Positions 1 through 52,301 of a stretch of 52,301 bases of DNA are shown in pieces (the stretch's first letter is position 1; the number at the start of each line of letters is the position of its first letter). The stretch lies in NCBI GenBank assembly GCA_020354555.1, contig CP070648.1:2328807-2381107 (forward strand), given 5' to 3'. The position numbers and the translations under genes were made by a program. The notes below the pieces were generated by a model. That model was not told where the DNA came from and did not search any database. It worked only from the letters and a program-made list of their open reading frames with translations. Source of the DNA: Armatimonadota bacterium (GTDB lineage Bacteria; Armatimonadota; Hebobacteria; GCA-020354555; CP070648).

Positions 1-314
1 CGGGAACACGTCCGGCAACGGATCTTCCGAACTCCTCAGCGGCTGCCCGCCATCAACTGCGAGTTGGTCATCATTCATACGAACACCGGTTACAGCACAA
101 TGCGATCGAGGCATCCCCAATAGAGGTGGTTCGTGACCGAGCGAACGATTTCGCTCTGACGCAGCCGGGATGCTTCATTGCTCTCGACTGCCCTCAGCGC
201 GAAGGCTCAGCATCACACTGCGCACCGGATTACAGGATCGAATTCGCGCAACGCCTCCCGGCATGCCGGGTTCAATTACGACGGCGGCGAGCGATCACCT
301 GTCGGCCCGGCGCT
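1..314. other. Intergenic stretch at window start, no gene seen
   Basis: No open frame here has a convincing start, ribosome site or recognisable product. The only structure I see is a perfect 14-base palindrome at 257-270. The region lies downstream of the last gene of the long minus-strand run. Confidence 0.5.
257..270 (-). terminator. GC-rich perfect palindrome, possible 3'-end hairpin
   Basis: CCCGGCATGCCGGG is a perfect inverted repeat about 45 bases downstream of the stop of the small membrane-protein gene (315). No T-tract follows on the minus strand, so it is not a classical intrinsic terminator. It could be a 3'-end-stabilising hairpin or a protein-binding dyad. Similar T-less hairpins follow several other genes in the window. 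Confidence 0.3.
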
Positions 315-509
315 TTACAGCCGATCAGTCAGAGCGGCCAGGGCGACGATGATGAATGGCCCGCATACGAGCAACCAGACCGGAATCGCCCACCACGTGC
401 CGACCGTCAGGAACACCCACAGGAGCAGGATGTCGAGGCCGAGCGAGGCGACAGCAAGGGGCTTATGCCAGCGCTTGCTTTTCCGTTCGTGACGGGGATG
501 AAGCATCAT
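315..509 (-). CDS. Small two-helix membrane protein, function unknown
   Basis: This 64-residue predicted protein has a basic N-terminus (residues 5-16, rich in His, Arg and Lys) and two hydrophobic segments at about 19-36 and 40-60, joined by a short Gly-Trp turn. It ends soon after the second helix, so both ends should face the cytoplasm. It lies 34 bases behind the EEP-family gene on the same strand and is probably cotranscribed. A GAGGAG purine run abuts the double ATG at 509/506, closer than ideal. I do not recognise the family. The clean alternation of charged and hydrophobic stretches is the main reason to believe it is real. Confidence 0.5.
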   Translation of the reverse strand: MMLHPRHERKSKRWHKPLAVASLGLDILLLWVFLTVGTWWAIPVWLLVCGPFIIVALAALTDRL

Positions 510-543
510 CTCCTCATTCCCTGCTCTCCCCGCGCGGCAAGTT

Positions 544-1551
544 CTAGCGTGACGAATCGCGCACGATCAGGTCGCAGATCACCATGCGGTGGTCGGAGTG
601 CTTCGTCTCTCGCGCGACTAGGGCTGCCGCCCGGAACTCGCCGCTCACCCATATCTGGTCGAAGCGCGAGACCGGCGTGTCGTTGAGAACGGTATTCCCC
701 CAGCCGAGGCCGCCCTCCTTGAATGCGTCGTGCAGGCGGGGCCGCAGGAGGCGGAAGATCGCGTCGCCGCCGGGGACGTTGAAATCACCGCCTAGAATCA
801 CCGGCCCGCGCGGAGGCACGGCGGTGACCGCTGCGGCGAGTTCTCTCATCTGCTCGCGGTGCACGGCGCGCTTGGCGGCGTGGTCGCGCCAGCACGACGG
901 CGACCACACATCGAAGCGCATCACCGGCGGCAGGAAATGGGCGCTGAAGACCTGCGCTTCGATGCCGGAGACGAGCCGAACGTCGGCCTCGATGTAGGCG
1001 AAGGGCACCTTTCCGCTTTGCGGCACGGCGGTCACGGTTCCGCGGGCAATGATGTCCGTGTCAACGCCGCGGGCGAGGCCGGCCTGGCTGCCGTAGAGGC
1101 GCCGTGCGAGACCCTCCACCTCAGCCTTCGCCGGTGTTTCCTGAAGCAGCACGATGTCGGGATCGTGCTGCACGACTTCCGCTGCTGCCTTGGTGCCTTC
1201 CATGCCGCAGTTGAGGGAGATGACCCGCAGAGCCTGACCGCGCGCATGAGCCTGCTCCCACGTCGGCGACGGCCACCGGCGCAAGCGCGCCAGGCTTCTC
1301 GATTCCTCGGGGACGGCGATCAGGAAGAGGCACCACAGGAGCAGGACGGCGATGACTGCGCGTCTGCCGCCGCGCCACCCCAGGCCGGCGAGAGCCAGCC
1401 CAGGCGCCGGCCACACCCATGGCGGGAGGAACGTCACCGCGGCGCAACCGTCGAGGCGCAGCCAGTAACAGCTGGCAACGAACGCACACAACAGCGCAGA
1501 CAGGCCGAGCAGGCCTGTCTGCGCAACGCCGTGTATCCTGGTCAGTGGCAT
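544..1551 (-). CDS. Endonuclease/exonuclease/phosphatase (EEP) family protein with N-terminal membrane segments
   Basis: The C-terminal part carries EEP-fold motifs: LNCG with Asn114, the metal-binding Glu138 in VLLQE, the GGDFN motif, and a terminal SDHRMV with the catalytic Asp-His pair. The family (DNase I/Mg-dependent phosphodiesterase fold) hydrolyses phosphodiester or phosphomonoester bonds; the substrate cannot be told here. Residues 1-80 hold about three hydrophobic helices, so the catalytic domain is probably membrane-tethered, as in other YafD-like bacterial proteins. I place the start at the ATG at 1551 (335 residues) because the longer open frame would run deep into the upstream helix-turn-helix gene. 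Only 16 bases separate the two genes, so they are probably cotranscribed. The ribosome site is weak. Confidence 0.8.
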   Translation of the reverse strand: MPLTRIHGVAQTGLLGLSALLCAFVASCYWLRLDGCAAVTFLPPWVWPAPGLALAGLGWRGGRRAVIAVLLLWCLFLIAVPEESRSLARLRRWPSPTWEQAHARGQALRVISLNCGMEGTKAAAEVVQHDPDIVLLQETPAKAEVEGLARRLYGSQAGLARGVDTDIIARGTVTAVPQSGKVPFAYIEADVRLVSGIEAQVFSAHFLPPVMRFDVWSPSCWRDHAAKRAVHREQMRELAAAVTAVPPRGPVILGGDFNVPGGDAIFRLLRPRLHDAFKEGGLGWGNTVLNDTPVSRFDQIWVSGEFRAAALVARETKHSDHRMVICDLIVRDSSR

Positions 1552-1567
1552 GGGCAGGCGCCGCGGC

Positions 1568-2086
1568 CTACTTCTTACGCGAGCGCGCTCTCGTCCTGCG
1601 CTTCCGGCGCGGCGCTTTCCGCTTCGCGGGCTTGTCCACGGGAGCGGCGGCGCTCTTCTCGGCGACCAGCCTCTTCGCGTCGCGGCGGCCGAGCTTGCGC
1701 AGAGCAACGAGGGCAACCCGGTTGCCGCCGCGCGGCGACGTATCGCCCCGTTCCCACGAGGTGACGGCGCCGGTGCTCACGCCGACGAGCGCGGCGAGTT
1801 GGGCCTGCGTGATCCCCAGCCGCGCGCGCAGTTTGCGAATGAGATTCGGCGAGAAGCGAGCAGCCTGCACCTCCGCTTCAGGGGCATCGAGGCGCATCAG
1901 TTCCGCCTGCGCTTCTCGGGCTTGCGCCTCGGCCGCTTTCTCCAGTGCCGCTACGGAGCGCGCGAGCGACGAGACCGTCCGCTTCATCTCGCGCACGTCT
2001 CGCGATAGAGGGACGACGGTTTCCCTCATCTCCTTCCTGACGATGCGCGCGACGGTCGAACGGATGGCTTCTTCAACTTTACTCAC
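1568..2086 (-). CDS. XRE-type helix-turn-helix protein with coiled-coil N-terminus and basic tail
   Basis: The protein has 172 residues. The GTG start at 2086 is chosen because a near-perfect ribosome site, GGAAGGAGGT, sits four bases upstream; the frame stays open further up but lacks any such site. Residues 1-75 are charged and heptad-like (predicted coiled coil). Residues about 80-145 form a Cro/CI-type helix-turn-helix: LRARLGITQAQLAALVGVS followed by TGAVTSWERG. The last 30 residues are almost all Lys, Arg, Ala and Pro, like a histone H1 tail. It is probably a dimeric DNA-binding regulator, perhaps also a DNA compactor. The target is unknown; the EEP gene 16 bases downstream is the obvious cotranscribed partner. 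Confidence 0.8.
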   Translation of the reverse strand: MSKVEEAIRSTVARIVRKEMRETVVPLSRDVREMKRTVSSLARSVAALEKAAEAQAREAQAELMRLDAPEAEVQAARFSPNLIRKLRARLGITQAQLAALVGVSTGAVTSWERGDTSPRGGNRVALVALRKLGRRDAKRLVAEKSAAAPVDKPAKRKAPRRKRRTRARSRKK

Positions 2087-2328
2087 GGATACCTCCTTCC
2101 ACGACACGCGCGGCGCGGATGGTCGCACCACGCGGTTACATCGTCGGCTTCTGTCTCGGGGAGCGGCTTCCCTGCACGCGCATGTCGAGGCGCCAGCGGC
2201 CGGATACGGCTTGGCCCCGGATTGCGCGTCGAGTGGAGCGACCCACACCGGGCGCGTGGGCTCCTGTCAGCCGACAGCACCGGATTGGATCGCGCGCCGC
2301 GCTGCAGCAGCGGCGCGCGGGGAGTGGG

Positions 2329-2859
2329 CTACCGCGGCATCGTCTTCTGGCGACGCGAGAGGGCGCCCTGGCTCTCCGTCTCGGCCACGTGCGGCTCGAA
2401 CTTGACGAACCGCTCACCCCTAAAGGTGAGCGTTCCTTCGCAGCCGATGGGCAGTGCTGCATAGAGCGGCTCGGGAACAGCGAATTCCATCTCGCCGTCG
2501 CGCGTGCCAAACGTCAGCCAGCAAACGTGCCGGAGGCCAGCGGCACCCCGCGGACGGACGGAGCGCTTGAGTATCGCCTGCACGATGCCCCGGCCGGACA
2601 GGGGCGAATCATAGCCGTACATGCGGGTGGACTTGCGGACGACTTGGGCCGGCACAGCTCGGCGGCGTGACACGACACCTGCCAGGAGCGTCCATGCATC
2701 GAATGCGAGTACGTAGAGCGCCACGAGCACAAGTCCCGCCAGGATTACCAGGAACGGCAGCAGCATGAGTGAGGGAGCGAAGATCCGAATACAGGCGAGT
2801 GCCGTCGCTGCCACGAGGATCAGCAGCACGCGTACGTACGGATTGTCGTCTTCGAACAT
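2329..2859 (-). CDS. DUF2500-like membrane protein
   Basis: The predicted 176-residue protein starts with MFEDDNPY and has two adjacent hydrophobic segments within residues 8-55. A soluble domain follows containing VVRKSTRMYGY, then a CWLTFGTRDGEMEFAVPEPLY-like strand set, then GCEGTLTFRGERFVKFEP. The pattern of a membrane anchor plus a small beta domain whose strands end in 'G-L-F-G-R-F-F-F' resembles the DUF2500 family, whose function is unknown. The ATG at 2859 is taken because upstream residues are low-complexity and non-conserved in style. It lies 136 bases after the ABC permease pair on the same strand, so linkage to transport is possible but unproven. Confidence 0.6.
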   Translation of the reverse strand: MFEDDNPYVRVLLILVAATALACIRIFAPSLMLLPFLVILAGLVLVALYVLAFDAWTLLAGVVSRRRAVPAQVVRKSTRMYGYDSPLSGRGIVQAILKRSVRPRGAAGLRHVCWLTFGTRDGEMEFAVPEPLYAALPIGCEGTLTFRGERFVKFEPHVAETESQGALSRRQKTMPR

Positions 2860-2995
2860 CCCGGGCCTGCCAGCTAATCGCGGATGGTGCGACGCGCCTG
2901 CCGTCGATGGCGCCCGAGCGCGATTCATCTCGCCACGGCGAGCGAACGCCGCTGACTGATACCGCTTTCGCCCGCAACTCGGCGGTTCCTCCAGC

Positions 2996-4096
2996 CTACG
3001 CCTTCAAGCCGCTGAGGATGATGCCGCGGACGAAGTAGCGCTGTCCCACGATGAAGACTATGAGCACCGGCACCATGACGATCACCGAGGCCGCCATCAG
3101 CAGGTGCCACTCCGTGAGGTATGGCCCCTGGAAATGCGCGAGGCCGATGGGCAGCGTTTTGAGGCTGAGGCTGTCGATGACGATGAGCGGCCACATGAAG
3201 TCGTTCCAGGTGTGGAGGAAGACGAACGTCGTGAGTGCGGCGAGCGCGGGCTTCGACAGCGGCAGGATGACGTTCCAGTAGATGCCGAGGAGGCTCGCGC
3301 CGTCAATGCGCGCGGCGTCTTCCAGGTCACTCGGGATGGTCAGGAAGAATTGGCGCAGCATGAACGTCCCGTACGCGGAGAACATGGCGGGCAGGATGAG
3401 TGCCCAGTAGGTGTCGGTCAGCCGCAGCCGCGAGAGGAGAATGTACACCGGAATCATTGTGATGACGCCGGGTACCATGAGCGTCGCGAGATAGCCGAGG
3501 AACAGCCCATTGCGACCGGGGAAGCGCAGGCGCGCAAACGCGTATGCCGCCAGCGAACTGGTCGTGACCTGCCCGAGCGTCACCAACACCGCGACGATGA
3601 TGCTGTTGATGTAGAACACCAGGAAGCCGTCGGCGTTCTGCAGCAGCCCCGCAAAGGCCGACTCCACCCTGATGGCCTTCCATGCGCCAATGTAGTTGCG
3701 CCACTCCAGGTGGAGCCGCTCGACGGGGCGCGCTGCCCCTGACGGCACGGCCACGACCTGGCCCACCATGTCGGACGGCTCCACTAAGCGGAGCCGCTTC
3801 GCCGTAGGCGTGCGTCCGACTTCAGCGCCGCGCATCTCGCGCCCGTTGATGACCGCGGTGTAGATCGGGCCGTACTGGTTCGTGACTTGACGCGTCGGCA
3901 ACCACCTGTCATGTGAGACCACGACTTGCGTCGGATCCTTAAGGGAGGTGACGATCATCCACGCCAGCGGCACCGCCATGACGAAGCCGATGGCACCGAG
4001 CGCCGCGTAGGCCAGCATCTTCAACAGCGCGTTGCTGCGGCCGCTGCGCCGACGCCGCCGCATGCCTGTCGTCCGTCTATCGTCCATCTCGCTCAC
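2996..4096 (-). CDS. Carbohydrate ABC transporter permease, MalG/UgpE-like
   Basis: This 366-residue inner-membrane permease is of the binding-protein-dependent sugar importer class (CUT1). A basic N-terminus precedes helix 1 (about 27-50). The remaining helices follow from about residue 158, and the ATPase-coupling EAA loop reads EDAARIDGASLLGIYWNVILP, close to the family consensus. An extra, probably extracytoplasmic, segment of about 60 residues lies between WLP (65-67) and EWRNYIGAW (131-139), where typical MalG proteins go straight from one to the other. The start is GTG 4096 or ATG 4087; neither has a strong ribosome site. It pairs with the permease gene at 4173-5111. No solute-binding protein or ATPase gene is in the window, so those subunits must be encoded elsewhere. 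Confidence 0.9.
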   Translation of the reverse strand: MSEMDDRRTTGMRRRRRSGRSNALLKMLAYAALGAIGFVMAVPLAWMIVTSLKDPTQVVVSHDRWLPTRQVTNQYGPIYTAVINGREMRGAEVGRTPTAKRLRLVEPSDMVGQVVAVPSGAARPVERLHLEWRNYIGAWKAIRVESAFAGLLQNADGFLVFYINSIIVAVLVTLGQVTTSSLAAYAFARLRFPGRNGLFLGYLATLMVPGVITMIPVYILLSRLRLTDTYWALILPAMFSAYGTFMLRQFFLTIPSDLEDAARIDGASLLGIYWNVILPLSKPALAALTTFVFLHTWNDFMWPLIVIDSLSLKTLPIGLAHFQGPYLTEWHLLMAASVIVMVPVLIVFIVGQRYFVRGIILSGLKA

Positions 4097-4113
4097 TGCG
4101 ATAACACCAATCT

Positions 4114-4131
4114 ACAGCCGAAAGCGGCTGT
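4114..4131 (-). terminator. Hairpin between the two permease genes
   Basis: ACAGCCG-AAAG-CGGCTGT forms a perfect 7-bp stem with a tetraloop. It lies 41 bases after the first permease stop and 17 bases before the second permease start (minus strand). There is no T-tract. It could trim or protect the upstream message and so set different expression of the two permeases. Confidence 0.35.
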
Positions 4132-4172
4132 GCGACATGGCAGATGATGAGCCTGTTCGCCGCGCGCTGTCA

Positions 4173-5111
4173 TCACTGAAAGAACGCCACCCGCTGGCTC
4201 AAGCGCCAGTTGAGCAGCGTGAAGCCGAAGATCAGGCCGAACAAGACGCAGGCGATCGCCGCCGCGTAGCCCATTTGGAACCATTGGAACGCGTTCTGGT
4301 AGATGTAGAGCATGATCGTCGTCGTCGCGCCCGCGGGGCCGCCGCCGGTCATCATGTACGCCGCGATGAACCCGCCCTGGAAGCCGGAGATGATGGCCAT
4401 GGTGACGACGAAGAACGTGGTCGGCGACAGCATCGGCCAGGTCACGTAACGCAGCTTGTGCCACCAGTTGGCGCCGTCCATGTCGGCGGCTTCATAGAGT
4501 TCGCCCGGGATGTTCTGGAGCCCGGCGAGGTAGAGGATGCAGTTGTATCCCCCGACGGTCATCCACAGGCTCATGATAATGAAGGCGGGCTTGGCCCACG
4601 CGGTACTGACGAGCCAGCGCGGAGGCTGAGTCATGCCGATATTGCGCAGCCAGACATTCAGCAGGCCGTAGTCTTCCTGGAAGATCCACTTCCACAGCAG
4701 GGTCACGGCGACGGCGGAGCATATCGCGGGCAGGAAGAACAGGGTGCGGAAGAACACGACTCCGCGCAGACGCTGGTTGAGCAGCAGGGCGCAGAACAGC
4801 GATCCCGCGATGGACAGGGGGATGCCGAACATCAGGAAGACCGTATTCCAGATGTATTTCCAGAAGTACGGGTCGTTGGCGACGAGCCCGGAGCCCTCGC
4901 GGTGGAATGCGAGGAGCTTGTCGAAGTTGCGCAGGCCGACGAAACGCGGCTGGTCGAGGACGCCCCACTCGGTGAAGCTGAGCACGAATGCCGCCGCAAC
5001 CGGCAGCAGCGTAAAGACCAGGAAGCCGAGGAAGTTCGGCAGCAGGAAAGCGTAGGAGCCCACGTACCGCCGCCAGCGGCGGCGTTTGGGCGTTTCTGCC
5101 GGGGTGGCCAT
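4173..5111 (-). CDS. Carbohydrate ABC transporter permease, MalF/UgpA-like
   Basis: This 312-residue permease is the usual partner of the MalG-type subunit encoded downstream. After a Lys/Arg-rich N-terminus (8-16) it shows six hydrophobic helices starting with SYAFLLPNFLGFLVFTLLPV, and the LNNTVF-type start of the transport domain (here WNTVFLMFGIPLSIAGSLFCALL). The EAA coupling loop reads GELYEAADMDGANWWHKLRYV. It is close to full family length. The gene order (glycoside hydrolase, small protein, MalF-like, MalG-like) suggests import and breakdown of an oligosaccharide or glycoside. The substrate cannot be read from the permeases. Confidence 0.92.
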   Translation of the reverse strand: MATPAETPKRRRWRRYVGSYAFLLPNFLGFLVFTLLPVAAAFVLSFTEWGVLDQPRFVGLRNFDKLLAFHREGSGLVANDPYFWKYIWNTVFLMFGIPLSIAGSLFCALLLNQRLRGVVFFRTLFFLPAICSAVAVTLLWKWIFQEDYGLLNVWLRNIGMTQPPRWLVSTAWAKPAFIIMSLWMTVGGYNCILYLAGLQNIPGELYEAADMDGANWWHKLRYVTWPMLSPTTFFVVTMAIISGFQGGFIAAYMMTGGGPAGATTTIMLYIYQNAFQWFQMGYAAAIACVLFGLIFGFTLLNWRLSQRVAFFQ

Positions 5112-5126
5112 GGCGGTGTGCGCTGC

Positions 5127-5426
5127 CTACTCCTCCTCCATCACCGGCGGGTAGCTGAACGATTCGGTTTCCTCGCCGCGAAAGACGACGATGATGAAAT
5201 CCTCGCGCTCGAACACGGGCATATACGAGGACACGATGTCCTCGTCGAGCTGCGCGAACAGCTCCTGCTGCTGCTCCGGCGACAGATACGCTTCGAGCAG
5301 CACGGTCGCATGAACGGTGGCGTCCGCGTAGTGGATGTCAACCTGGCCGACGCGCCGCTCGCCGTCCCACACCATGTACACCTCGGACGACAGCGTACGC
5401 AGGCTCCGTATCAGACGAAATGACAT
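5127..5426 (-). CDS. Conserved-looking small soluble protein, function unknown
   Basis: This 99-residue acidic protein has no signal or membrane segment. The N-terminal half looks like beta strands (EVYMVWDGERRVGQVDIHY, then TVHATVLLE). Next comes a helix (SPEQQQELFAQLDEDIVSSY) and a last strand (EDFIIVVFRGEE). It starts 9 bases after the glycoside hydrolase stop, with a purine-rich GGGGGCAGGG immediately upstream, and ends 15 bases before the permease start. It is therefore almost certainly cotranscribed with both. I do not recognise a characterised family, and the protein contains no obvious catalytic motif. Confidence 0.7.
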   Translation of the reverse strand: MSFRLIRSLRTLSSEVYMVWDGERRVGQVDIHYADATVHATVLLEAYLSPEQQQELFAQLDEDIVSSYMPVFEREDFIIVVFRGEETESFSYPPVMEEE

Positions 5427-5435
5427 CCCTGCCCC

Positions 5436-7679
5436 CTATCGCTGAATTTCGATGCGCTCCAGGCCCCCGGCTTGCGCCCGCGCAGCGCCATTGACGTATA
5501 TTCTAAGCCCGGCGTCGTCGGTTTGCAACTCCGGCGCGCGCCACGTGATCCTGATGTCGCGATCGCGGAGCCTGGCATGGTCAAGGGTGAAATGCTCCAG
5601 ACCCATCGGCAGCGGATGCACCACCGCCCCGCCGTCGGCCTGCGGCTGGAGCCCGGCAACGTACTTGATAATCAGGTCAACCACCCAGGAGTGCTGATAG
5701 TCATCAACGCCCCGGTAGAGGCACGGCATCCCGGTGCGCGGGTTATAGTGCTCGTAGCAATTCGGCCTCCGCACGTCACCGTCGAAGAACATCATGCGCA
5801 CGAACCGGCGCAGCAGTTCCGCGGCTGCCTCCGCGAGCGACGGATCGAGGTGCTGCGCGGCGCGCGCGAGAGCCTCGCACGCATGGCTGTTCGTCATCGG
5901 CCACACCCGCCCGCTCCAGGGGCACGCGTGGCGCTTACCTTTCCATTCCGCGTCCGCGCTGAAGAAGGGATCGTCCACTGCGCAAGTCGGCACGGGAAAC
6001 TCGGTCCAGAAGCGCTGCGGCCTAAGCAGATGGCGGCGCAGCGCGTTCACGTGTTCCGGCCCGGCGATGTCGGTCATGAAGGGGTAGAAGCCGACTGCCG
6101 GCGAGTGCGGCGAGCGCTCCCAGGTTCCCGGCAAGACGTCGCAGAACTCCTCGCGCTCGGAATCCCACATGCGTTCGCGCACGGCCTGCTTCGTGGCCGC
6201 CGCCTCCGCACGCCAGCGCCGCGCGTCGTCGGTCTTGCCAAGCTCCTCCGCGATCTCCCCCAGGCTGCGCTGAAGTTCGTAGATGTACACCGTCGCGTCC
6301 ACGCCCTTGAGGCGAATCGGCTTCCACGTGTCCGCCTCGGGGTCGGCGAAGAGATAGCGGCTCGCGTACTCCTGCCCCGTTTCTCCCTGGTTGACGACGT
6401 CGTAGAGATGGCTGCCCGCGCGGTCGCGCTCGCGCGCGAAGTACTCCGCGTAGCGGCAGAGCGGCTCATAGATAGTCTTGAGGAAGCCCTTGTCGCCGAA
6501 CAGGTTGTAGACCTGCAGGGCGCCCGCACCCCAGTTGGCGTGGTAGAAACCCTCGTCGTGCCACGCCACGCCGAGGTGGCCGGCGAAGCTGCCGCTGTCG
6601 AGTTGGTTCTCGACGAAGTTGACCAGGCTCCCCTCGGCGAATGACGGGAAGTTCATCCACGAGCACTCCAGCATGTGGCACTGAGCGCTGTAGGAGATGT
6701 GACAGCGGAACCCGCCGATGCCCTCAAAGATGCAGGGGTGCCGGAGATTGCCCTCCATCGCCGCCACCATCAGCAAGCGCAGGCCGTACCACCGATACCA
6801 GTAGTAGGTCGTGAGGTACGGGTCGCTGCATTCGAAGTACGGCACGGAATCGAAGAACTTGCGCCAGCCCTTCTCACTCGATGCGACGACGTCAACCTCC
6901 GGCAGCTTTCCGATCGCCCTCTCCGCGTGGCCCGACTCGGTGGATGCGGCGAACGCGAAGCTGACATGCCACGATTCGCCCGGCGGTATCTCGACCCGGT
7001 AATGGAGACCCAGGTGCACCAGTCCGTCAGACCGAGTCCCGACCGCGAACTCGTCCTCGCCGGGAAGGCCCGCGTCGCTCAGCTTGTCCTGGAACACCGA
7101 CATCTCCCACAGCGGGGACGTGTCGTGCCATTCCGTGGGGTTGATGGTGTGCGACGTCGGCGGGATGTCCGCCCCGATGGCGGCGTGGAGCTCGACCTCC
7201 GCGCCCGCGCGCCGGACGGTGATGGGAAACACGAGCGCCGCGCCGTCGCGCCGAGGCGGACCGATGCTGACCCCGTCGCGCTCAAGTTTCTCCGCTCTGG
7301 GCTGAAGGCTCCATTGGATGAGGGCGATCGTCAGGGCCTGGTCGCTTCGGTTGGCGAGGGTCAAGCGGCTGGCGAAGATGTGGTTGCCGACGATGACGCG
7401 ATCCTCGCGACATTCGAGGCCGACGGCCTCGCGCTCGATGGTCAGGCGGTCGGGGCGCCACACGCGGCGGCGGGTCGAGAACGCGATTGGCCGGTGCCGC
7501 TCGTCGAGGATGAGGACGGTGAAGAGCCGTTCCAGTGGAAGGTCATAGAGATACGACTCATCCCAGAACCCGGGGGCGTCGAGGAAACGCGGCGACGCGG
7601 GGGCGTACATCGCCCCACGTCCGTTGGCGAGGTACCATTTATCCTCGCGCGCGAGGTGGTTGAGAGGGTCAATCGCCAT
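5436..7679 (-). CDS. Six-hairpin glycoside hydrolase, GH63/mannosylglycerate-hydrolase-like
   Basis: This cytoplasmic-looking protein has 747 residues and no signal peptide. Residues 1-260 form a beta-rich domain of the kind found before amylo-alpha-1,6-glucosidase/GH63 catalytic domains. Residues about 285-690 form an alpha/alpha barrel with repeated aromatic-rich loops: YYWYRWYGLRLL, CIFEGIGGFRCHISYSAQ, GVAWHDEGFYHANWGAGALQVY, and HACPWSGRVWPMTNSHACE. A short beta domain closes the protein. Family members (glycogen-debranching-like enzymes and mannosylglycerate or glucosylglycerate hydrolases) hydrolyse alpha-glycosidic bonds by inversion. Linkage and sugar are not predictable by eye. Position ahead of two sugar permeases in the same operon suggests it acts on an imported glycoside. 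Confidence 0.82.
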   Translation of the reverse strand: MAIDPLNHLAREDKWYLANGRGAMYAPASPRFLDAPGFWDESYLYDLPLERLFTVLILDERHRPIAFSTRRRVWRPDRLTIEREAVGLECREDRVIVGNHIFASRLTLANRSDQALTIALIQWSLQPRAEKLERDGVSIGPPRRDGAALVFPITVRRAGAEVELHAAIGADIPPTSHTINPTEWHDTSPLWEMSVFQDKLSDAGLPGEDEFAVGTRSDGLVHLGLHYRVEIPPGESWHVSFAFAASTESGHAERAIGKLPEVDVVASSEKGWRKFFDSVPYFECSDPYLTTYYWYRWYGLRLLMVAAMEGNLRHPCIFEGIGGFRCHISYSAQCHMLECSWMNFPSFAEGSLVNFVENQLDSGSFAGHLGVAWHDEGFYHANWGAGALQVYNLFGDKGFLKTIYEPLCRYAEYFARERDRAGSHLYDVVNQGETGQEYASRYLFADPEADTWKPIRLKGVDATVYIYELQRSLGEIAEELGKTDDARRWRAEAAATKQAVRERMWDSEREEFCDVLPGTWERSPHSPAVGFYPFMTDIAGPEHVNALRRHLLRPQRFWTEFPVPTCAVDDPFFSADAEWKGKRHACPWSGRVWPMTNSHACEALARAAQHLDPSLAEAAAELLRRFVRMMFFDGDVRRPNCYEHYNPRTGMPCLYRGVDDYQHSWVVDLIIKYVAGLQPQADGGAVVHPLPMGLEHFTLDHARLRDRDIRITWRAPELQTDDAGLRIYVNGAARAQAGGLERIEIQR

Positions 7680-7847
7680 TGCTGTCCCGGACGCCGCAGT
7701 TGCGTACGCCGGCAGGTCATTCCGCGCGGCAGGCGAAGTCTGCCCGCCTCAGGCGAGTGTGCTGCTCGCGGCCGAGATTCCTCACTCCGCTTGCTGCCCT
7801 GCGAAGCAGGAGTCGCTGCGTTCGGAATGGCGGGATCCCGGCGCCGG

Positions 7848-9203
7848 CTAGCACTCCCCCAGCTTGTCGCGCAGGAACTCGACGAGCCGGTCCGCGGAGA
7901 CGCGCACCTGCTCCATGGTGTCGCGGTCGCGCACGGTGACGGTGTCGTCCTCAAGCGTCTGCGAATCAATGGTAACGCCGAACGGCGTCCCGATCTCATC
8001 CTGGCGGCGGTAGCGGCGGCCGATGCTGCCGCCCTCGTCGTACTCGACGAACCAGTGGCGCTTCAGTTCCTCGTAGATCGCCCGCGCGCGGTCGGGCATG
8101 CCGTCGCGGCGGACGAGCGGCAGCACGGCGGCTTTCACCGGAGCCAGCCGCGGATGCAGCCGCAGCACCGATTCGACCTCCGCTCCCGCGGAGCCGCGGC
8201 CCCCTTCGATCGCCTCGTATGCGTCCACCACAAACGCGAGGACGCTGCGATCTACCCCGCCCGACGGCTCGATAACGTGCGGCAGATAGCGCTGCTTCGT
8301 CGCCTCGTCGAAGTACGCGAGGTCGCGGCCCGAGTGTTCCTGATGCTGCCGCAGGTCGAAATCCTGGCGGTTGGCAATGCCCTCCAACTCGGACCAGCCG
8401 AACGGGAAGTTGTACTCGATGTCGGAGCAGCGCGACGCGTAGTGCGCGAGTTCGTCCTCGCCGTGCTCGCGCAGGCGCAGGTTATCCCGCTTCACGCCGA
8501 AGGCAGTGTACCACTTCAGGCGCTCTTCGACCCAATACTCGAACCACTGGTCCGCCTCGTCCGGCGGCACGAAGTACTCGATCTCGTACTGCTCGAACTC
8601 GCGGCTGCGGAACGTGAAATTGCCGGTCGTGATTTCGTTGCGGAATGACTTGCCGATCTGGGCGATGCCGAACGGCGGCTTCTTGCGGCTCGACACGAGC
8701 ACGTTCTTGAAGTTGGCGAAGATGCCCTGGCAGGTTTCCGGCCGCAGGTACGTCACCGCCGCGTCGTTCTCGACCGGACCCATGAAGGTCTTGAACATGA
8801 GGTTGAAGGGGCGCGCCTCGGTCAGCTCCCCGCCGCACGCCGGGCAGCGGTCGCCCGCGAGGTCATCGGCGCGGAATCGCTGCTTGCACTGCTTGCAGTC
8901 CACCAGGGGATCGGTGAAGCTCTTGACGTGACCGGACGCCTCCCACACCCGCGGATGCATGAGGATCGCGGCGTCGAGCCCGACCATGTCCGCGCGCTCC
9001 TGCACCACCGCGCGCCACCATGCGGCCTTGACGTTGTTCTTCAGCAGCACCCCGAACGGGCCGTAATCCCACACCGACCCGGTGCCGCCGTAGATCTCGG
9101 ATGACGGGAAGATGAACCCCCGGCGCTTGCAGAGCGAGACGATGCGCTCCATCTTGAGTTGCTGCTCATTGGTCTGCTGGTTGGCTGTTTCCGGTTTGCT
9201 CAC
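7848..9203 (-). CDS. glyS: Glycyl-tRNA synthetase, single-chain alpha2 type
   Basis: The enzyme charges tRNA-Gly with glycine. The 451-residue protein is of the dimeric, eukaryote/Gram-positive-like class rather than the alpha2beta2 enzyme. Visible are the N-terminal LCKRRGFIFPSSEIYGG and WDYGPFGVLLKNN block, class II motif 2 (SFRNEITTGNFTFRSREFEQ), motif 3 near GGVDRSVLAF, and the C-terminal anticodon-binding domain from about residue 345. A zinc-ribbon-like insertion, CKQC with a following CPACGG, sits near residue 105-125. The GTG start at 9203 is preceded by GAGGT ten bases upstream. Expected family length is about 450-480, so the protein is complete. Confidence 0.97.
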   Translation of the reverse strand: MSKPETANQQTNEQQLKMERIVSLCKRRGFIFPSSEIYGGTGSVWDYGPFGVLLKNNVKAAWWRAVVQERADMVGLDAAILMHPRVWEASGHVKSFTDPLVDCKQCKQRFRADDLAGDRCPACGGELTEARPFNLMFKTFMGPVENDAAVTYLRPETCQGIFANFKNVLVSSRKKPPFGIAQIGKSFRNEITTGNFTFRSREFEQYEIEYFVPPDEADQWFEYWVEERLKWYTAFGVKRDNLRLREHGEDELAHYASRCSDIEYNFPFGWSELEGIANRQDFDLRQHQEHSGRDLAYFDEATKQRYLPHVIEPSGGVDRSVLAFVVDAYEAIEGGRGSAGAEVESVLRLHPRLAPVKAAVLPLVRRDGMPDRARAIYEELKRHWFVEYDEGGSIGRRYRRQDEIGTPFGVTIDSQTLEDDTVTVRDRDTMEQVRVSADRLVEFLRDKLGEC

Positions 9204-9234
9204 GGCGTCACGGACCTCACGATATGCTTAATTC

Positions 9235-9252
9235 GCAGCCGCGGGCGGCTGC
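9235..9252 (-). other. Short hairpin upstream of glyS
   Basis: GCAGCCG-CGGG-CGGCTGC is a perfect 7-bp stem with a four-base loop, 31 bases ahead of the glyS start. It closely resembles the hairpin at 4114-4131 in stem sequence and in position before a minus-strand gene. It may be a leader hairpin or part of the xerD 3' end. Confidence 0.35.
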
Positions 9253-9288
9253 ACCATACGAATCAGGTTGTTCACGGCCGATCCCACC

Positions 9289-9313
9289 CGCCCGCGCTAC
9301 CTAGACGCGGGCG
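9289..9313 (-). terminator. GC hairpin after the recombinase gene
   Basis: CGCCCGCG and CGCGGGCG form a perfect 8-bp stem around a nine-base loop, 28 bases past the xerD stop. No T-tract follows on the minus strand. It probably marks the 3' end of the amidohydrolase-xerD transcript, by Rho-dependent termination or by RNA protection. Confidence 0.4.
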
Positions 9314-9340
9314 CACGCCGCGCGTCTCTCCTCCGCGCGT

Positions 9341-10231
9341 TCACGCGCGCGGGTGCGTTGACTGGTACACTTCCCGCAGGTGATCCGCGGAGACGTGTGT
9401 GTAGATCTCCGTCGTCGAGATGTCGGCGTGGCCGAGCATCTCCTGGATCGCCCTGAGGTCCGCACCGCGCTCGAGCAAGTGCGTGGCGAAGGAATGGCGC
9501 AGCGTGTGCGGCGACACACGTTCCGCGATTCCCGCCAGCGCCGCGTACCGCTTGATGATCTTCCAACACGCGACGCGCGTCAGCTTGCCGCCGGCGCGTC
9601 CCGGAAAGAGCGCGGTCGAGCCGCTCTTGCGCGACGCGAGATAAGGCTCGAGCGCCTCGATCGCCTTGCGCCCCAGCGGCACGATGCGTTCCTTCGATCC
9701 TTTGCCCATGCAGCGGACGAATCCCAGCTTCAGGTTGACGTCGCCGATCTCGAGTTCGACCGCCTCGGACACGCGCAGCCCGGTCGCATAGAGCAACTCC
9801 AGCAGCGCGCGGTCGCGCAAGCCGCGCGCGGTGGAGGAGTCGGGCTTGGCGAGCATGGCCTCGACCTGCGCCAGCGTCAGCACGCCGGGCAGCCTGGTTT
9901 CCAGTCGGTGCGATTCGATATTGGCTGTCGGGTCCTGCTCGATCATCCCCTCACGCATGAGGTATCGGTAGAACGATCTCACTGCGGACAGCTTGCGCAG
10001 CACGGTGGTCGGCGCCGCGCCGGCCTTGCGCAGCCGGCCAAGATATCGCAGCAGGTGAGACTCGTCGGCATCGGCCAGCTTCGGCGCGCCGATCTCGGCG
10101 AGGAACGCCAGGAAAGCTTCCAGGTCCCTCCGGTACGCGGCGATGGTGTTGTTGGACAGACCGCGCTCGAGAGCGACGTGGTCGAGGAACAGATCCAGCG
10201 TGTGCCGCGCATCGGCGTGGAGTCCGGTCAT
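9341..10231 (-). CDS. xerD: Tyrosine site-specific recombinase, XerC/XerD type
   Basis: This 296-residue recombinase would resolve chromosome dimers at a dif site with a partner. The N-terminal core-binding SAM-like domain spans about 8-95. The catalytic domain has all expected residues: Arg153 in ATGLRVSE, Lys177 in GKGSKER, His242 and Arg245 in HTLRH, His268 in LGHADISTT, and the nucleophile Tyr277 in EIYTHV. The length matches XerC/XerD (about 300). Its ATG overlaps the TGA of the upstream amidohydrolase gene by four bases, so the two are translationally coupled. XerC and XerD cannot be separated by eye; the symbol is the better guess. It is not associated with any mobile element here. Confidence 0.93.
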   Translation of the reverse strand: MTGLHADARHTLDLFLDHVALERGLSNNTIAAYRRDLEAFLAFLAEIGAPKLADADESHLLRYLGRLRKAGAAPTTVLRKLSAVRSFYRYLMREGMIEQDPTANIESHRLETRLPGVLTLAQVEAMLAKPDSSTARGLRDRALLELLYATGLRVSEAVELEIGDVNLKLGFVRCMGKGSKERIVPLGRKAIEALEPYLASRKSGSTALFPGRAGGKLTRVACWKIIKRYAALAGIAERVSPHTLRHSFATHLLERGADLRAIQEMLGHADISTTEIYTHVSADHLREVYQSTHPRA

Positions 10232-10956
10232 AGCTTGAACAGGCGCCTTGCGTTGCCCTGGAGCACTGCGTCCTTCTGCGAAGACTCCAACTGAGCATCG
10301 CGCACCGCGCCAACCGCGAACGCCGGGTGCACCAGCGGCTGGTCGGTGCCGAAGACGACGCGATGGGGGCCTGCCTTCTCCATGGCGTAGGCAATCTTAT
10401 CCCGGTCCGCCACGCGCCCCCCGCACTCGATCACGATATTGACGCGCTTGTCCGCGAGCCGCGCCGCCGGCTGCCAGTGCGCACCGGCCATGTTGCCGAT
10501 GATGATATGTGCGCTGGGGAACTGCTCGGCCAGAGCATCAAGCCGCGCGAGTTCCCCTTCACTGCGCACCTGCACCATGAGCGGCTTGTCGTAGCGCAGC
10601 AGCGCCTTGACCAGCTGCGCTGTCAGCGGCGAATCCATCGGCTGCATGTGGTAGGCGGCATGCATCTTCGCGCCGATGAAATCCCGCCGCCGCAAGTAGG
10701 TCTGTATCTGCTCGAGAGAGAGATCCACGAAGTTGGGGTTGATGACGCACCACCCAAAGAGGTCGTCAGAGCCCTCGATGACCTCCGCAACTTGCGCGTT
10801 GCCCGACTCGATCTCGCCGGTGATCGCCACCGTGCTCGCCAGGAACACCCTCTCGATGGCGAAGCGCTTCATACCGGCGCGGATTTCGTCAACCGTCTGT
10901 GCGCGGACCGGCCAGAACCAGGGCCCGTAATGCGCATGGACGTCTATTATCGGCAC
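10228..10956 (-). CDS. Amidohydrolase-fold metal-dependent hydrolase (PF04909-like)
   Basis: The 242-residue TIM-barrel protein has its metal-binding His-x-His at residues 7-9 (DVHAH), a strand-4 region GAKMHAAYH (95-103), a later His160, and the catalytic Asp205 in FGTDQP. These are hallmarks of the amidohydrolase 2 family, which hydrolyses or decarboxylates varied substrates. The GTG start at 10956 has GAGGTGA four bases upstream. The gene follows, after 68 bases, a paralogue of nearly identical length (11024-11755), and its stop overlaps the xerD start. Such twin genes suggest a complex, or a catalytic subunit with a structural partner. The substrate is unknown. Confidence 0.85.
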   Translation of the reverse strand: MPIIDVHAHYGPWFWPVRAQTVDEIRAGMKRFAIERVFLASTVAITGEIESGNAQVAEVIEGSDDLFGWCVINPNFVDLSLEQIQTYLRRRDFIGAKMHAAYHMQPMDSPLTAQLVKALLRYDKPLMVQVRSEGELARLDALAEQFPSAHIIIGNMAGAHWQPAARLADKRVNIVIECGGRVADRDKIAYAMEKAGPHRVVFGTDQPLVHPAFAVGAVRDAQLESSQKDAVLQGNARRLFKL

Positions 10957-11023
10957 TTGCTCACCTCATCGGCGTCAGCAAGATACTGGGCGTCGCGGCA
11001 TGTCGTTCCCAGCCGCCCCGCTG

Positions 11024-11755
11024 TCAATCCTGCTCCAGCAGCCGGGCGAAGTTGCCGCCCAGGATCGCCGCCCGGTCACCCTCCGACAAATCGGCGAACT
11101 TCAAGCGCAGATACGCGCTCGAGAAGTACTTGAGCGGCGCGCGCGACCCGAACAGCAGTCGATCGCTGCCGACCTCGTCCGCAGCCGACTCGATTCCGCC
11201 CACCGAGGTCACCAGGTGGGTTTCCATAGAGATGTTGGGGTCGGTCTTCATGACCATCAAGGTTTCGCCGAAGTTGTGGTAGCCCACGCCGGAGAGGACG
11301 ACCCGCGCCTGGCACTGCTCGGCGATCCGGCCGATAACCGTAGCTGCGCCCTGGCGACCGGCTTCCACCATGACCAGTGCCCCGGCTTCCGCGGCCAGCT
11401 TCAGCGCCTCTGCGAAACACGCGTGATCGAGCGACCATTCCTGCGTCTCGGGAAAGAGCGCGAACATCCGGAAGCCCTGCTCGGCGCGCTCCGCCAACTC
11501 CTCGACACACACCGTCCCGCGCCTGGGGTCAACCGTTCCGACGGGCAGAAGTCGCGCATCGTCCTGCGCGGCCTGCCAAGTCGTGTCGTTGCCGCGGCGG
11601 GAATCCACGAATATCCCCACGGTGGACAAAGTGGCCGCGCGCGCGACGCTGTGTTTGTCCAAAACTGCCGACAAAGCTTGGAGCGACACGTCAACCGGCC
11701 GGCTCGCCCAGAAGCCGAAAAGCGTACTTATGTCCCGAATCGCCGGTTCTGACAC
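11024..11755 (-). CDS. Amidohydrolase-like paralogue lacking metal ligands
   Basis: This 243-residue protein is colinear with the next gene's amidohydrolase but has lost its catalytic signature. The first strand reads DISTL instead of DVHAH, GFRMFALFP replaces GAKMHAAYH, and FGSRAP replaces FGTDQP (Arg at the catalytic Asp position 205). The overall fold pattern is kept, including the C-terminal helix ending ILGGNFARLL. It is probably a structural or regulatory pseudo-enzyme. The GTG start at 11755 is supported by GGGAGG about six bases upstream. The frame stays open upstream to 11944, but that extension has no ribosome site and is not needed for the fold. Confidence 0.78.
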   Translation of the reverse strand: MSEPAIRDISTLFGFWASRPVDVSLQALSAVLDKHSVARAATLSTVGIFVDSRRGNDTTWQAAQDDARLLPVGTVDPRRGTVCVEELAERAEQGFRMFALFPETQEWSLDHACFAEALKLAAEAGALVMVEAGRQGAATVIGRIAEQCQARVVLSGVGYHNFGETLMVMKTDPNISMETHLVTSVGGIESAADEVGSDRLLFGSRAPLKYFSSAYLRLKFADLSEGDRAAILGGNFARLLEQD

Positions 11756-11867
11756 TACCCGCCTCCCGGGTGCTGGGATCCTCGTATCGTCACGCCCGGC
11801 AGTGCGCGTACGGCCAACCCCACAAGGATATGCTGCAAGACATGCAGAGCCGCACGCCGTGTGTCCA

Positions 11868-11887
11868 TTCTCCACACCTGTGGATAA
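11868..11887. promoter_or_regulatory. Pair of inverted DnaA-box-like sites
   Basis: TGTGGATAA at 11879-11887 is a perfect consensus DnaA box (read on the minus strand as TTATCCACA). Two bases away, TTCTCCACA at 11868-11876 matches the consensus in 8 of 9 positions in the opposite orientation. They lie in a 239-base gap between rnhB and the amidohydrolase-like gene. One such box is expected by chance about every 130 kb per strand, so the pair is suggestive only. Confidence 0.35.
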
Positions 11888-11994
11888 ACCTGTGAACTCA
11901 CCCTCGCGAGCGCCGCCATTTCCGACCGACGCGGGCTCGGCCATGGGTCGCTACCGTGACCGGACCGGTTCCCAGACCGCGGACGACTTCGGCG

Positions 11995-12738
11995 TCATCC
12001 CTCAGGTGCAGCACACCCATCCGGCCGCACGAAGCGCGCCACCGGAGCGAATGACCGCCTGTGCACCGGGCAAATGCCGAGTCGTTCGATCGCCAGGCGA
12101 TGGGCGCGCGTCCCGTAGCCCTTGTGGGCGGCGAACCCGTAACCCGGATAGAGCCGCTCGAGCCGCTCCATGATGCGGTCGCGAGTGACCTTGGCAACCA
12201 CCGAGGCCGCCGCGATAGACATGCTGTACGCGTCGCCGTCAACGATGGGGCGTTGGAAGACGGGAAGGCCGGGCACCGAGAACCCGTCCACCAGCACGCA
12301 GTCGGGCTGGGCGGACAGGCGAGACAGCGCCAACCGCATGGCTTTGAGCCCGGCCTGGCGTATGTTGATGCGGTCCAGTTCATCCACATCCACGATGCCG
12401 ACCGCCGCCGCAGTCGCGCGTTCCATGATGATCGAGCAGAAGTGCGGTCGCTTATGGGCGGCGAGGCGCTTGCATTCCCACAGCCCCGGACTCTTGAAGT
12501 CGCGGGGCAGGATCACCGCGGCCGCCACCACCGGCCCCGCCAGAGGCCCGACGCCGGACTCGTCGACGCCTGCGATGAGCTGATGACCCGAGTTCCACAG
12601 CTCCCGCTCGTGCTTCCACAAGGCGTCGAGGCGGGCGTTCTCGGCACGCGTCCGCGCTCCCTTGCGCGCGGCCTGGGACCGCTTGCGGAGGCGATCCTTC
12701 GCGCGCGACGGCGCGCTATCGCCGTCATCACCTGGCAA
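11995..12738 (-). CDS. rnhB: Ribonuclease HII
   Basis: RNase HII removes RNA from RNA-DNA hybrids and single ribonucleotides from DNA. The four carboxylates are visible: Asp59 and Glu60 (GVDES), Asp151 (VLVDGF) and Asp187 (KVTRDR). The usual GRG substrate-binding motif reads GVG (62-64), and the usual DSK reads ECK near residue 90. The core fold and YPGYGFAAHKGYGT segment are normal. The TTG start at 12738 lies 11 bases inside lepB and has GGGGAG eight bases upstream. The N-terminal 48 residues are Arg/Lys-rich and poorly conserved in character. The gene closes the ffh-to-rnhB cluster. Confidence 0.93.
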   Translation of the reverse strand: MPGDDGDSAPSRAKDRLRKRSQAARKGARTRAENARLDALWKHERELWNSGHQLIAGVDESGVGPLAGPVVAAAVILPRDFKSPGLWECKRLAAHKRPHFCSIIMERATAAAVGIVDVDELDRINIRQAGLKAMRLALSRLSAQPDCVLVDGFSVPGLPVFQRPIVDGDAYSMSIAAASVVAKVTRDRIMERLERLYPGYGFAAHKGYGTRAHRLAIERLGICPVHRRSFAPVARFVRPDGCAAPEG

Positions 12739-13348
12739 GCGCCATTCTCCCCGGTGGCCAGAAGATAATCATCGCCTTGCCCAGAAGGTTGGCCCGATTG
12801 AGGAATCCCCAGCGGTGGCTGTCGTTGCTGTCGCGGCGATTGTCGCCCATCACGAAGTACTGTCCCGAGGGCACTTCGACCGGGCCGTAGTCGTAGTCGG
12901 GGGCCTGCAGCGGCCCGATGTAGGGCTCATCGAGCTTGCGGCCGTTAATGTACACCCCGTCATAGCTGCGGATTTCGAGGTGATCGCCGGGCAAGCCGAT
13001 GAGGCGTTTGATGAAGTCCTTCTGCTCCATGGATGCCTGAGGCGGGGCGCGGAAGACAATGACATCCTGGCGGCGCGGTTCGGTGAGCCGATAGATGAAC
13101 TTGTTGACCAGCACGCGGTCTCGTTCCATCAGTGTCGGCCGCATCGAGCCTGAAGGGATGTAGAACGCGGCGACGACAAAGGGCTTGATGAGCAGGAAGA
13201 CGAGGGCGAACGCGATGAGGAGCGAATCGGAGAGTTCGAGCATCAGCGCCCGATACGGCGATCCGCGCCACACCGTATAGACCATTCGCAGCAACGCGAC
13301 CGCGGCTACGATGGCGACGATCTTCCACGGAGAGTCCAGGTTAAACAT
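12728..13348 (-). CDS. lepB: Signal peptidase I
   Basis: This membrane protease removes signal peptides from exported proteins. The 206-residue protein has two N-terminal hydrophobic segments (about 9-25 and 41-61), then box B with catalytic Ser68 in IPSGSM, the general base Lys114 in IKRLIGLPGD, and box E GDNRRDSNDSHRWGF. The length is typical of Gram-positive-like forms. The ATG at 13348 is seven bases after the rplS stop, so translation is probably coupled. The 3' end overlaps rnhB. Confidence 0.96.
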   Translation of the reverse strand: MFNLDSPWKIVAIVAAVALLRMVYTVWRGSPYRALMLELSDSLLIAFALVFLLIKPFVVAAFYIPSGSMRPTLMERDRVLVNKFIYRLTEPRRQDVIVFRAPPQASMEQKDFIKRLIGLPGDHLEIRSYDGVYINGRKLDEPYIGPLQAPDYDYGPVEVPSGQYFVMGDNRRDSNDSHRWGFLNRANLLGKAMIIFWPPGRMALAR

Positions 13349-13354
13349 GCGGCT

Positions 13355-13702
13355 CTAACGGGCCTCCTTGATGCGCCCGGCGCGGCCGACCTTCTGGCGC
13401 AGGTAGTAGAGCTTGGCGCGCCGCACCTTGCCGCGCCGCAGCACCTGGATGCGCTCCACGCGCGGCGAGTGCAGCAGGAAGGTGCGCTCGACGCCAACCG
13501 CGTGGGCCACGCGGCGCACCGTGAACTGCTCGCTGGCGCCGCCGCCCGCGCGGCCGATGACGGTACCCTCAAACGCTTGGGTGCGCTCGCGGCCGCCCTC
13601 GGTGATGCGCAGATGAACCCGCACCGTGTCGCCGGGTCCGAACTCCGGGATATCGGTCTTCAGTTGCTCTTTTTCCAGTTGGTCTATGATCACTTTGCCC
13701 AT
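13355..13702 (-). CDS. rplS: 50S ribosomal protein L19
   Basis: The 115-residue protein is of standard length and sequence: [63 protein letters not shown]19 sits at the 30S-50S interface. The ATG at 13702 has GGAG seven bases upstream. It follows trmD in the conserved translation cluster. Confidence 0.98.
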
Positions 13703-13726
13703 TGCACGTCTCCGTCGGGACGGCCT

Positions 13727-14467
13727 TCATTCATCGCGCTGTCCCCTGATTTTCTCCAGCAATCCGCGGTCTTCCTCGCTGAGCGCCGCCCGCTCCAGCA
13801 GATCCGGCCGGCGCTCCAGCGTGCGCTTCAGCGCCTGCTCGCGCCGCCACACTCGAATCACCTCGTGGTTGCCGGAGAGCAACACATCGGGAACCTTCCA
13901 ACCGCGAAACTCGGCGGGCCGCGTGTACTGCGGCTGCTCCAGCAAACCCGAGGCGAACGAATCCGTCACCGCCCCGTCCTCCGCCCCCAAAGCCCCCGGC
14001 AGGAGTCTGATGACCGCGTCCATCACGACCATCGCCGGCAGCTCGCCGCCGGTCAAGACATAATCGCCGATAGATATCTCCTCGTCAACCAGGTGCTCGC
14101 GAACGCGCTCGTCCACGCCTTCGTAATGACCGCACACAATGACGAGGTGCTCATACCGCGCCAGTTCCGCGGCCTTCGCCTGATCCAGACGCGCGCCCTG
14201 CGGCGTCATCAGCACCACGCGCTCGCGACATTCCTCCGGGCAGCGCATCGCCTCGACCGCGGCGAAAATCGGCGCCGCCTTCATCACCATGCCGCTCCCG
14301 CCGCCGTACGAGTAGTCGTCTACTATGCGCTGGCGCTCCGTGCTGAAGTCGCGCGTGTTGACGATCCTGATCTCGACTAGCCCTTGCTCTCGCGCGCGGC
14401 CGACGATGCTCGCATCGAACGGGCCGGCGAACATCTCCGGGAACAGCGTCAGTACGTCAATTCGCAT
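13727..14467 (-). CDS. trmD: tRNA (guanine-N1)-methyltransferase TrmD
   Basis: TrmD methylates G37 of tRNAs with S-adenosylmethionine, preventing frameshifting. The SPOUT-type trefoil knot region is visible as [14 protein letters not shown] and [21 protein letters not shown]. The protein begins with the canonical [13 protein letters not shown] at the ATG at 14467 (246 residues). Two in-frame upstream starts (ATG 14473, TTG 14479) exist, and none has a clear ribosome site. The gene lies 33 bases after rimM. Confidence 0.97.
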
Positions 14468-14500
14468 CGGCATCGCCAAGGGTGCTGCACGGACCGGCCC

Positions 14501-15046
14501 TTAGATCTCCTCCGGCAACTCAACTACGATCCTACCGGCGCGGAGATCAATCCCGCGAATGACCTCGCGCGTCGCGGGGATCATGGCCCTGTCGGTCGCG
14601 TAGACGTCGTTGGCCTTGGTGCGCAGCACCTCCCGCACGCGGCCGAGGTCCTCCCCGTCAACCGTCACCACTTCAAGCCCCACGATATCATCAATGAAAT
14701 AGTGCCCCTCGGGGAGCGCAATCGCCTGCGCGCGCGGGATCAGGATGTACGCGCCCCGCAACGCTTCCGCGGCGTCTCTGTCGTCGCAGTCCTTCAGCTT
14801 GAGCAGCACCCGGGACGGGCCGACTGCGGCGCGCTCAATGACGGCCCCGCGCCGCTCGCCCCCGGGAAGCTCGAGAGACACATCACTCAGTTCCGCGAAT
14901 CGCTGCGGCACGTCGGTCAGCGGCTCGACTCGCACTTGCCCCTTGACACCGTGCGGGGCAGTGATGCGCCCAACGGCGATCTCGGCGTCTTCGCGCGGGC
15001 GCTGCCGCGGTGCGTCACTTCCTGGGGTCACGGATTTCCGTGACAA
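14501..15046 (-). CDS. rimM: 16S rRNA processing protein RimM
   Basis: RimM assists maturation of the 30S subunit head and binds S19. The N-terminal domain reads VGRITAPHGVKGQVRVEPLTD. The PRC-barrel C-terminal domain contains GHYFIDDIVGLEV and later VREVIRGIDL, then IVVELPEEI at the end. At 181 residues it is of normal length. The start is uncertain: TTG 15046 or GTG 15031 both lie inside the end of ylqD (overlap 32 or 17 bases), and a weak GGA precedes the GTG. Overlap with ylqD implies coupled translation. Confidence 0.94.
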   Translation of the reverse strand: MSRKSVTPGSDAPRQRPREDAEIAVGRITAPHGVKGQVRVEPLTDVPQRFAELSDVSLELPGGERRGAVIERAAVGPSRVLLKLKDCDDRDAAEALRGAYILIPRAQAIALPEGHYFIDDIVGLEVVTVDGEDLGRVREVLRTKANDVYATDRAMIPATREVIRGIDLRAGRIVVELPEEI

Positions 15047-15434
15047 TCCCGTCTTTGATGACGATTTCGGCCTGCGTGAGTTTCTCGTAGAGGTTATCGC
15101 CCTCCTTGATTTCGATCATGCTCTCAATCGTCCCGCGCGGGAACTCCGAGCCGAGTTCGAGCCCACGCACTTCCTCTGCGCGCTCCAGCAATTCCTTCTT
15201 AACCGACTCCTGACGCCCCTTCTCGGCTTCGATCTGCTGGCGCACCTGCATTGCCTGATTGAGGTCGGCGCGCTGCAGATCCGCCAGCACCCGTCGCGCC
15301 TGGAAGTCGATCTGGTCTAGGCGACGCTGCGCCGAGTCCGCCGCCTCTTGCAGCTCCTTGTCCATCTCCTGCTTGAACTGCTCCGTGACTATCACCCGCA
15401 GCGCCACCGGGCGCATGACTGTCAGATTGGCCAC
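15015..15434 (-). CDS. ylqD: YlqD family protein
   Basis: The 139-residue protein starts VANLTVMRPVALRVIVTEQFK and has a long charged coiled coil at about 25-90 (repeated Gln, Glu, Arg and Lys with heptad hydrophobics). A small beta segment with LYEKLTQAEIVIKDGIVTEI closes it. The length and shape, plus its place between the KH-domain gene and rimM, match YlqD of Bacillus subtilis, whose function is unknown. The GTG start at 15434 has an excellent GGGAGG six bases upstream. The stop lies inside rimM. Confidence 0.88.
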   Translation of the reverse strand: MANLTVMRPVALRVIVTEQFKQEMDKELQEAADSAQRRLDQIDFQARRVLADLQRADLNQAMQVRQQIEAEKGRQESVKKELLERAEEVRGLELGSEFPRGTIESMIEIKEGDNLYEKLTQAEIVIKDGIVTEIRDPRK

Positions 15435-15466
15435 GTATATCCTCCCGATCTACCCAAAGGGTCTAC

Positions 15467-15709
15467 TCATTCATCGGGGTGCTTGTTGATGTCCACCCAG
15501 ATGTTCTTGTTCTGCTTCGCGCCGGCGGCCTTCGCCACGGTGCGCAGCGAGTTGGCTATGCGCCCCCCCTTGCCGATAACGCGCCCCATATCATCCGACG
15601 CCACGCGCACTTCGAAGATGATACTCCTCTCCCCCTCCACCTGGCTCACCACTACCCGGTCCGGCTCGTCAACCAGCGCCTTGACAATCATCTCGATCAG
15701 GTCTTTCAC
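15467..15709 (-). CDS. khpA: KH-domain RNA-binding protein KhpA (YlqC)
   Basis: This 80-residue protein consists of one type II KH domain with the RNA-binding GKGG loop (VIGKGGRIANSLRTVAKA). KhpA works with KhpB in post-transcriptional control, often of cell division and envelope genes. I choose the GTG at 15709 (VKDLIEMIVKALVDEP) because GGAGGT lies seven bases upstream and the N-terminus then matches family members. The in-frame GTG at 15718 overlaps that ribosome site. It sits between rpsP and ylqD, as in Firmicutes. Confidence 0.95.
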   Translation of the reverse strand: MKDLIEMIVKALVDEPDRVVVSQVEGERSIIFEVRVASDDMGRVIGKGGRIANSLRTVAKAAGAKQNKNIWVDINKHPDE

Positions 15710-15821
15710 GATTAGCACCTCCGCCGACTGGCCTTGGCCCGTAAGGTATAACTAGCATCGGCCCGGCGCGTGGCGCATATACCGTCGTCCGCGCCGGAAT
15801 CGCGGTGCCGCGAGGTATCTG

Positions 15822-16376
15822 TCAATTCGCGGTTGTGGTTTCTTCGGGCGCTTCTTCCGGAGCCGGCGCCGCCGGGGCATCGGACGCCGCCTCAGACTGC
15901 GGCTCAGTTGCGTCCGGCTGCGGCTGCGCCGCTTCTGCTTCAGGAGCGGGCGTCTCGGCGGCCGGCTGCTCCGGCGCTTCAGCCTCCGCCGAGGGGGGCG
16001 CGGCAGGCGGCTGTCCAGCGGCCTCGGCGCCTGGCTCCTCGGCAGCCGCGGGCGCAGCTTCCGCTCTAGGTGCGACCTGCGCCTCGCCCTTGCCGAAATC
16101 CGGCATTGGCTTGCCTTGCTCCTCGTAGAACTTCTGAAGTATGCCCTGTTGGATCAGCAGGTCGCGTACCGTTTCCGTCGGCAGCGCGCCGTGTTTGAGC
16201 CACTTGAGCGCCAGCTCTTCCTTGATCCCGACCTCGTGGGGCTGGCGCGCCGGATTGTAATACCCGATGACCTCGATGAAGCGCCCGTCCCTCGGTGACC
16301 GCACATCGGTCGCAACGATTCGATAGCGTGGTTGATGCTTGGCCCCGACTCTTCGCAGGCGAAGTTTAACAGCCAT
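15822..16376 (-). CDS. rpsP: 30S ribosomal protein S16 with long acidic Pro/Ala/Glu tail
   Basis: Residues 1-90 are a normal S16: [33 protein letters not shown] and the [17 protein letters not shown] block. After about residue 92 the protein continues for another 90 residues made almost only of Ala, Pro, Glu, Gln and Thr, making 184 residues in all. S16 proteins are usually 80-100 residues; some lineages carry short tails. The tail should be disordered and acidic on the solvent side of the 30S body. The frame is uninterrupted. The start ATG at 16376 has an AAGGA sequence just upstream. Confidence 0.97.
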
Positions 16377-16448
16377 TTGTCCTTCTTATCTCCTGGTCTC
16401 GTGTTCCCTCGCGCTCGAACGCGCGCCGTCTATCATACACTCCCCGCC

Positions 16449-17789
<1,341 letters not shown>

Positions 17790-17936
17790 GGCGCCGTTGA
17801 CCCTCGGGCTGCGGTTCGGAGAGAAAAAACTTGCGCCAAATACCGGAGCACTTGCGCTCGCTCGGTGCGGTGTGCCTTGGTATGGACACCCGCCCACAGC
17901 AACGGCGACCGCCGCCTCCAGCTTGGCGCTGTTCGC

Positions 17937-17966
17937 AGTATAGCAAAGCGATCCCGCAATTGTCAA
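17937..17966 (-). promoter_or_regulatory. Strong sigma-70-type promoter for the ffh cluster
   Basis: On the minus strand TTGACA (17966-17961) and TATACT (17942-17937) are separated by 18 bases. Transcription should start near 17930, leaving a leader of about 140 bases before the ffh GTG at 17789. No riboswitch-like structure was recognised in that leader. This is the best consensus promoter in the window and probably drives ffh through rnhB. Confidence 0.75.
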
Positions 17967-18373
17967 CGAAACAGGCTGCCTCCGACGCGCAATCCGCCGT
18001 GCGATAGGCCCGATTCGTCACAGTCATGAGGCGTCCACTGGGCGGCGAGCGAATTGGCCTGTGTTGCCCCGCATTCGCGCACGTTTCCCGTTAACTGCTC
18101 GGTCCGGCTCGCCGTTTCGTGCGCGGGTTCCTGGGAAGGACGCGAAGCCGCTCTCGTGGAAGGTCGCTTGGGGCGGGCCGACTGGTGGAGTCCCGTAAGC
18201 CGCCCGCGCCGCCCCGTATACCCGTGCCCGGATCATTTCCGTACCTCTCGCGCGCCGCACACCGGGAAGCCGCGGGTGCATAGCGAACGTGCGCCGGCCA
18301 CAACTGAATACTCCACACACACGCCTGCGAGCGCACCGCGGCCATGGATTCGCGCTCGCGAAAGGAGACAGCC
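17967..18373. other. Divergent intergenic region between ffh and the SIS gene
   Basis: About 400 bases without a credible gene. The right-hand part should contain the promoter of the SIS-domain gene, but I see no clear -35/-10 pair. I looked for an SRP RNA here because ffh is adjacent, and found no GGAA-tetraloop or conserved S-domain core. Confidence 0.45.
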
Positions 18374-19837
18374 GTGCCCAACAAGATCGCCGAGAAGCTG
18401 ATCCGCAGGCTGGAGGAACTCGCTGAAGACCCGGACCCCAACCCGCCTAAGTTGAAGGGAGCCCGCCGGAAGCGCAAGTACGAGCATGACATATCGATGC
18501 ACGCCCGAGTGCGGCACGACGCGGCTGGACAGCTTCTCGCCCTCCTCGGCCCGAAAGCATACCTCAACGAGTCCCGAATCCTGCGCGCTCTGGACAAGAG
18601 TACTCTGGATTACCAGAGGTCGAGACAACAGGTCAGGACCAAGGGCATGATGGACCGGTTGCAGCACGTCCCGGAGTACATCATTGACATGCCGCAGCTG
18701 ATCAGAAGCGAGGTCCGCGGCATCGCCAAGGTGCTGAGGGATGCAGAGATACGCAAGGTCAAGGTGTACGGGGTCGGGGGGTCCGCGACGCCGGCGGGTA
18801 TTGCTCGGGAGATCATCGAGAACTCGGGCCGCCTTGGGTATGACTTTGAGGTCGTGCGGCGCGATACACCCAGATTCGAGAGCGTGGACGACGCGACGCT
18901 GCTGATATTCGCGAGCTTCTCTGGGAATACGGAGGAGACTCTCAATTGCTTCGAGCGGGCGCTGAAGAGGAAACACCCGACCGATCATATGATCGCGATG
19001 TCCAAAGGCGGCAAGCTCAAGACGATGGCCGCCGATAGCAAAGTGCCGTGGATCCGGATCCCGGCCCGCATCCGCCAGCCGCGGGAATCCATGGTCTTCC
19101 AGCTAACGGCAATCCTGAGCGTCGTCTCGGCGCTCAAGCTGCCGTCCGGGGGGTCGCGCGCACCCTTCGAGGTGGACGACGCAATGCTCGACGCGGCGAA
19201 GCGCCGACTCGAAGGGATGCGCGGAGAGTTACACTGGGACGTGCGGTTCGAAGCGAACCGGGCAAAACAGATCGCGGCGAAGCTCGTCTGCGGCGACGTC
19301 AACGCGGCGAAAGCCGGCGCGTACGGCGCGCCTTGGACTCGGCCTTGCATCCCGATCGTCCTGTCGTCGGCGTCGAACCAGGCGGTGGCGTACGAGTTCT
19401 ACACACAACTCTGCGAGGCCTCGAAGATCGTGTGCCACGTCGCGACCTATCCGGAAGCCCTTCACAACCTGGTGGAGTGCATGAAGTTCAACCTGGTTTC
19501 CGGCGCGGGCGTCCCGTGGTCGCTGTATTTCCTCGAAAGCGCAGACGACACGCCGCGCGTGGCTCGGCGGTGGCGCGCTACACTGAAGGAGATATTCCCC
19601 GATGTGGCTTGGTGCTCGTTCAAGGCTGAGGGCGATACGGCCTTCGAACGTGCCCTGTCAGGGTACTACTTCAACGCGTGGCTGCGCCTGTACATGGCCT
19701 TCCTCAACGGCGCGGAGCCTCTGCCCGTTCCGACGATGGATTACATGAAGGACTACATGGCCGGCATACCGAGGAAACCGCGGCGTCCCGGATCGAAGCC
19801 CGGCCGCTCTGGCAAGAGGCCATCTCGACCTCGATAG
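18374..19837 (+). CDS. SIS-domain protein, phosphoglucose/phosphomannose isomerase-like
   Basis: The 487-residue protein has two sugar isomerase (SIS) lobes. The first carries KVKVYGVGGSATP (129-140) and the phosphate-binding FASFSGNTEETL (179-190). The second ends with YPEALHNLVECMKFN, similar to the catalytic E-x-x-H-N of bifunctional phosphoglucose/phosphomannose isomerases. It is longer than those enzymes (about 330), with an extra N-terminal helical region of about 120 residues, a mid-protein insertion and a Lys/Arg/Pro-rich C-terminus (about the last 25 residues). GTG at 18374 is preferred because AAGGAG lies seven bases upstream; the ATG at 18344 has none. Likely role: aldose-ketose isomerisation of a sugar phosphate. 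It stands alone on the plus strand. Confidence 0.78.
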   Translation: MPNKIAEKLIRRLEELAEDPDPNPPKLKGARRKRKYEHDISMHARVRHDAAGQLLALLGPKAYLNESRILRALDKSTLDYQRSRQQVRTKGMMDRLQHVPEYIIDMPQLIRSEVRGIAKVLRDAEIRKVKVYGVGGSATPAGIAREIIENSGRLGYDFEVVRRDTPRFESVDDATLLIFASFSGNTEETLNCFERALKRKHPTDHMIAMSKGGKLKTMAADSKVPWIRIPARIRQPRESMVFQLTAILSVVSALKLPSGGSRAPFEVDDAMLDAAKRRLEGMRGELHWDVRFEANRAKQIAAKLVCGDVNAAKAGAYGAPWTRPCIPIVLSSASNQAVAYEFYTQLCEASKIVCHVATYPEALHNLVECMKFNLVSGAGVPWSLYFLESADDTPRVARRWRATLKEIFPDVAWCSFKAEGDTAFERALSGYYFNAWLRLYMAFLNGAEPLPVPTMDYMKDYMAGIPRKPRRPGSKPGRSGKRPSRPR

Positions 19838-20035
19838 GCTGCGGCGGTTCGGCGTTGTCGTGCCGGTTCAGGAATCGCCTCTTGGGAAGACCGCGCCATC
19901 GGGATCGAGCGGATTGTCGAAATCGGCGCGAGGTGCACGGCATTGCCCAGGATCTTGGCACGAAAGCTGATGGGATGGTAGGTGCTTGCCGCCGCGCCAT
20001 TGTGCGCGGGCAGCCTCTTCCGTGGCGTCCCAGTG

Positions 20036-20533
20036 CTACTTAACGACTATCTCCACCCCGACCACCTCGAACGGCGTCCCCCCAGACTCGCAACCTAGCA
20101 CGCCAAAACACTTGAGCCGAGTGGTGCCGCGCGCCACGGCACGGAAGTCCAGTTCCACCAGCGCCCCGGACCCGGCCAACGCGGTGGCTGTCGGGCTGTG
20201 GCCGAAGACCGCCAGCGCCCCTTCCTCGGACGCCCTGTGCTGCACCACCCAGCCCCGCCCGGCCAGCAGTTCCGCCTCCCACGGCGGGGAAACGAACTCC
20301 ACAATCCCGATGTCATAGGCGATGTCAATGCTGAAGTTGGTGACCCTTGCCGGGTGCTCAGCATTCACTGTCAGGGTGAAGGTGTCATCGACGCTCACTT
20401 CAGTCAGCGGCGGCTGAATCGAGACCGTGCCTCCCGGTTCCTGAAGAGCCAGCCATAGGACGAGGAAGACGCCCGCGGCGATCGCCGTCGCCAGCAGGAA
20501 GGACAATATGATTATCTCGCGTCGCTTAAGCAC
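20036..20533 (-). CDS. Membrane-anchored cohesin-like domain protein
   Basis: This 165-residue protein has an N-terminal signal-anchor helix (about 8-30) and one extracytoplasmic beta-sandwich. The sandwich shows cohesin/carbohydrate-binding-like features: VDDTFTLTVNAEHPARVTNFSIDIAYD near the start and ALVELDFRAVARGTTRL towards the end. This is the pattern of the type I/II cohesin superfamily, where such domains bind dockerins. Cohesin-like domains outside cellulosomes are common and often have other roles. The GTG at 20533 has GGAG eight bases upstream. It faces the SIS gene convergently and stands apart from the ThuA gene behind it. Confidence 0.7.
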   Translation of the reverse strand: MLKRREIIILSFLLATAIAAGVFLVLWLALQEPGGTVSIQPPLTEVSVDDTFTLTVNAEHPARVTNFSIDIAYDIGIVEFVSPPWEAELLAGRGWVVQHRASEEGALAVFGHSPTATALAGSGALVELDFRAVARGTTRLKCFGVLGCESGGTPFEVVGVEIVVK

Positions 20534-20803
20534 ATCCAGCGCTCCGCGGGTGACCGACAGGCAGCTGGTGGAGGCCCCCTCCTGCGATGGGGAAAGGCTC
20601 TGACTGGACGTCGTGACGTGACGTCAGGTAATCGACAACCCAACCGCCCGTCTCAAGGGCACGCGTCTCACGGCTGGACTGTTCGCTTGGTAGCGCCGCG
20701 GCGAGGTGGTGTCAGTGTGCCGGCGAGCAGCAGCGTGCAGCGAGACACGCCGCAGGCTCACGATCTACGGTTCAGGGCAGGGGCTCGCCGACGACGAGGA
20801 ACG

Positions 20804-21475
20804 TCACTTCTCCACGCCGGCGGCCCACTTGATGCAGCCCAGGATGTGCTCGCGCATCCACGCCTCGGACCACAGCTCATCCGGGTGCCCGAGGCCTGTG
20901 TAGATCACGCGTCCCTGCCCATAGGGGTGGCACCAGCCCATCGCGTAGTCGTGATCGTCGCGATTGCCCTTGGCGAGGTCCACCGACGCGTTGTCAATAC
21001 TCATCAGCACGTGCGTCTTGCTGCGGTCCCAATTGCGGAAGGTGTAGATCTCGTCGAAGACCTTCAATGACTCGCCGAGCATGCGCGTGGCCGGGTGCTT
21101 CGTGTCTTCTACCTTGACGGTGACTTCCTGGGTCCACGGGTGGCCGTTGAAGTAGCCGCCGAGCATCTCGCCGTATTCGGGCCACTCGTACAGCGTGTCG
21201 GCGGCATTGTGAATGCCCATGAACCCTTTTCCGCCACGGACGAAATCAAGCACGGCCGCCTTCTGCGCATCGTCCAGGGGCAATTCACCGGTGGTGGCGA
21301 AGATCAACACGTCGAGCTTCGCCAGGTTCTCCGCGGTGATCCGTCCGCAATCGTGCGTGGTAACGGCGCGATAAAGGCCGCTCGCCCTCCCGATGTCCTT
21401 GACCGCTACCTCCGCGTTCGGGAGGTACGAATGCTCGAATCCCGCGGAATGTCGCAGCATCAGCACGTTCAGCAT
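20804..21475 (-). CDS. ThuA-like domain protein
   Basis: The 223-residue protein matches the ThuA/trehalose-utilisation fold, related to class I glutamine amidotransferases. It begins MLNVLMLRHSAGFEHSY and contains LDVLIFATTGELPL, FVRGGKGFMGIHNAADTLYEWPEYGEMLGGYFNGHPW and, near the end, GRVIYTGLGHPDELW. The family is common next to sugar dehydrogenases and hydrolases in carbohydrate-degrading bacteria; its biochemical role is not firmly established. The ATG at 21475 has AGGAG seven bases upstream. It follows the zinc dehydrogenase gene on the same strand after 160 bases. Confidence 0.88.
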   Translation of the reverse strand: MLNVLMLRHSAGFEHSYLPNAEVAVKDIGRASGLYRAVTTHDCGRITAENLAKLDVLIFATTGELPLDDAQKAAVLDFVRGGKGFMGIHNAADTLYEWPEYGEMLGGYFNGHPWTQEVTVKVEDTKHPATRMLGESLKVFDEIYTFRNWDRSKTHVLMSIDNASVDLAKGNRDDHDYAMGWCHPYGQGRVIYTGLGHPDELWSEAWMREHILGCIKWAAGVEK

Positions 21476-21635
21476 ACTCTCTCTCCTGTTAGGCGTGACG
21501 GTACGTGTTCCGGAGTATCTGCTCCCTAGGGGTTCGGTTCCGGAGTCTTCAATCCTCCACGGCCGGCGGGTATTCTGCGAAAACGGTCGCCCACAGCCCG
21601 CGCTGAGCAGCGCCCACCGACATTCCGCGCGAGCA

Positions 21636-22655
21636 TTAAGGCTCGATCACGACGCGTAGGGAGCCGTCGGCCTTGCTCTCCGCCAACTCAAAGGCCTGCT
21701 GCGCCTGCTTGAGCGGGAACCGATGCGTGGCGAGTGGCGCCAGATCCACCAAGCCCTGCTCGACCAGCCGGATCGCCTGGGCCTGGTTATGGTTCTGGCG
21801 GCGTATCCATTGGATGGTGACCTCGTGCCGCCGACCGACGGACGCGCCCATCGTCATCACATCCTCGACGGGAATGCCGAGCAGCGCTACCTGTCCGAAC
21901 GGACGAAGCATCCTCACCGCTTGATCCGGCGTCTCCGGGGCGCCGGCGGCCTCGTACACGACGTCGCAGCCCTCGCCGTGCGACCAGTCGAGTGCGACGG
22001 CCACGGGATCCTCCCGATCCGCTAGCGCCGTCGCATCCGCTCCGAGCCGACGCGCGAGTTCGAGGCGCTCTGGGATGAGATCGGTCGCCAGAACATCCTT
22101 GGCGCCGGCGGCGCGGGCGACCTGGAGAATGCACAGGCCGATACCGCCGCAGCCGAGAACCGCGACGCGCGCTCCCGGCGGTGGCGGAACCAACTCCACT
22201 GCATGCACCGCCACTGCCAGGGGCTCGAGCAAAGCCACGGCAGCGAAATCGAGACCCAGGGGCGCACGGAACAGCGCGCTTTCCGGCCAGGGGACGAACT
22301 CGCGCAGCGCGCCCTGACGCGGAGGCAGGCCGCAGAACTCGAGGTTGCGGCACAGATGGTGCCACGCTCGATGGCACATGTCGCAGCGTCCACACGGCAG
22401 AGCGGGTTCGACGACCACCGTGGTCCCGTCGGGGATGTGCCGGCCGCCGCGACAGATGCCGGCGAATTCATGGCAGGGGCTGAACGGACGATCCCACGTC
22501 ACACCGCCGACATTGCCCTCGCTGAAGATGTGGATATCAGAGCCGCAGATGGAGACTGCCTTGACCTCGACCAGGCACTCGCCCGCGCCGGGGATCGGTT
22601 TCTCCCCCTCCGTGATTCGCACGTCACGAATTCCGTGAACAAGGGCGACTCTCAT
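21636..22655 (-). CDS. Zinc-dependent alcohol/polyol dehydrogenase (MDR family)
   Basis: The 339-residue NAD(P)-dependent medium-chain dehydrogenase resembles sorbitol or threonine dehydrogenases. The catalytic zinc ligands are in ICGSDIHIF (Cys) and CHEF (His-Glu). The structural zinc site is CGRCDMCHRAWHHLC. The Rossmann motif is VAVLGCGGIGLCILQ. The ATG at 22655 is chosen because it starts the family's first strand (MRVALVHGIRDVRI) and has AGGAAGAG just upstream; the frame stays open far upstream into the sulfatase gene but that part is noise. Neighbours (sulfatase, ThuA) suggest oxidation of a sugar or polyol released from a sulfated glycan, by inference. Confidence 0.9.
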   Translation of the reverse strand: MRVALVHGIRDVRITEGEKPIPGAGECLVEVKAVSICGSDIHIFSEGNVGGVTWDRPFSPCHEFAGICRGGRHIPDGTTVVVEPALPCGRCDMCHRAWHHLCRNLEFCGLPPRQGALREFVPWPESALFRAPLGLDFAAVALLEPLAVAVHAVELVPPPPGARVAVLGCGGIGLCILQVARAAGAKDVLATDLIPERLELARRLGADATALADREDPVAVALDWSHGEGCDVVYEAAGAPETPDQAVRMLRPFGQVALLGIPVEDVMTMGASVGRRHEVTIQWIRRQNHNQAQAIRLVEQGLVDLAPLATHRFPLKQAQQAFELAESKADGSLRVVIEP

Positions 22656-22800
22656 CGTCTCTTCCTGGCCCCGCCGCTCACCGATTCCATTCAATCTCCG
22701 GCCATCCACGCCAATCCGCGGCCAGCTGATTCTGTTCGCCTGCGGCTCGCCTTGCCCCTCCCCCGCGTTCGCCGCGCTTTCCACGGTTTGGTCAATGCTT

Positions 22801-22821
22801 CGCGGCCTCATCGAGGCCGCG
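22801..22821 (-). terminator. Strong hairpin after the sulfatase gene
   Basis: CGCGGCCTC-ATC-GAGGCCGCG makes a perfect 9-bp GC stem with a three-base loop, 24 bases after the sulfatase stop. There is no T-tract. It probably separates the sulfatase transcript from the dehydrogenase transcript, or protects the 3' end. Confidence 0.45.
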
Positions 22822-22845
22822 CCCACAAGCGACGGGGGAATCCGG

Positions 22846-24345
22846 TCAGGAGTGCTCGTCGTAGGTCGCCCAGAAGCGCTCACCCATCGGCCTCGTGTCC
22901 CCAAGCTCTGCGCGCCAGCGCTGCAGTTCCGTGCGAAGACGCTGGAGATGATCGCCGCCGGCGGGATCGTCCGCGAGGTTGCGCGTCTCCCAGGGGTCAT
23001 CGCGGAGATCGAATAACTGCGTCGTCCGCGTTCCGTTGACTGCGTACTCAATCAGCTTGTAGCGCTCATCCCGCACCGCGCGCTGGCAATCCGTGTAGGC
23101 GAAAAGCAGCCGCTCGCGAGCAACGGCCGTCGAATCATGCATGAGGGGTACCAGGCTTTGGCCGTCCACCGTTGCGGGAGTCGCCATGCCGGTGAGTTCG
23201 CACAGCGTCGGGAAGATGTCCGTGAGGTAGCACAGGCCATCCCGGCGCTCGTTGCGCGGTATCCCCGGCCCGGCGATGATGAGTGGCACGTGGATGCTGT
23301 GTTCGTAGAGGTTCTGCTTGCCCATCAGCCCGTGCTGGCCCACGGCGAGGCCGTTGTCCCCGGCAAAGACGATGATGGTGTTCTCCGCTTGCCCGGTCTC
23401 CTTCAGCGTCTCAAGCAAGCGGCCGACCTGCGCGTCGAGGTGCGAGATCATGGCGTAGTAGTCTGCGATGTGTTCGCGAATCTCTCGTGGAGTCCGCGGC
23501 CATGCCGCGAGCTTCTCGTCACGGGTGCGCAGGTCGCGGTTGTCGAAGGGATGCTCCGCGAGGAAGTTCCCCGGCAGGCGGATAGCATCGACATCGTAGA
23601 GGTCGTGGTACCGCTGATGCGTCTCGCGGGGATCGTGCGGCGCGGTGTAGGCGATGTACGCGAGGAACGGCGCCTCGTCCCGGTAGCCCTTCAGGAAACG
23701 AACCACGGCATCGGTGAAGAGATCGCTCGAGTGCTCGCCCGATCGGATATGGTCGAATGCGGACGATAAGGTCATCTCGATCTTCCCCCAGCGCGCCTTC
23801 AGTTCGCGAGGCTTGGGATACTCACCCGATGAGCTGAAGTCGCACAGCGGCACGTTCCAGTGGTCGGCCATCCCGCCGAAGAATACCTCTCCGCCGGCGG
23901 AGAAGCTGCGCGCGTAGCTGGGCGTGCCGTTGTGCCATTTGCCCGTCCCGAAGGTCGCGTAACCGGCCTGCCGCAGGGCCTCGGGGAACGTGACGTGCTC
24001 GGGCGGGATCCCTTGGCCCACGTTCTGCAGGTGGAATAGACTGCGCCCGGTCATCAGCATCGCGCGGCTGGGAATGCAGACGGCGCCGCTGGTGCCGCCC
24101 ATGATGTAGGCGTGGGTGAACGTAACACCGCGGCTCACGAGGGCGTCCAGGTTCGGCGTGACGATCTCGTCGTTGCCCAAGGCGTGGATGGTGTCGAACC
24201 GCTGGTCATCGGTGAAGATGAACAGGACGTTCGGTCGCGAACGGGAGCCCTGCGCGCGGCCGGCGAAGGGCGCGCCGAGTGTCAGCCCGGTGCCGGCGGC
24301 AGCTAGCGTGCCGAGCACCTCGCGGCGGGTCATGCGATGAGCCAT
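22846..24345 (-). CDS. Tat-exported type I sulfatase
   Basis: This 499-residue protein would hydrolyse sulfate esters outside the cytoplasm. A twin-arginine signal is visible at residues 6-12 (TRREVLG), followed by a hydrophobic Ala/Gly stretch to about 31. Metal-binding Asp46-Asp47 lie in FIFTDDQR. The modifiable Cys90 is in the C-x-P-S-R motif (CIPSRAMLMTGR), which is turned into formylglycine by an FGE or anSME enzyme not encoded here. Further motifs are GTGKWHNG and FAGDNGLAVGQHGLMGKQNLYEHS. The ATG at 24345 has GGGAGGG five bases upstream and is preferred to the TTG at 24348. The substrate is probably a sulfated polysaccharide. Confidence 0.94.
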   Translation of the reverse strand: MAHRMTRREVLGTLAAAGTGLTLGAPFAGRAQGSRSRPNVLFIFTDDQRFDTIHALGNDEIVTPNLDALVSRGVTFTHAYIMGGTSGAVCIPSRAMLMTGRSLFHLQNVGQGIPPEHVTFPEALRQAGYATFGTGKWHNGTPSYARSFSAGGEVFFGGMADHWNVPLCDFSSSGEYPKPRELKARWGKIEMTLSSAFDHIRSGEHSSDLFTDAVVRFLKGYRDEAPFLAYIAYTAPHDPRETHQRYHDLYDVDAIRLPGNFLAEHPFDNRDLRTRDEKLAAWPRTPREIREHIADYYAMISHLDAQVGRLLETLKETGQAENTIIVFAGDNGLAVGQHGLMGKQNLYEHSIHVPLIIAGPGIPRNERRDGLCYLTDIFPTLCELTGMATPATVDGQSLVPLMHDSTAVARERLLFAYTDCQRAVRDERYKLIEYAVNGTRTTQLFDLRDDPWETRNLADDPAGGDHLQRLRTELQRWRAELGDTRPMGERFWATYDEHS

Positions 24346-24610
24346 CAAGTCCCTCCCCTATCCTCTTCGTTGTCGGCGCTGAATTGCCGTAGGCCTGCAT
24401 ATGATAGCCTAGGACCGGTGAGATGTGAACCCTTCAGGACACCGGGGCGAGGCGGAGAATGGAGCCGCGGGCATCAGACCGGGGGCAGCACGGTGCCACC
24501 GCTCTCTGACGGCATGTCACGCGTCACGAGCGCAGACGAAGTACCGAGTAATGCGACCCCGACAGGAGTCGCACCCAAAGTCATGGATCCCGCGCGCCCG
24601 GGTCGGCCAC

Positions 24611-24838
24611 TCACTTGAGGAAGAAGATGAGCTTGAGTTCGCCGGGATGGAAGCGGTGGAAGCGGAGTGAGTACGACGCGATGGCGGCAAGGCCGGCGAC
24701 GGCAATGCCGAGCAGGAGGAAGATGTAGGCGTACCCGAGCCCGGCCAGCAGACCGAGGCGCAGGCGGTACGACGACGGCGAGCGCTGCGCGAAGCGCTCG
24801 AAGCGATCAACCAAGCCGACGAACTTCTCATGCGTCAT
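24611..24838 (-). CDS. Short membrane protein resembling the N-terminus of an M48-type peptidase
   Basis: This 75-residue product begins MTHEKFVGLVDRFERFAQRS, has an Arg-rich helix (24-34), one hydrophobic span of about 35-58, and ends HPGELKLIFFLK. The opening looks like the N-terminal part of membrane-bound M48-family metallopeptidases, but the HExxH catalytic part is absent. The DNA downstream (minus strand, below 24611) does not continue the family in any frame I could read. It may be a truncated remnant or an independent small protein. The ATG at 24838 has GAGGAGGG about ten bases upstream, so it is probably still translated. Confidence 0.55.
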   Translation of the reverse strand: MTHEKFVGLVDRFERFAQRSPSSYRLRLGLLAGLGYAYIFLLLGIAVAGLAAIASYSLRFHRFHPGELKLIFFLK

Positions 24839-25015
24839 GGACACGGCACCCTCCTCGGAGCAGGGCACGCCTACGGCTGGTTAGCTGAACGCTCGGACCG
24901 ATGCCTCGCCGCAATCGGTCAATCGCTCGCATTGTGGCCACGAGGAGAAGCGACGTCAACGCCATCGCCGGCCCCGCCGGTTCCGACGCCGAATCGTTGG
25001 ATGACGTGGGCGGGC

Positions 25016-25750
25016 TCAACTCCCCGCCGAGTCAATGAGCGAGGCGAAGAGGGCGGCATGTTCCCAGCGATCCAGCAGATCCTCGGGGTGCCACTGGACA
25101 CCGAGAACAAAGCGCGCCCCTGGAAGCTCCACCGCCTCGATGATGCCGTCCGGTGCCCATCCGGAGATGATCAGTCCCCCGCCCACCGTCTGCGCGGCCT
25201 GATGGTGGCTACTGTTGACCTCGAACTCGGTGGTGCGTACGGTCCGGGCGCCAAGGGAGTCTGCGCGCAGCATGACGCCGTGGGTTGCGCGTTCCGTTCC
25301 CCCGCCCTTGCCCGCCCCACGACCGTGGCCGATGCTCTGGGGCAGTTCCGACGGCAAATCCTGCCACAACGTGCCGCCGAGAGCCACCACGAGCACCTGC
25401 ATCCCCCGGCACACCGCCAGCACGGGGATGTCACGAGCCAGGGCGAGACTGAGGGCCTCAAGCTCAAGCTCGTCGCGCTCCTCGTCCACACGACCGAGAT
25501 TCGGGTGGGGCGTGTGGCCATATCGCCGCGGCGCGACATCCCCGCCCCCGCTCAGCAGGAGGCCTTCGGCCTGGGCGACGTCACTCGGACGCTCGAGACA
25601 GAAAGGCGCACCGCCCGCCGACTCGACCGCGCGCATGTAGGCGAGCTTGGGAGCCCAGCGACCAGTTTCAGCATCGCGACCGCCGGTCACAGCGATTCGT
25701 GACAATTCGGGCCTCGCAGGAATCTTCCGGCCGCAGTGTACCAGCGCCAT
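25016..25750 (-). CDS. Class I glutamine-amidotransferase-like hydrolase (peptidase C26, PuuD-like)
   Basis: The 244-residue protein has the gamma-glutamyl hydrolase pattern: LLLSGGGDVAPRRYG near residue 65, the nucleophile Cys in VLAVCRGMQVL, HGVMLRADS, NSSHHQAA, and the catalytic His-Glu pair in GVQWHPED. Members cleave gamma-glutamyl amides, as in gamma-glutamyl-GABA during putrescine breakdown; the exact substrate here is unknown. The ATG at 25750 gives about 15 residues more than the core fold needs, and a TTG at 25705 preceded by GCGAGG is an alternative. It is transcribed divergently from the zinc-finger gene at 25927. Confidence 0.88.
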   Translation of the reverse strand: MALVHCGRKIPARPELSRIAVTGGRDAETGRWAPKLAYMRAVESAGGAPFCLERPSDVAQAEGLLLSGGGDVAPRRYGHTPHPNLGRVDEERDELELEALSLALARDIPVLAVCRGMQVLVVALGGTLWQDLPSELPQSIGHGRGAGKGGGTERATHGVMLRADSLGARTVRTTEFEVNSSHHQAAQTVGGGLIISGWAPDGIIEAVELPGARFVLGVQWHPEDLLDRWEHAALFASLIDSAGS

Positions 25751-25926
25751 CGGGTGCCGGTCAATGCCGACAGCGCCGGGAGACCGCCTCGAAGCGCCTC
25801 GGCTACGTGGCCGCGGGGAATCCAGCCCGCACGGTGTCCCAAGTCACGCCCATGTGAGCGTAACTTCGAGGCCGCACGCGTGTCTAAACCACCCGACGTA
25901 ACCAAAACCCACAGGAGGGGCAAGCG

Positions 25927-27105
25927 ATGTACTGTGTACGGTCTAGCGAAGAGCTGACCAGCTTCATGGACGGCGAGCTGTCCTCCGGGAGGGCTGCCGA
26001 GATCGAGCGGCACCTCACGGAGTGCGCAGCTTGCCGTCGTGCGCTGAGCCAGCTCAGGCAGACGGCGAGCCTCGTTGGTGCCCTGGCGGAGGTCGAACCG
26101 CCGGCGGACCTGCGGGCTCGCATCGCGCAGAAGGCGGCGCAGCCGCAGCCGGCCGCGCTGGCCTGCGCTGGCGCCCGTGAGCTGCTCGACGAGTACGCTC
26201 ACGGCGAGCTCGGTGACGAAGCGGCGAACAGCGTGCACGCGCACCTGTGCGAGTGCGAAGCGTGCGGCCGCGAGCTGGCGCAGCTCGAGCAGGGCGCCGG
26301 GTTGCTGGGCTCGCTCGCCGACGTCGCGCCGCCACCGCGCATTCGCGAACGCGTACAGCGTGAGGTGGCGCTGCGGTCGCGCCCGGTGTACGCGAAGCCG
26401 ACGTTCCGCGGGCTTGTCGCCACGCTCGCAACGGCGGCGACAGCGGCAGCTGTGATGGTTGCGATGCGGGTGCCCGCCTCGGCGCCGCAGTCGGTAAGGC
26501 TAGCCGAGCAACCGCGGACGGCGCCGGAGGCGACGGTAGCGGAGCCTTCAACCACGCGGACAGCGCCGATGGTCGCTGAGGAAGTCGTCAAGCCGGCTCA
26601 GGAGCAAGTCGCCAGGGCGGTTGCAGGACTGGCGCGAAGCCGCCCGACAGCGGCGACATCGGTCGCAACGACGGCTCAGCCCGCGGCGACGCTGATGGCC
26701 AGCGTGGCGCTCGACGGCACGCCGGCAAGCGCAACCGAGCCGAAGCCTGTTGCGCCGGCGGGTGAGCCGGACGATCCCCCGCTCATGGTCGCCTACGTGG
26801 ACGGCGACGAGATGACGCGCTTCGTTGCGGACGGTGCGCTGCTACCGATCGCAACGCCTGCGCCCCAGCCCGCGGGCGCCGGCCCAGTAGTCGGGTTGGA
26901 GCCGGCAACCACACCGGAGTCACTTCCGCAACCCCACCCGACCCGCGAGACGGTGCGCGCGACCGTGACGCCCAAGGTGGAATCGCCGTTCGCCGAGGTG
27001 CGCCGGGCGCTGAAGAGCGACCGCAAGTCAGAAGCGCCGACCTTCAGGCGCAAGCGGCAACAGGATCGCCTCGCGGCAGGGCCGATCTCGCCGTGGGGCT
27101 TCTGA
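25927..27105 (+). CDS. Membrane protein with two anti-sigma-type zinc-finger domains
   Basis: This 392-residue protein has two putative zf-HC2 modules. The first spans residues 3-40 with His29-x3-Cys33-x2-Cys36 (and Cys3). The second spans 80-117 with His106-x3-Cys110-x2-Cys113 (and Cys80). This is the zinc-binding anti-sigma fold seen in ECF anti-sigma factors. A single transmembrane helix lies at about 162-181, followed by a long Ala/Pro/Thr-rich, probably extracytoplasmic region and a basic C-terminus. The ATG has AGGAGG eight bases upstream. No sigma factor gene is adjacent. It precedes the beta-barrel gene by 85 bases and may be cotranscribed with it. Confidence 0.82.
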   Translation: MYCVRSSEELTSFMDGELSSGRAAEIERHLTECAACRRALSQLRQTASLVGALAEVEPPADLRARIAQKAAQPQPAALACAGARELLDEYAHGELGDEAANSVHAHLCECEACGRELAQLEQGAGLLGSLADVAPPPRIRERVQREVALRSRPVYAKPTFRGLVATLATAATAAAVMVAMRVPASAPQSVRLAEQPRTAPEATVAEPSTTRTAPMVAEEVVKPAQEQVARAVAGLARSRPTAATSVATTAQPAATLMASVALDGTPASATEPKPVAPAGEPDDPPLMVAYVDGDEMTRFVADGALLPIATPAPQPAGAGPVVGLEPATTPESLPQPHPTRETVRATVTPKVESPFAEVRRALKSDRKSEAPTFRRKRQQDRLAAGPISPWGF

Positions 27106-27120
27106 CGGCGTGAGCCGTCA
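27103..27120 (+). terminator. Hairpin at the end of the zinc-finger gene
   Basis: TGACGGC-GTGA-GCCGTCA is a perfect 7-bp stem and tetraloop starting at the stop codon itself. No T-tract follows. It may reduce read-through into the beta-barrel gene or stabilise the upstream message. Confidence 0.35.
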
Positions 27121-27190
27121 TCGCAGTCGAGGGCGGATCGGATAGCAGCGTGTCTCGAATGGTGAACGCTTCCCATAACGAGCAAGGGCG

Positions 27191-30100
27191 ATGAAAAAGA
27201 AGGCGAAACGAAAGACAGCACGGGCCCATATCTCGCCGATCAGAGCCGCGGGGCGCAGCCTCGTTTTCGCGCTTTTACTGGCGCTTCCGTGGGCGGCGCC
27301 TCACGCCGCGTTTGCGCTGACCGCGCCTGACCAGTCGCCGGCGGACGCGAACCCGGTGTATCACGTCGGCGAATCGTTCAACCCCGTGGGCTCCAGCGGG
27401 CTGCCCTTCACGATGATCGACGAACGGCCGGATCCCAAGGCCGCAACCGCGGGCGCGGCGTCACAGATCTGGGGCAGTCAACTCAGTCTGGCCCTCAACG
27501 TGAATTCGAGCCTCGCCAGCAGCGTCTATTACAGCAAGAGCTTGCCCCTCTACGAGGCGCTGCGGCGGAACAGCCAATTCGGAGGATTCGATCCGACATT
27601 GGGGGTGCTCGCTTTTCGCGCCGAGGGCGCGGAGCACGTGCTCGACAGCGGCAGAGCGATCCAGCAGAAGCTGGACTACGCCTCGGGCGCGTTCGCGCTT
27701 CAGGGCTCGTACACCGACGTTGATAAGGATTTCCACACTCCGGGCGCGGGAAGCGTCAGCGTGATCGGAGACCGATCGCCTGTGGATGCCCTGGCGGCGA
27801 TGCGCGGCATGAGCGAGCTTCAGTTCCAGGCCCAGTTCAATCCGTCGGCCGCGTTCGCGCTGAGCACGAGTCAGCGCAAGTCCGTCAACGAGCAGCCCGG
27901 CCACAAAGAGATCGGGATGACGGTGAGCGAGATGGCGCACGCGCTCACCTACCAACTGAGCGGGGATCGCCAGCTCAAGGCGGACTTCCAGAGCCGCGAC
28001 GAGGACTGGCGGGGCCACGGCGCGATCAACATGGAGAAGCTCGCGGCGCACCTGGACGTTACCAGCCGCCTGGCGCTCGACTACAGCTACGACTGGAACA
28101 AGAACGAGCGTCAGGGCCACAAGGAGAAAGGCCGCGACGTTACCGAGATCAAGCAGAGCCTGGTCTACAAGCTGACCGGTGACAGCAAGCTCGCCCTTGA
28201 CTACCGCAAGTTCGACGAGCAGTGGGACGGCAAGGGGCCGATGCAGCTCGAGACCCTGGCCGCGAGTTTGAATCCCACGAGCCGACTTCAGCTCACGTAC
28301 AACCACGACTGGAGCGCCAACGATCGCGACGGCCACAAGGAGAAGGGCCTGACGCGCGATGCCACCAAGACCGGCCTCGCGTACCAGTTGACGGATCAGA
28401 CGCGGCTCGAAGTCAACTACGACGATATCCGCGAGGAATGGGATCGCGGCGACCGCACCGACGCGACGGAGACGCAGATTCGCAACTACGCCGTTCGTCA
28501 TGCCTTCGGCGGCAGCACCAAGGCCGACGTGACGCGGAACCTGACCTCTATCACCTCGGCCGGCGCGACGACCGACATTGACACGACTCAACTCCACCTC
28601 GAACACAAGCCGGGCGAGAGGCTCAACCTCGTCGCGGACTGGATGGACCGAAATCGCAGCGACGGCGGAACCGAGGATCTGACCGCGCTCGCCCTGGACA
28701 CGGCGATCGGCTCCGGCGCCGGCAAGACGGCGATCAAGGCGCTGTATCAACAGCACAGCGACGGCGCGGATGATAAGCAAGTGGACACGTTGTACCGCCT
28801 CGGCGTATCGGCGTCGCCGAGCCCGCTGCTGCAACTGAGGGCGGACTACGAATCGCTCAATCAGCAGGGCCCGAAGGCGGATCATGATTTCGTTCGCACC
28901 AATCTGGGCTTCGCCAGCCAGCTTCACCGATATGCAAAGCTGACCGCCGACTACGCGCGCGAAACCGATAAGGATGTCCAGACCAAATCCGACCGCGGAG
29001 CCAGGATCGAGATCAACCCCGGCTGGCTTACCCTGAGCGGCGGGGTCGCCTTCCAGGAGCGCCAAGGGCAGCCGGATTTGACGACAACCTCCGGCGACCT
29101 GCAGATCAAGTTCGGGCACGCGCTCGCCGACTGGGCCAAGGCGGTGAGCGGCGCCGAGCCGCTCCCGGGCGCTGGCGCACATGGCTTCCGCGGCGCGCCG
29201 GGGTGGTTGAACCTCGGCGACGGCGCGATCACGCTCAACTACATCGCGCGCTCGACCGACGAGCAATCGCACGTGGTCACGCGCAGCCTCGGCTACCAGA
29301 CCATGCTCGGCGACCGCGCGTACGTCAAACTTGCGATGCACAAGAACCCCATGATCAAGAAGAAGGACAAGCTGGTCATGGAGGCGGCGCGGTGGGACAG
29401 CTACGAGGGCGGTCTTGACCTGAGCAGCGGTTTCGCGGCTCTCGGCCGCTTTATTCGCGAGGAGGATCTCAACAGCGGGCGCGCAGCGACGGCGCGCGTG
29501 CTCGGGCTGCGCGGCGCCATCGGCGGCAGCGACACGTTCACCTTCGTTGGCGGCCTGCAGACGGTGCAGCCGGAGGGTGACGCCGCGACCAACTGGCAGT
29601 TCGCCAACGTGAACCTGAAGTTCGGGCGGGCGCTCGCGGACTGGGCCAAGGCGGCCAGCGACGGCGGGCTGTTCGACGACAACACCAAGTACGGCCACCG
29701 TAAGCTGCCCGGCTGGGCGGCTTTCGCAGACGGCGGACTAAGCCTGCAGTATATGTCGCGCGAGTCGGAGACAGGCGACCAGCTGATTGCCTCCGCGGCG
29801 GGGTATCAGACGATGCTCGGCGACCGCGCCTATGTCAAGCTGTCGTTCCAGCAGAACCCGCTGACCGACAAGGGCAAGGTGATTCCGGTTGACCGCAAGC
29901 TCTACGAAGTCGGGCGGCGCTTCGGCGGGAAGTTCATGGCGCTCGCGCGCTTCATCACCGACGATAACCTCGCCGAGTCCAAGTCGCTGCGCACCAGCAT
30001 GCTCGGCCTGCGCAGCCGGCTGTCGGAGCGCGAGCGGCTGGAGACCGTCATCGTGCTCGACGACGTGTCGAGCCAGGGCCAGCGCTATCGCTCCACCACC

Positions 30101-30244
30101 TACGGCCTCGAATACGCGCGAGAGGTCAACGACGGCCATTACCTGATCGTCAAGGGCACCCTCACCCGCGACGACCGCCCCGGCGTGTCGGACGAGCTGC
30201 GGGATAACTACCAGGTCGACTTCGCTTACAAGAAGGCGATCTAG
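27191..30244 (+). CDS. Large repetitive outer-membrane beta-barrel-like protein
   Basis: This 1017-residue protein has a Lys/Arg-rich N-terminus, a hydrophobic signal segment (about 22-42) and cleavage near AFA-LTAP. The rest is built of alternating polar/aromatic strands such as LQLTYNHDW and LALDYRKFDEQW, typical of transmembrane beta-hairpins. Three 72-residue units begin with GHKE at residues 237, 309 and 381. Two 170-residue units begin with KFG(H/R)ALADWAKA at 640 and 810, each with the block GYQTMLGDRAYVKL. The C-terminus (YQVDFAYKKAI) looks like a final strand. I do not recognise a named family. It is probably a surface porin-like or adhesion barrel, and it supports a diderm envelope. 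The ribosome site is weak (AAGGGCG next to ATG). Confidence 0.8.
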   Translation: MKKKAKRKTARAHISPIRAAGRSLVFALLLALPWAAPHAAFALTAPDQSPADANPVYHVGESFNPVGSSGLPFTMIDERPDPKAATAGAASQIWGSQLSLALNVNSSLASSVYYSKSLPLYEALRRNSQFGGFDPTLGVLAFRAEGAEHVLDSGRAIQQKLDYASGAFALQGSYTDVDKDFHTPGAGSVSVIGDRSPVDALAAMRGMSELQFQAQFNPSAAFALSTSQRKSVNEQPGHKEIGMTVSEMAHALTYQLSGDRQLKADFQSRDEDWRGHGAINMEKLAAHLDVTSRLALDYSYDWNKNERQGHKEKGRDVTEIKQSLVYKLTGDSKLALDYRKFDEQWDGKGPMQLETLAASLNPTSRLQLTYNHDWSANDRDGHKEKGLTRDATKTGLAYQLTDQTRLEVNYDDIREEWDRGDRTDATETQIRNYAVRHAFGGSTKADVTRNLTSITSAGATTDIDTTQLHLEHKPGERLNLVADWMDRNRSDGGTEDLTALALDTAIGSGAGKTAIKALYQQHSDGADDKQVDTLYRLGVSASPSPLLQLRADYESLNQQGPKADHDFVRTNLGFASQLHRYAKLTADYARETDKDVQTKSDRGARIEINPGWLTLSGGVAFQERQGQPDLTTTSGDLQIKFGHALADWAKAVSGAEPLPGAGAHGFRGAPGWLNLGDGAITLNYIARSTDEQSHVVTRSLGYQTMLGDRAYVKLAMHKNPMIKKKDKLVMEAARWDSYEGGLDLSSGFAALGRFIREEDLNSGRAATARVLGLRGAIGGSDTFTFVGGLQTVQPEGDAATNWQFANVNLKFGRALADWAKAASDGGLFDDNTKYGHRKLPGWAAFADGGLSLQYMSRESETGDQLIASAAGYQTMLGDRAYVKLSFQQNPLTDKGKVIPVDRKLYEVGRRFGGKFMALARFITDDNLAESKSLRTSMLGLRSRLSERERLETVIVLDDVSSQGQRYRSTTYGLEYAREVNDGHYLIVKGTLTRDDRPGVSDELRDNYQVDFAYKKAI
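27899..28546 (+). repeat. Three tandem 216-bp coding repeats
   Basis: Units start at 27899, 28115 and 28331, each opening with codons for Gly-His-Lys-Glu and spaced exactly 216 bases (72 residues). They share a core of two strands followed by a D-x-x-x-E-x-W motif. The third unit diverges after about 45 residues. They lie within the beta-barrel gene and indicate growth by duplication. Confidence 0.8.
29108..30127 (+). repeat. Two tandem 510-bp coding repeats
   Basis: Units start at 29108 and 29618, both at codons for K-F-G-(H/R)-A-L-A-D-W-A-K-A. They share GYQTMLGDRAYVKL, then an F(M/A)ALxRFI block and an LRTSMLGLR-like block in the same order. Both lie inside the beta-barrel gene. Confidence 0.8.
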
Positions 30245-30496
30245 CGCACCGCGCTTCGTCCTCACCCTCGCATCTTCTGCCGCACAACACCGGACACCAT
30301 TTCGCTGAATCTCTGAGCGTCTCACACTGCGTCCGTGCGCCTGCCGCCGCGGCGGGATCGCCGACAAATGCGTAGCGGAGTATTGGCCGACGGCCACATG
30401 CAGCCGCGCGACAGCCAGGGCCGAAAGGCGGCGCGGTGTTCGGCGAATGGCGCGAGATACGCCGGCGCTTGCCTGGGGCGGGGGGCGGAGCCGGGG

Positions 30497-31444
30497 CTAC
30501 GGGTTCAGCTTGACCGAGCCAATCACATCGCGGAGGGACGAGATGCGTTCGCGGCGCAGGAACTCGCGGATCCCCTGCGCGATTTCCTGGGGCTTGTTCG
30601 GGTCGGCGAGCAGACACGTGCCGAGGCCGACAGCGGTGGCGCCGGCGATCATCAACTCGATCGCATCGTCGGCATCCCACACGCCGCCCATGCCGATGAC
30701 CGGAACCTCGACTGACTGCGCGACGCGATAGACGCGCAGCACCGCCGCCGGCCGTATCGCGGGGCCCGACAATCCGCCGAAGTTGCCGCCGAGCAGCGGC
30801 CGCCGGGTGCGGATATCAATGCACATGGCGGTGAACGTGTTGACGAGCGCGATGATGTCGGCGCCAGCGCTTTCGCACGCGACGGCGATGTCGGCGATAT
30901 CCGTGACGTTGGGCGTCAGCTTCGCGATGAGCGGGCGATCCCAGGCGGAGCGGCAGGCGGCAACGACTGCGGCCGCGGTTTCGGGATCTGCGCCGAACGC
31001 CATGCCGTGCTGCTCAACATTGGGGCAGGAGATGTTCAGTTCGAGCGCTGCCAGCCCGTCGGCTGCGGCGAGTCGGCGCGCCATTTCGGCGAACTCATCG
31101 AGCGTTTCGCCGGCGATGCTGGCAATGAGGTTCAGACCCAACTCCCGCGCGCGCGGGAGCTTGTCGGCGAGGAACGCATCAAGCCCGGGGTTCTCCAGCC
31201 CGATGGAGTTGACAAGGCCGGCGGGAGTCTCGACCGTTCGCGCGCCGGGCGGGTTGCCTGCGCGCGGCCGCAGCGTGGTCGTCTTCAGGACGAACGCGCC
31301 GAGGTGTCGCAGCTGCGGCGAGCCGACGAATTCCTCACCGTAGCCCCAGATGCCGGACGCGGCGACGAGCGGCGTGCGCAAGCGCATGCCGGCGAGAGTG
31401 ACCCCCATCGTGGCGGTTTTCGCTTTCGATCTTGCCGGTGTCAT
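30497..31444 (-). CDS. pyrD: Dihydroorotate dehydrogenase B, catalytic subunit
   Basis: This flavoprotein oxidises dihydroorotate to orotate in pyrimidine synthesis. The 315-residue protein is class 1B: the catalytic base is the Cys in LELNISCPNVEQHG, and FMN-binding segments VNSIGLENPG, IAKLTPNVTDI and VPVIGMGGVWDADDAIE are present. Class 1B enzymes pass electrons to NAD through PyrK, encoded 46 bases upstream in the same operon. The ATG at 31444 adds about 12 residues before the MGVTLAG core; a shorter start at that second Met is possible. It is the last gene of the murJ-pyrD operon. Confidence 0.95.
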   Translation of the reverse strand: MTPARSKAKTATMGVTLAGMRLRTPLVAASGIWGYGEEFVGSPQLRHLGAFVLKTTTLRPRAGNPPGARTVETPAGLVNSIGLENPGLDAFLADKLPRARELGLNLIASIAGETLDEFAEMARRLAAADGLAALELNISCPNVEQHGMAFGADPETAAAVVAACRSAWDRPLIAKLTPNVTDIADIAVACESAGADIIALVNTFTAMCIDIRTRRPLLGGNFGGLSGPAIRPAAVLRVYRVAQSVEVPVIGMGGVWDADDAIELMIAGATAVGLGTCLLADPNKPQEIAQGIREFLRRERISSLRDVIGSVKLNP

Positions 31445-31490
31445 GTTCGTTGTCGCGGCTCAGGGCACGGCACACGGTGACCCACATCGG

Positions 31491-32864
31491 TCATCCCGCG
31501 GTCGCCGTAATCTCTTCCCACGCCACCTCTTCGGCGCGAAATGCCGGGCCGTCGCGGCAGACCGTGCGATAGACGGGTTCGCCGCTTTCCGAGCGCATCC
31601 GCACCACGCATCCCCGGCACACGCCCATGCCGCAGGCCATGCGCTGTTCCATCAGCACCTGCACCGGGATATGCGGCTCAGTGATGCGCGCGATCTCACG
31701 GAGCATCCCGCCCGGCCCGCACGCGAATATCTCTGTGTCGTTGCCCATCATCTCCCTGAGATGTCGTTCCAGATACTCCGTGACGAGCAACCCATCTTCC
31801 TGCTCAGTCACGAGCGTGGCCACAGCGCCGATTCCTTCGAAATCCTGCGGCGTCAGGGGCGCGCTCGCGCGATCGACGGCCCCGAGCAGGGCCACAACGT
31901 CTCGGCCCTGGCGGCGCAGCTCTTGCGCCAGGGCGAACAGCGGCCCCGCGCCGATGCCGCCGGCGACGAGCACCGCACGGCCCAGGCTCGGGCGTATCTC
32001 AATCGGCCTGCCCAACGGGCCGCGCAGCGACAGCGCCTCCCCGGCGCGCATCTGCGCCAAGCGCTGCGTCCCGCGCCCGACGACCTTGAACAGGACGTCG
32101 AAGGTTGCGCCCCGGCCCGGCTCGATGATGCTCGATAACTCAGGCGGCAAAGGCGATTGCTCCGAAAGCCGTTCCGGCTCATAGTCGGGGCCGACAAAGC
32201 GGTGGAAGCCGAATGGCCGGCGCAGAAGCGGCAGTTTGGGATCAACCGTAGGTGCGACAGATTCGCGCCACGGCTTGTTCTTCGCGTCGGCGAACGACCG
32301 GAGTTGATCGCGTGTGACGCATCCGAGGAGCATGAACTGCCCGGCGCGTGCGGCCTCAGCTACCGGCTCGCACGCCAACGTCATGCGGTATGCGTCGCCG
32401 CCGCGCGGCTCGATCGCGCGGACCTCGGCGCGGGCTTCGCGGGCCGGGCGGCTCATTGGCTGCGGGACGGTGGCGCCGCGGAAGTAGCGCTCGAGGTTGC
32501 GGGTGAGGACCGCCGACCACCCCTCGCGCCGCAGTGTATTGGCCTCCTCGGCGCGGTCAACGAGGGCGAGACAGCGAACGCGATTCGGCCCCGGGAATCT
32601 CGACGAAGGCCGGCCCGCGGACGCTGCCTCGAGCCGGTAGGCTACGCGCTTGCCGTCGAGCCACAGCATGCCGACGTGCGCGAGCTGCCCCGGCAGGCCG
32701 GGGCAGCGGTTGTTGAGAACGGCATCGCTGATGAACGCGGGGCACGGGCTGCACCTCGTCTGCAGCACCGCCCGATAGGCTGCGCCCACCCACACCTCCA
32801 GACCCCGCTCGCGAGCCTGAAAGGCCAACCGGCAGAGCAGTCGCGCCTGGGCGCGCTCCATCAT
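31491..32864 (-). CDS. pyrK: Dihydroorotate dehydrogenase electron-transfer subunit PyrK with N-terminal extension
   Basis: PyrK carries FAD and a [2Fe-2S] cluster and links PyrD to NAD. From about residue 140 the 457-residue protein is PyrK-like: an FAD-binding barrel (RRPFGFHRF), VLVAGGIGAGPLFALAQEL, and cluster ligands Cys411, Cys416, Cys419 and Cys436 in CGMGVCRGC...C. Typical PyrK is about 260-280 residues. Here about 135 residues precede it, with a Cys-rich patch RCSPCPAF...NNRCPG at 37-56, in a domain I cannot name; a Pro/Glu-rich insert also lies at about 205-250. The start ATG at 32864 overlaps the stop of the upstream gene (ATGATG with TGA), arguing that the extension is translated. 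An internal Met137 (32456) would give a classical PyrK. Confidence 0.88.
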   Translation of the reverse strand: MMERAQARLLCRLAFQARERGLEVWVGAAYRAVLQTRCSPCPAFISDAVLNNRCPGLPGQLAHVGMLWLDGKRVAYRLEAASAGRPSSRFPGPNRVRCLALVDRAEEANTLRREGWSAVLTRNLERYFRGATVPQPMSRPAREARAEVRAIEPRGGDAYRMTLACEPVAEAARAGQFMLLGCVTRDQLRSFADAKNKPWRESVAPTVDPKLPLLRRPFGFHRFVGPDYEPERLSEQSPLPPELSSIIEPGRGATFDVLFKVVGRGTQRLAQMRAGEALSLRGPLGRPIEIRPSLGRAVLVAGGIGAGPLFALAQELRRQGRDVVALLGAVDRASAPLTPQDFEGIGAVATLVTEQEDGLLVTEYLERHLREMMGNDTEIFACGPGGMLREIARITEPHIPVQVLMEQRMACGMGVCRGCVVRMRSESGEPVYRTVCRDGPAFRAEEVAWEEITATAG

Positions 32865-34138
32865 CTCACGCGAACGAGCACGACGTAGGTCTTTGACTCC
32901 GGATTGGCGCCGGTCGCGTCACTGACGATGACCGTCGCCTCGTAATCCCCCGGCTGGTCATACACGTTGGTCACGCGCGTGCCGGTCGCTTGCGTCTCGA
33001 CGCCGTCGGAGTTGTCGAAGTCCCACACCGCCTGCACGGGGGCGAGACCGCCCTTGGCATCGGCGAGAAACGTCACGGGCTGGCCGGTTCTCGCGATCGC
33101 CGGGTAGGCAACCGGCTTCGCCCCGAGTGGTGAGGTGTCCAGGGTGATCTTCATCTCGCCAACGTAGAAGATATCCGGTCGCTCGCTGAAAACGGCGATC
33201 CTCTCGAGCTGGTCGCCCAGAGGTCCCTTGAACTCGCTGAGCGGGAAGCCGACGCGCGTCCATCCCGAGGCGTTGCGATCCCCGGGGTGGATCGGATAGT
33301 CGGCAAGCACTGCGGTGCCCTTATCGGTTGTGAGCTGGACGCGAAAGCCATCGGTCTGGAACGCGGCTTCCGCAGCCGGCGCGGGGCCGGTCGGTATCGG
33401 TGCCGGCGCCGGCTTTGCTTGAGGCGTGGGCTGGGTGCGGCGATACGTCGTCCGCGTCGCCCCCGGCGTGCGGCGCATAACAGTCCCCAACCTGCCCGCT
33501 GACGCGCGCGAGGACGGCAGCACCCGAGAGGTGCGACTGTCACGCCTTCCGCCGAGCCCGACTCCACCGAGACCGGTGGATGTCCGCCGAGTGGTGCGCG
33601 GCGCAACACGCGCACCCGTACGCGTGGGCTGTGATGGGCGGCGCGCAGGGGCGACCGTCGTGCGCGACGAGGTCCTGTCGCGCCCGCCTCCCATCCTCAG
33701 GCCGCTCAGGCTCAGGCGGAGCTGGCCGCCTCTCTCCTCGGCGCTCCCGCCAGGCACGCGGTCGGCTCCGCCCACCGCGGACTCGGTGCCCGCTGCTGCC
33801 TTGGGCTTCGGGCGTGCGAAGTGAGGGCGCAGCCACATCTCAATGTAGGCGTTGGGCTGCCCGGCGTAGCCGGAGATGTCAATCGGGGTCGCGAAGTCAA
33901 TCCGTCCGCCCTGGAAGTCCCCGTGTGAGACGAGCTTGAGCGCACTCGCGCCCTGGTACCGGACGTCGGTGACCTCCTGAAGACTGCCGCTGCCCCACGA
34001 GCCCAGCGCCAGCGGGACCGGAGCCGTCTTCACGTCACCAGTGTAGATCAGCGTTTCCTGTGCCGCCGTCGCGATACCGCTCACCGCAAGGAGCGCTCCG
34101 AGAGTCCCGACCGCCGCGATCGTCACGTATCTCATCAT
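32861..34138 (-). CDS. Secreted protein with C-terminal PKD domain
   Basis: The protein has about 425 residues. A signal peptide (about 1-26) precedes a beta-rich region with FQGGRIDFATPIDISGY and YIEMWLRPHF, like a galactose-binding/jelly-roll module. An Arg/Thr/Pro/Ser-rich disordered linker follows (about 112-250). The second half of the jelly-roll region comes next (WTRVGFPLSEFKGPLG), then a PKD domain in the last 85 residues (AVWDFDNSDGVETQATG, NVYDQPGDYEATVIVSDATG). It probably acts at the cell surface in binding or adhesion. The ATG at 34138 is preferred because AGGTGATC, fully complementary to the 16S tail, lies just upstream. It sits oddly between hemW and pyrK, overlapping pyrK by four bases. 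Confidence 0.8.
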   Translation of the reverse strand: MMRYVTIAAVGTLGALLAVSGIATAAQETLIYTGDVKTAPVPLALGSWGSGSLQEVTDVRYQGASALKLVSHGDFQGGRIDFATPIDISGYAGQPNAYIEMWLRPHFARPKPKAAAGTESAVGGADRVPGGSAEERGGQLRLSLSGLRMGGGRDRTSSRTTVAPARRPSQPTRTGARVAPRTTRRTSTGLGGVGLGGRRDSRTSRVLPSSRASAGRLGTVMRRTPGATRTTYRRTQPTPQAKPAPAPIPTGPAPAAEAAFQTDGFRVQLTTDKGTAVLADYPIHPGDRNASGWTRVGFPLSEFKGPLGDQLERIAVFSERPDIFYVGEMKITLDTSPLGAKPVAYPAIARTGQPVTFLADAKGGLAPVQAVWDFDNSDGVETQATGTRVTNVYDQPGDYEATVIVSDATGANPESKTYVVLVRVR

Positions 34139-34162
34139 CGGGATCACCTACCTTCGGCCCTG

Positions 34163-35299
34163 TCAGGCCATGATCCGCATTCCGACCTCACTCGCGAGGA
34201 GCATGCCGCGCTCGGTGAGGGCAAGCCGCGAGCCGGTCATTGTCGCCAGTCCCGCCCGCACCAACTCCTCGATGTGGTTTCTGTATTCGTTGACAGCATC
34301 CCTGCCGCACCGCGCGCCCAACTGCGCCAGGCACGAGCCCTCCACGGTGCGCAACTCGAGTATCAGCCCCTCGTCCATTCTGCGTCGCGCCGCAAGCCGT
34401 TCAACGTACGCCACGGGCAGTACGCCGCGGCGCACCATGGCGCGGTATTGCCCCGGGCACGCCGTATTCGCCCACCGCAGCCCCCGGACGCTCGAATGCG
34501 CCCCCGCGCCCAGGCCGACGTAGTCGCCATCGCGCCAGTACTTCTCATTGTGCCGGCAGCGGCGCCCCGGCAAGGCGAAATTGGAGATCTCGTAGTGCTC
34601 GTAGCCGGCGGCGAGCAGCATATGTCGCGCCGCCGCGTACATCTCAGCTTCGGTCTCCTCCCCCACTCCCACAAGGTCTCCCGCGAGCTGCCGACGATGG
34701 AACTCAGTGCCCGGCTCAATGGTCAGGCAGTACGTCGAAATGTGCTCCGCGCGTAGGCTCATGGCCTGCTCCAGCGTCGCCCTCCACTGCCGCTGCCCCT
34801 GGCCGGGCACGCCGAAGATCAGATCCAGGGAGACGTTCTCCCACCCCGCCCCGCGTGCATCTTGCACCGCCTCGCGGGCGCGCCGCGCGTCGTGCCTTCG
34901 ACCAAGCGTGCTGAGCACCTCGTCGTCGAAGGACTGCGCGCCGATGCTCAGCCGGTTGAACCCAACTCGGCGCAGTTCGGCGAGGGAGTCCCGCGTAAGC
35001 GATTCCGGATTTGCTTCGACCGTGATCTCGACATCGTCCGCGAGAGGAAGGCGCACCTCAATCGCGCGCAACAACTCGCCGAGCAGCGCGGGACGCAGCA
35101 TCGTCGGCGTGCCGCCGCCAAAGTACACCGTGCCCGCAGCAGCGTCGCCGTCCAGCCGCAGTCGCACCTCCTCGCTGACGGCGGGCACGTAGGCCTCGAT
35201 CTCGCCGTCGGTGGCCGGCCGCGAGTCGAAGCTGCAGTACGGGCATTTGCCCGTGCAGAACGGAACGTGGACGTAGATCCCGAGATGCTCTGCGGACAC
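34163..35299 (-). CDS. hemW: Radical SAM heme chaperone HemW
   Basis: The 378-residue protein is of the HemW/HemN-like radical SAM family, believed to insert heme into proteins rather than oxidise coproporphyrinogen. Cluster ligands Cys15, Cys19 and Cys22 lie in [12 protein letters not shown]. Other motifs are [31 protein letters not shown] and the C-terminal [20 protein letters not shown] followed by a winged-helix-like end. The GTG at 35299 is three bases past the lepA stop. The lepA-hemW pairing is common in many bacteria. Confidence 0.93.
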
Positions 35300-35302
35300 G
35301 TC

Positions 35303-37111
<1,809 letters not shown>

Positions 37112-37115
37112 CGTG

Positions 37116-38780
37116 CTATTGCTCGCTCTGGGGCGCGGCCGGCACTCCTGCGCCCCGGCGCAGGAGTGTGCGGCGGATGATGTCCGTCGCCAACGGCAAC
37201 TCCTCCGCACCCACCACCCGCAGCGCGGCGATAAACGCGGCGGCCCCTGCCGCGATGGCGGCCAGGACTTGCAGGCCGACGCGCCACAGGCTGATGCTCC
37301 CGCCCGCGGCCGCCCCCTCGGCCTCGGGTGCCGTCAACGTGAAACCGAAGTGAGGCAAGCCGAACGCGTTACCTATTATATTACTTACCCCCAACGCGAC
37401 CACGCCCATGACCGCTGACGCCAGGACGACTCTGCCGAACGACGCGGCGAGTCCCCACATGTCCATCGGCCCAACCTTGCGCCGCAGGAGCAGAGCCGCG
37501 GCGATCATGGCGGGCAGCGAGGCGATCGAGGTCGCCAGCGGCAGGCTGCCGTACGCAGCCGGGGTGGTCTTCATCAGAGCCACTGCCAGCGCTGCGGTGA
37601 GCCCGATATAACCGAGGCCGATCAGCGGGGGCGTCACCGTGTCCTGCATCGAGTAGAACCCGCGGTTAATGATTTGCATGGCAGCGATGGCGAACAGGCA
37701 GGGCGCCCAAAGGGTCAGCGCGAACGCTGCGGAGCGCGCCGCGGCTTCGCTGTAGGCGCCGCCCTGCCACAGCAGGCTGATGATGGGCCCGCTCAGCACC
37801 GCCAACCCAACCGAGCTTGGCACCGAGAACAGGAGTATCGCGCGCAGGCTGAGGCCCAGCGTGTGCTTGAACTGGTCCGATTCGCCGCGCCGGAACTGCT
37901 GCGCGAGCGTGGGGAACGCGGCGGTGGATATGGAGACGCCGAAGAGGCCGAGCGGCAGGACGATGAGCCGGTTGGCGTAGCGAAGGTTGGTGACGCCGCC
38001 GGTATAGAATGAGCCGAACAACCCCGGCAGCCACAGCAGGGCAATCTGCTGCACCGCAAGGCCGATCATGAGCGGAAAGAACAGCACCGCAAAGCGCCGC
38101 ACGCCGGGATGCGTGAAATCGAGCCCCGGACGATAGCGCAGGCCCCGCTTGACCAGCGCCGGAAGCTGCACCGCCACCATCATCGCCGCCCCCGCCAGCA
38201 CGCCAATGCAGAGGCCAAGGATGCCCAGGTAAGGCGCCAGAAAAACCGCGCCGACGATGATACCCACGTTGTACATACACCAGGCGAGCGCCGGCGCCGT
38301 GAAGTGGTGGTAGGACTGGAGGATGCCGCCCGCCATTGCCGACAGCGCGGTGAAGAAGACCATTGCCGCCATCACCCGCACGTAGAACACGCACTCCGCG
38401 AATACCTCGGGCCTGCGGGTGAACCCGAAGGCCGCGATCGGCACCAGATAGGGAGCGCAGACGATAATGACGATGACGCCCACCGCGACGGCGAGAACCA
38501 TCGCCGTCGCAAGCGTATTGATCATGCGCCACGCTTCGTCTTCCCGCTCCTGCACCAGGTAGCCGGAGAGCACCGGTATCAACGCCGCCGCCAGCGCCCC
38601 GCCCGCAAGCAGATAGTACAGCAGGTCGGGGACCTGGAACGCCGCCCAATAGGCGTCGGTGTGGGGGGTCCTGCCGAACTGGTAGGCGATGAGCTTGTCT
38701 CGGACGTACCCGAGCACGCGGCTCCCTGCGGTGGCGGCCATCATGATCGCCGCGGCCTGCACAACGGTCTGCCTCTTCAC
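37116..38780 (-). CDS. murJ: Lipid II flippase MurJ
   Basis: MurJ moves lipid-linked peptidoglycan precursor across the inner membrane. The 554-residue protein has about 14 hydrophobic helices of MOP exporter type. It begins [36 protein letters not shown], with the conserved Arg-rich first helix, and includes [30 protein letters not shown]. The GTG at 38780 is chosen because it begins the family core, and a perfect TATAAT lies six bases upstream, leaving no room for a leader. Thus it appears to be translated from a leaderless message. It is the first gene of the murJ-lepA-hemW-PKD-pyrK-pyrD operon. Confidence 0.94.
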
Positions 38781-38815
38781 AGGGCTATTATACTGGCGCC
38801 GGCTACGGCAGGCAA
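38780..38815 (-). promoter_or_regulatory. Leaderless promoter of the murJ operon
   Basis: On the minus strand TTGCCT (38815-38810), a 17-base spacer and TATAAT (38792-38787) are followed after six bases by the murJ GTG. A start six to seven bases after the -10 box would place +1 on the G of GTG. No Shine-Dalgarno sequence exists between box and codon. Confidence 0.7.
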
Positions 38816-38998
38816 GGACGAGCCCATCACGGGGCCTTTCGCACGGCATCATGCAGGAGATCGATGGCTGATGCGCGACGGCGCAAGGAGGGCGGGCGGC
38901 GAAGGCCGAAACAACAAAGGATACTTCGACCGAAAGGCAGTGCCGGCCCCGCGGCGAAAGACGCCCGGGGTGGCGGCGTGTCCAGAGGCTCGTGGAGC

Positions 38999-40165
38999 AT
39001 GAGGATCCTGATGCAAGCCCGGGTGAGCCTGTTCACCGTGCCTGGCGGGGATACGGTTCAGGTAGTCGAGACGATGCGGGCGCTGCGACGCATGGGGGCG
39101 GATGCAGACGTCTCCGTCGAACCGAATGCCGACCCGCGCGGGTACGACATCGTCCACCTCTTCAACCTTGGGCGCGTGCAGGAGACCGCCAGATACGCTC
39201 GCCGGGCGGCCCGGGCGCACGTGCCGATGGTGCTCTCGCCGATCTACTGGGACACGAGCGAGTTCGAACGGCGCGGGCATTCCGGCGCGCGGGGGGCGCT
39301 CTGTCGCGCTCTGCCGCTGGAGCTTATCGAGCGCCTGCGCGGCGTCTGGCGCTACTGCGTGGACGGTGAGCGAAATCAAGCGACATTTGACCTCGTGATT
39401 CGGGGCTGGCGGCGACTGCAGCGAGACACCCTATCGGTCGCATCATGTCTGCTGCCGAACTCGGTGACGGAATCGGCGCTGCTGCGGCGCAGCTTCGGGC
39501 CCCTTGGTTGTCCGACCGTGGTCGTCCCCAACGGAGTGAACCCGGAATTCGGCTCGAGGACGGACCGTGAGCGCCGCGGTGTCGCCTGTGTCGGTCGGAT
39601 CGAGCCGCGCAAGAATCAGCTCGGGCTGGTGCGCGCGCTGCGCGGAACGACCTACGGGCTGTCCCTGGTCGGCGCGCCGGCTCCGAATCATCGCCGCTAT
39701 CTGAGCCGAACGCTTCGCTGCGGTGGCGCCGGCGTTCGCTGGCTGCGAGGGATGCCGCACGAGCAAGCACGCCAGGTTATGTCCCGGGCCAGAGTCCACG
39801 CGCTGCCGAGTTGGTTCGAGACGCCCGGTCTCGCCTCCCTCGAGGCGGCCGCCGCGGGGTGCGCCGTCGTGGTCAGCGACCGCGGCTCGACGCGAGAGTA
39901 CTTCGGCGACGACGCGCAGTACTGCGATCCGGCTGACCTCGACTCGATCCGCGGAGCGGTCGCTCGGGCGTGGGCCGCGCCGCCAGCGCAGCTGCGCGAA
40001 CGCGTGCTCGACAAATTCACCTGGGCTAAGGCGGCGGAGCGCACGCTGTACGCGTACCATCTCGCGCTGGACGCCGGCTCCCCGTGCGCTGAAGCGATGA
40101 CGCTCCCGGGAAGCTGCGCGCCTGCGTCGCATTTCACCGGAGTCGGAGCCGCACTGGGCCTGTGA
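38999..40165 (+). CDS. Glycosyltransferase, GT4 family
   Basis: This 388-residue GT-B enzyme transfers a sugar from a nucleotide donor, probably in surface polysaccharide synthesis. The N-terminal half starts MRILMQARVSLFTVPGGDTVQ. The donor-binding half has VACVGRIEPRKNQLGLVRAL and the E-x7-E type motif in SWFETPGLASLEAAAAGCAVVVSD. The ATG at 38999 is preferred because the family strand begins there. Upstream in-frame residues to 38864 are basic low-complexity sequence. It overlaps the next glycosyltransferase by four bases (GTGA), so the two are coupled. Confidence 0.88.
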   Translation: MRILMQARVSLFTVPGGDTVQVVETMRALRRMGADADVSVEPNADPRGYDIVHLFNLGRVQETARYARRAARAHVPMVLSPIYWDTSEFERRGHSGARGALCRALPLELIERLRGVWRYCVDGERNQATFDLVIRGWRRLQRDTLSVASCLLPNSVTESALLRRSFGPLGCPTVVVPNGVNPEFGSRTDRERRGVACVGRIEPRKNQLGLVRALRGTTYGLSLVGAPAPNHRRYLSRTLRCGGAGVRWLRGMPHEQARQVMSRARVHALPSWFETPGLASLEAAAAGCAVVVSDRGSTREYFGDDAQYCDPADLDSIRGAVARAWAAPPAQLRERVLDKFTWAKAAERTLYAYHLALDAGSPCAEAMTLPGSCAPASHFTGVGAALGL

Positions 40166-41301
40166 GAATAGCAATCGTCGGATCGAGAGGAATACCCGCG
40201 CGTTACGGCGGCTTCGAGACGTGCGCCGAGCAAGTCAGCCGACGGCTCGCGGACGCCGGGCATGAGGTCGCCGTCTATTGCCTGCGACGATACGTCGGGC
40301 CAGCGAGCGACACGCCGCCCGGCGTGCGCCGGATCTTCCTGCCGACCATCCACCACAAGGCGTTGGAGAAGCCGCTGTTCACGTGGCTCTCGCTGGTGCA
40401 CGCAGCGGCGAGCCGCGCCGAGGTCATCCTGGCGCTGGGGATCAGCGGCGGGCCGGCGACCATGCTGCCCGGGTTGCTCGGGAGGCCGGTGGTCACCAAC
40501 ATAGATGGGCTCGAGTGGCAGCGCGCCAAGTGGGGCACCGCGGCGCGGGCGGTGCTGCGATTGTTCGAGGCGTCCACGGTGAGGATGAGCAACGCGGTCG
40601 TGTCGGACGCGGCGGCGATATGGTCGTACTGTGTCAGCCGGTATGGGCGGCGGCCCTGGCTCATCCCGTACGGAGCGGAAATCGTGCCCACCGCCCCGGG
40701 GGCTGCGCTGCGCGAACTCGGCCTCGAGTCGCGCAAGTACTTCCTCGTGGTCGGACGACTGGAGCCGGAGAGCAACGTAGACGTGATCATCCGGGCGCAC
40801 GCCGGCCTGCCCGATGCGCACCCCGTGGTCATCGTCGGCGACGCTCCGTACGCGCAGCAGTACATTCGACAGCTCAAGCGCATCGCGGGCCCCAAGGTGG
40901 CATTCGCGGGGTATGTCTTCGGCAGCGCCTACCGGGAGCTTCAGTCGAACGCGTACGCATACATCTCCGCCACCGATGTCGGCGGCACGCATCCGGCGCT
41001 CTTGGAGGCGATGGCGTACGGCAACTGCGTGGTCGTCAGCGATATCGCCGAACACCAGGAGATCGCAGCCGGCGCGGGCATTCTCTTCAAGGCGCACGAC
41101 GTGGACGATCTTGCAGATCGGCTCGGATGGTTGATGCGCAACCCCGGCGCAGCTCGCGCGCTTGGCGAACGCGCCGGCCGCCGCGCCAGAGGCCGGTACT
41201 CGTGGGACGTCGTGGCCGACGAGTACGCGCGCCTCTTGGATTGCTGCCGCAACGGCCACGCAGCCAAGCAGGTGGGGCGTGACCGAGCACCAAGCCACTG
41301 A
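40162..41301 (+). CDS. Glycosyltransferase with DUF1972-type N-terminus, GT4 family
   Basis: The 379-residue protein opens with IVGSRGIPARYGGFET, the hallmark of DUF1972-containing glycosyltransferases that often act as rhamnosyl- or other hexosyltransferases on exopolysaccharide. Donor-site motifs are FLVVGRLEPESNVDVIIRA and GTHPALLEAMAYGNCVVVSD with the conserved Glu. The GTG at 40162 overlaps the preceding stop, and the 3' end overlaps the pyruvyltransferase gene by 23 bases. This suggests a single translationally coupled unit. Confidence 0.9.
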   Translation: MRIAIVGSRGIPARYGGFETCAEQVSRRLADAGHEVAVYCLRRYVGPASDTPPGVRRIFLPTIHHKALEKPLFTWLSLVHAAASRAEVILALGISGGPATMLPGLLGRPVVTNIDGLEWQRAKWGTAARAVLRLFEASTVRMSNAVVSDAAAIWSYCVSRYGRRPWLIPYGAEIVPTAPGAALRELGLESRKYFLVVGRLEPESNVDVIIRAHAGLPDAHPVVIVGDAPYAQQYIRQLKRIAGPKVAFAGYVFGSAYRELQSNAYAYISATDVGGTHPALLEAMAYGNCVVVSDIAEHQEIAAGAGILFKAHDVDDLADRLGWLMRNPGAARALGERAGRRARGRYSWDVVADEYARLLDCCRNGHAAKQVGRDRAPSH

Positions 41302-42664
41302 CGACGCGTCGAGCCCGAGACGCATTCTACTCGCCACCGCCGCAGGCTACACCAACCTCGGCGACGACGCCATTGCCCATGCCGTGCTGACGCGGCTCGG
41401 ACAGGACCTTCCGACGGTCCGCGCGAGCGTCGTCGCCGGCCCGCGGTTCGCGACTGACAGAGGAACGCAACCGGCTGCGCGGCTCGGCTGGACGCGCCTT
41501 GATCGTCTCGCCCGCGCAGTAGAGGAAGCCGACGCCGTAGTCGTCGGCGGCGGCGGACTGCTTTACGACTCCACCTTCCGCGTCAGCGCCGTTGACTTCT
41601 TCCGCCCCGATGCATCGTGGCTCATCCGCACCGCCAAGCTTGCGATGTTGGCCCGGATCGCGCAGCGCCCGTTGCTGCTTTACGCCATGGGGGTCGGGCC
41701 GCTGGTGTCTCACAGTGCGCGCAGCCTGGCGCGGTTTGTGGCGGAGAGCGCGCAGTGCATCGCCGTGCGCGACGCCTATTCGAAGCAGACGCTGATTGAC
41801 TGCGGCGTGCCGGCTGATTCGGTACACGTGGCGGCGGATCCCGCCCTCGAACTGCCCGCGCCGTCCGACGAAGAAGCGCAGGCGGCGGTCCGCGAATGCG
41901 CTCACCTCCCCCGGCCGTGGATAGCCCTTAACCTGCGCCCATGGTTCCGCTTCCGGGGAATCCCGCTCGCGCCGCGATCCGGAATGGACCAACTCCGCGC
42001 GGCAGTCAGGCAAGCGGCTGAAGCCCTGGTACGGGAGACCGGTGGCTCGATCATCGGCCTCCCGCTCCAAGCCGGCCCGCACGGCGACCTGCCGTTGCTC
42101 CGACGCGTACTGCAAGACATCAGACGACGCAAGCGGGCCGCAATCCTCGCACTCGCATCCCATCGGGCCGCGCAGGCCGTGATTTCGCGCGCCGACGTAG
42201 CTGTCGGCATGCGCCTGCACCTGCACGTGTTCGCCGCGAACGGCGCAGTCCCGTCGGTGGGTCTTACCTACGACCCGAAAGTGGCGTGCTTTCTGTCTGA
42301 GTTGGGGATGGGCGCATTCGCTCTGTCCGCCGACGACGTCACTGCTCACGCCATCCTCGAAGCGACCCATCGCGCCTTGCGCGAGCGGCGGGAGTTGCAG
42401 GCCCACCTTCGCGCCGAGCGCGAGATCATGCTCCGACGCTGCGCCCTCCCGGCGAGGCTGCTGCGTGACATGCTGCACGGGGTCGGCGCAGAGTCTGCGC
42501 CGTCGCGCGCGGAGGGCGTAGCGGCGACGTGGCCGGCCGAACGCGCGGCGCTGATGCAGCACCTCGCGGCGATGGAAAGAACGTCGGGCAGGCATCTCGC
42601 GCGAAGTCTGGAGCCCATCCGCTGGATCGCCGAGATGGTGCGGCGGGTCACCGGCCGCGGGTGA
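41279..42664 (+). CDS. csaB: Polysaccharide pyruvyl transferase, CsaB-like
   Basis: CsaB-type enzymes transfer pyruvate from phosphoenolpyruvate to sugars of cell-wall polysaccharides; in Bacillus this creates the ligand for S-layer SLH domains. The protein (461 residues from GTG 41279) has the family start ILLATAAGYTNLGDDAIAHAVL, then DAVVVGGGGLLYDS, LLLYAMGVGPL, CIAVRDAYSKQTLIDCGV and DVAVGMRLHLHVFAA. The C-terminal about 100 residues form an extra Arg-rich helical tail not needed by the fold. The GTG is preferred because the upstream frame lies fully inside the preceding gene, and AGGTGGGG sits close by. Confidence 0.87.
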   Translation: MTEHQATDDASSPRRILLATAAGYTNLGDDAIAHAVLTRLGQDLPTVRASVVAGPRFATDRGTQPAARLGWTRLDRLARAVEEADAVVVGGGGLLYDSTFRVSAVDFFRPDASWLIRTAKLAMLARIAQRPLLLYAMGVGPLVSHSARSLARFVAESAQCIAVRDAYSKQTLIDCGVPADSVHVAADPALELPAPSDEEAQAAVRECAHLPRPWIALNLRPWFRFRGIPLAPRSGMDQLRAAVRQAAEALVRETGGSIIGLPLQAGPHGDLPLLRRVLQDIRRRKRAAILALASHRAAQAVISRADVAVGMRLHLHVFAANGAVPSVGLTYDPKVACFLSELGMGAFALSADDVTAHAILEATHRALRERRELQAHLRAEREIMLRRCALPARLLRDMLHGVGAESAPSRAEGVAATWPAERAALMQHLAAMERTSGRHLARSLEPIRWIAEMVRRVTGRG

Positions 42665-43096
42665 GGCGCGAGCCAGGCCAGCTTCGCGGTCCGCCAGAGA
42701 GCCCCGACTACCACCCGCCCGACCGCACGACGGACATCCCCACGACGTCCGTGATTGCCACCCCGCTTGGCGTGAAGCAGTTCGTCGCGTTCGGCGCGAG
42801 GCCACTATGGAATGCCCACGCCATGGTGAGCGGGATGACGAGCAGCGACAGACGCCGCGACGTCGTCTTCGGCTCGGAGAAGAGCCGGCCGAGCAATACC
42901 TCGGTCCACCTGACCCATCGGTAGGTCCGCGCGGCCCGCGTGGCATTGGGGACGGTCGGATAGGCGCCGCAATATCAAATTGCGAGACCGGATGTGGAAT
43001 AACTATGGCGAACCGAATCAGTTCTTCGCTGTGGCTTGCGCGGCCATCGTGGGCCCGCGCCCCAATTCTCATGACGACTCCGGCGTGGAGACGCTG
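42665..43096. other. Intergenic region between polysaccharide and motility blocks
   Basis: There are 432 bases without a convincing gene. A 62-codon minus-strand frame at 42708-42896 has one hydrophobic patch but no ribosome site or family resemblance. The last 100 bases are less GC-rich (around 42970-43010) and probably hold the promoter of the next gene; I could not define it. Confidence 0.45.
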
Positions 43097-44038
43097 ATGA
43101 AAAGAGAGATCAGCGGGACGAGCGTCGCCACCGCGGTCCTACTATTGGCGGCTGCCGTTCTGCTGTGCACCAGACTTGAAAGCCTCGACGCGCCAGCGAT
43201 CAAGCTGCCGGTGCTCGCGGCTCTGCTTACCGAAGGCGCTGTGTACGCTGGGATCATCTACGTGTGGTCTGGGCGGTTCAGTCTGCGCGCGGAGTTGGTC
43301 TGCCTGCCCACGCTGCTCTTGCTGCGCATCGCCGTCTCTGCCGCGGCCGCGGTCGGGGCGGAGCTTGCTGCGGCGCGGCGGCCCCACATCGGGTGGGACT
43401 TCCTGTCGCCGGGGTGGGAGAGTTGGATGACCGCCGCGGCCTTCGCGGTGATCGCGGTCTACCTGGTGCGCGGCGCCCTGATGCCGCCTGAGCGGGCACC
43501 TGCGGAGCGCAGGGCGCACAAGGTGTCAACAGCGCAGCCCACGGCGGCGAAGGTCGCATTCGATTCCCCGCCTGCTCAGGCCGGGGCCGGCGCGAGTGCC
43601 GACGCAGAGGACGCGGGGCGGAACGGCGCAACGGACGCGTCGCTGTTTCAGGTGCTCGACCCGCGCGATTCGGCGCAGTCGCAGATGTCGTCAGCTCCGC
43701 CTATGCCGCAGGTGGAGGGCTGGGTGACCGTGCCCGCGTCGTTGATCGCAGAGCAGCTTCCGCCGGACGCGCAGCTGGAGGTGGACGAGGTGACGATACC
43801 GCTGTCACGCATCATGCCCAGGCTGCGTGAGGGCGAGGTGCGCATCCCGTTGGTCGAGCTCGACGACGTCGTATCCCGGCCCGCCGGGGCGGCCGACGAT
43901 GCGGCGAGCATCGAGCTTCCGCTACCCGCGATCGTGCCGCTTATCCCGGATGAAGCCTTCGACTTGCCGCAACCGAAACCCCCGTCGTGGCTGGCAGCAG
44001 ACGCGGCGCTGGAGGACATATTCTTCGCCAAGGTCTAG
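43097..44038 (+). CDS. Membrane protein with C-terminal IPL-repeat domain, function unknown
   Basis: This 313-residue protein has about four hydrophobic helices in residues 8-135 and a low-complexity Ala-rich linker to about 195. The C-terminal domain shows three copies of a roughly 25-residue pattern: VTVPASLIAEQLP, VTIPLSRIMPRLREGEV and IELPLPAIVPLIPDE, with a further VRIPLVEL. The ATG at 43097 has GGAG six bases upstream. The gene ends 36 bases before the MglA-type GTPase gene and is almost surely cotranscribed. It may be a membrane partner or sensor for that GTPase; I do not know a characterised homologue. Confidence 0.7.
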   Translation: MKREISGTSVATAVLLLAAAVLLCTRLESLDAPAIKLPVLAALLTEGAVYAGIIYVWSGRFSLRAELVCLPTLLLLRIAVSAAAAVGAELAAARRPHIGWDFLSPGWESWMTAAAFAVIAVYLVRGALMPPERAPAERRAHKVSTAQPTAAKVAFDSPPAQAGAGASADAEDAGRNGATDASLFQVLDPRDSAQSQMSSAPPMPQVEGWVTVPASLIAEQLPPDAQLEVDEVTIPLSRIMPRLREGEVRIPLVELDDVVSRPAGAADDAASIELPLPAIVPLIPDEAFDLPQPKPPSWLAADAALEDIFFAKV

Positions 44039-44074
44039 GGACGCCTGGCCTGGAACGCGAGCAGAGGTCGGCCT

Positions 44075-44677
44075 ATGGCCTCCGTCAACTATGCACTAAA
44101 AGAGATTTCCTGCAAGATCGTGTACTACGGCCCGGGGATGTGCGGGAAGACAACCAATCTCCAGCACATCCACCATCACACCAACGCCGAGCGGCGAGGC
44201 GATCTGGTCTCGCTCGCCACGCCCGGCGAGCGCACATTGTTCTTCGACTTCCTCCCGCTGGAGGCGCCGAGCCTGCACGGTTTCGAGACGAAGTTCCAGG
44301 TGTACACGGTGCCCGGCCAGGTGATGTACAACTCGACCAGAAAGCTCGTGCTGCGGGCGGTGGACGGGATCATCTTCGTCGCCGATTCGCAGTGGGACAA
44401 GATGCGAGAGAACGTCGAGAGTTTCCGCAACATGGAGGAGAACCTAGCGGGCTACTCGTGCAGCCTGGAGACGACGCCTTACGTGATGCAGTACAACAAG
44501 CGTGACCTCGACAATGTGGCGCCGCTGAGGTTCATGCAGTACGTTCTGAACCCGTGGCAGGTGCCGCATTTCGAGGCGGTCGCTATCGACGGCCGCGGCG
44601 TATTCGAGAGCCTGAACGCAGCGTGCAAGTTGGTGCTCGCCAATCTGCGCGCGAAGCAACAGCGCGGCGCGATGTAG
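44075..44677 (+). CDS. mglA: MglA-type small Ras-like GTPase
   Basis: This 200-residue GTPase has P-loop GPGMCGKT (19-26), a G3-like region YTVPGQVMYNSTRKLVLRAVDGI in which PGQ replaces the Ras DxxG, and a guanine-specificity NKRD. These are features of the bacterial MglA family. MglA sets the leading pole and so controls type IV pilus and gliding polarity in Myxococcus and relatives. No partner MglB (roadblock) gene is next to it. The ATG has AGAGGT six bases upstream. It lies directly before the riboswitch-controlled pilus operon, in keeping with a motility role. Confidence 0.88.
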   Translation: MASVNYALKEISCKIVYYGPGMCGKTTNLQHIHHHTNAERRGDLVSLATPGERTLFFDFLPLEAPSLHGFETKFQVYTVPGQVMYNSTRKLVLRAVDGIIFVADSQWDKMRENVESFRNMEENLAGYSCSLETTPYVMQYNKRDLDNVAPLRFMQYVLNPWQVPHFEAVAIDGRGVFESLNAACKLVLANLRAKQQRGAM

Positions 44678-44768
44678 GGCACCGCCGGTCGTCTCGTTCA
44701 AGCTGTTGCCGATGACGGCCGAAATGTGGAATAAAGCAGTAGAGCCGGGGGGCTTGACAACCAAATAA

Positions 44769-44910
44769 GGGATTTCGGTCGCTGATAAAGGCAAACCCTT
44801 CGCGAGGAGGGGACGCAAAGCCACGGGACTCACCCTGGATGCGGCTTGGCCGCAGTCAGGAACGGCGCGCTGCGCCGTGAGTCAGCCGGGTTGCCACAAG
44901 ACGAAATCCC
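44769..44910 (+). ncRNA. Cyclic di-GMP-I (GEMM-I) riboswitch aptamer
   Basis: The core reads GGCAAACC (44790-44797), a stem CCCUUC/GGAGGG (44796-44811) capped by a GCGA GNRA tetraloop, then GGGACGCAAAGCC (44810-44822), the GEMM-I signature. Stem P1 is GGGATTTCG (44769-44777) with CGAAATCCC (44902-44910), nine perfect pairs, extended by GGCAA/TTGCC (44790-44794 and 44891-44895). The second arm closes with GACTCAC (44827-44833) and GTGAGTC (44877-44883). It is longer than usual, holding two extra hairpins. The position matching Vc2 G20 appears to be G, which fits c-di-GMP rather than cGAMP binding. It precedes the pilus operon by about 150 bases. Confidence 0.93.
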
Positions 44911-44939
44911 CGCGCGCCGCCTGGTGCGGCGTGATATGG

Positions 44940-44985
44940 GGAGCCGTCTTCCGGCAGCCTTGCTGGGGCGGCTCCGCCTTTTGTT
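44940..44985 (+). terminator. Intrinsic terminator of the riboswitch expression platform
   Basis: GGAGCCG (44940-44946) pairs with CGGCTCC (44969-44975), with an inner CAGC/GCTG hairpin. GCC and then TTTTGTT (44979-44985) follow. It lies 29 bases after the aptamer and 73 bases before the PATAN gene start. TCCCC of the P1 3' strand (44907-44911) can pair with GGGGA (44938-44942), so aptamer and terminator are linked by a competing antiterminator. Confidence 0.75.
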
Positions 44986-45057
44986 GGGCGGGCACAGCCG
45001 CCCAGTGTCGCCAGAGCAACTGGCTGCCGGTGGACGGCAGATCCGAGGGATGGCACA

Positions 45058-45753
45058 TTGCCGCTGTATGGCACGTTCGACGAGTTTGGCTTCGCGGAGA
45101 TACTCCAGCTGCTCAACCTGAGTCGCAAGAGCGGCACGTTGACCGTGCGCCAGGGCAGCCTGCAGGGGCTGGTGCATCTGCGCGACGGGCAGGTCGTGGA
45201 AGCCGCCTGCGAGGGCCACAGCGGAGCCCCGGTGATCTATCGGCTGCTGGGGTGGCGCGAGGGGGAGTTCGATTTCAGCCGCAACCTGCGACCGGTGACG
45301 CGCAGCGTTCACGATTCGACCGAAGCGCTCATCATGGAGGGCATGCGGCGGATTGATGAATGGGAGCAGATCGAGCGGGAGTTCACCGACCTCAACGTTG
45401 TGCTGCGCTTGAGGAGCGGCAAGGCGACGGAGCGACACGACGACCTCAGCGACGAGCACCGTACCATCATGAAGCTAGTGGACGCGCGCCGCAATGTGGC
45501 GCAGATCATCCGTGAGAGCGGCATCGAGCCGGTGCAAGCAATCCTCCTCATAACTGAACTCATAAGCCAGGACCTCGTCGAGAAATGGGGCTCGGCGAAG
45601 GTCAGCACTCGGGACCAGGTGGCGCACGTCGAACACACGCCGCCGTCACCGAGCCTGGGCATCGGCAACTACTTCAGCCCGAGCCCGCCCGGCGACACAG
45701 CGGGCGCGCCGGCGGGCGTCCCACCCGCTGAGACAGGAGCAGACGAATCATGA
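45058..45753 (+). CDS. PATAN/DUF4388-domain regulatory protein
   Basis: The 231-residue protein begins LPLYGTFDEFGFAEILQLLNLSRKSGTLTV, the characteristic start of DUF4388 (PATAN) domains, with GLVHLRDGQVVEAACEG and REGEFDF after it. PATAN domains occur in response regulators that modulate type IV pilus motor proteins, for example in cyanobacterial phototaxis. A helical region of about 110-190 and a Pro-rich tail follow; no receiver domain is present. The TTG at 45058 has GAGGG eight bases upstream and gives the family N-terminus. The stop overlaps pilM by four bases, making it the first gene of the riboswitch-controlled operon. Confidence 0.85.
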   Translation: MPLYGTFDEFGFAEILQLLNLSRKSGTLTVRQGSLQGLVHLRDGQVVEAACEGHSGAPVIYRLLGWREGEFDFSRNLRPVTRSVHDSTEALIMEGMRRIDEWEQIEREFTDLNVVLRLRSGKATERHDDLSDEHRTIMKLVDARRNVAQIIRESGIEPVQAILLITELISQDLVEKWGSAKVSTRDQVAHVEHTPPSPSLGIGNYFSPSPPGDTAGAPAGVPPAETGADES

Positions 45754-46913
45754 GCGTTTTCTCGAAGCTCTACGGCGACGCCGACGTCGTCGGCTTGGAC
45801 ATCGGCAGTCACAGTGTCAAAGTCGTACAGTTGGATGAAGAGCGCGGGAGCCTGGTGCTGCGCAAAGCGGGTACCCGCCCGACGCCGGCGGGCGCCACCA
45901 AGGGCGGAGTCGTCACCGATTCCGCCACCGTAGCCCAGACCGTGTCTGCGCTGCTGGGCGCTCTCGAGATCCCGGCGACACAGGTGTTGGCGGCGGTCGC
46001 AGGGCCGACGGTGGTGGTGCGCCAGGTACAGATGCCGTACATGTCGGAGCGCCAACTGCGCAAGTCCATCCAGTGGGAGGCGCGTAGCTACATCTCCTTC
46101 CCGGTCGAGGACAGCATCCTGGAGTTCCAGGTGCTCGGGCAGCGGGACGGCGGCCAGCTCGACGTCATGCTCGTCGCGACGCCCCGCGATATGGTGGAAA
46201 CCCGAGTGGAGGCCCTGGAACGCGCCGGCCTCGAGCCGATTGGCATTGAGCTCGAGCCCTTCGCGACCATGCGCAGCCTGATCGAATTCAACGGGCAGTC
46301 GGCATTCGACACCGAGACGGTCGCGTTGGTCGACAGCGGCGCATCGTTCACCGAGATCAACATCGTCAAGAACCGCAACTTCGTCCTGACGCGCACCATC
46401 CCGATCGCGGGCAACAGCATGACCGAGGCCATCGCCTCGGCGCTCGCCATGGATAACGACAAGGCGAACGCCCTCAAGGAAACCGCGATGCAGGTGGTGT
46501 GCAGCGAGGAAGAGCGCGCCACTCTCGATCCCTTCGCCCAGCAGGCGAGCCGCGCCGTCGAGCCGCTGCTCGACGAGCTGATCCGCGAAATCCGCCGCTC
46601 ACTCGCCTATTACGACTATCAGCAGCAGGCGCCTGCCGAGGATGAGGACCAGAACCGTGCCCCGGGCGTCAACCGCATCATCCTCTCCGGTGGGACGGCC
46701 AAGATGGCCGGGCTCGCCGCCTACTTCCAAGCGCAGCTCGGCGTTCCCGTCGAGCAGGCAGGCATGTTCAGCCACGGGCTGATCCAGACGCCCGGGCTGA
46801 GCCAGGAGTATCTCGACGAGCATTCCCCGACGCTCGTCGTCGCTGCCGGCCTGGCGCTCAGGGAGATCATGCTGAGCGGCAAGCTTAACCTGAGAGCAGC
46901 CGAAGCCCGTTGA
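45750..46913 (+). CDS. pilM: Type IV pilus assembly ATPase-fold protein PilM
   Basis: PilM is an actin-like cytoplasmic protein that binds the N-terminus of PilN and joins the inner-membrane alignment complex. The 387-residue protein shows the actin-fold phosphate loop VVGLDIGSHSVKVVQL (13-28) and the second loop ALVDSGASFTEINIV. IILSGGTAKMAGLAAYF lies near the C-terminus. The opening VFSKLYGDADVVGLDIG and QMPYMSERQLRKSIQWEARSYI are typical. The ATG overlaps the PATAN gene stop, with AGGAG ten bases upstream. Confidence 0.95.
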   Translation: MSVFSKLYGDADVVGLDIGSHSVKVVQLDEERGSLVLRKAGTRPTPAGATKGGVVTDSATVAQTVSALLGALEIPATQVLAAVAGPTVVVRQVQMPYMSERQLRKSIQWEARSYISFPVEDSILEFQVLGQRDGGQLDVMLVATPRDMVETRVEALERAGLEPIGIELEPFATMRSLIEFNGQSAFDTETVALVDSGASFTEINIVKNRNFVLTRTIPIAGNSMTEAIASALAMDNDKANALKETAMQVVCSEEERATLDPFAQQASRAVEPLLDELIREIRRSLAYYDYQQQAPAEDEDQNRAPGVNRIILSGGTAKMAGLAAYFQAQLGVPVEQAGMFSHGLIQTPGLSQEYLDEHSPTLVVAAGLALREIMLSGKLNLRAAEAR

Positions 46914-46941
46914 TAAGCGTCAACAAGTTAGGTGAAGCCTG

Positions 46942-47523
46942 ATGACAAGCATCAACATCAACCTCATCGCCGAGCGCAGAGCACAGAAGCAGCGCAGCGC
47001 CAAACTGCTGCGGCTCGCCGGCTACACCGTCTTGAGCCTGATCGTCGTCATCGGCGTCATGTACGCCTATTTCACGATCGCCATCGGCATCACGCAAGGC
47101 GAGGTCGTGGAATGCGCCGCCAAGCTCAGCGACCCCAAGTTCCGCGCTGATCTCCAACGCATCGAGTATTTGGAGCAGCACTGCGCTGCGCTGGAGCCGC
47201 GAGTGAACCTGCTCGAGGCGGTCCACGGCAGCCAGCAGGCCTGGATCGCGGTCCTGGGCGACCTCAGCCGCTGCATCCCGAACAACGTGTGGCTGACCAA
47301 CGTCCAGTCGCGCCGCGATCAGTCCGGGCAATCCCTGTCCATCGCAGGCTCTGCCGCCTCGCAGCGGGCGGTCGGCGACTTCATGCTGAACCTCAAGCAA
47401 GCGACGTGGTGCGGGGATCCCGTGCTTAACTTCACGCAGACGGTGGGCTTGCTCGACCAGGAGGTGGTGAATTTCGATGTCACCGCCCCGATCAAGCATC
47501 CCATAGGGAGCGAACTCCGATGA
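46942..47523 (+). CDS. pilN: Type IV pilus inner-membrane protein PilN
   Basis: This 193-residue bitopic protein has the INLI-type motif that binds PilM at residues 4-9 (INLNLIAE-like; here ININLIAE). It also has a transmembrane helix of about 26-48, a coiled coil and a periplasmic ferredoxin-like domain (WIAVLGDLSRCIPNNVWLTNV). AGGTGA lies six bases before the ATG. Its stop overlaps the pilO start (ATGA). Confidence 0.93.
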   Translation: MTSININLIAERRAQKQRSAKLLRLAGYTVLSLIVVIGVMYAYFTIAIGITQGEVVECAAKLSDPKFRADLQRIEYLEQHCAALEPRVNLLEAVHGSQQAWIAVLGDLSRCIPNNVWLTNVQSRRDQSGQSLSIAGSAASQRAVGDFMLNLKQATWCGDPVLNFTQTVGLLDQEVVNFDVTAPIKHPIGSELR

Positions 47524-48194
47524 AGATAGCAAATCGCAAGGGCGCCTTCACGATCCTGATTCTCGTCTCGACCGTGCTGTTGTGCCTGGGGGGGTTTGTC
47601 TACCAGACCAAAGTGACGAAGCTGCGCGCGCTGACGCGGGAGCGCAACGACAAGCGCCAGGAACTCCAGGGGCTGCAAGACAAGCTCGCCACGAGGCCGA
47701 TGCTCGAACGCAAGTACTCCAACCTCCAGGAGCGCCTGGCGGTGCTGGAACCGGCACTGCCGACCTACGCCTACATACCGACCTTCCTGCGGCAGATAGA
47801 GAAGCTGGCGCAGGATACGGATAACAAGGTGATGGGCGTCAAGCCGCTGCCGCTCATCGAGCGCGCGCCCACGCCCGCGCCCGCGTCCACCGAATCTCCA
47901 GCGGGAGCTGACGGCGGCGCGGCGCCGGCCGAAGAGCAACTGGCGGCCGACGCACTCTACGACCGGGTACCGATCGAGTTTGATCTCACGGGCGAGTACT
48001 GGCAAACGGAGAAGTTCCTCGAGCGCTTGAGCCAGTTCCCGAAAATGCTGGCGGTCAACGACCTGTCGCTCGCGCCGGCATGTCAGCCGGAGGGCCTCAA
48101 GGCGCCGGACCTGCGCGTGAAGATGAACCTGCTCGCTCTCATCCAGAAAGGGGAAGAGAAATGGACAAGCGACGCAAAGAACTCCTCTTCCTAG
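47520..48194 (+). CDS. pilO: Type IV pilus inner-membrane protein PilO
   Basis: The 224-residue bitopic protein has one membrane helix (about 9-27) and a coiled coil of about 30-78. The periplasmic domain has VPIEFDLTGEYWQTEKFLERLSQFPKML, the usual PilO signature. A Pro/Ala-rich stretch (about 118-142) interrupts it. PilO pairs with PilN to link PilM to PilP and the secretin. GGGAG lies nine bases upstream of the ATG. The last 34 bases overlap pilP. Confidence 0.92.
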   Translation: MKIANRKGAFTILILVSTVLLCLGGFVYQTKVTKLRALTRERNDKRQELQGLQDKLATRPMLERKYSNLQERLAVLEPALPTYAYIPTFLRQIEKLAQDTDNKVMGVKPLPLIERAPTPAPASTESPAGADGGAAPAEEQLAADALYDRVPIEFDLTGEYWQTEKFLERLSQFPKMLAVNDLSLAPACQPEGLKAPDLRVKMNLLALIQKGEEKWTSDAKNSSS

Positions 48195-48769
48195 GGGCAG
48201 GACTGGCGGTTCTGCTGGCAGCCCTGTTTTTCACGTTCAAGCCCACCACGCGGCCGGCGCAGGCGACGACGCAGCCGCCGCCGAGCGCGACGGCGCGCGA
48301 GCCGTCTGACTTGGCCTCGGCACGCATCGAGTCGTCGGCGGCGCCGATACCGATGAGCCAAGGCGGGACGACGGCCGGGCGTAATCCCTTTGCGCCCGTG
48401 ATCGCCGCGCGGCCGGCCTCCGCACCGGGCTCCGCGCCGCCGGCGATGGTGGCCGCAATGCCGCCGGCGCCCCTGCCGCCGATCGAGCCCATGCGCCTGG
48501 AGCTATTCGGCCCGCCGGATCAGGCGTCCCCGTCCGGGGTCATAACGCCCGCGGCGGAACCGACGCCGGCGCAAGCGACTCTGCGCCTCACCGGCGTCAT
48601 CTACGGTGACCCGTCCATGGCGATCATCCGCAAGGGTGACAAGCGATACTTCGTGCGGCCCGGCGACCCCGTCGGTGGCCGCTACATGGTTCAGTCCATA
48701 GCACGTCGGCAGGTGGTCCTCGCCAGCAGCGAGGGGACACTTCGCCTCGACCTAACAGGGAGGTTGTAA
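48161..48769 (+). CDS. pilP: Type IV pilus protein PilP-like
   Basis: The 202-residue protein has an N-terminal hydrophobic helix (about 9-25), so it is a bitopic rather than lipoprotein form. A Pro/Ala/Ser-rich periplasmic linker follows. The C-terminal beta domain reads LRLTGVIYGDPSMAIIRKGDKRYFVRPGDPVGGRYMVQSI, the homology region of PilP/GspC that contacts the secretin. The ATG at 48161 is chosen because GGGGA lies six bases upstream. It lies between pilO and pilQ, as expected for PilP. Confidence 0.88.
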   Translation: MDKRRKELLFLGAGLAVLLAALFFTFKPTTRPAQATTQPPPSATAREPSDLASARIESSAAPIPMSQGGTTAGRNPFAPVIAARPASAPGSAPPAMVAAMPPAPLPPIEPMRLELFGPPDQASPSGVITPAAEPTPAQATLRLTGVIYGDPSMAIIRKGDKRYFVRPGDPVGGRYMVQSIARRQVVLASSEGTLRLDLTGRL

Positions 48770-48772
48770 GAC

Positions 48773-50473
48773 ATGACCCGCAGAGCAATCCCCAACCGAA
48801 AGTTGTCCCCTCCGCAGGCACGCGCCTGGCTGTGCCTGGTGCTCAGCGCAGCGGTGCTGTTGCCGCTCGCCGCGGCGCCTGTGGCAGCGCAAGGGCCGGA
48901 AGCCCTCCCCGGGACGCAGCTTTTCGCTGCGGCGGACCCGGCGGCTGGAGGGAAGCGTTTCAGCCTCGATTTCGTCGCCACCGATCTGGTCGACGTGATC
49001 AAGGCGCTCGCGGCCCAGAGCGGCGCGAACATCGCGGTGAGCAGCACGGTGTCCGGCACGGTCACGCTGCGGCTGAGTGAAGTCACGGTCGAGGAAGCCC
49101 TGACCGTGATCAGCAAGATCAACAGCCTCGAGTTCGCCAAGATCGACAGCACCTACGTTGTGGGCACGCCGGAGGAGGTCAAGGCGTTGGTTGCGGAGCC
49201 GCCGGCTCCGGATCAGCCGTTGACTGAGGTCGTCGCCCTGCAGTACGTGCCCGCTGAGGACGCCATGGCGATCATCGGCGACGTGGAGCCGCAGGTCACG
49301 TGCAAGGCCAGCCCCACCGGCGGGCTGATCCTGAATGGGACGCCCGCTGCGCTCGAGCGCGCGAAGGCGCTGCTCGCGGGCGTCGACGTGGCGCCCGCGA
49401 TGGGCATCGCGGAGCGCGCCATCTACACGATCAAGTACGCCGATCCCAGGGAGTTCCAGGAAACACTGGAAACGGTGTTCCCCGATCTGAAAGTGACGCC
49501 GGCGCCGCGGTCGAGCACGCCGACGGTGCAGCCCGCCGCCAGAGGGGGCGCGCTGCAGGGCGGGATGGCAGCACTGGCTGCGCCGCAGTTGTCGGCGCAG
49601 GGCCAGCAGCCCGGCGGCGCGGGCGGAGTAGGCGGAGCCGGTCAGACGCAGGAACTCTCCCACGTCAGCAAGCTGGTTCTGAGCGGCGCGCCGGCGACGC
49701 TCACGCGTGCCCTCAAGCTGTGCGAAGAGCTCGACGTCCCGCCGATGCAGATCAAGATCAGCGCCACCATCACCGAGGTGCGCCAAGACGTGGAGAAGCG
49801 CCTCGGCATCAACTGGCAGGACCTTGCGGGCAAGGCGGGCATCATCGTCGGTGAGGCCTCCCCGTCGGAGTTCGACAGCGGGTTGTCCGCCGCCGAGGTC
49901 GCGGCCCACGATCTGAAGCTCGGCAGCATCATGCGGTCACACCTCAGTATCGCCGGCGCGATCAACGCGCTGGTCACCGAGGGCAACGCCCGCATCATGG
50001 CCAACCCGACCATCATGATTCTCGACGGCCGCCAGGCGACGATCCACGCGGGCGAGAAGATCTACTACCCGCAGATCGTCGGCTACACCCCGCTCGGCGG
50101 CCAGATCGTCCAGGCCACGGAGATTGACGTCGGCGTGACGCTCATGGTCAACCCGCGGATCGGCCCTGACAGCGAGATCACGCTGACCCTCGTGCCGAGC
50201 ATCAGCTCTATAACGACCAGCGTGTTCGACGGATATCCGACGATCACCGAGCGTTCAACCGTGACCACCGTGCGCGTCAAGAGCGGTGAGACGCTGGCCA
50301 TCGGCGGATTGATCCGCGACGACGAGACAATCAACGTCAACAAGGTGCCGTTGCTGGGCGACATTCCCGTCATCGGCGACCTGTTGTTCAAGTCAACGGT
50401 GAGGCATCCGGTGCGCTCGGAGGTGGTGATCATCATCACACCCGAGATCGCGGAGTCGGGGGCCGCGAGCTAG
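48773..50473 (+). CDS. pilQ: Type IV pilus secretin PilQ
   Basis: PilQ forms the outer-membrane channel for the pilus. The 566-residue protein has a signal peptide (cleavage near residue 40, PVAA-QG). An STN/N0-like domain follows (about 62-125, FVATDLVDVIKALAAQSGANI), then N1 NolW-like repeats (about 145-320) interrupted by a Gly/Ala-rich linker at about 250-295. The C-terminal secretin domain contains ANPTIMILDGRQATIHAGEKIYYP and the VPLLGDIPVIGDLLFKS signature. No AMIN domain is seen, so it is shorter than proteobacterial PilQ. GGGAGG precedes the ATG by nine bases. Confidence 0.95.
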   Translation: MTRRAIPNRKLSPPQARAWLCLVLSAAVLLPLAAAPVAAQGPEALPGTQLFAAADPAAGGKRFSLDFVATDLVDVIKALAAQSGANIAVSSTVSGTVTLRLSEVTVEEALTVISKINSLEFAKIDSTYVVGTPEEVKALVAEPPAPDQPLTEVVALQYVPAEDAMAIIGDVEPQVTCKASPTGGLILNGTPAALERAKALLAGVDVAPAMGIAERAIYTIKYADPREFQETLETVFPDLKVTPAPRSSTPTVQPAARGGALQGGMAALAAPQLSAQGQQPGGAGGVGGAGQTQELSHVSKLVLSGAPATLTRALKLCEELDVPPMQIKISATITEVRQDVEKRLGINWQDLAGKAGIIVGEASPSEFDSGLSAAEVAAHDLKLGSIMRSHLSIAGAINALVTEGNARIMANPTIMILDGRQATIHAGEKIYYPQIVGYTPLGGQIVQATEIDVGVTLMVNPRIGPDSEITLTLVPSISSITTSVFDGYPTITERSTVTTVRVKSGETLAIGGLIRDDETINVNKVPLLGDIPVIGDLLFKSTVRHPVRSEVVIIITPEIAESGAAS

Positions 50474-50500
50474 CGATTCGACGTGATTGTGTTGACAGGT

Positions 50501-50534
50501 GCGGGGGTCGCGCGGCTCGGCGTTCGGCCCCCGC
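50501..50534 (+). terminator. GC hairpin between pilQ and pilB
   Basis: GCGGGGG (50501-50507) and CCCCCGC (50528-50534) form a 7-bp stem with a 20-base loop, 27 bases after the pilQ stop. Only TTGCGT follows, so at best it is a weak attenuator. It could lower pilB expression relative to the pilMNOPQ genes. Confidence 0.35.
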
Positions 50535-50601
50535 TTGCGTGCCGCGATAGAGGACCGATGCATCGCGGCCGACGACGTAGGCAAGGGTGACAGGCAAAGG
50601 G

Positions 50602-52301
50602 ATGGAGTCTCAGCAGAAATTCGTCACAGAGCTGGTGCGTGAGTTCACCAACCTCACCGACGACCAACTGCACCAGGCAATAGAGATCCAGAAGGAGACC
50701 AAGGAGCCGCTGCCCCAGATCTTGGTCAACATGGGCCTTATCAACGAGAAGGATAAGGCCAAGTGCCTGGGCCGGCAGTGGGGGATCCCGTTCGTTGACC
50801 TGTCGGAGCGGCAGCTCGACAAGGAACTCATCAAGGTCATTCCGCGCCACCTGCTGCAGCGCCTGCGCGCCGTGCCCCTGGAGCAAAGCGGCCGCAAGCT
50901 CACGGTCGCGATGGTCAACCCGCTGGATATCTTCGCGATAGACCAACTGCGGCTCGTGGCCGGCCTCGAGATCGAGCCCGTCATCGCGACGGACGAAGAC
51001 ATCAGCAATGTGCTGACGCAGGCCCACGCGGTGAGCGAAGAGATCGGCGCAGCCATCAAGCAGGTTGCGGAAGAGGTCGGACAAGCCGACATCAGCGAGA
51101 TCACGTTTGAGCACAAATCCGCGGAGGAAGAGCTCACTGCCGATCAGTTGAAGGAACTCACCGAGGACGCGCCGGTGGTGCGCCTGGTGAACCTCATCAT
51201 CCAGCAGGCGTTGCGCGACTCCGCGAGCGACATCCACATCCAGCCCGAAGCGAATCGCGTCCGCGTGCGCTATCGCATTGACGGTATCCTGCACGATAAG
51301 ATGGTCGTGCCCAAGCAGGTGCAGGCGGCGTTGGTGTCGCGCGTCAAGGTGATGGCGGAAATGGACATCGCCGAGAAGCGAGCCCCGCAGGACGGACGCA
51401 TCTCCCTGCTCATGAACAACCGGGAGTTCGACTTCCGTATCTCGACCTTCCCCGGAGCGCACGGCGAGAAAGTGGTCATGCGCGTTCTCGACAAGCGCGG
51501 GGTGCAAGTCAACCTCAACAAGCTCGGCATTCCCGCGAGCATGATGGAGGAATTCGACAATCTCATCAACCGCACGTACGGCATCATCGTGGTGACCGGG
51601 CCCACCGGCAGCGGCAAGTCAACCACGCTGTACTCGGTGCTCAACAAGATCAACGGCCCCGAAAAGAACATCATGACTATCGAGGACCCGGTGGAGTACC
51701 AGCTCCCGGGGCTGACGCAGGGACAGGTCAACCCGCGCGCCGGCGTCACCTTCGCCTCGGCGCTGCGCACCATGCTGCGCCAGGACCCGGACGTCATGCT
51801 GGTCGGCGAGATGCGCGATGCCGAGACCTCCCTCATCGCCGTCGAGGCGGCGTTGACCGGCCACCTCGTGCTCTCGACACTGCACACCAACGACGCTCCC
51901 AGCGCGGTCACCCGCATGCTGGAGATGGGGATCGAGCCGTTTCTCATCGCCTCGTCGGTCATCGGCGTCCTCGCGCAGCGGCTGGTGCGTGTGATCTGCC
52001 CCGACTGCAAGGAGGCGTACACGCCGCCGGTGGATGCGTTCCGGCGCCTCAATTTGGCGATGGATATGGAGTCGGTGACGTTTTACCGCGGCCAGGGGTG
52101 TGATCGCTGCATGAACACGGGCTACCGCGGACGCATCGGTGTGTTCGAACTCATGGCTATTAACGACAGCATCCGCGAACTCGTCCTGCGGATGACAGAG
52201 GCTCACTCGATTCGCCTGGAGGCGCTCGATTCATTAATGTTTACGCTGCGCCAGGTTGCGATGCAGAAGTTCCTGGAGGGCTTGTCGACGATGGTGGCAG
52301 C
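50602..52301 (+). CDS. pilB: Type IV pilus extension ATPase PilB (cut by window end)
   Basis: At least 566 residues are visible and the frame is open at the window edge. The N-terminal MshEN-like domain (about 1-150) contains LPQILVNMGLINEKDKAKCL; in some PilB/MshE proteins such domains bind c-di-GMP. The catalytic part has the Walker A motif GPTGSGKS (333-340), the Asp box DPDVMLVGEMRD, the His box GHLVLSTLHTNDAPS and the zinc site Cys466, Cys469, Cys500 and Cys503. The large size and MshEN domain fit PilB, not PilT. The ATG at 50602 has AAAGGG directly before it; an in-frame GTG at 50587 is possible. Confidence 0.95.
   Translation, partial: MESQQKFVTELVREFTNLTDDQLHQAIEIQKETKEPLPQILVNMGLINEKDKAKCLGRQWGIPFVDLSERQLDKELIKVIPRHLLQRLRAVPLEQSGRKLTVAMVNPLDIFAIDQLRLVAGLEIEPVIATDEDISNVLTQAHAVSEEIGAAIKQVAEEVGQADISEITFEHKSAEEELTADQLKELTEDAPVVRLVNLIIQQALRDSASDIHIQPEANRVRVRYRIDGILHDKMVVPKQVQAALVSRVKVMAEMDIAEKRAPQDGRISLLMNNREFDFRISTFPGAHGEKVVMRVLDKRGVQVNLNKLGIPASMMEEFDNLINRTYGIIVVTGPTGSGKSTTLYSVLNKINGPEKNIMTIEDPVEYQLPGLTQGQVNPRAGVTFASALRTMLRQDPDVMLVGEMRDAETSLIAVEAALTGHLVLSTLHTNDAPSAVTRMLEMGIEPFLIASSVIGVLAQRLVRVICPDCKEAYTPPVDAFRRLNLAMDMESVTFYRGQGCDRCMNTGYRGRIGVFELMAINDSIRELVLRMTEAHSIRLEALDSLMFTLRQVAMQKFLEGLSTMVA

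Follow-up and report, generated by a model that had tools for sequence, protein, structure and literature searches.

In Geobacter metallireducens, the pilM riboswitch is a GEMM-I element that responds to cGAMP and acts as an ON switch (PMC9262584), and in G. sulfurreducens a GEMM-Ib element lies before pilMNOP (PMC6456294). In Clostridioides difficile, pilA1 (the primary pilus operon) is preceded by a c-di-GMP-II riboswitch that is also ON (PMC4744006, PMC11656802), and the flagellar operon is controlled by Cd1, a c-di-GMP-I riboswitch that is OFF (PMC9262584, PMC4744006). The earlier pilin riboswitches named in a preliminary description of the present locus, namely the C. difficile c-di-GMP-II switch before pilA1 and GEMM variants in Geobacter, match these reports (PMC4744006, PMC9262584); its implication that a riboswitch over a pil machinery operon would itself be novel does not survive them, as GEMM-I pilM operons are known in Geobacter (PMC9262584, PMC6456294). 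The present study suggests, with good confidence, that a class-I c-di-GMP riboswitch, most likely a transcriptional OFF switch, occupies the 5′ leader of a PATAN–pilMNOPQB operon in an Armatimonadota bacterium. This is not a new riboswitch class. New are the host lineage, the presence of a class-I c-di-GMP sensor at pilM, and a polarity predicted to be OFF; our literature search found no paper joining Armatimonadota and riboswitches. Riboswitch control of pilus assembly would thereby extend to a little-studied diderm phylum, with a predicted polarity opposite to that of the known pilus riboswitches. Beyond the preliminary description, the analysis adds this predicted polarity, the restriction of the arrangement to one family, its insertion in an ancestral operon, and a wider set of pilin-linked riboswitches in the class.

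The host, previously taken to be a Terrabacteria-like diderm, is indeed a Terrabacterium, an Armatimonadota bacterium near Ca. Hebobacteria, and carries a secretin. We compared its genome (G000) with that of a sister genus (G001), and sampled the class as 14 genomes in our collection together with two named MAGs, Armatimonadetes S016_27 and Ca. Hebobacteria Meg22_1012_Bin_273. Across the window, by which we mean the whole 52,301-nt stretch analyzed, the sole Rfam match at the gathering threshold (cmscan/Infernal) is RF03167 (c-di-GMP-I-GGC), on the plus strand at 44781–44899, with a score of 65.9 bits against a gathering threshold of 59 (E 2e-13). RF01051, the GEMM model that the preliminary description had put forward as the check on its call, scores 65.2 bits at the same site against a threshold of 35 (E 3e-12 for the whole genome). 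With both models above gathering and every landmark found, the GEMM-I core proposed upstream of the pil genes is confirmed. In numbering by alignment to Vc2, the key residues G20, A47, and C92, chosen as c-di-GMP contacts after published work (PMC3764141, PMC4744006), fall at 44790, 44817, and 44894. GGCAAACC occupies 44790–44797, the GNRA loop is GCGA (44802–44805), and GACGCAAAGCC lies at 44812–44822. P1 lies outside the covariance model and pairs 44769–44776 with 44903–44910 (8 pairs) and 44778–44780 with 44900–44902 (3 pairs) around one bulged G, which makes 11 pairs in place of the nine first counted; the eight pairs made by its 5′ strand (the P strand, 44769–44780, partner 44900–44910) are identical in the sister genus. 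The element thus shares G20, A47, C92, the GNRA loop, and the P1–P2–P3 fold with Vc2 and the RF01051 c-di-GMP-I family. It differs from Vc2 in its pil operon target, in a short-loop-type P3 sequence found also in other aptamers of the same bacterial family, and in 44 nt inserted into the P3 loop (about 44833–44878), which fold on themselves. This insertion, the only structural oddity, is missing from the sister genus.

The choice of ligand deserves comment, because RF03167 is narrowly the best-scoring name, outscoring RF01051 by 0.7 bit, and the RNA might accordingly sense a variant ligand, either as an RF03167 GGC variant or as a cGAMP (GEMM-Ib) sensor. However, the RF03167 consensus GACGCGAA has G where GACGCAAA of the window has A, at 44817, a mismatch in the covariance-model alignment that falls on the A47 position. 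A G at this position is presumably the defining mark of the GGC variant, judging from the Rfam consensus and from the name, and we did not take the RF03167 label at face value, since A occupies the position. Likewise, the A20 that marks the cGAMP (GEMM-Ib) class is absent from the window aptamer, where the residue is G (44790). Position 20 is the one that steers selectivity between c-di-GMP and cGAMP (PMC9262584). The genome's own GGDEF proteins also argue against a variant ligand in that they mostly keep GHxxGD, with one GHQTGN; their active-site motifs are GG[DE]EF with one AGDEF, and no EAL domain was found among the genome's proteins. A variant ligand is therefore very improbable, and c-di-GMP is the expected ligand, because 44817 is A rather than the G of RF03167 and because G20, A47, and C92 are canonical. 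Among 76 Armatimonadota aptamers, counted with a pattern script after three odd assignments had been corrected by eye, A47 is present in essentially all and G20 in all but one. The exception, L084 in genome G032, carries A20 (TAGCAAACC), as a cGAMP-type GEMM-I aptamer would be expected to; its relative L095 (G045) has G.

Downstream of the aptamer, a Shine–Dalgarno-like GAGGG (45045–45049) stands 8 nt ahead of the TTG start of a 231-residue PATAN (DUF4388) protein (45058–45753; PF14332, E 3e-25), whose sister-genus orthologue is 76% identical. There follow, all on the plus strand, pilM (45750–46913; PF11104, E 1e-50), pilN (46942–47523; PF05137, E 1e-13), pilO (47520–48194; PF04350, E 1e-10), a pilP-like gene of the T2SSC family (48161–48769; PF11356, E 3e-7), the pilQ secretin gene (48773–50473; PF00263, E 4e-43), and pilB, encoding an extension ATPase with T2SSE and MshEN domains (50587–52301, running past the window end; PF00437, E 9e-134; TIGR02538 596 bits, under its cut-off of 676). 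Pfam thus bears out each gene of the PATAN-to-pilB series first read at this locus, in the pilM-N-O-P-Q order of type IVa pilus assembly operons. The operon is not the complete one described earlier. The next genes beyond pilB lie on the opposite strand, neither a major pilin nor a prepilin peptidase is among the operon genes seen, and the pilT and pilC orthologues (88% and 85% identical to those of the sister genome, where both directly follow pilB) are at 3.82 Mb, 1.4 Mb from the operon at 2.37–2.38 Mb; several further pilB/pilT paralogues are present in the genome. The earlier proposal that one second messenger commands the entire pilus apparatus must therefore be narrowed: with pilT, pilC, and the pilins elsewhere in the genome, the switch would govern the alignment complex, the secretin, and the extension motor. 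The upstream neighbor, an MglA-like small GTPase gene identified by Pfam (44075–44677, plus strand), is not downstream of the switch. It is preceded by a gene for a protein with no Pfam family (42992–44038), an order that both named MAGs repeat with proteins of 28% and 23% identity.

The leader contains the candidate elements of a transcriptional switch, all on the plus strand. The switching A strand (44884–44911), composed of the aptamer 3′ half, including C92, and the 3′ strand of P1, can pair either within P1 or with the T strand (44938–44964), which comprises the 5′ arm and loop of a terminator and is conserved in L043. The resulting antiterminator encloses a 7-pair hairpin (44914–44932), in which the sister genus differs at both nucleotides of two pairs yet retains the pairing. 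The intrinsic-terminator-like hairpin (44940–44948/44967–44975; -29.3 kcal/mol), a terminator-like match in our scan, is followed by a U-rich tract at 44979–44985 (44940–44985 overall) and ends in the tail GCCUUUUGUU; its U-tract is weak, UUUUGUU here and UUUGUCC in the sister genus. Its nine pairs are kept in G001, with one change from UG to UA. The A/T duplex is predicted at -35.4 kcal/mol, a value equaled by none of 1,000 dinucleotide shuffles, and that of the sister genus at -32.2 kcal/mol, with 5 of 1,000 shuffles as good. Elsewhere in the class, terminator-like hairpins are likewise found downstream of aptamers.

When the leader is folded at increasing lengths, P1 belongs to the minimum free energy structure up to synthesis of the T strand. 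Completion of the loop turns the balance to the antiterminator (-104.4 kcal/mol versus -96.9 with P1 forced); in the sister genus the gap at this point is small (-72.2 versus -69.2, 3.0 kcal/mol). Once the H strand is made, P1 plus terminator wins, and the final structure prefers this combination even without ligand. The antiterminator must therefore be a kinetic trap, as has been argued for Cd1. Computation thus shows the aptamer, its canonical ligand residues, and mutually exclusive terminator and antiterminator helices that a second genus conserves; ligand binding, termination efficiency, and polarity in vivo are inferred. Without ligand, 44884–44911 would pair with 44938–44964 as the terminator loop is transcribed, and RNA polymerase would read through to the operon genes. 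Binding of c-di-GMP would keep P1 and the pocket, of which C92 is part, closed and hold the A strand there, so that the terminator (44940–44975) and its U-rich tract could form and transcription would stop. High c-di-GMP would then mean that less alignment complex, secretin, and extension motor is made.

Strand for strand, this is the arrangement of a Cd1-like OFF switch: the aptamer 3′ strand and the terminator 5′ arm form the antiterminator, and aptamer and terminator are compatible. The two systems share a c-di-GMP-I aptamer, the P/A/T/H strand logic, and OFF polarity, predicted here, although Cd1 controls flagella, not pili. The Geobacter pilM switches share with the window the aptamer fold, the position in a pilM-operon leader, and a transcriptional mechanism, but they sense cGAMP, are ON, and build the terminator from an aptamer strand, whereas the window has G20 and is predicted to be OFF. 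The C. difficile pilA1 switch likewise places type IV pilus expression under c-di-GMP by means of an RNA, but through a class II aptamer, with ON polarity, and in a monoderm host. A c-di-GMP-I ON switch, in which ligand blocks termination or exposes the ribosome site, would have the precedent of the two well-described pilus riboswitches, each of them ON (PMC9262584, PMC11656802). We consider it unlikely here: P1 shares no nucleotides with the terminator hairpin and both can form together, the strand competing with the terminator is the 3′ half of the aptamer itself, which ligand binding would withhold, and no pairing of the aptamer with the start codon, 73 nt beyond the U-tract, is conserved.

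Conservation bears on whether the RNA regulates at all. The 44-nt P3 insertion might be read as a sign of a decayed or nonregulatory GEMM aptamer followed by a fortuitous hairpin, but it sits in a variable loop and folds on itself, and two genera retain the core of the aptamer together with P1, terminator, and antiterminator, whereas their leaders cannot be aligned beyond the terminator. One-sided changes between the genera (GC/GU, UG/CG, and UG/UA) preserve the pairs of the helices. Covariation support is thin because our data hold only two orthologous leaders. Decay has, in our judgment, the slightest chance of the alternatives weighed here.

A candidate promoter for the regulated transcript, with the core TGTGGAATAA at 44725–44734 (plus strand) and a predicted transcription start at about 44742, is suggested by a motif shared upstream of the class's aptamers. 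This motif precedes essentially all 28 GEMM-I aptamers of the class and, by a looser pattern, 2 of 47 in other classes, and in an anchored alignment of 50 sites ATCTCA stands ~16 nt upstream and position +17 is a purine. The window itself has a poorly matching -35 region. A TTGACA at 44754 was rejected as a -35 box, as it has no -10 at proper spacing and the conserved TGTGGAATAA ~30 nt upstream is the better candidate. TGTGGAAYAA occurs in the window at 44725–44734 and 42993–43002, and exact copies in G000, mostly intergenic and often with ATCTCA ~16 nt upstream, number 25 versus 3 for a reversed control. It is probably a clade-specific promoter. A pilus-only regulon signal was rejected, since the motif precedes not only prepilins but also a GGDEF gene, CheW/CheA, a MerR gene (with FlgM/FlgN further on), ParA, an S1-domain gene, and other genes.

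The PilB N terminus (50587–50760) matches MshEN (PF05157), a domain whose RLG motifs bind c-di-GMP (PMC5013675). All 12 PilB orthologues compared within the class lack an intact copy of either motif, and dual control through PilB was set aside as unlikely because both are degenerate. Since the protein site looks degenerate across the class, the pilus machine may receive its c-di-GMP input mainly through the RNA.

Within the class, an aptamer lies near PilM in 2 of 14 genomes, G000 and G001, which belong to one family; it is absent at the 12 other PilM loci and in the two named MAGs, and a class-wide riboswitch–pilM linkage was rejected. In nine other class genomes and the two named MAGs (which may be among the nine), only 15–27 nt separate mglA from the PATAN gene, evidently as one operon, versus 380 nt in G000 and 387 nt in G001, a gap that holds the candidate promoter, aptamer, and terminator. 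The spacing in relatives makes it probable that the switch is a later arrival within an older operon, and the simplest reading is that the G000/G001 family gained a switch cassette there. A switch inside an operon that is unbroken in relatives is a clear example of an RNA switch entering an existing operon. Its origin by duplication of a resident aptamer is plausible because, without the P3 insertion, it is 91% identical to the aptamer at 260141; identity to the minor-pilin aptamer is 56%. In the full scenario, an ancestral mglA–PATAN–pil operon would have acquired, by duplication of an aptamer-leader cassette already resident, a c-di-GMP-I OFF switch that represses the type IV pilus machine. 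Its polarity would be opposite to that of the pilus switches of C. difficile and Geobacter, and another c-di-GMP aptamer would already control minor pilins in the class. This scenario strikes us as having about an even chance of being correct.

Four aptamers, the window's included, are present in the genome, and three of the four are linked to pili or prepilins. One precedes a single prepilin gene, that at 260141 precedes DUF11/FlgD_ig-type surface proteins, and another precedes PilV-like, prepilin, and PilX-like genes, an arrangement also found in G001, G003, G007, G010, and G012. The aptamers of these minor-pilin operons (PilV-like, second prepilin, PilX-like), at L038, L041, L048, L050, L058, and L064, recur throughout the class, and terminator-like hairpins accompany most of them; a polarity assignment was set aside, since the folds show terminators but no clear antiterminator. 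On a reading of the sequences, c-di-GMP-I aptamers in other Armatimonadota classes precede ParA/ParB-like genes (L076, L077, L089, L098), in some cases with a short FlgM-like protein encoded first, and tandem c-di-GMP-I aptamers occur in G023, G032, and G045 (L074, L075, L086, L096).
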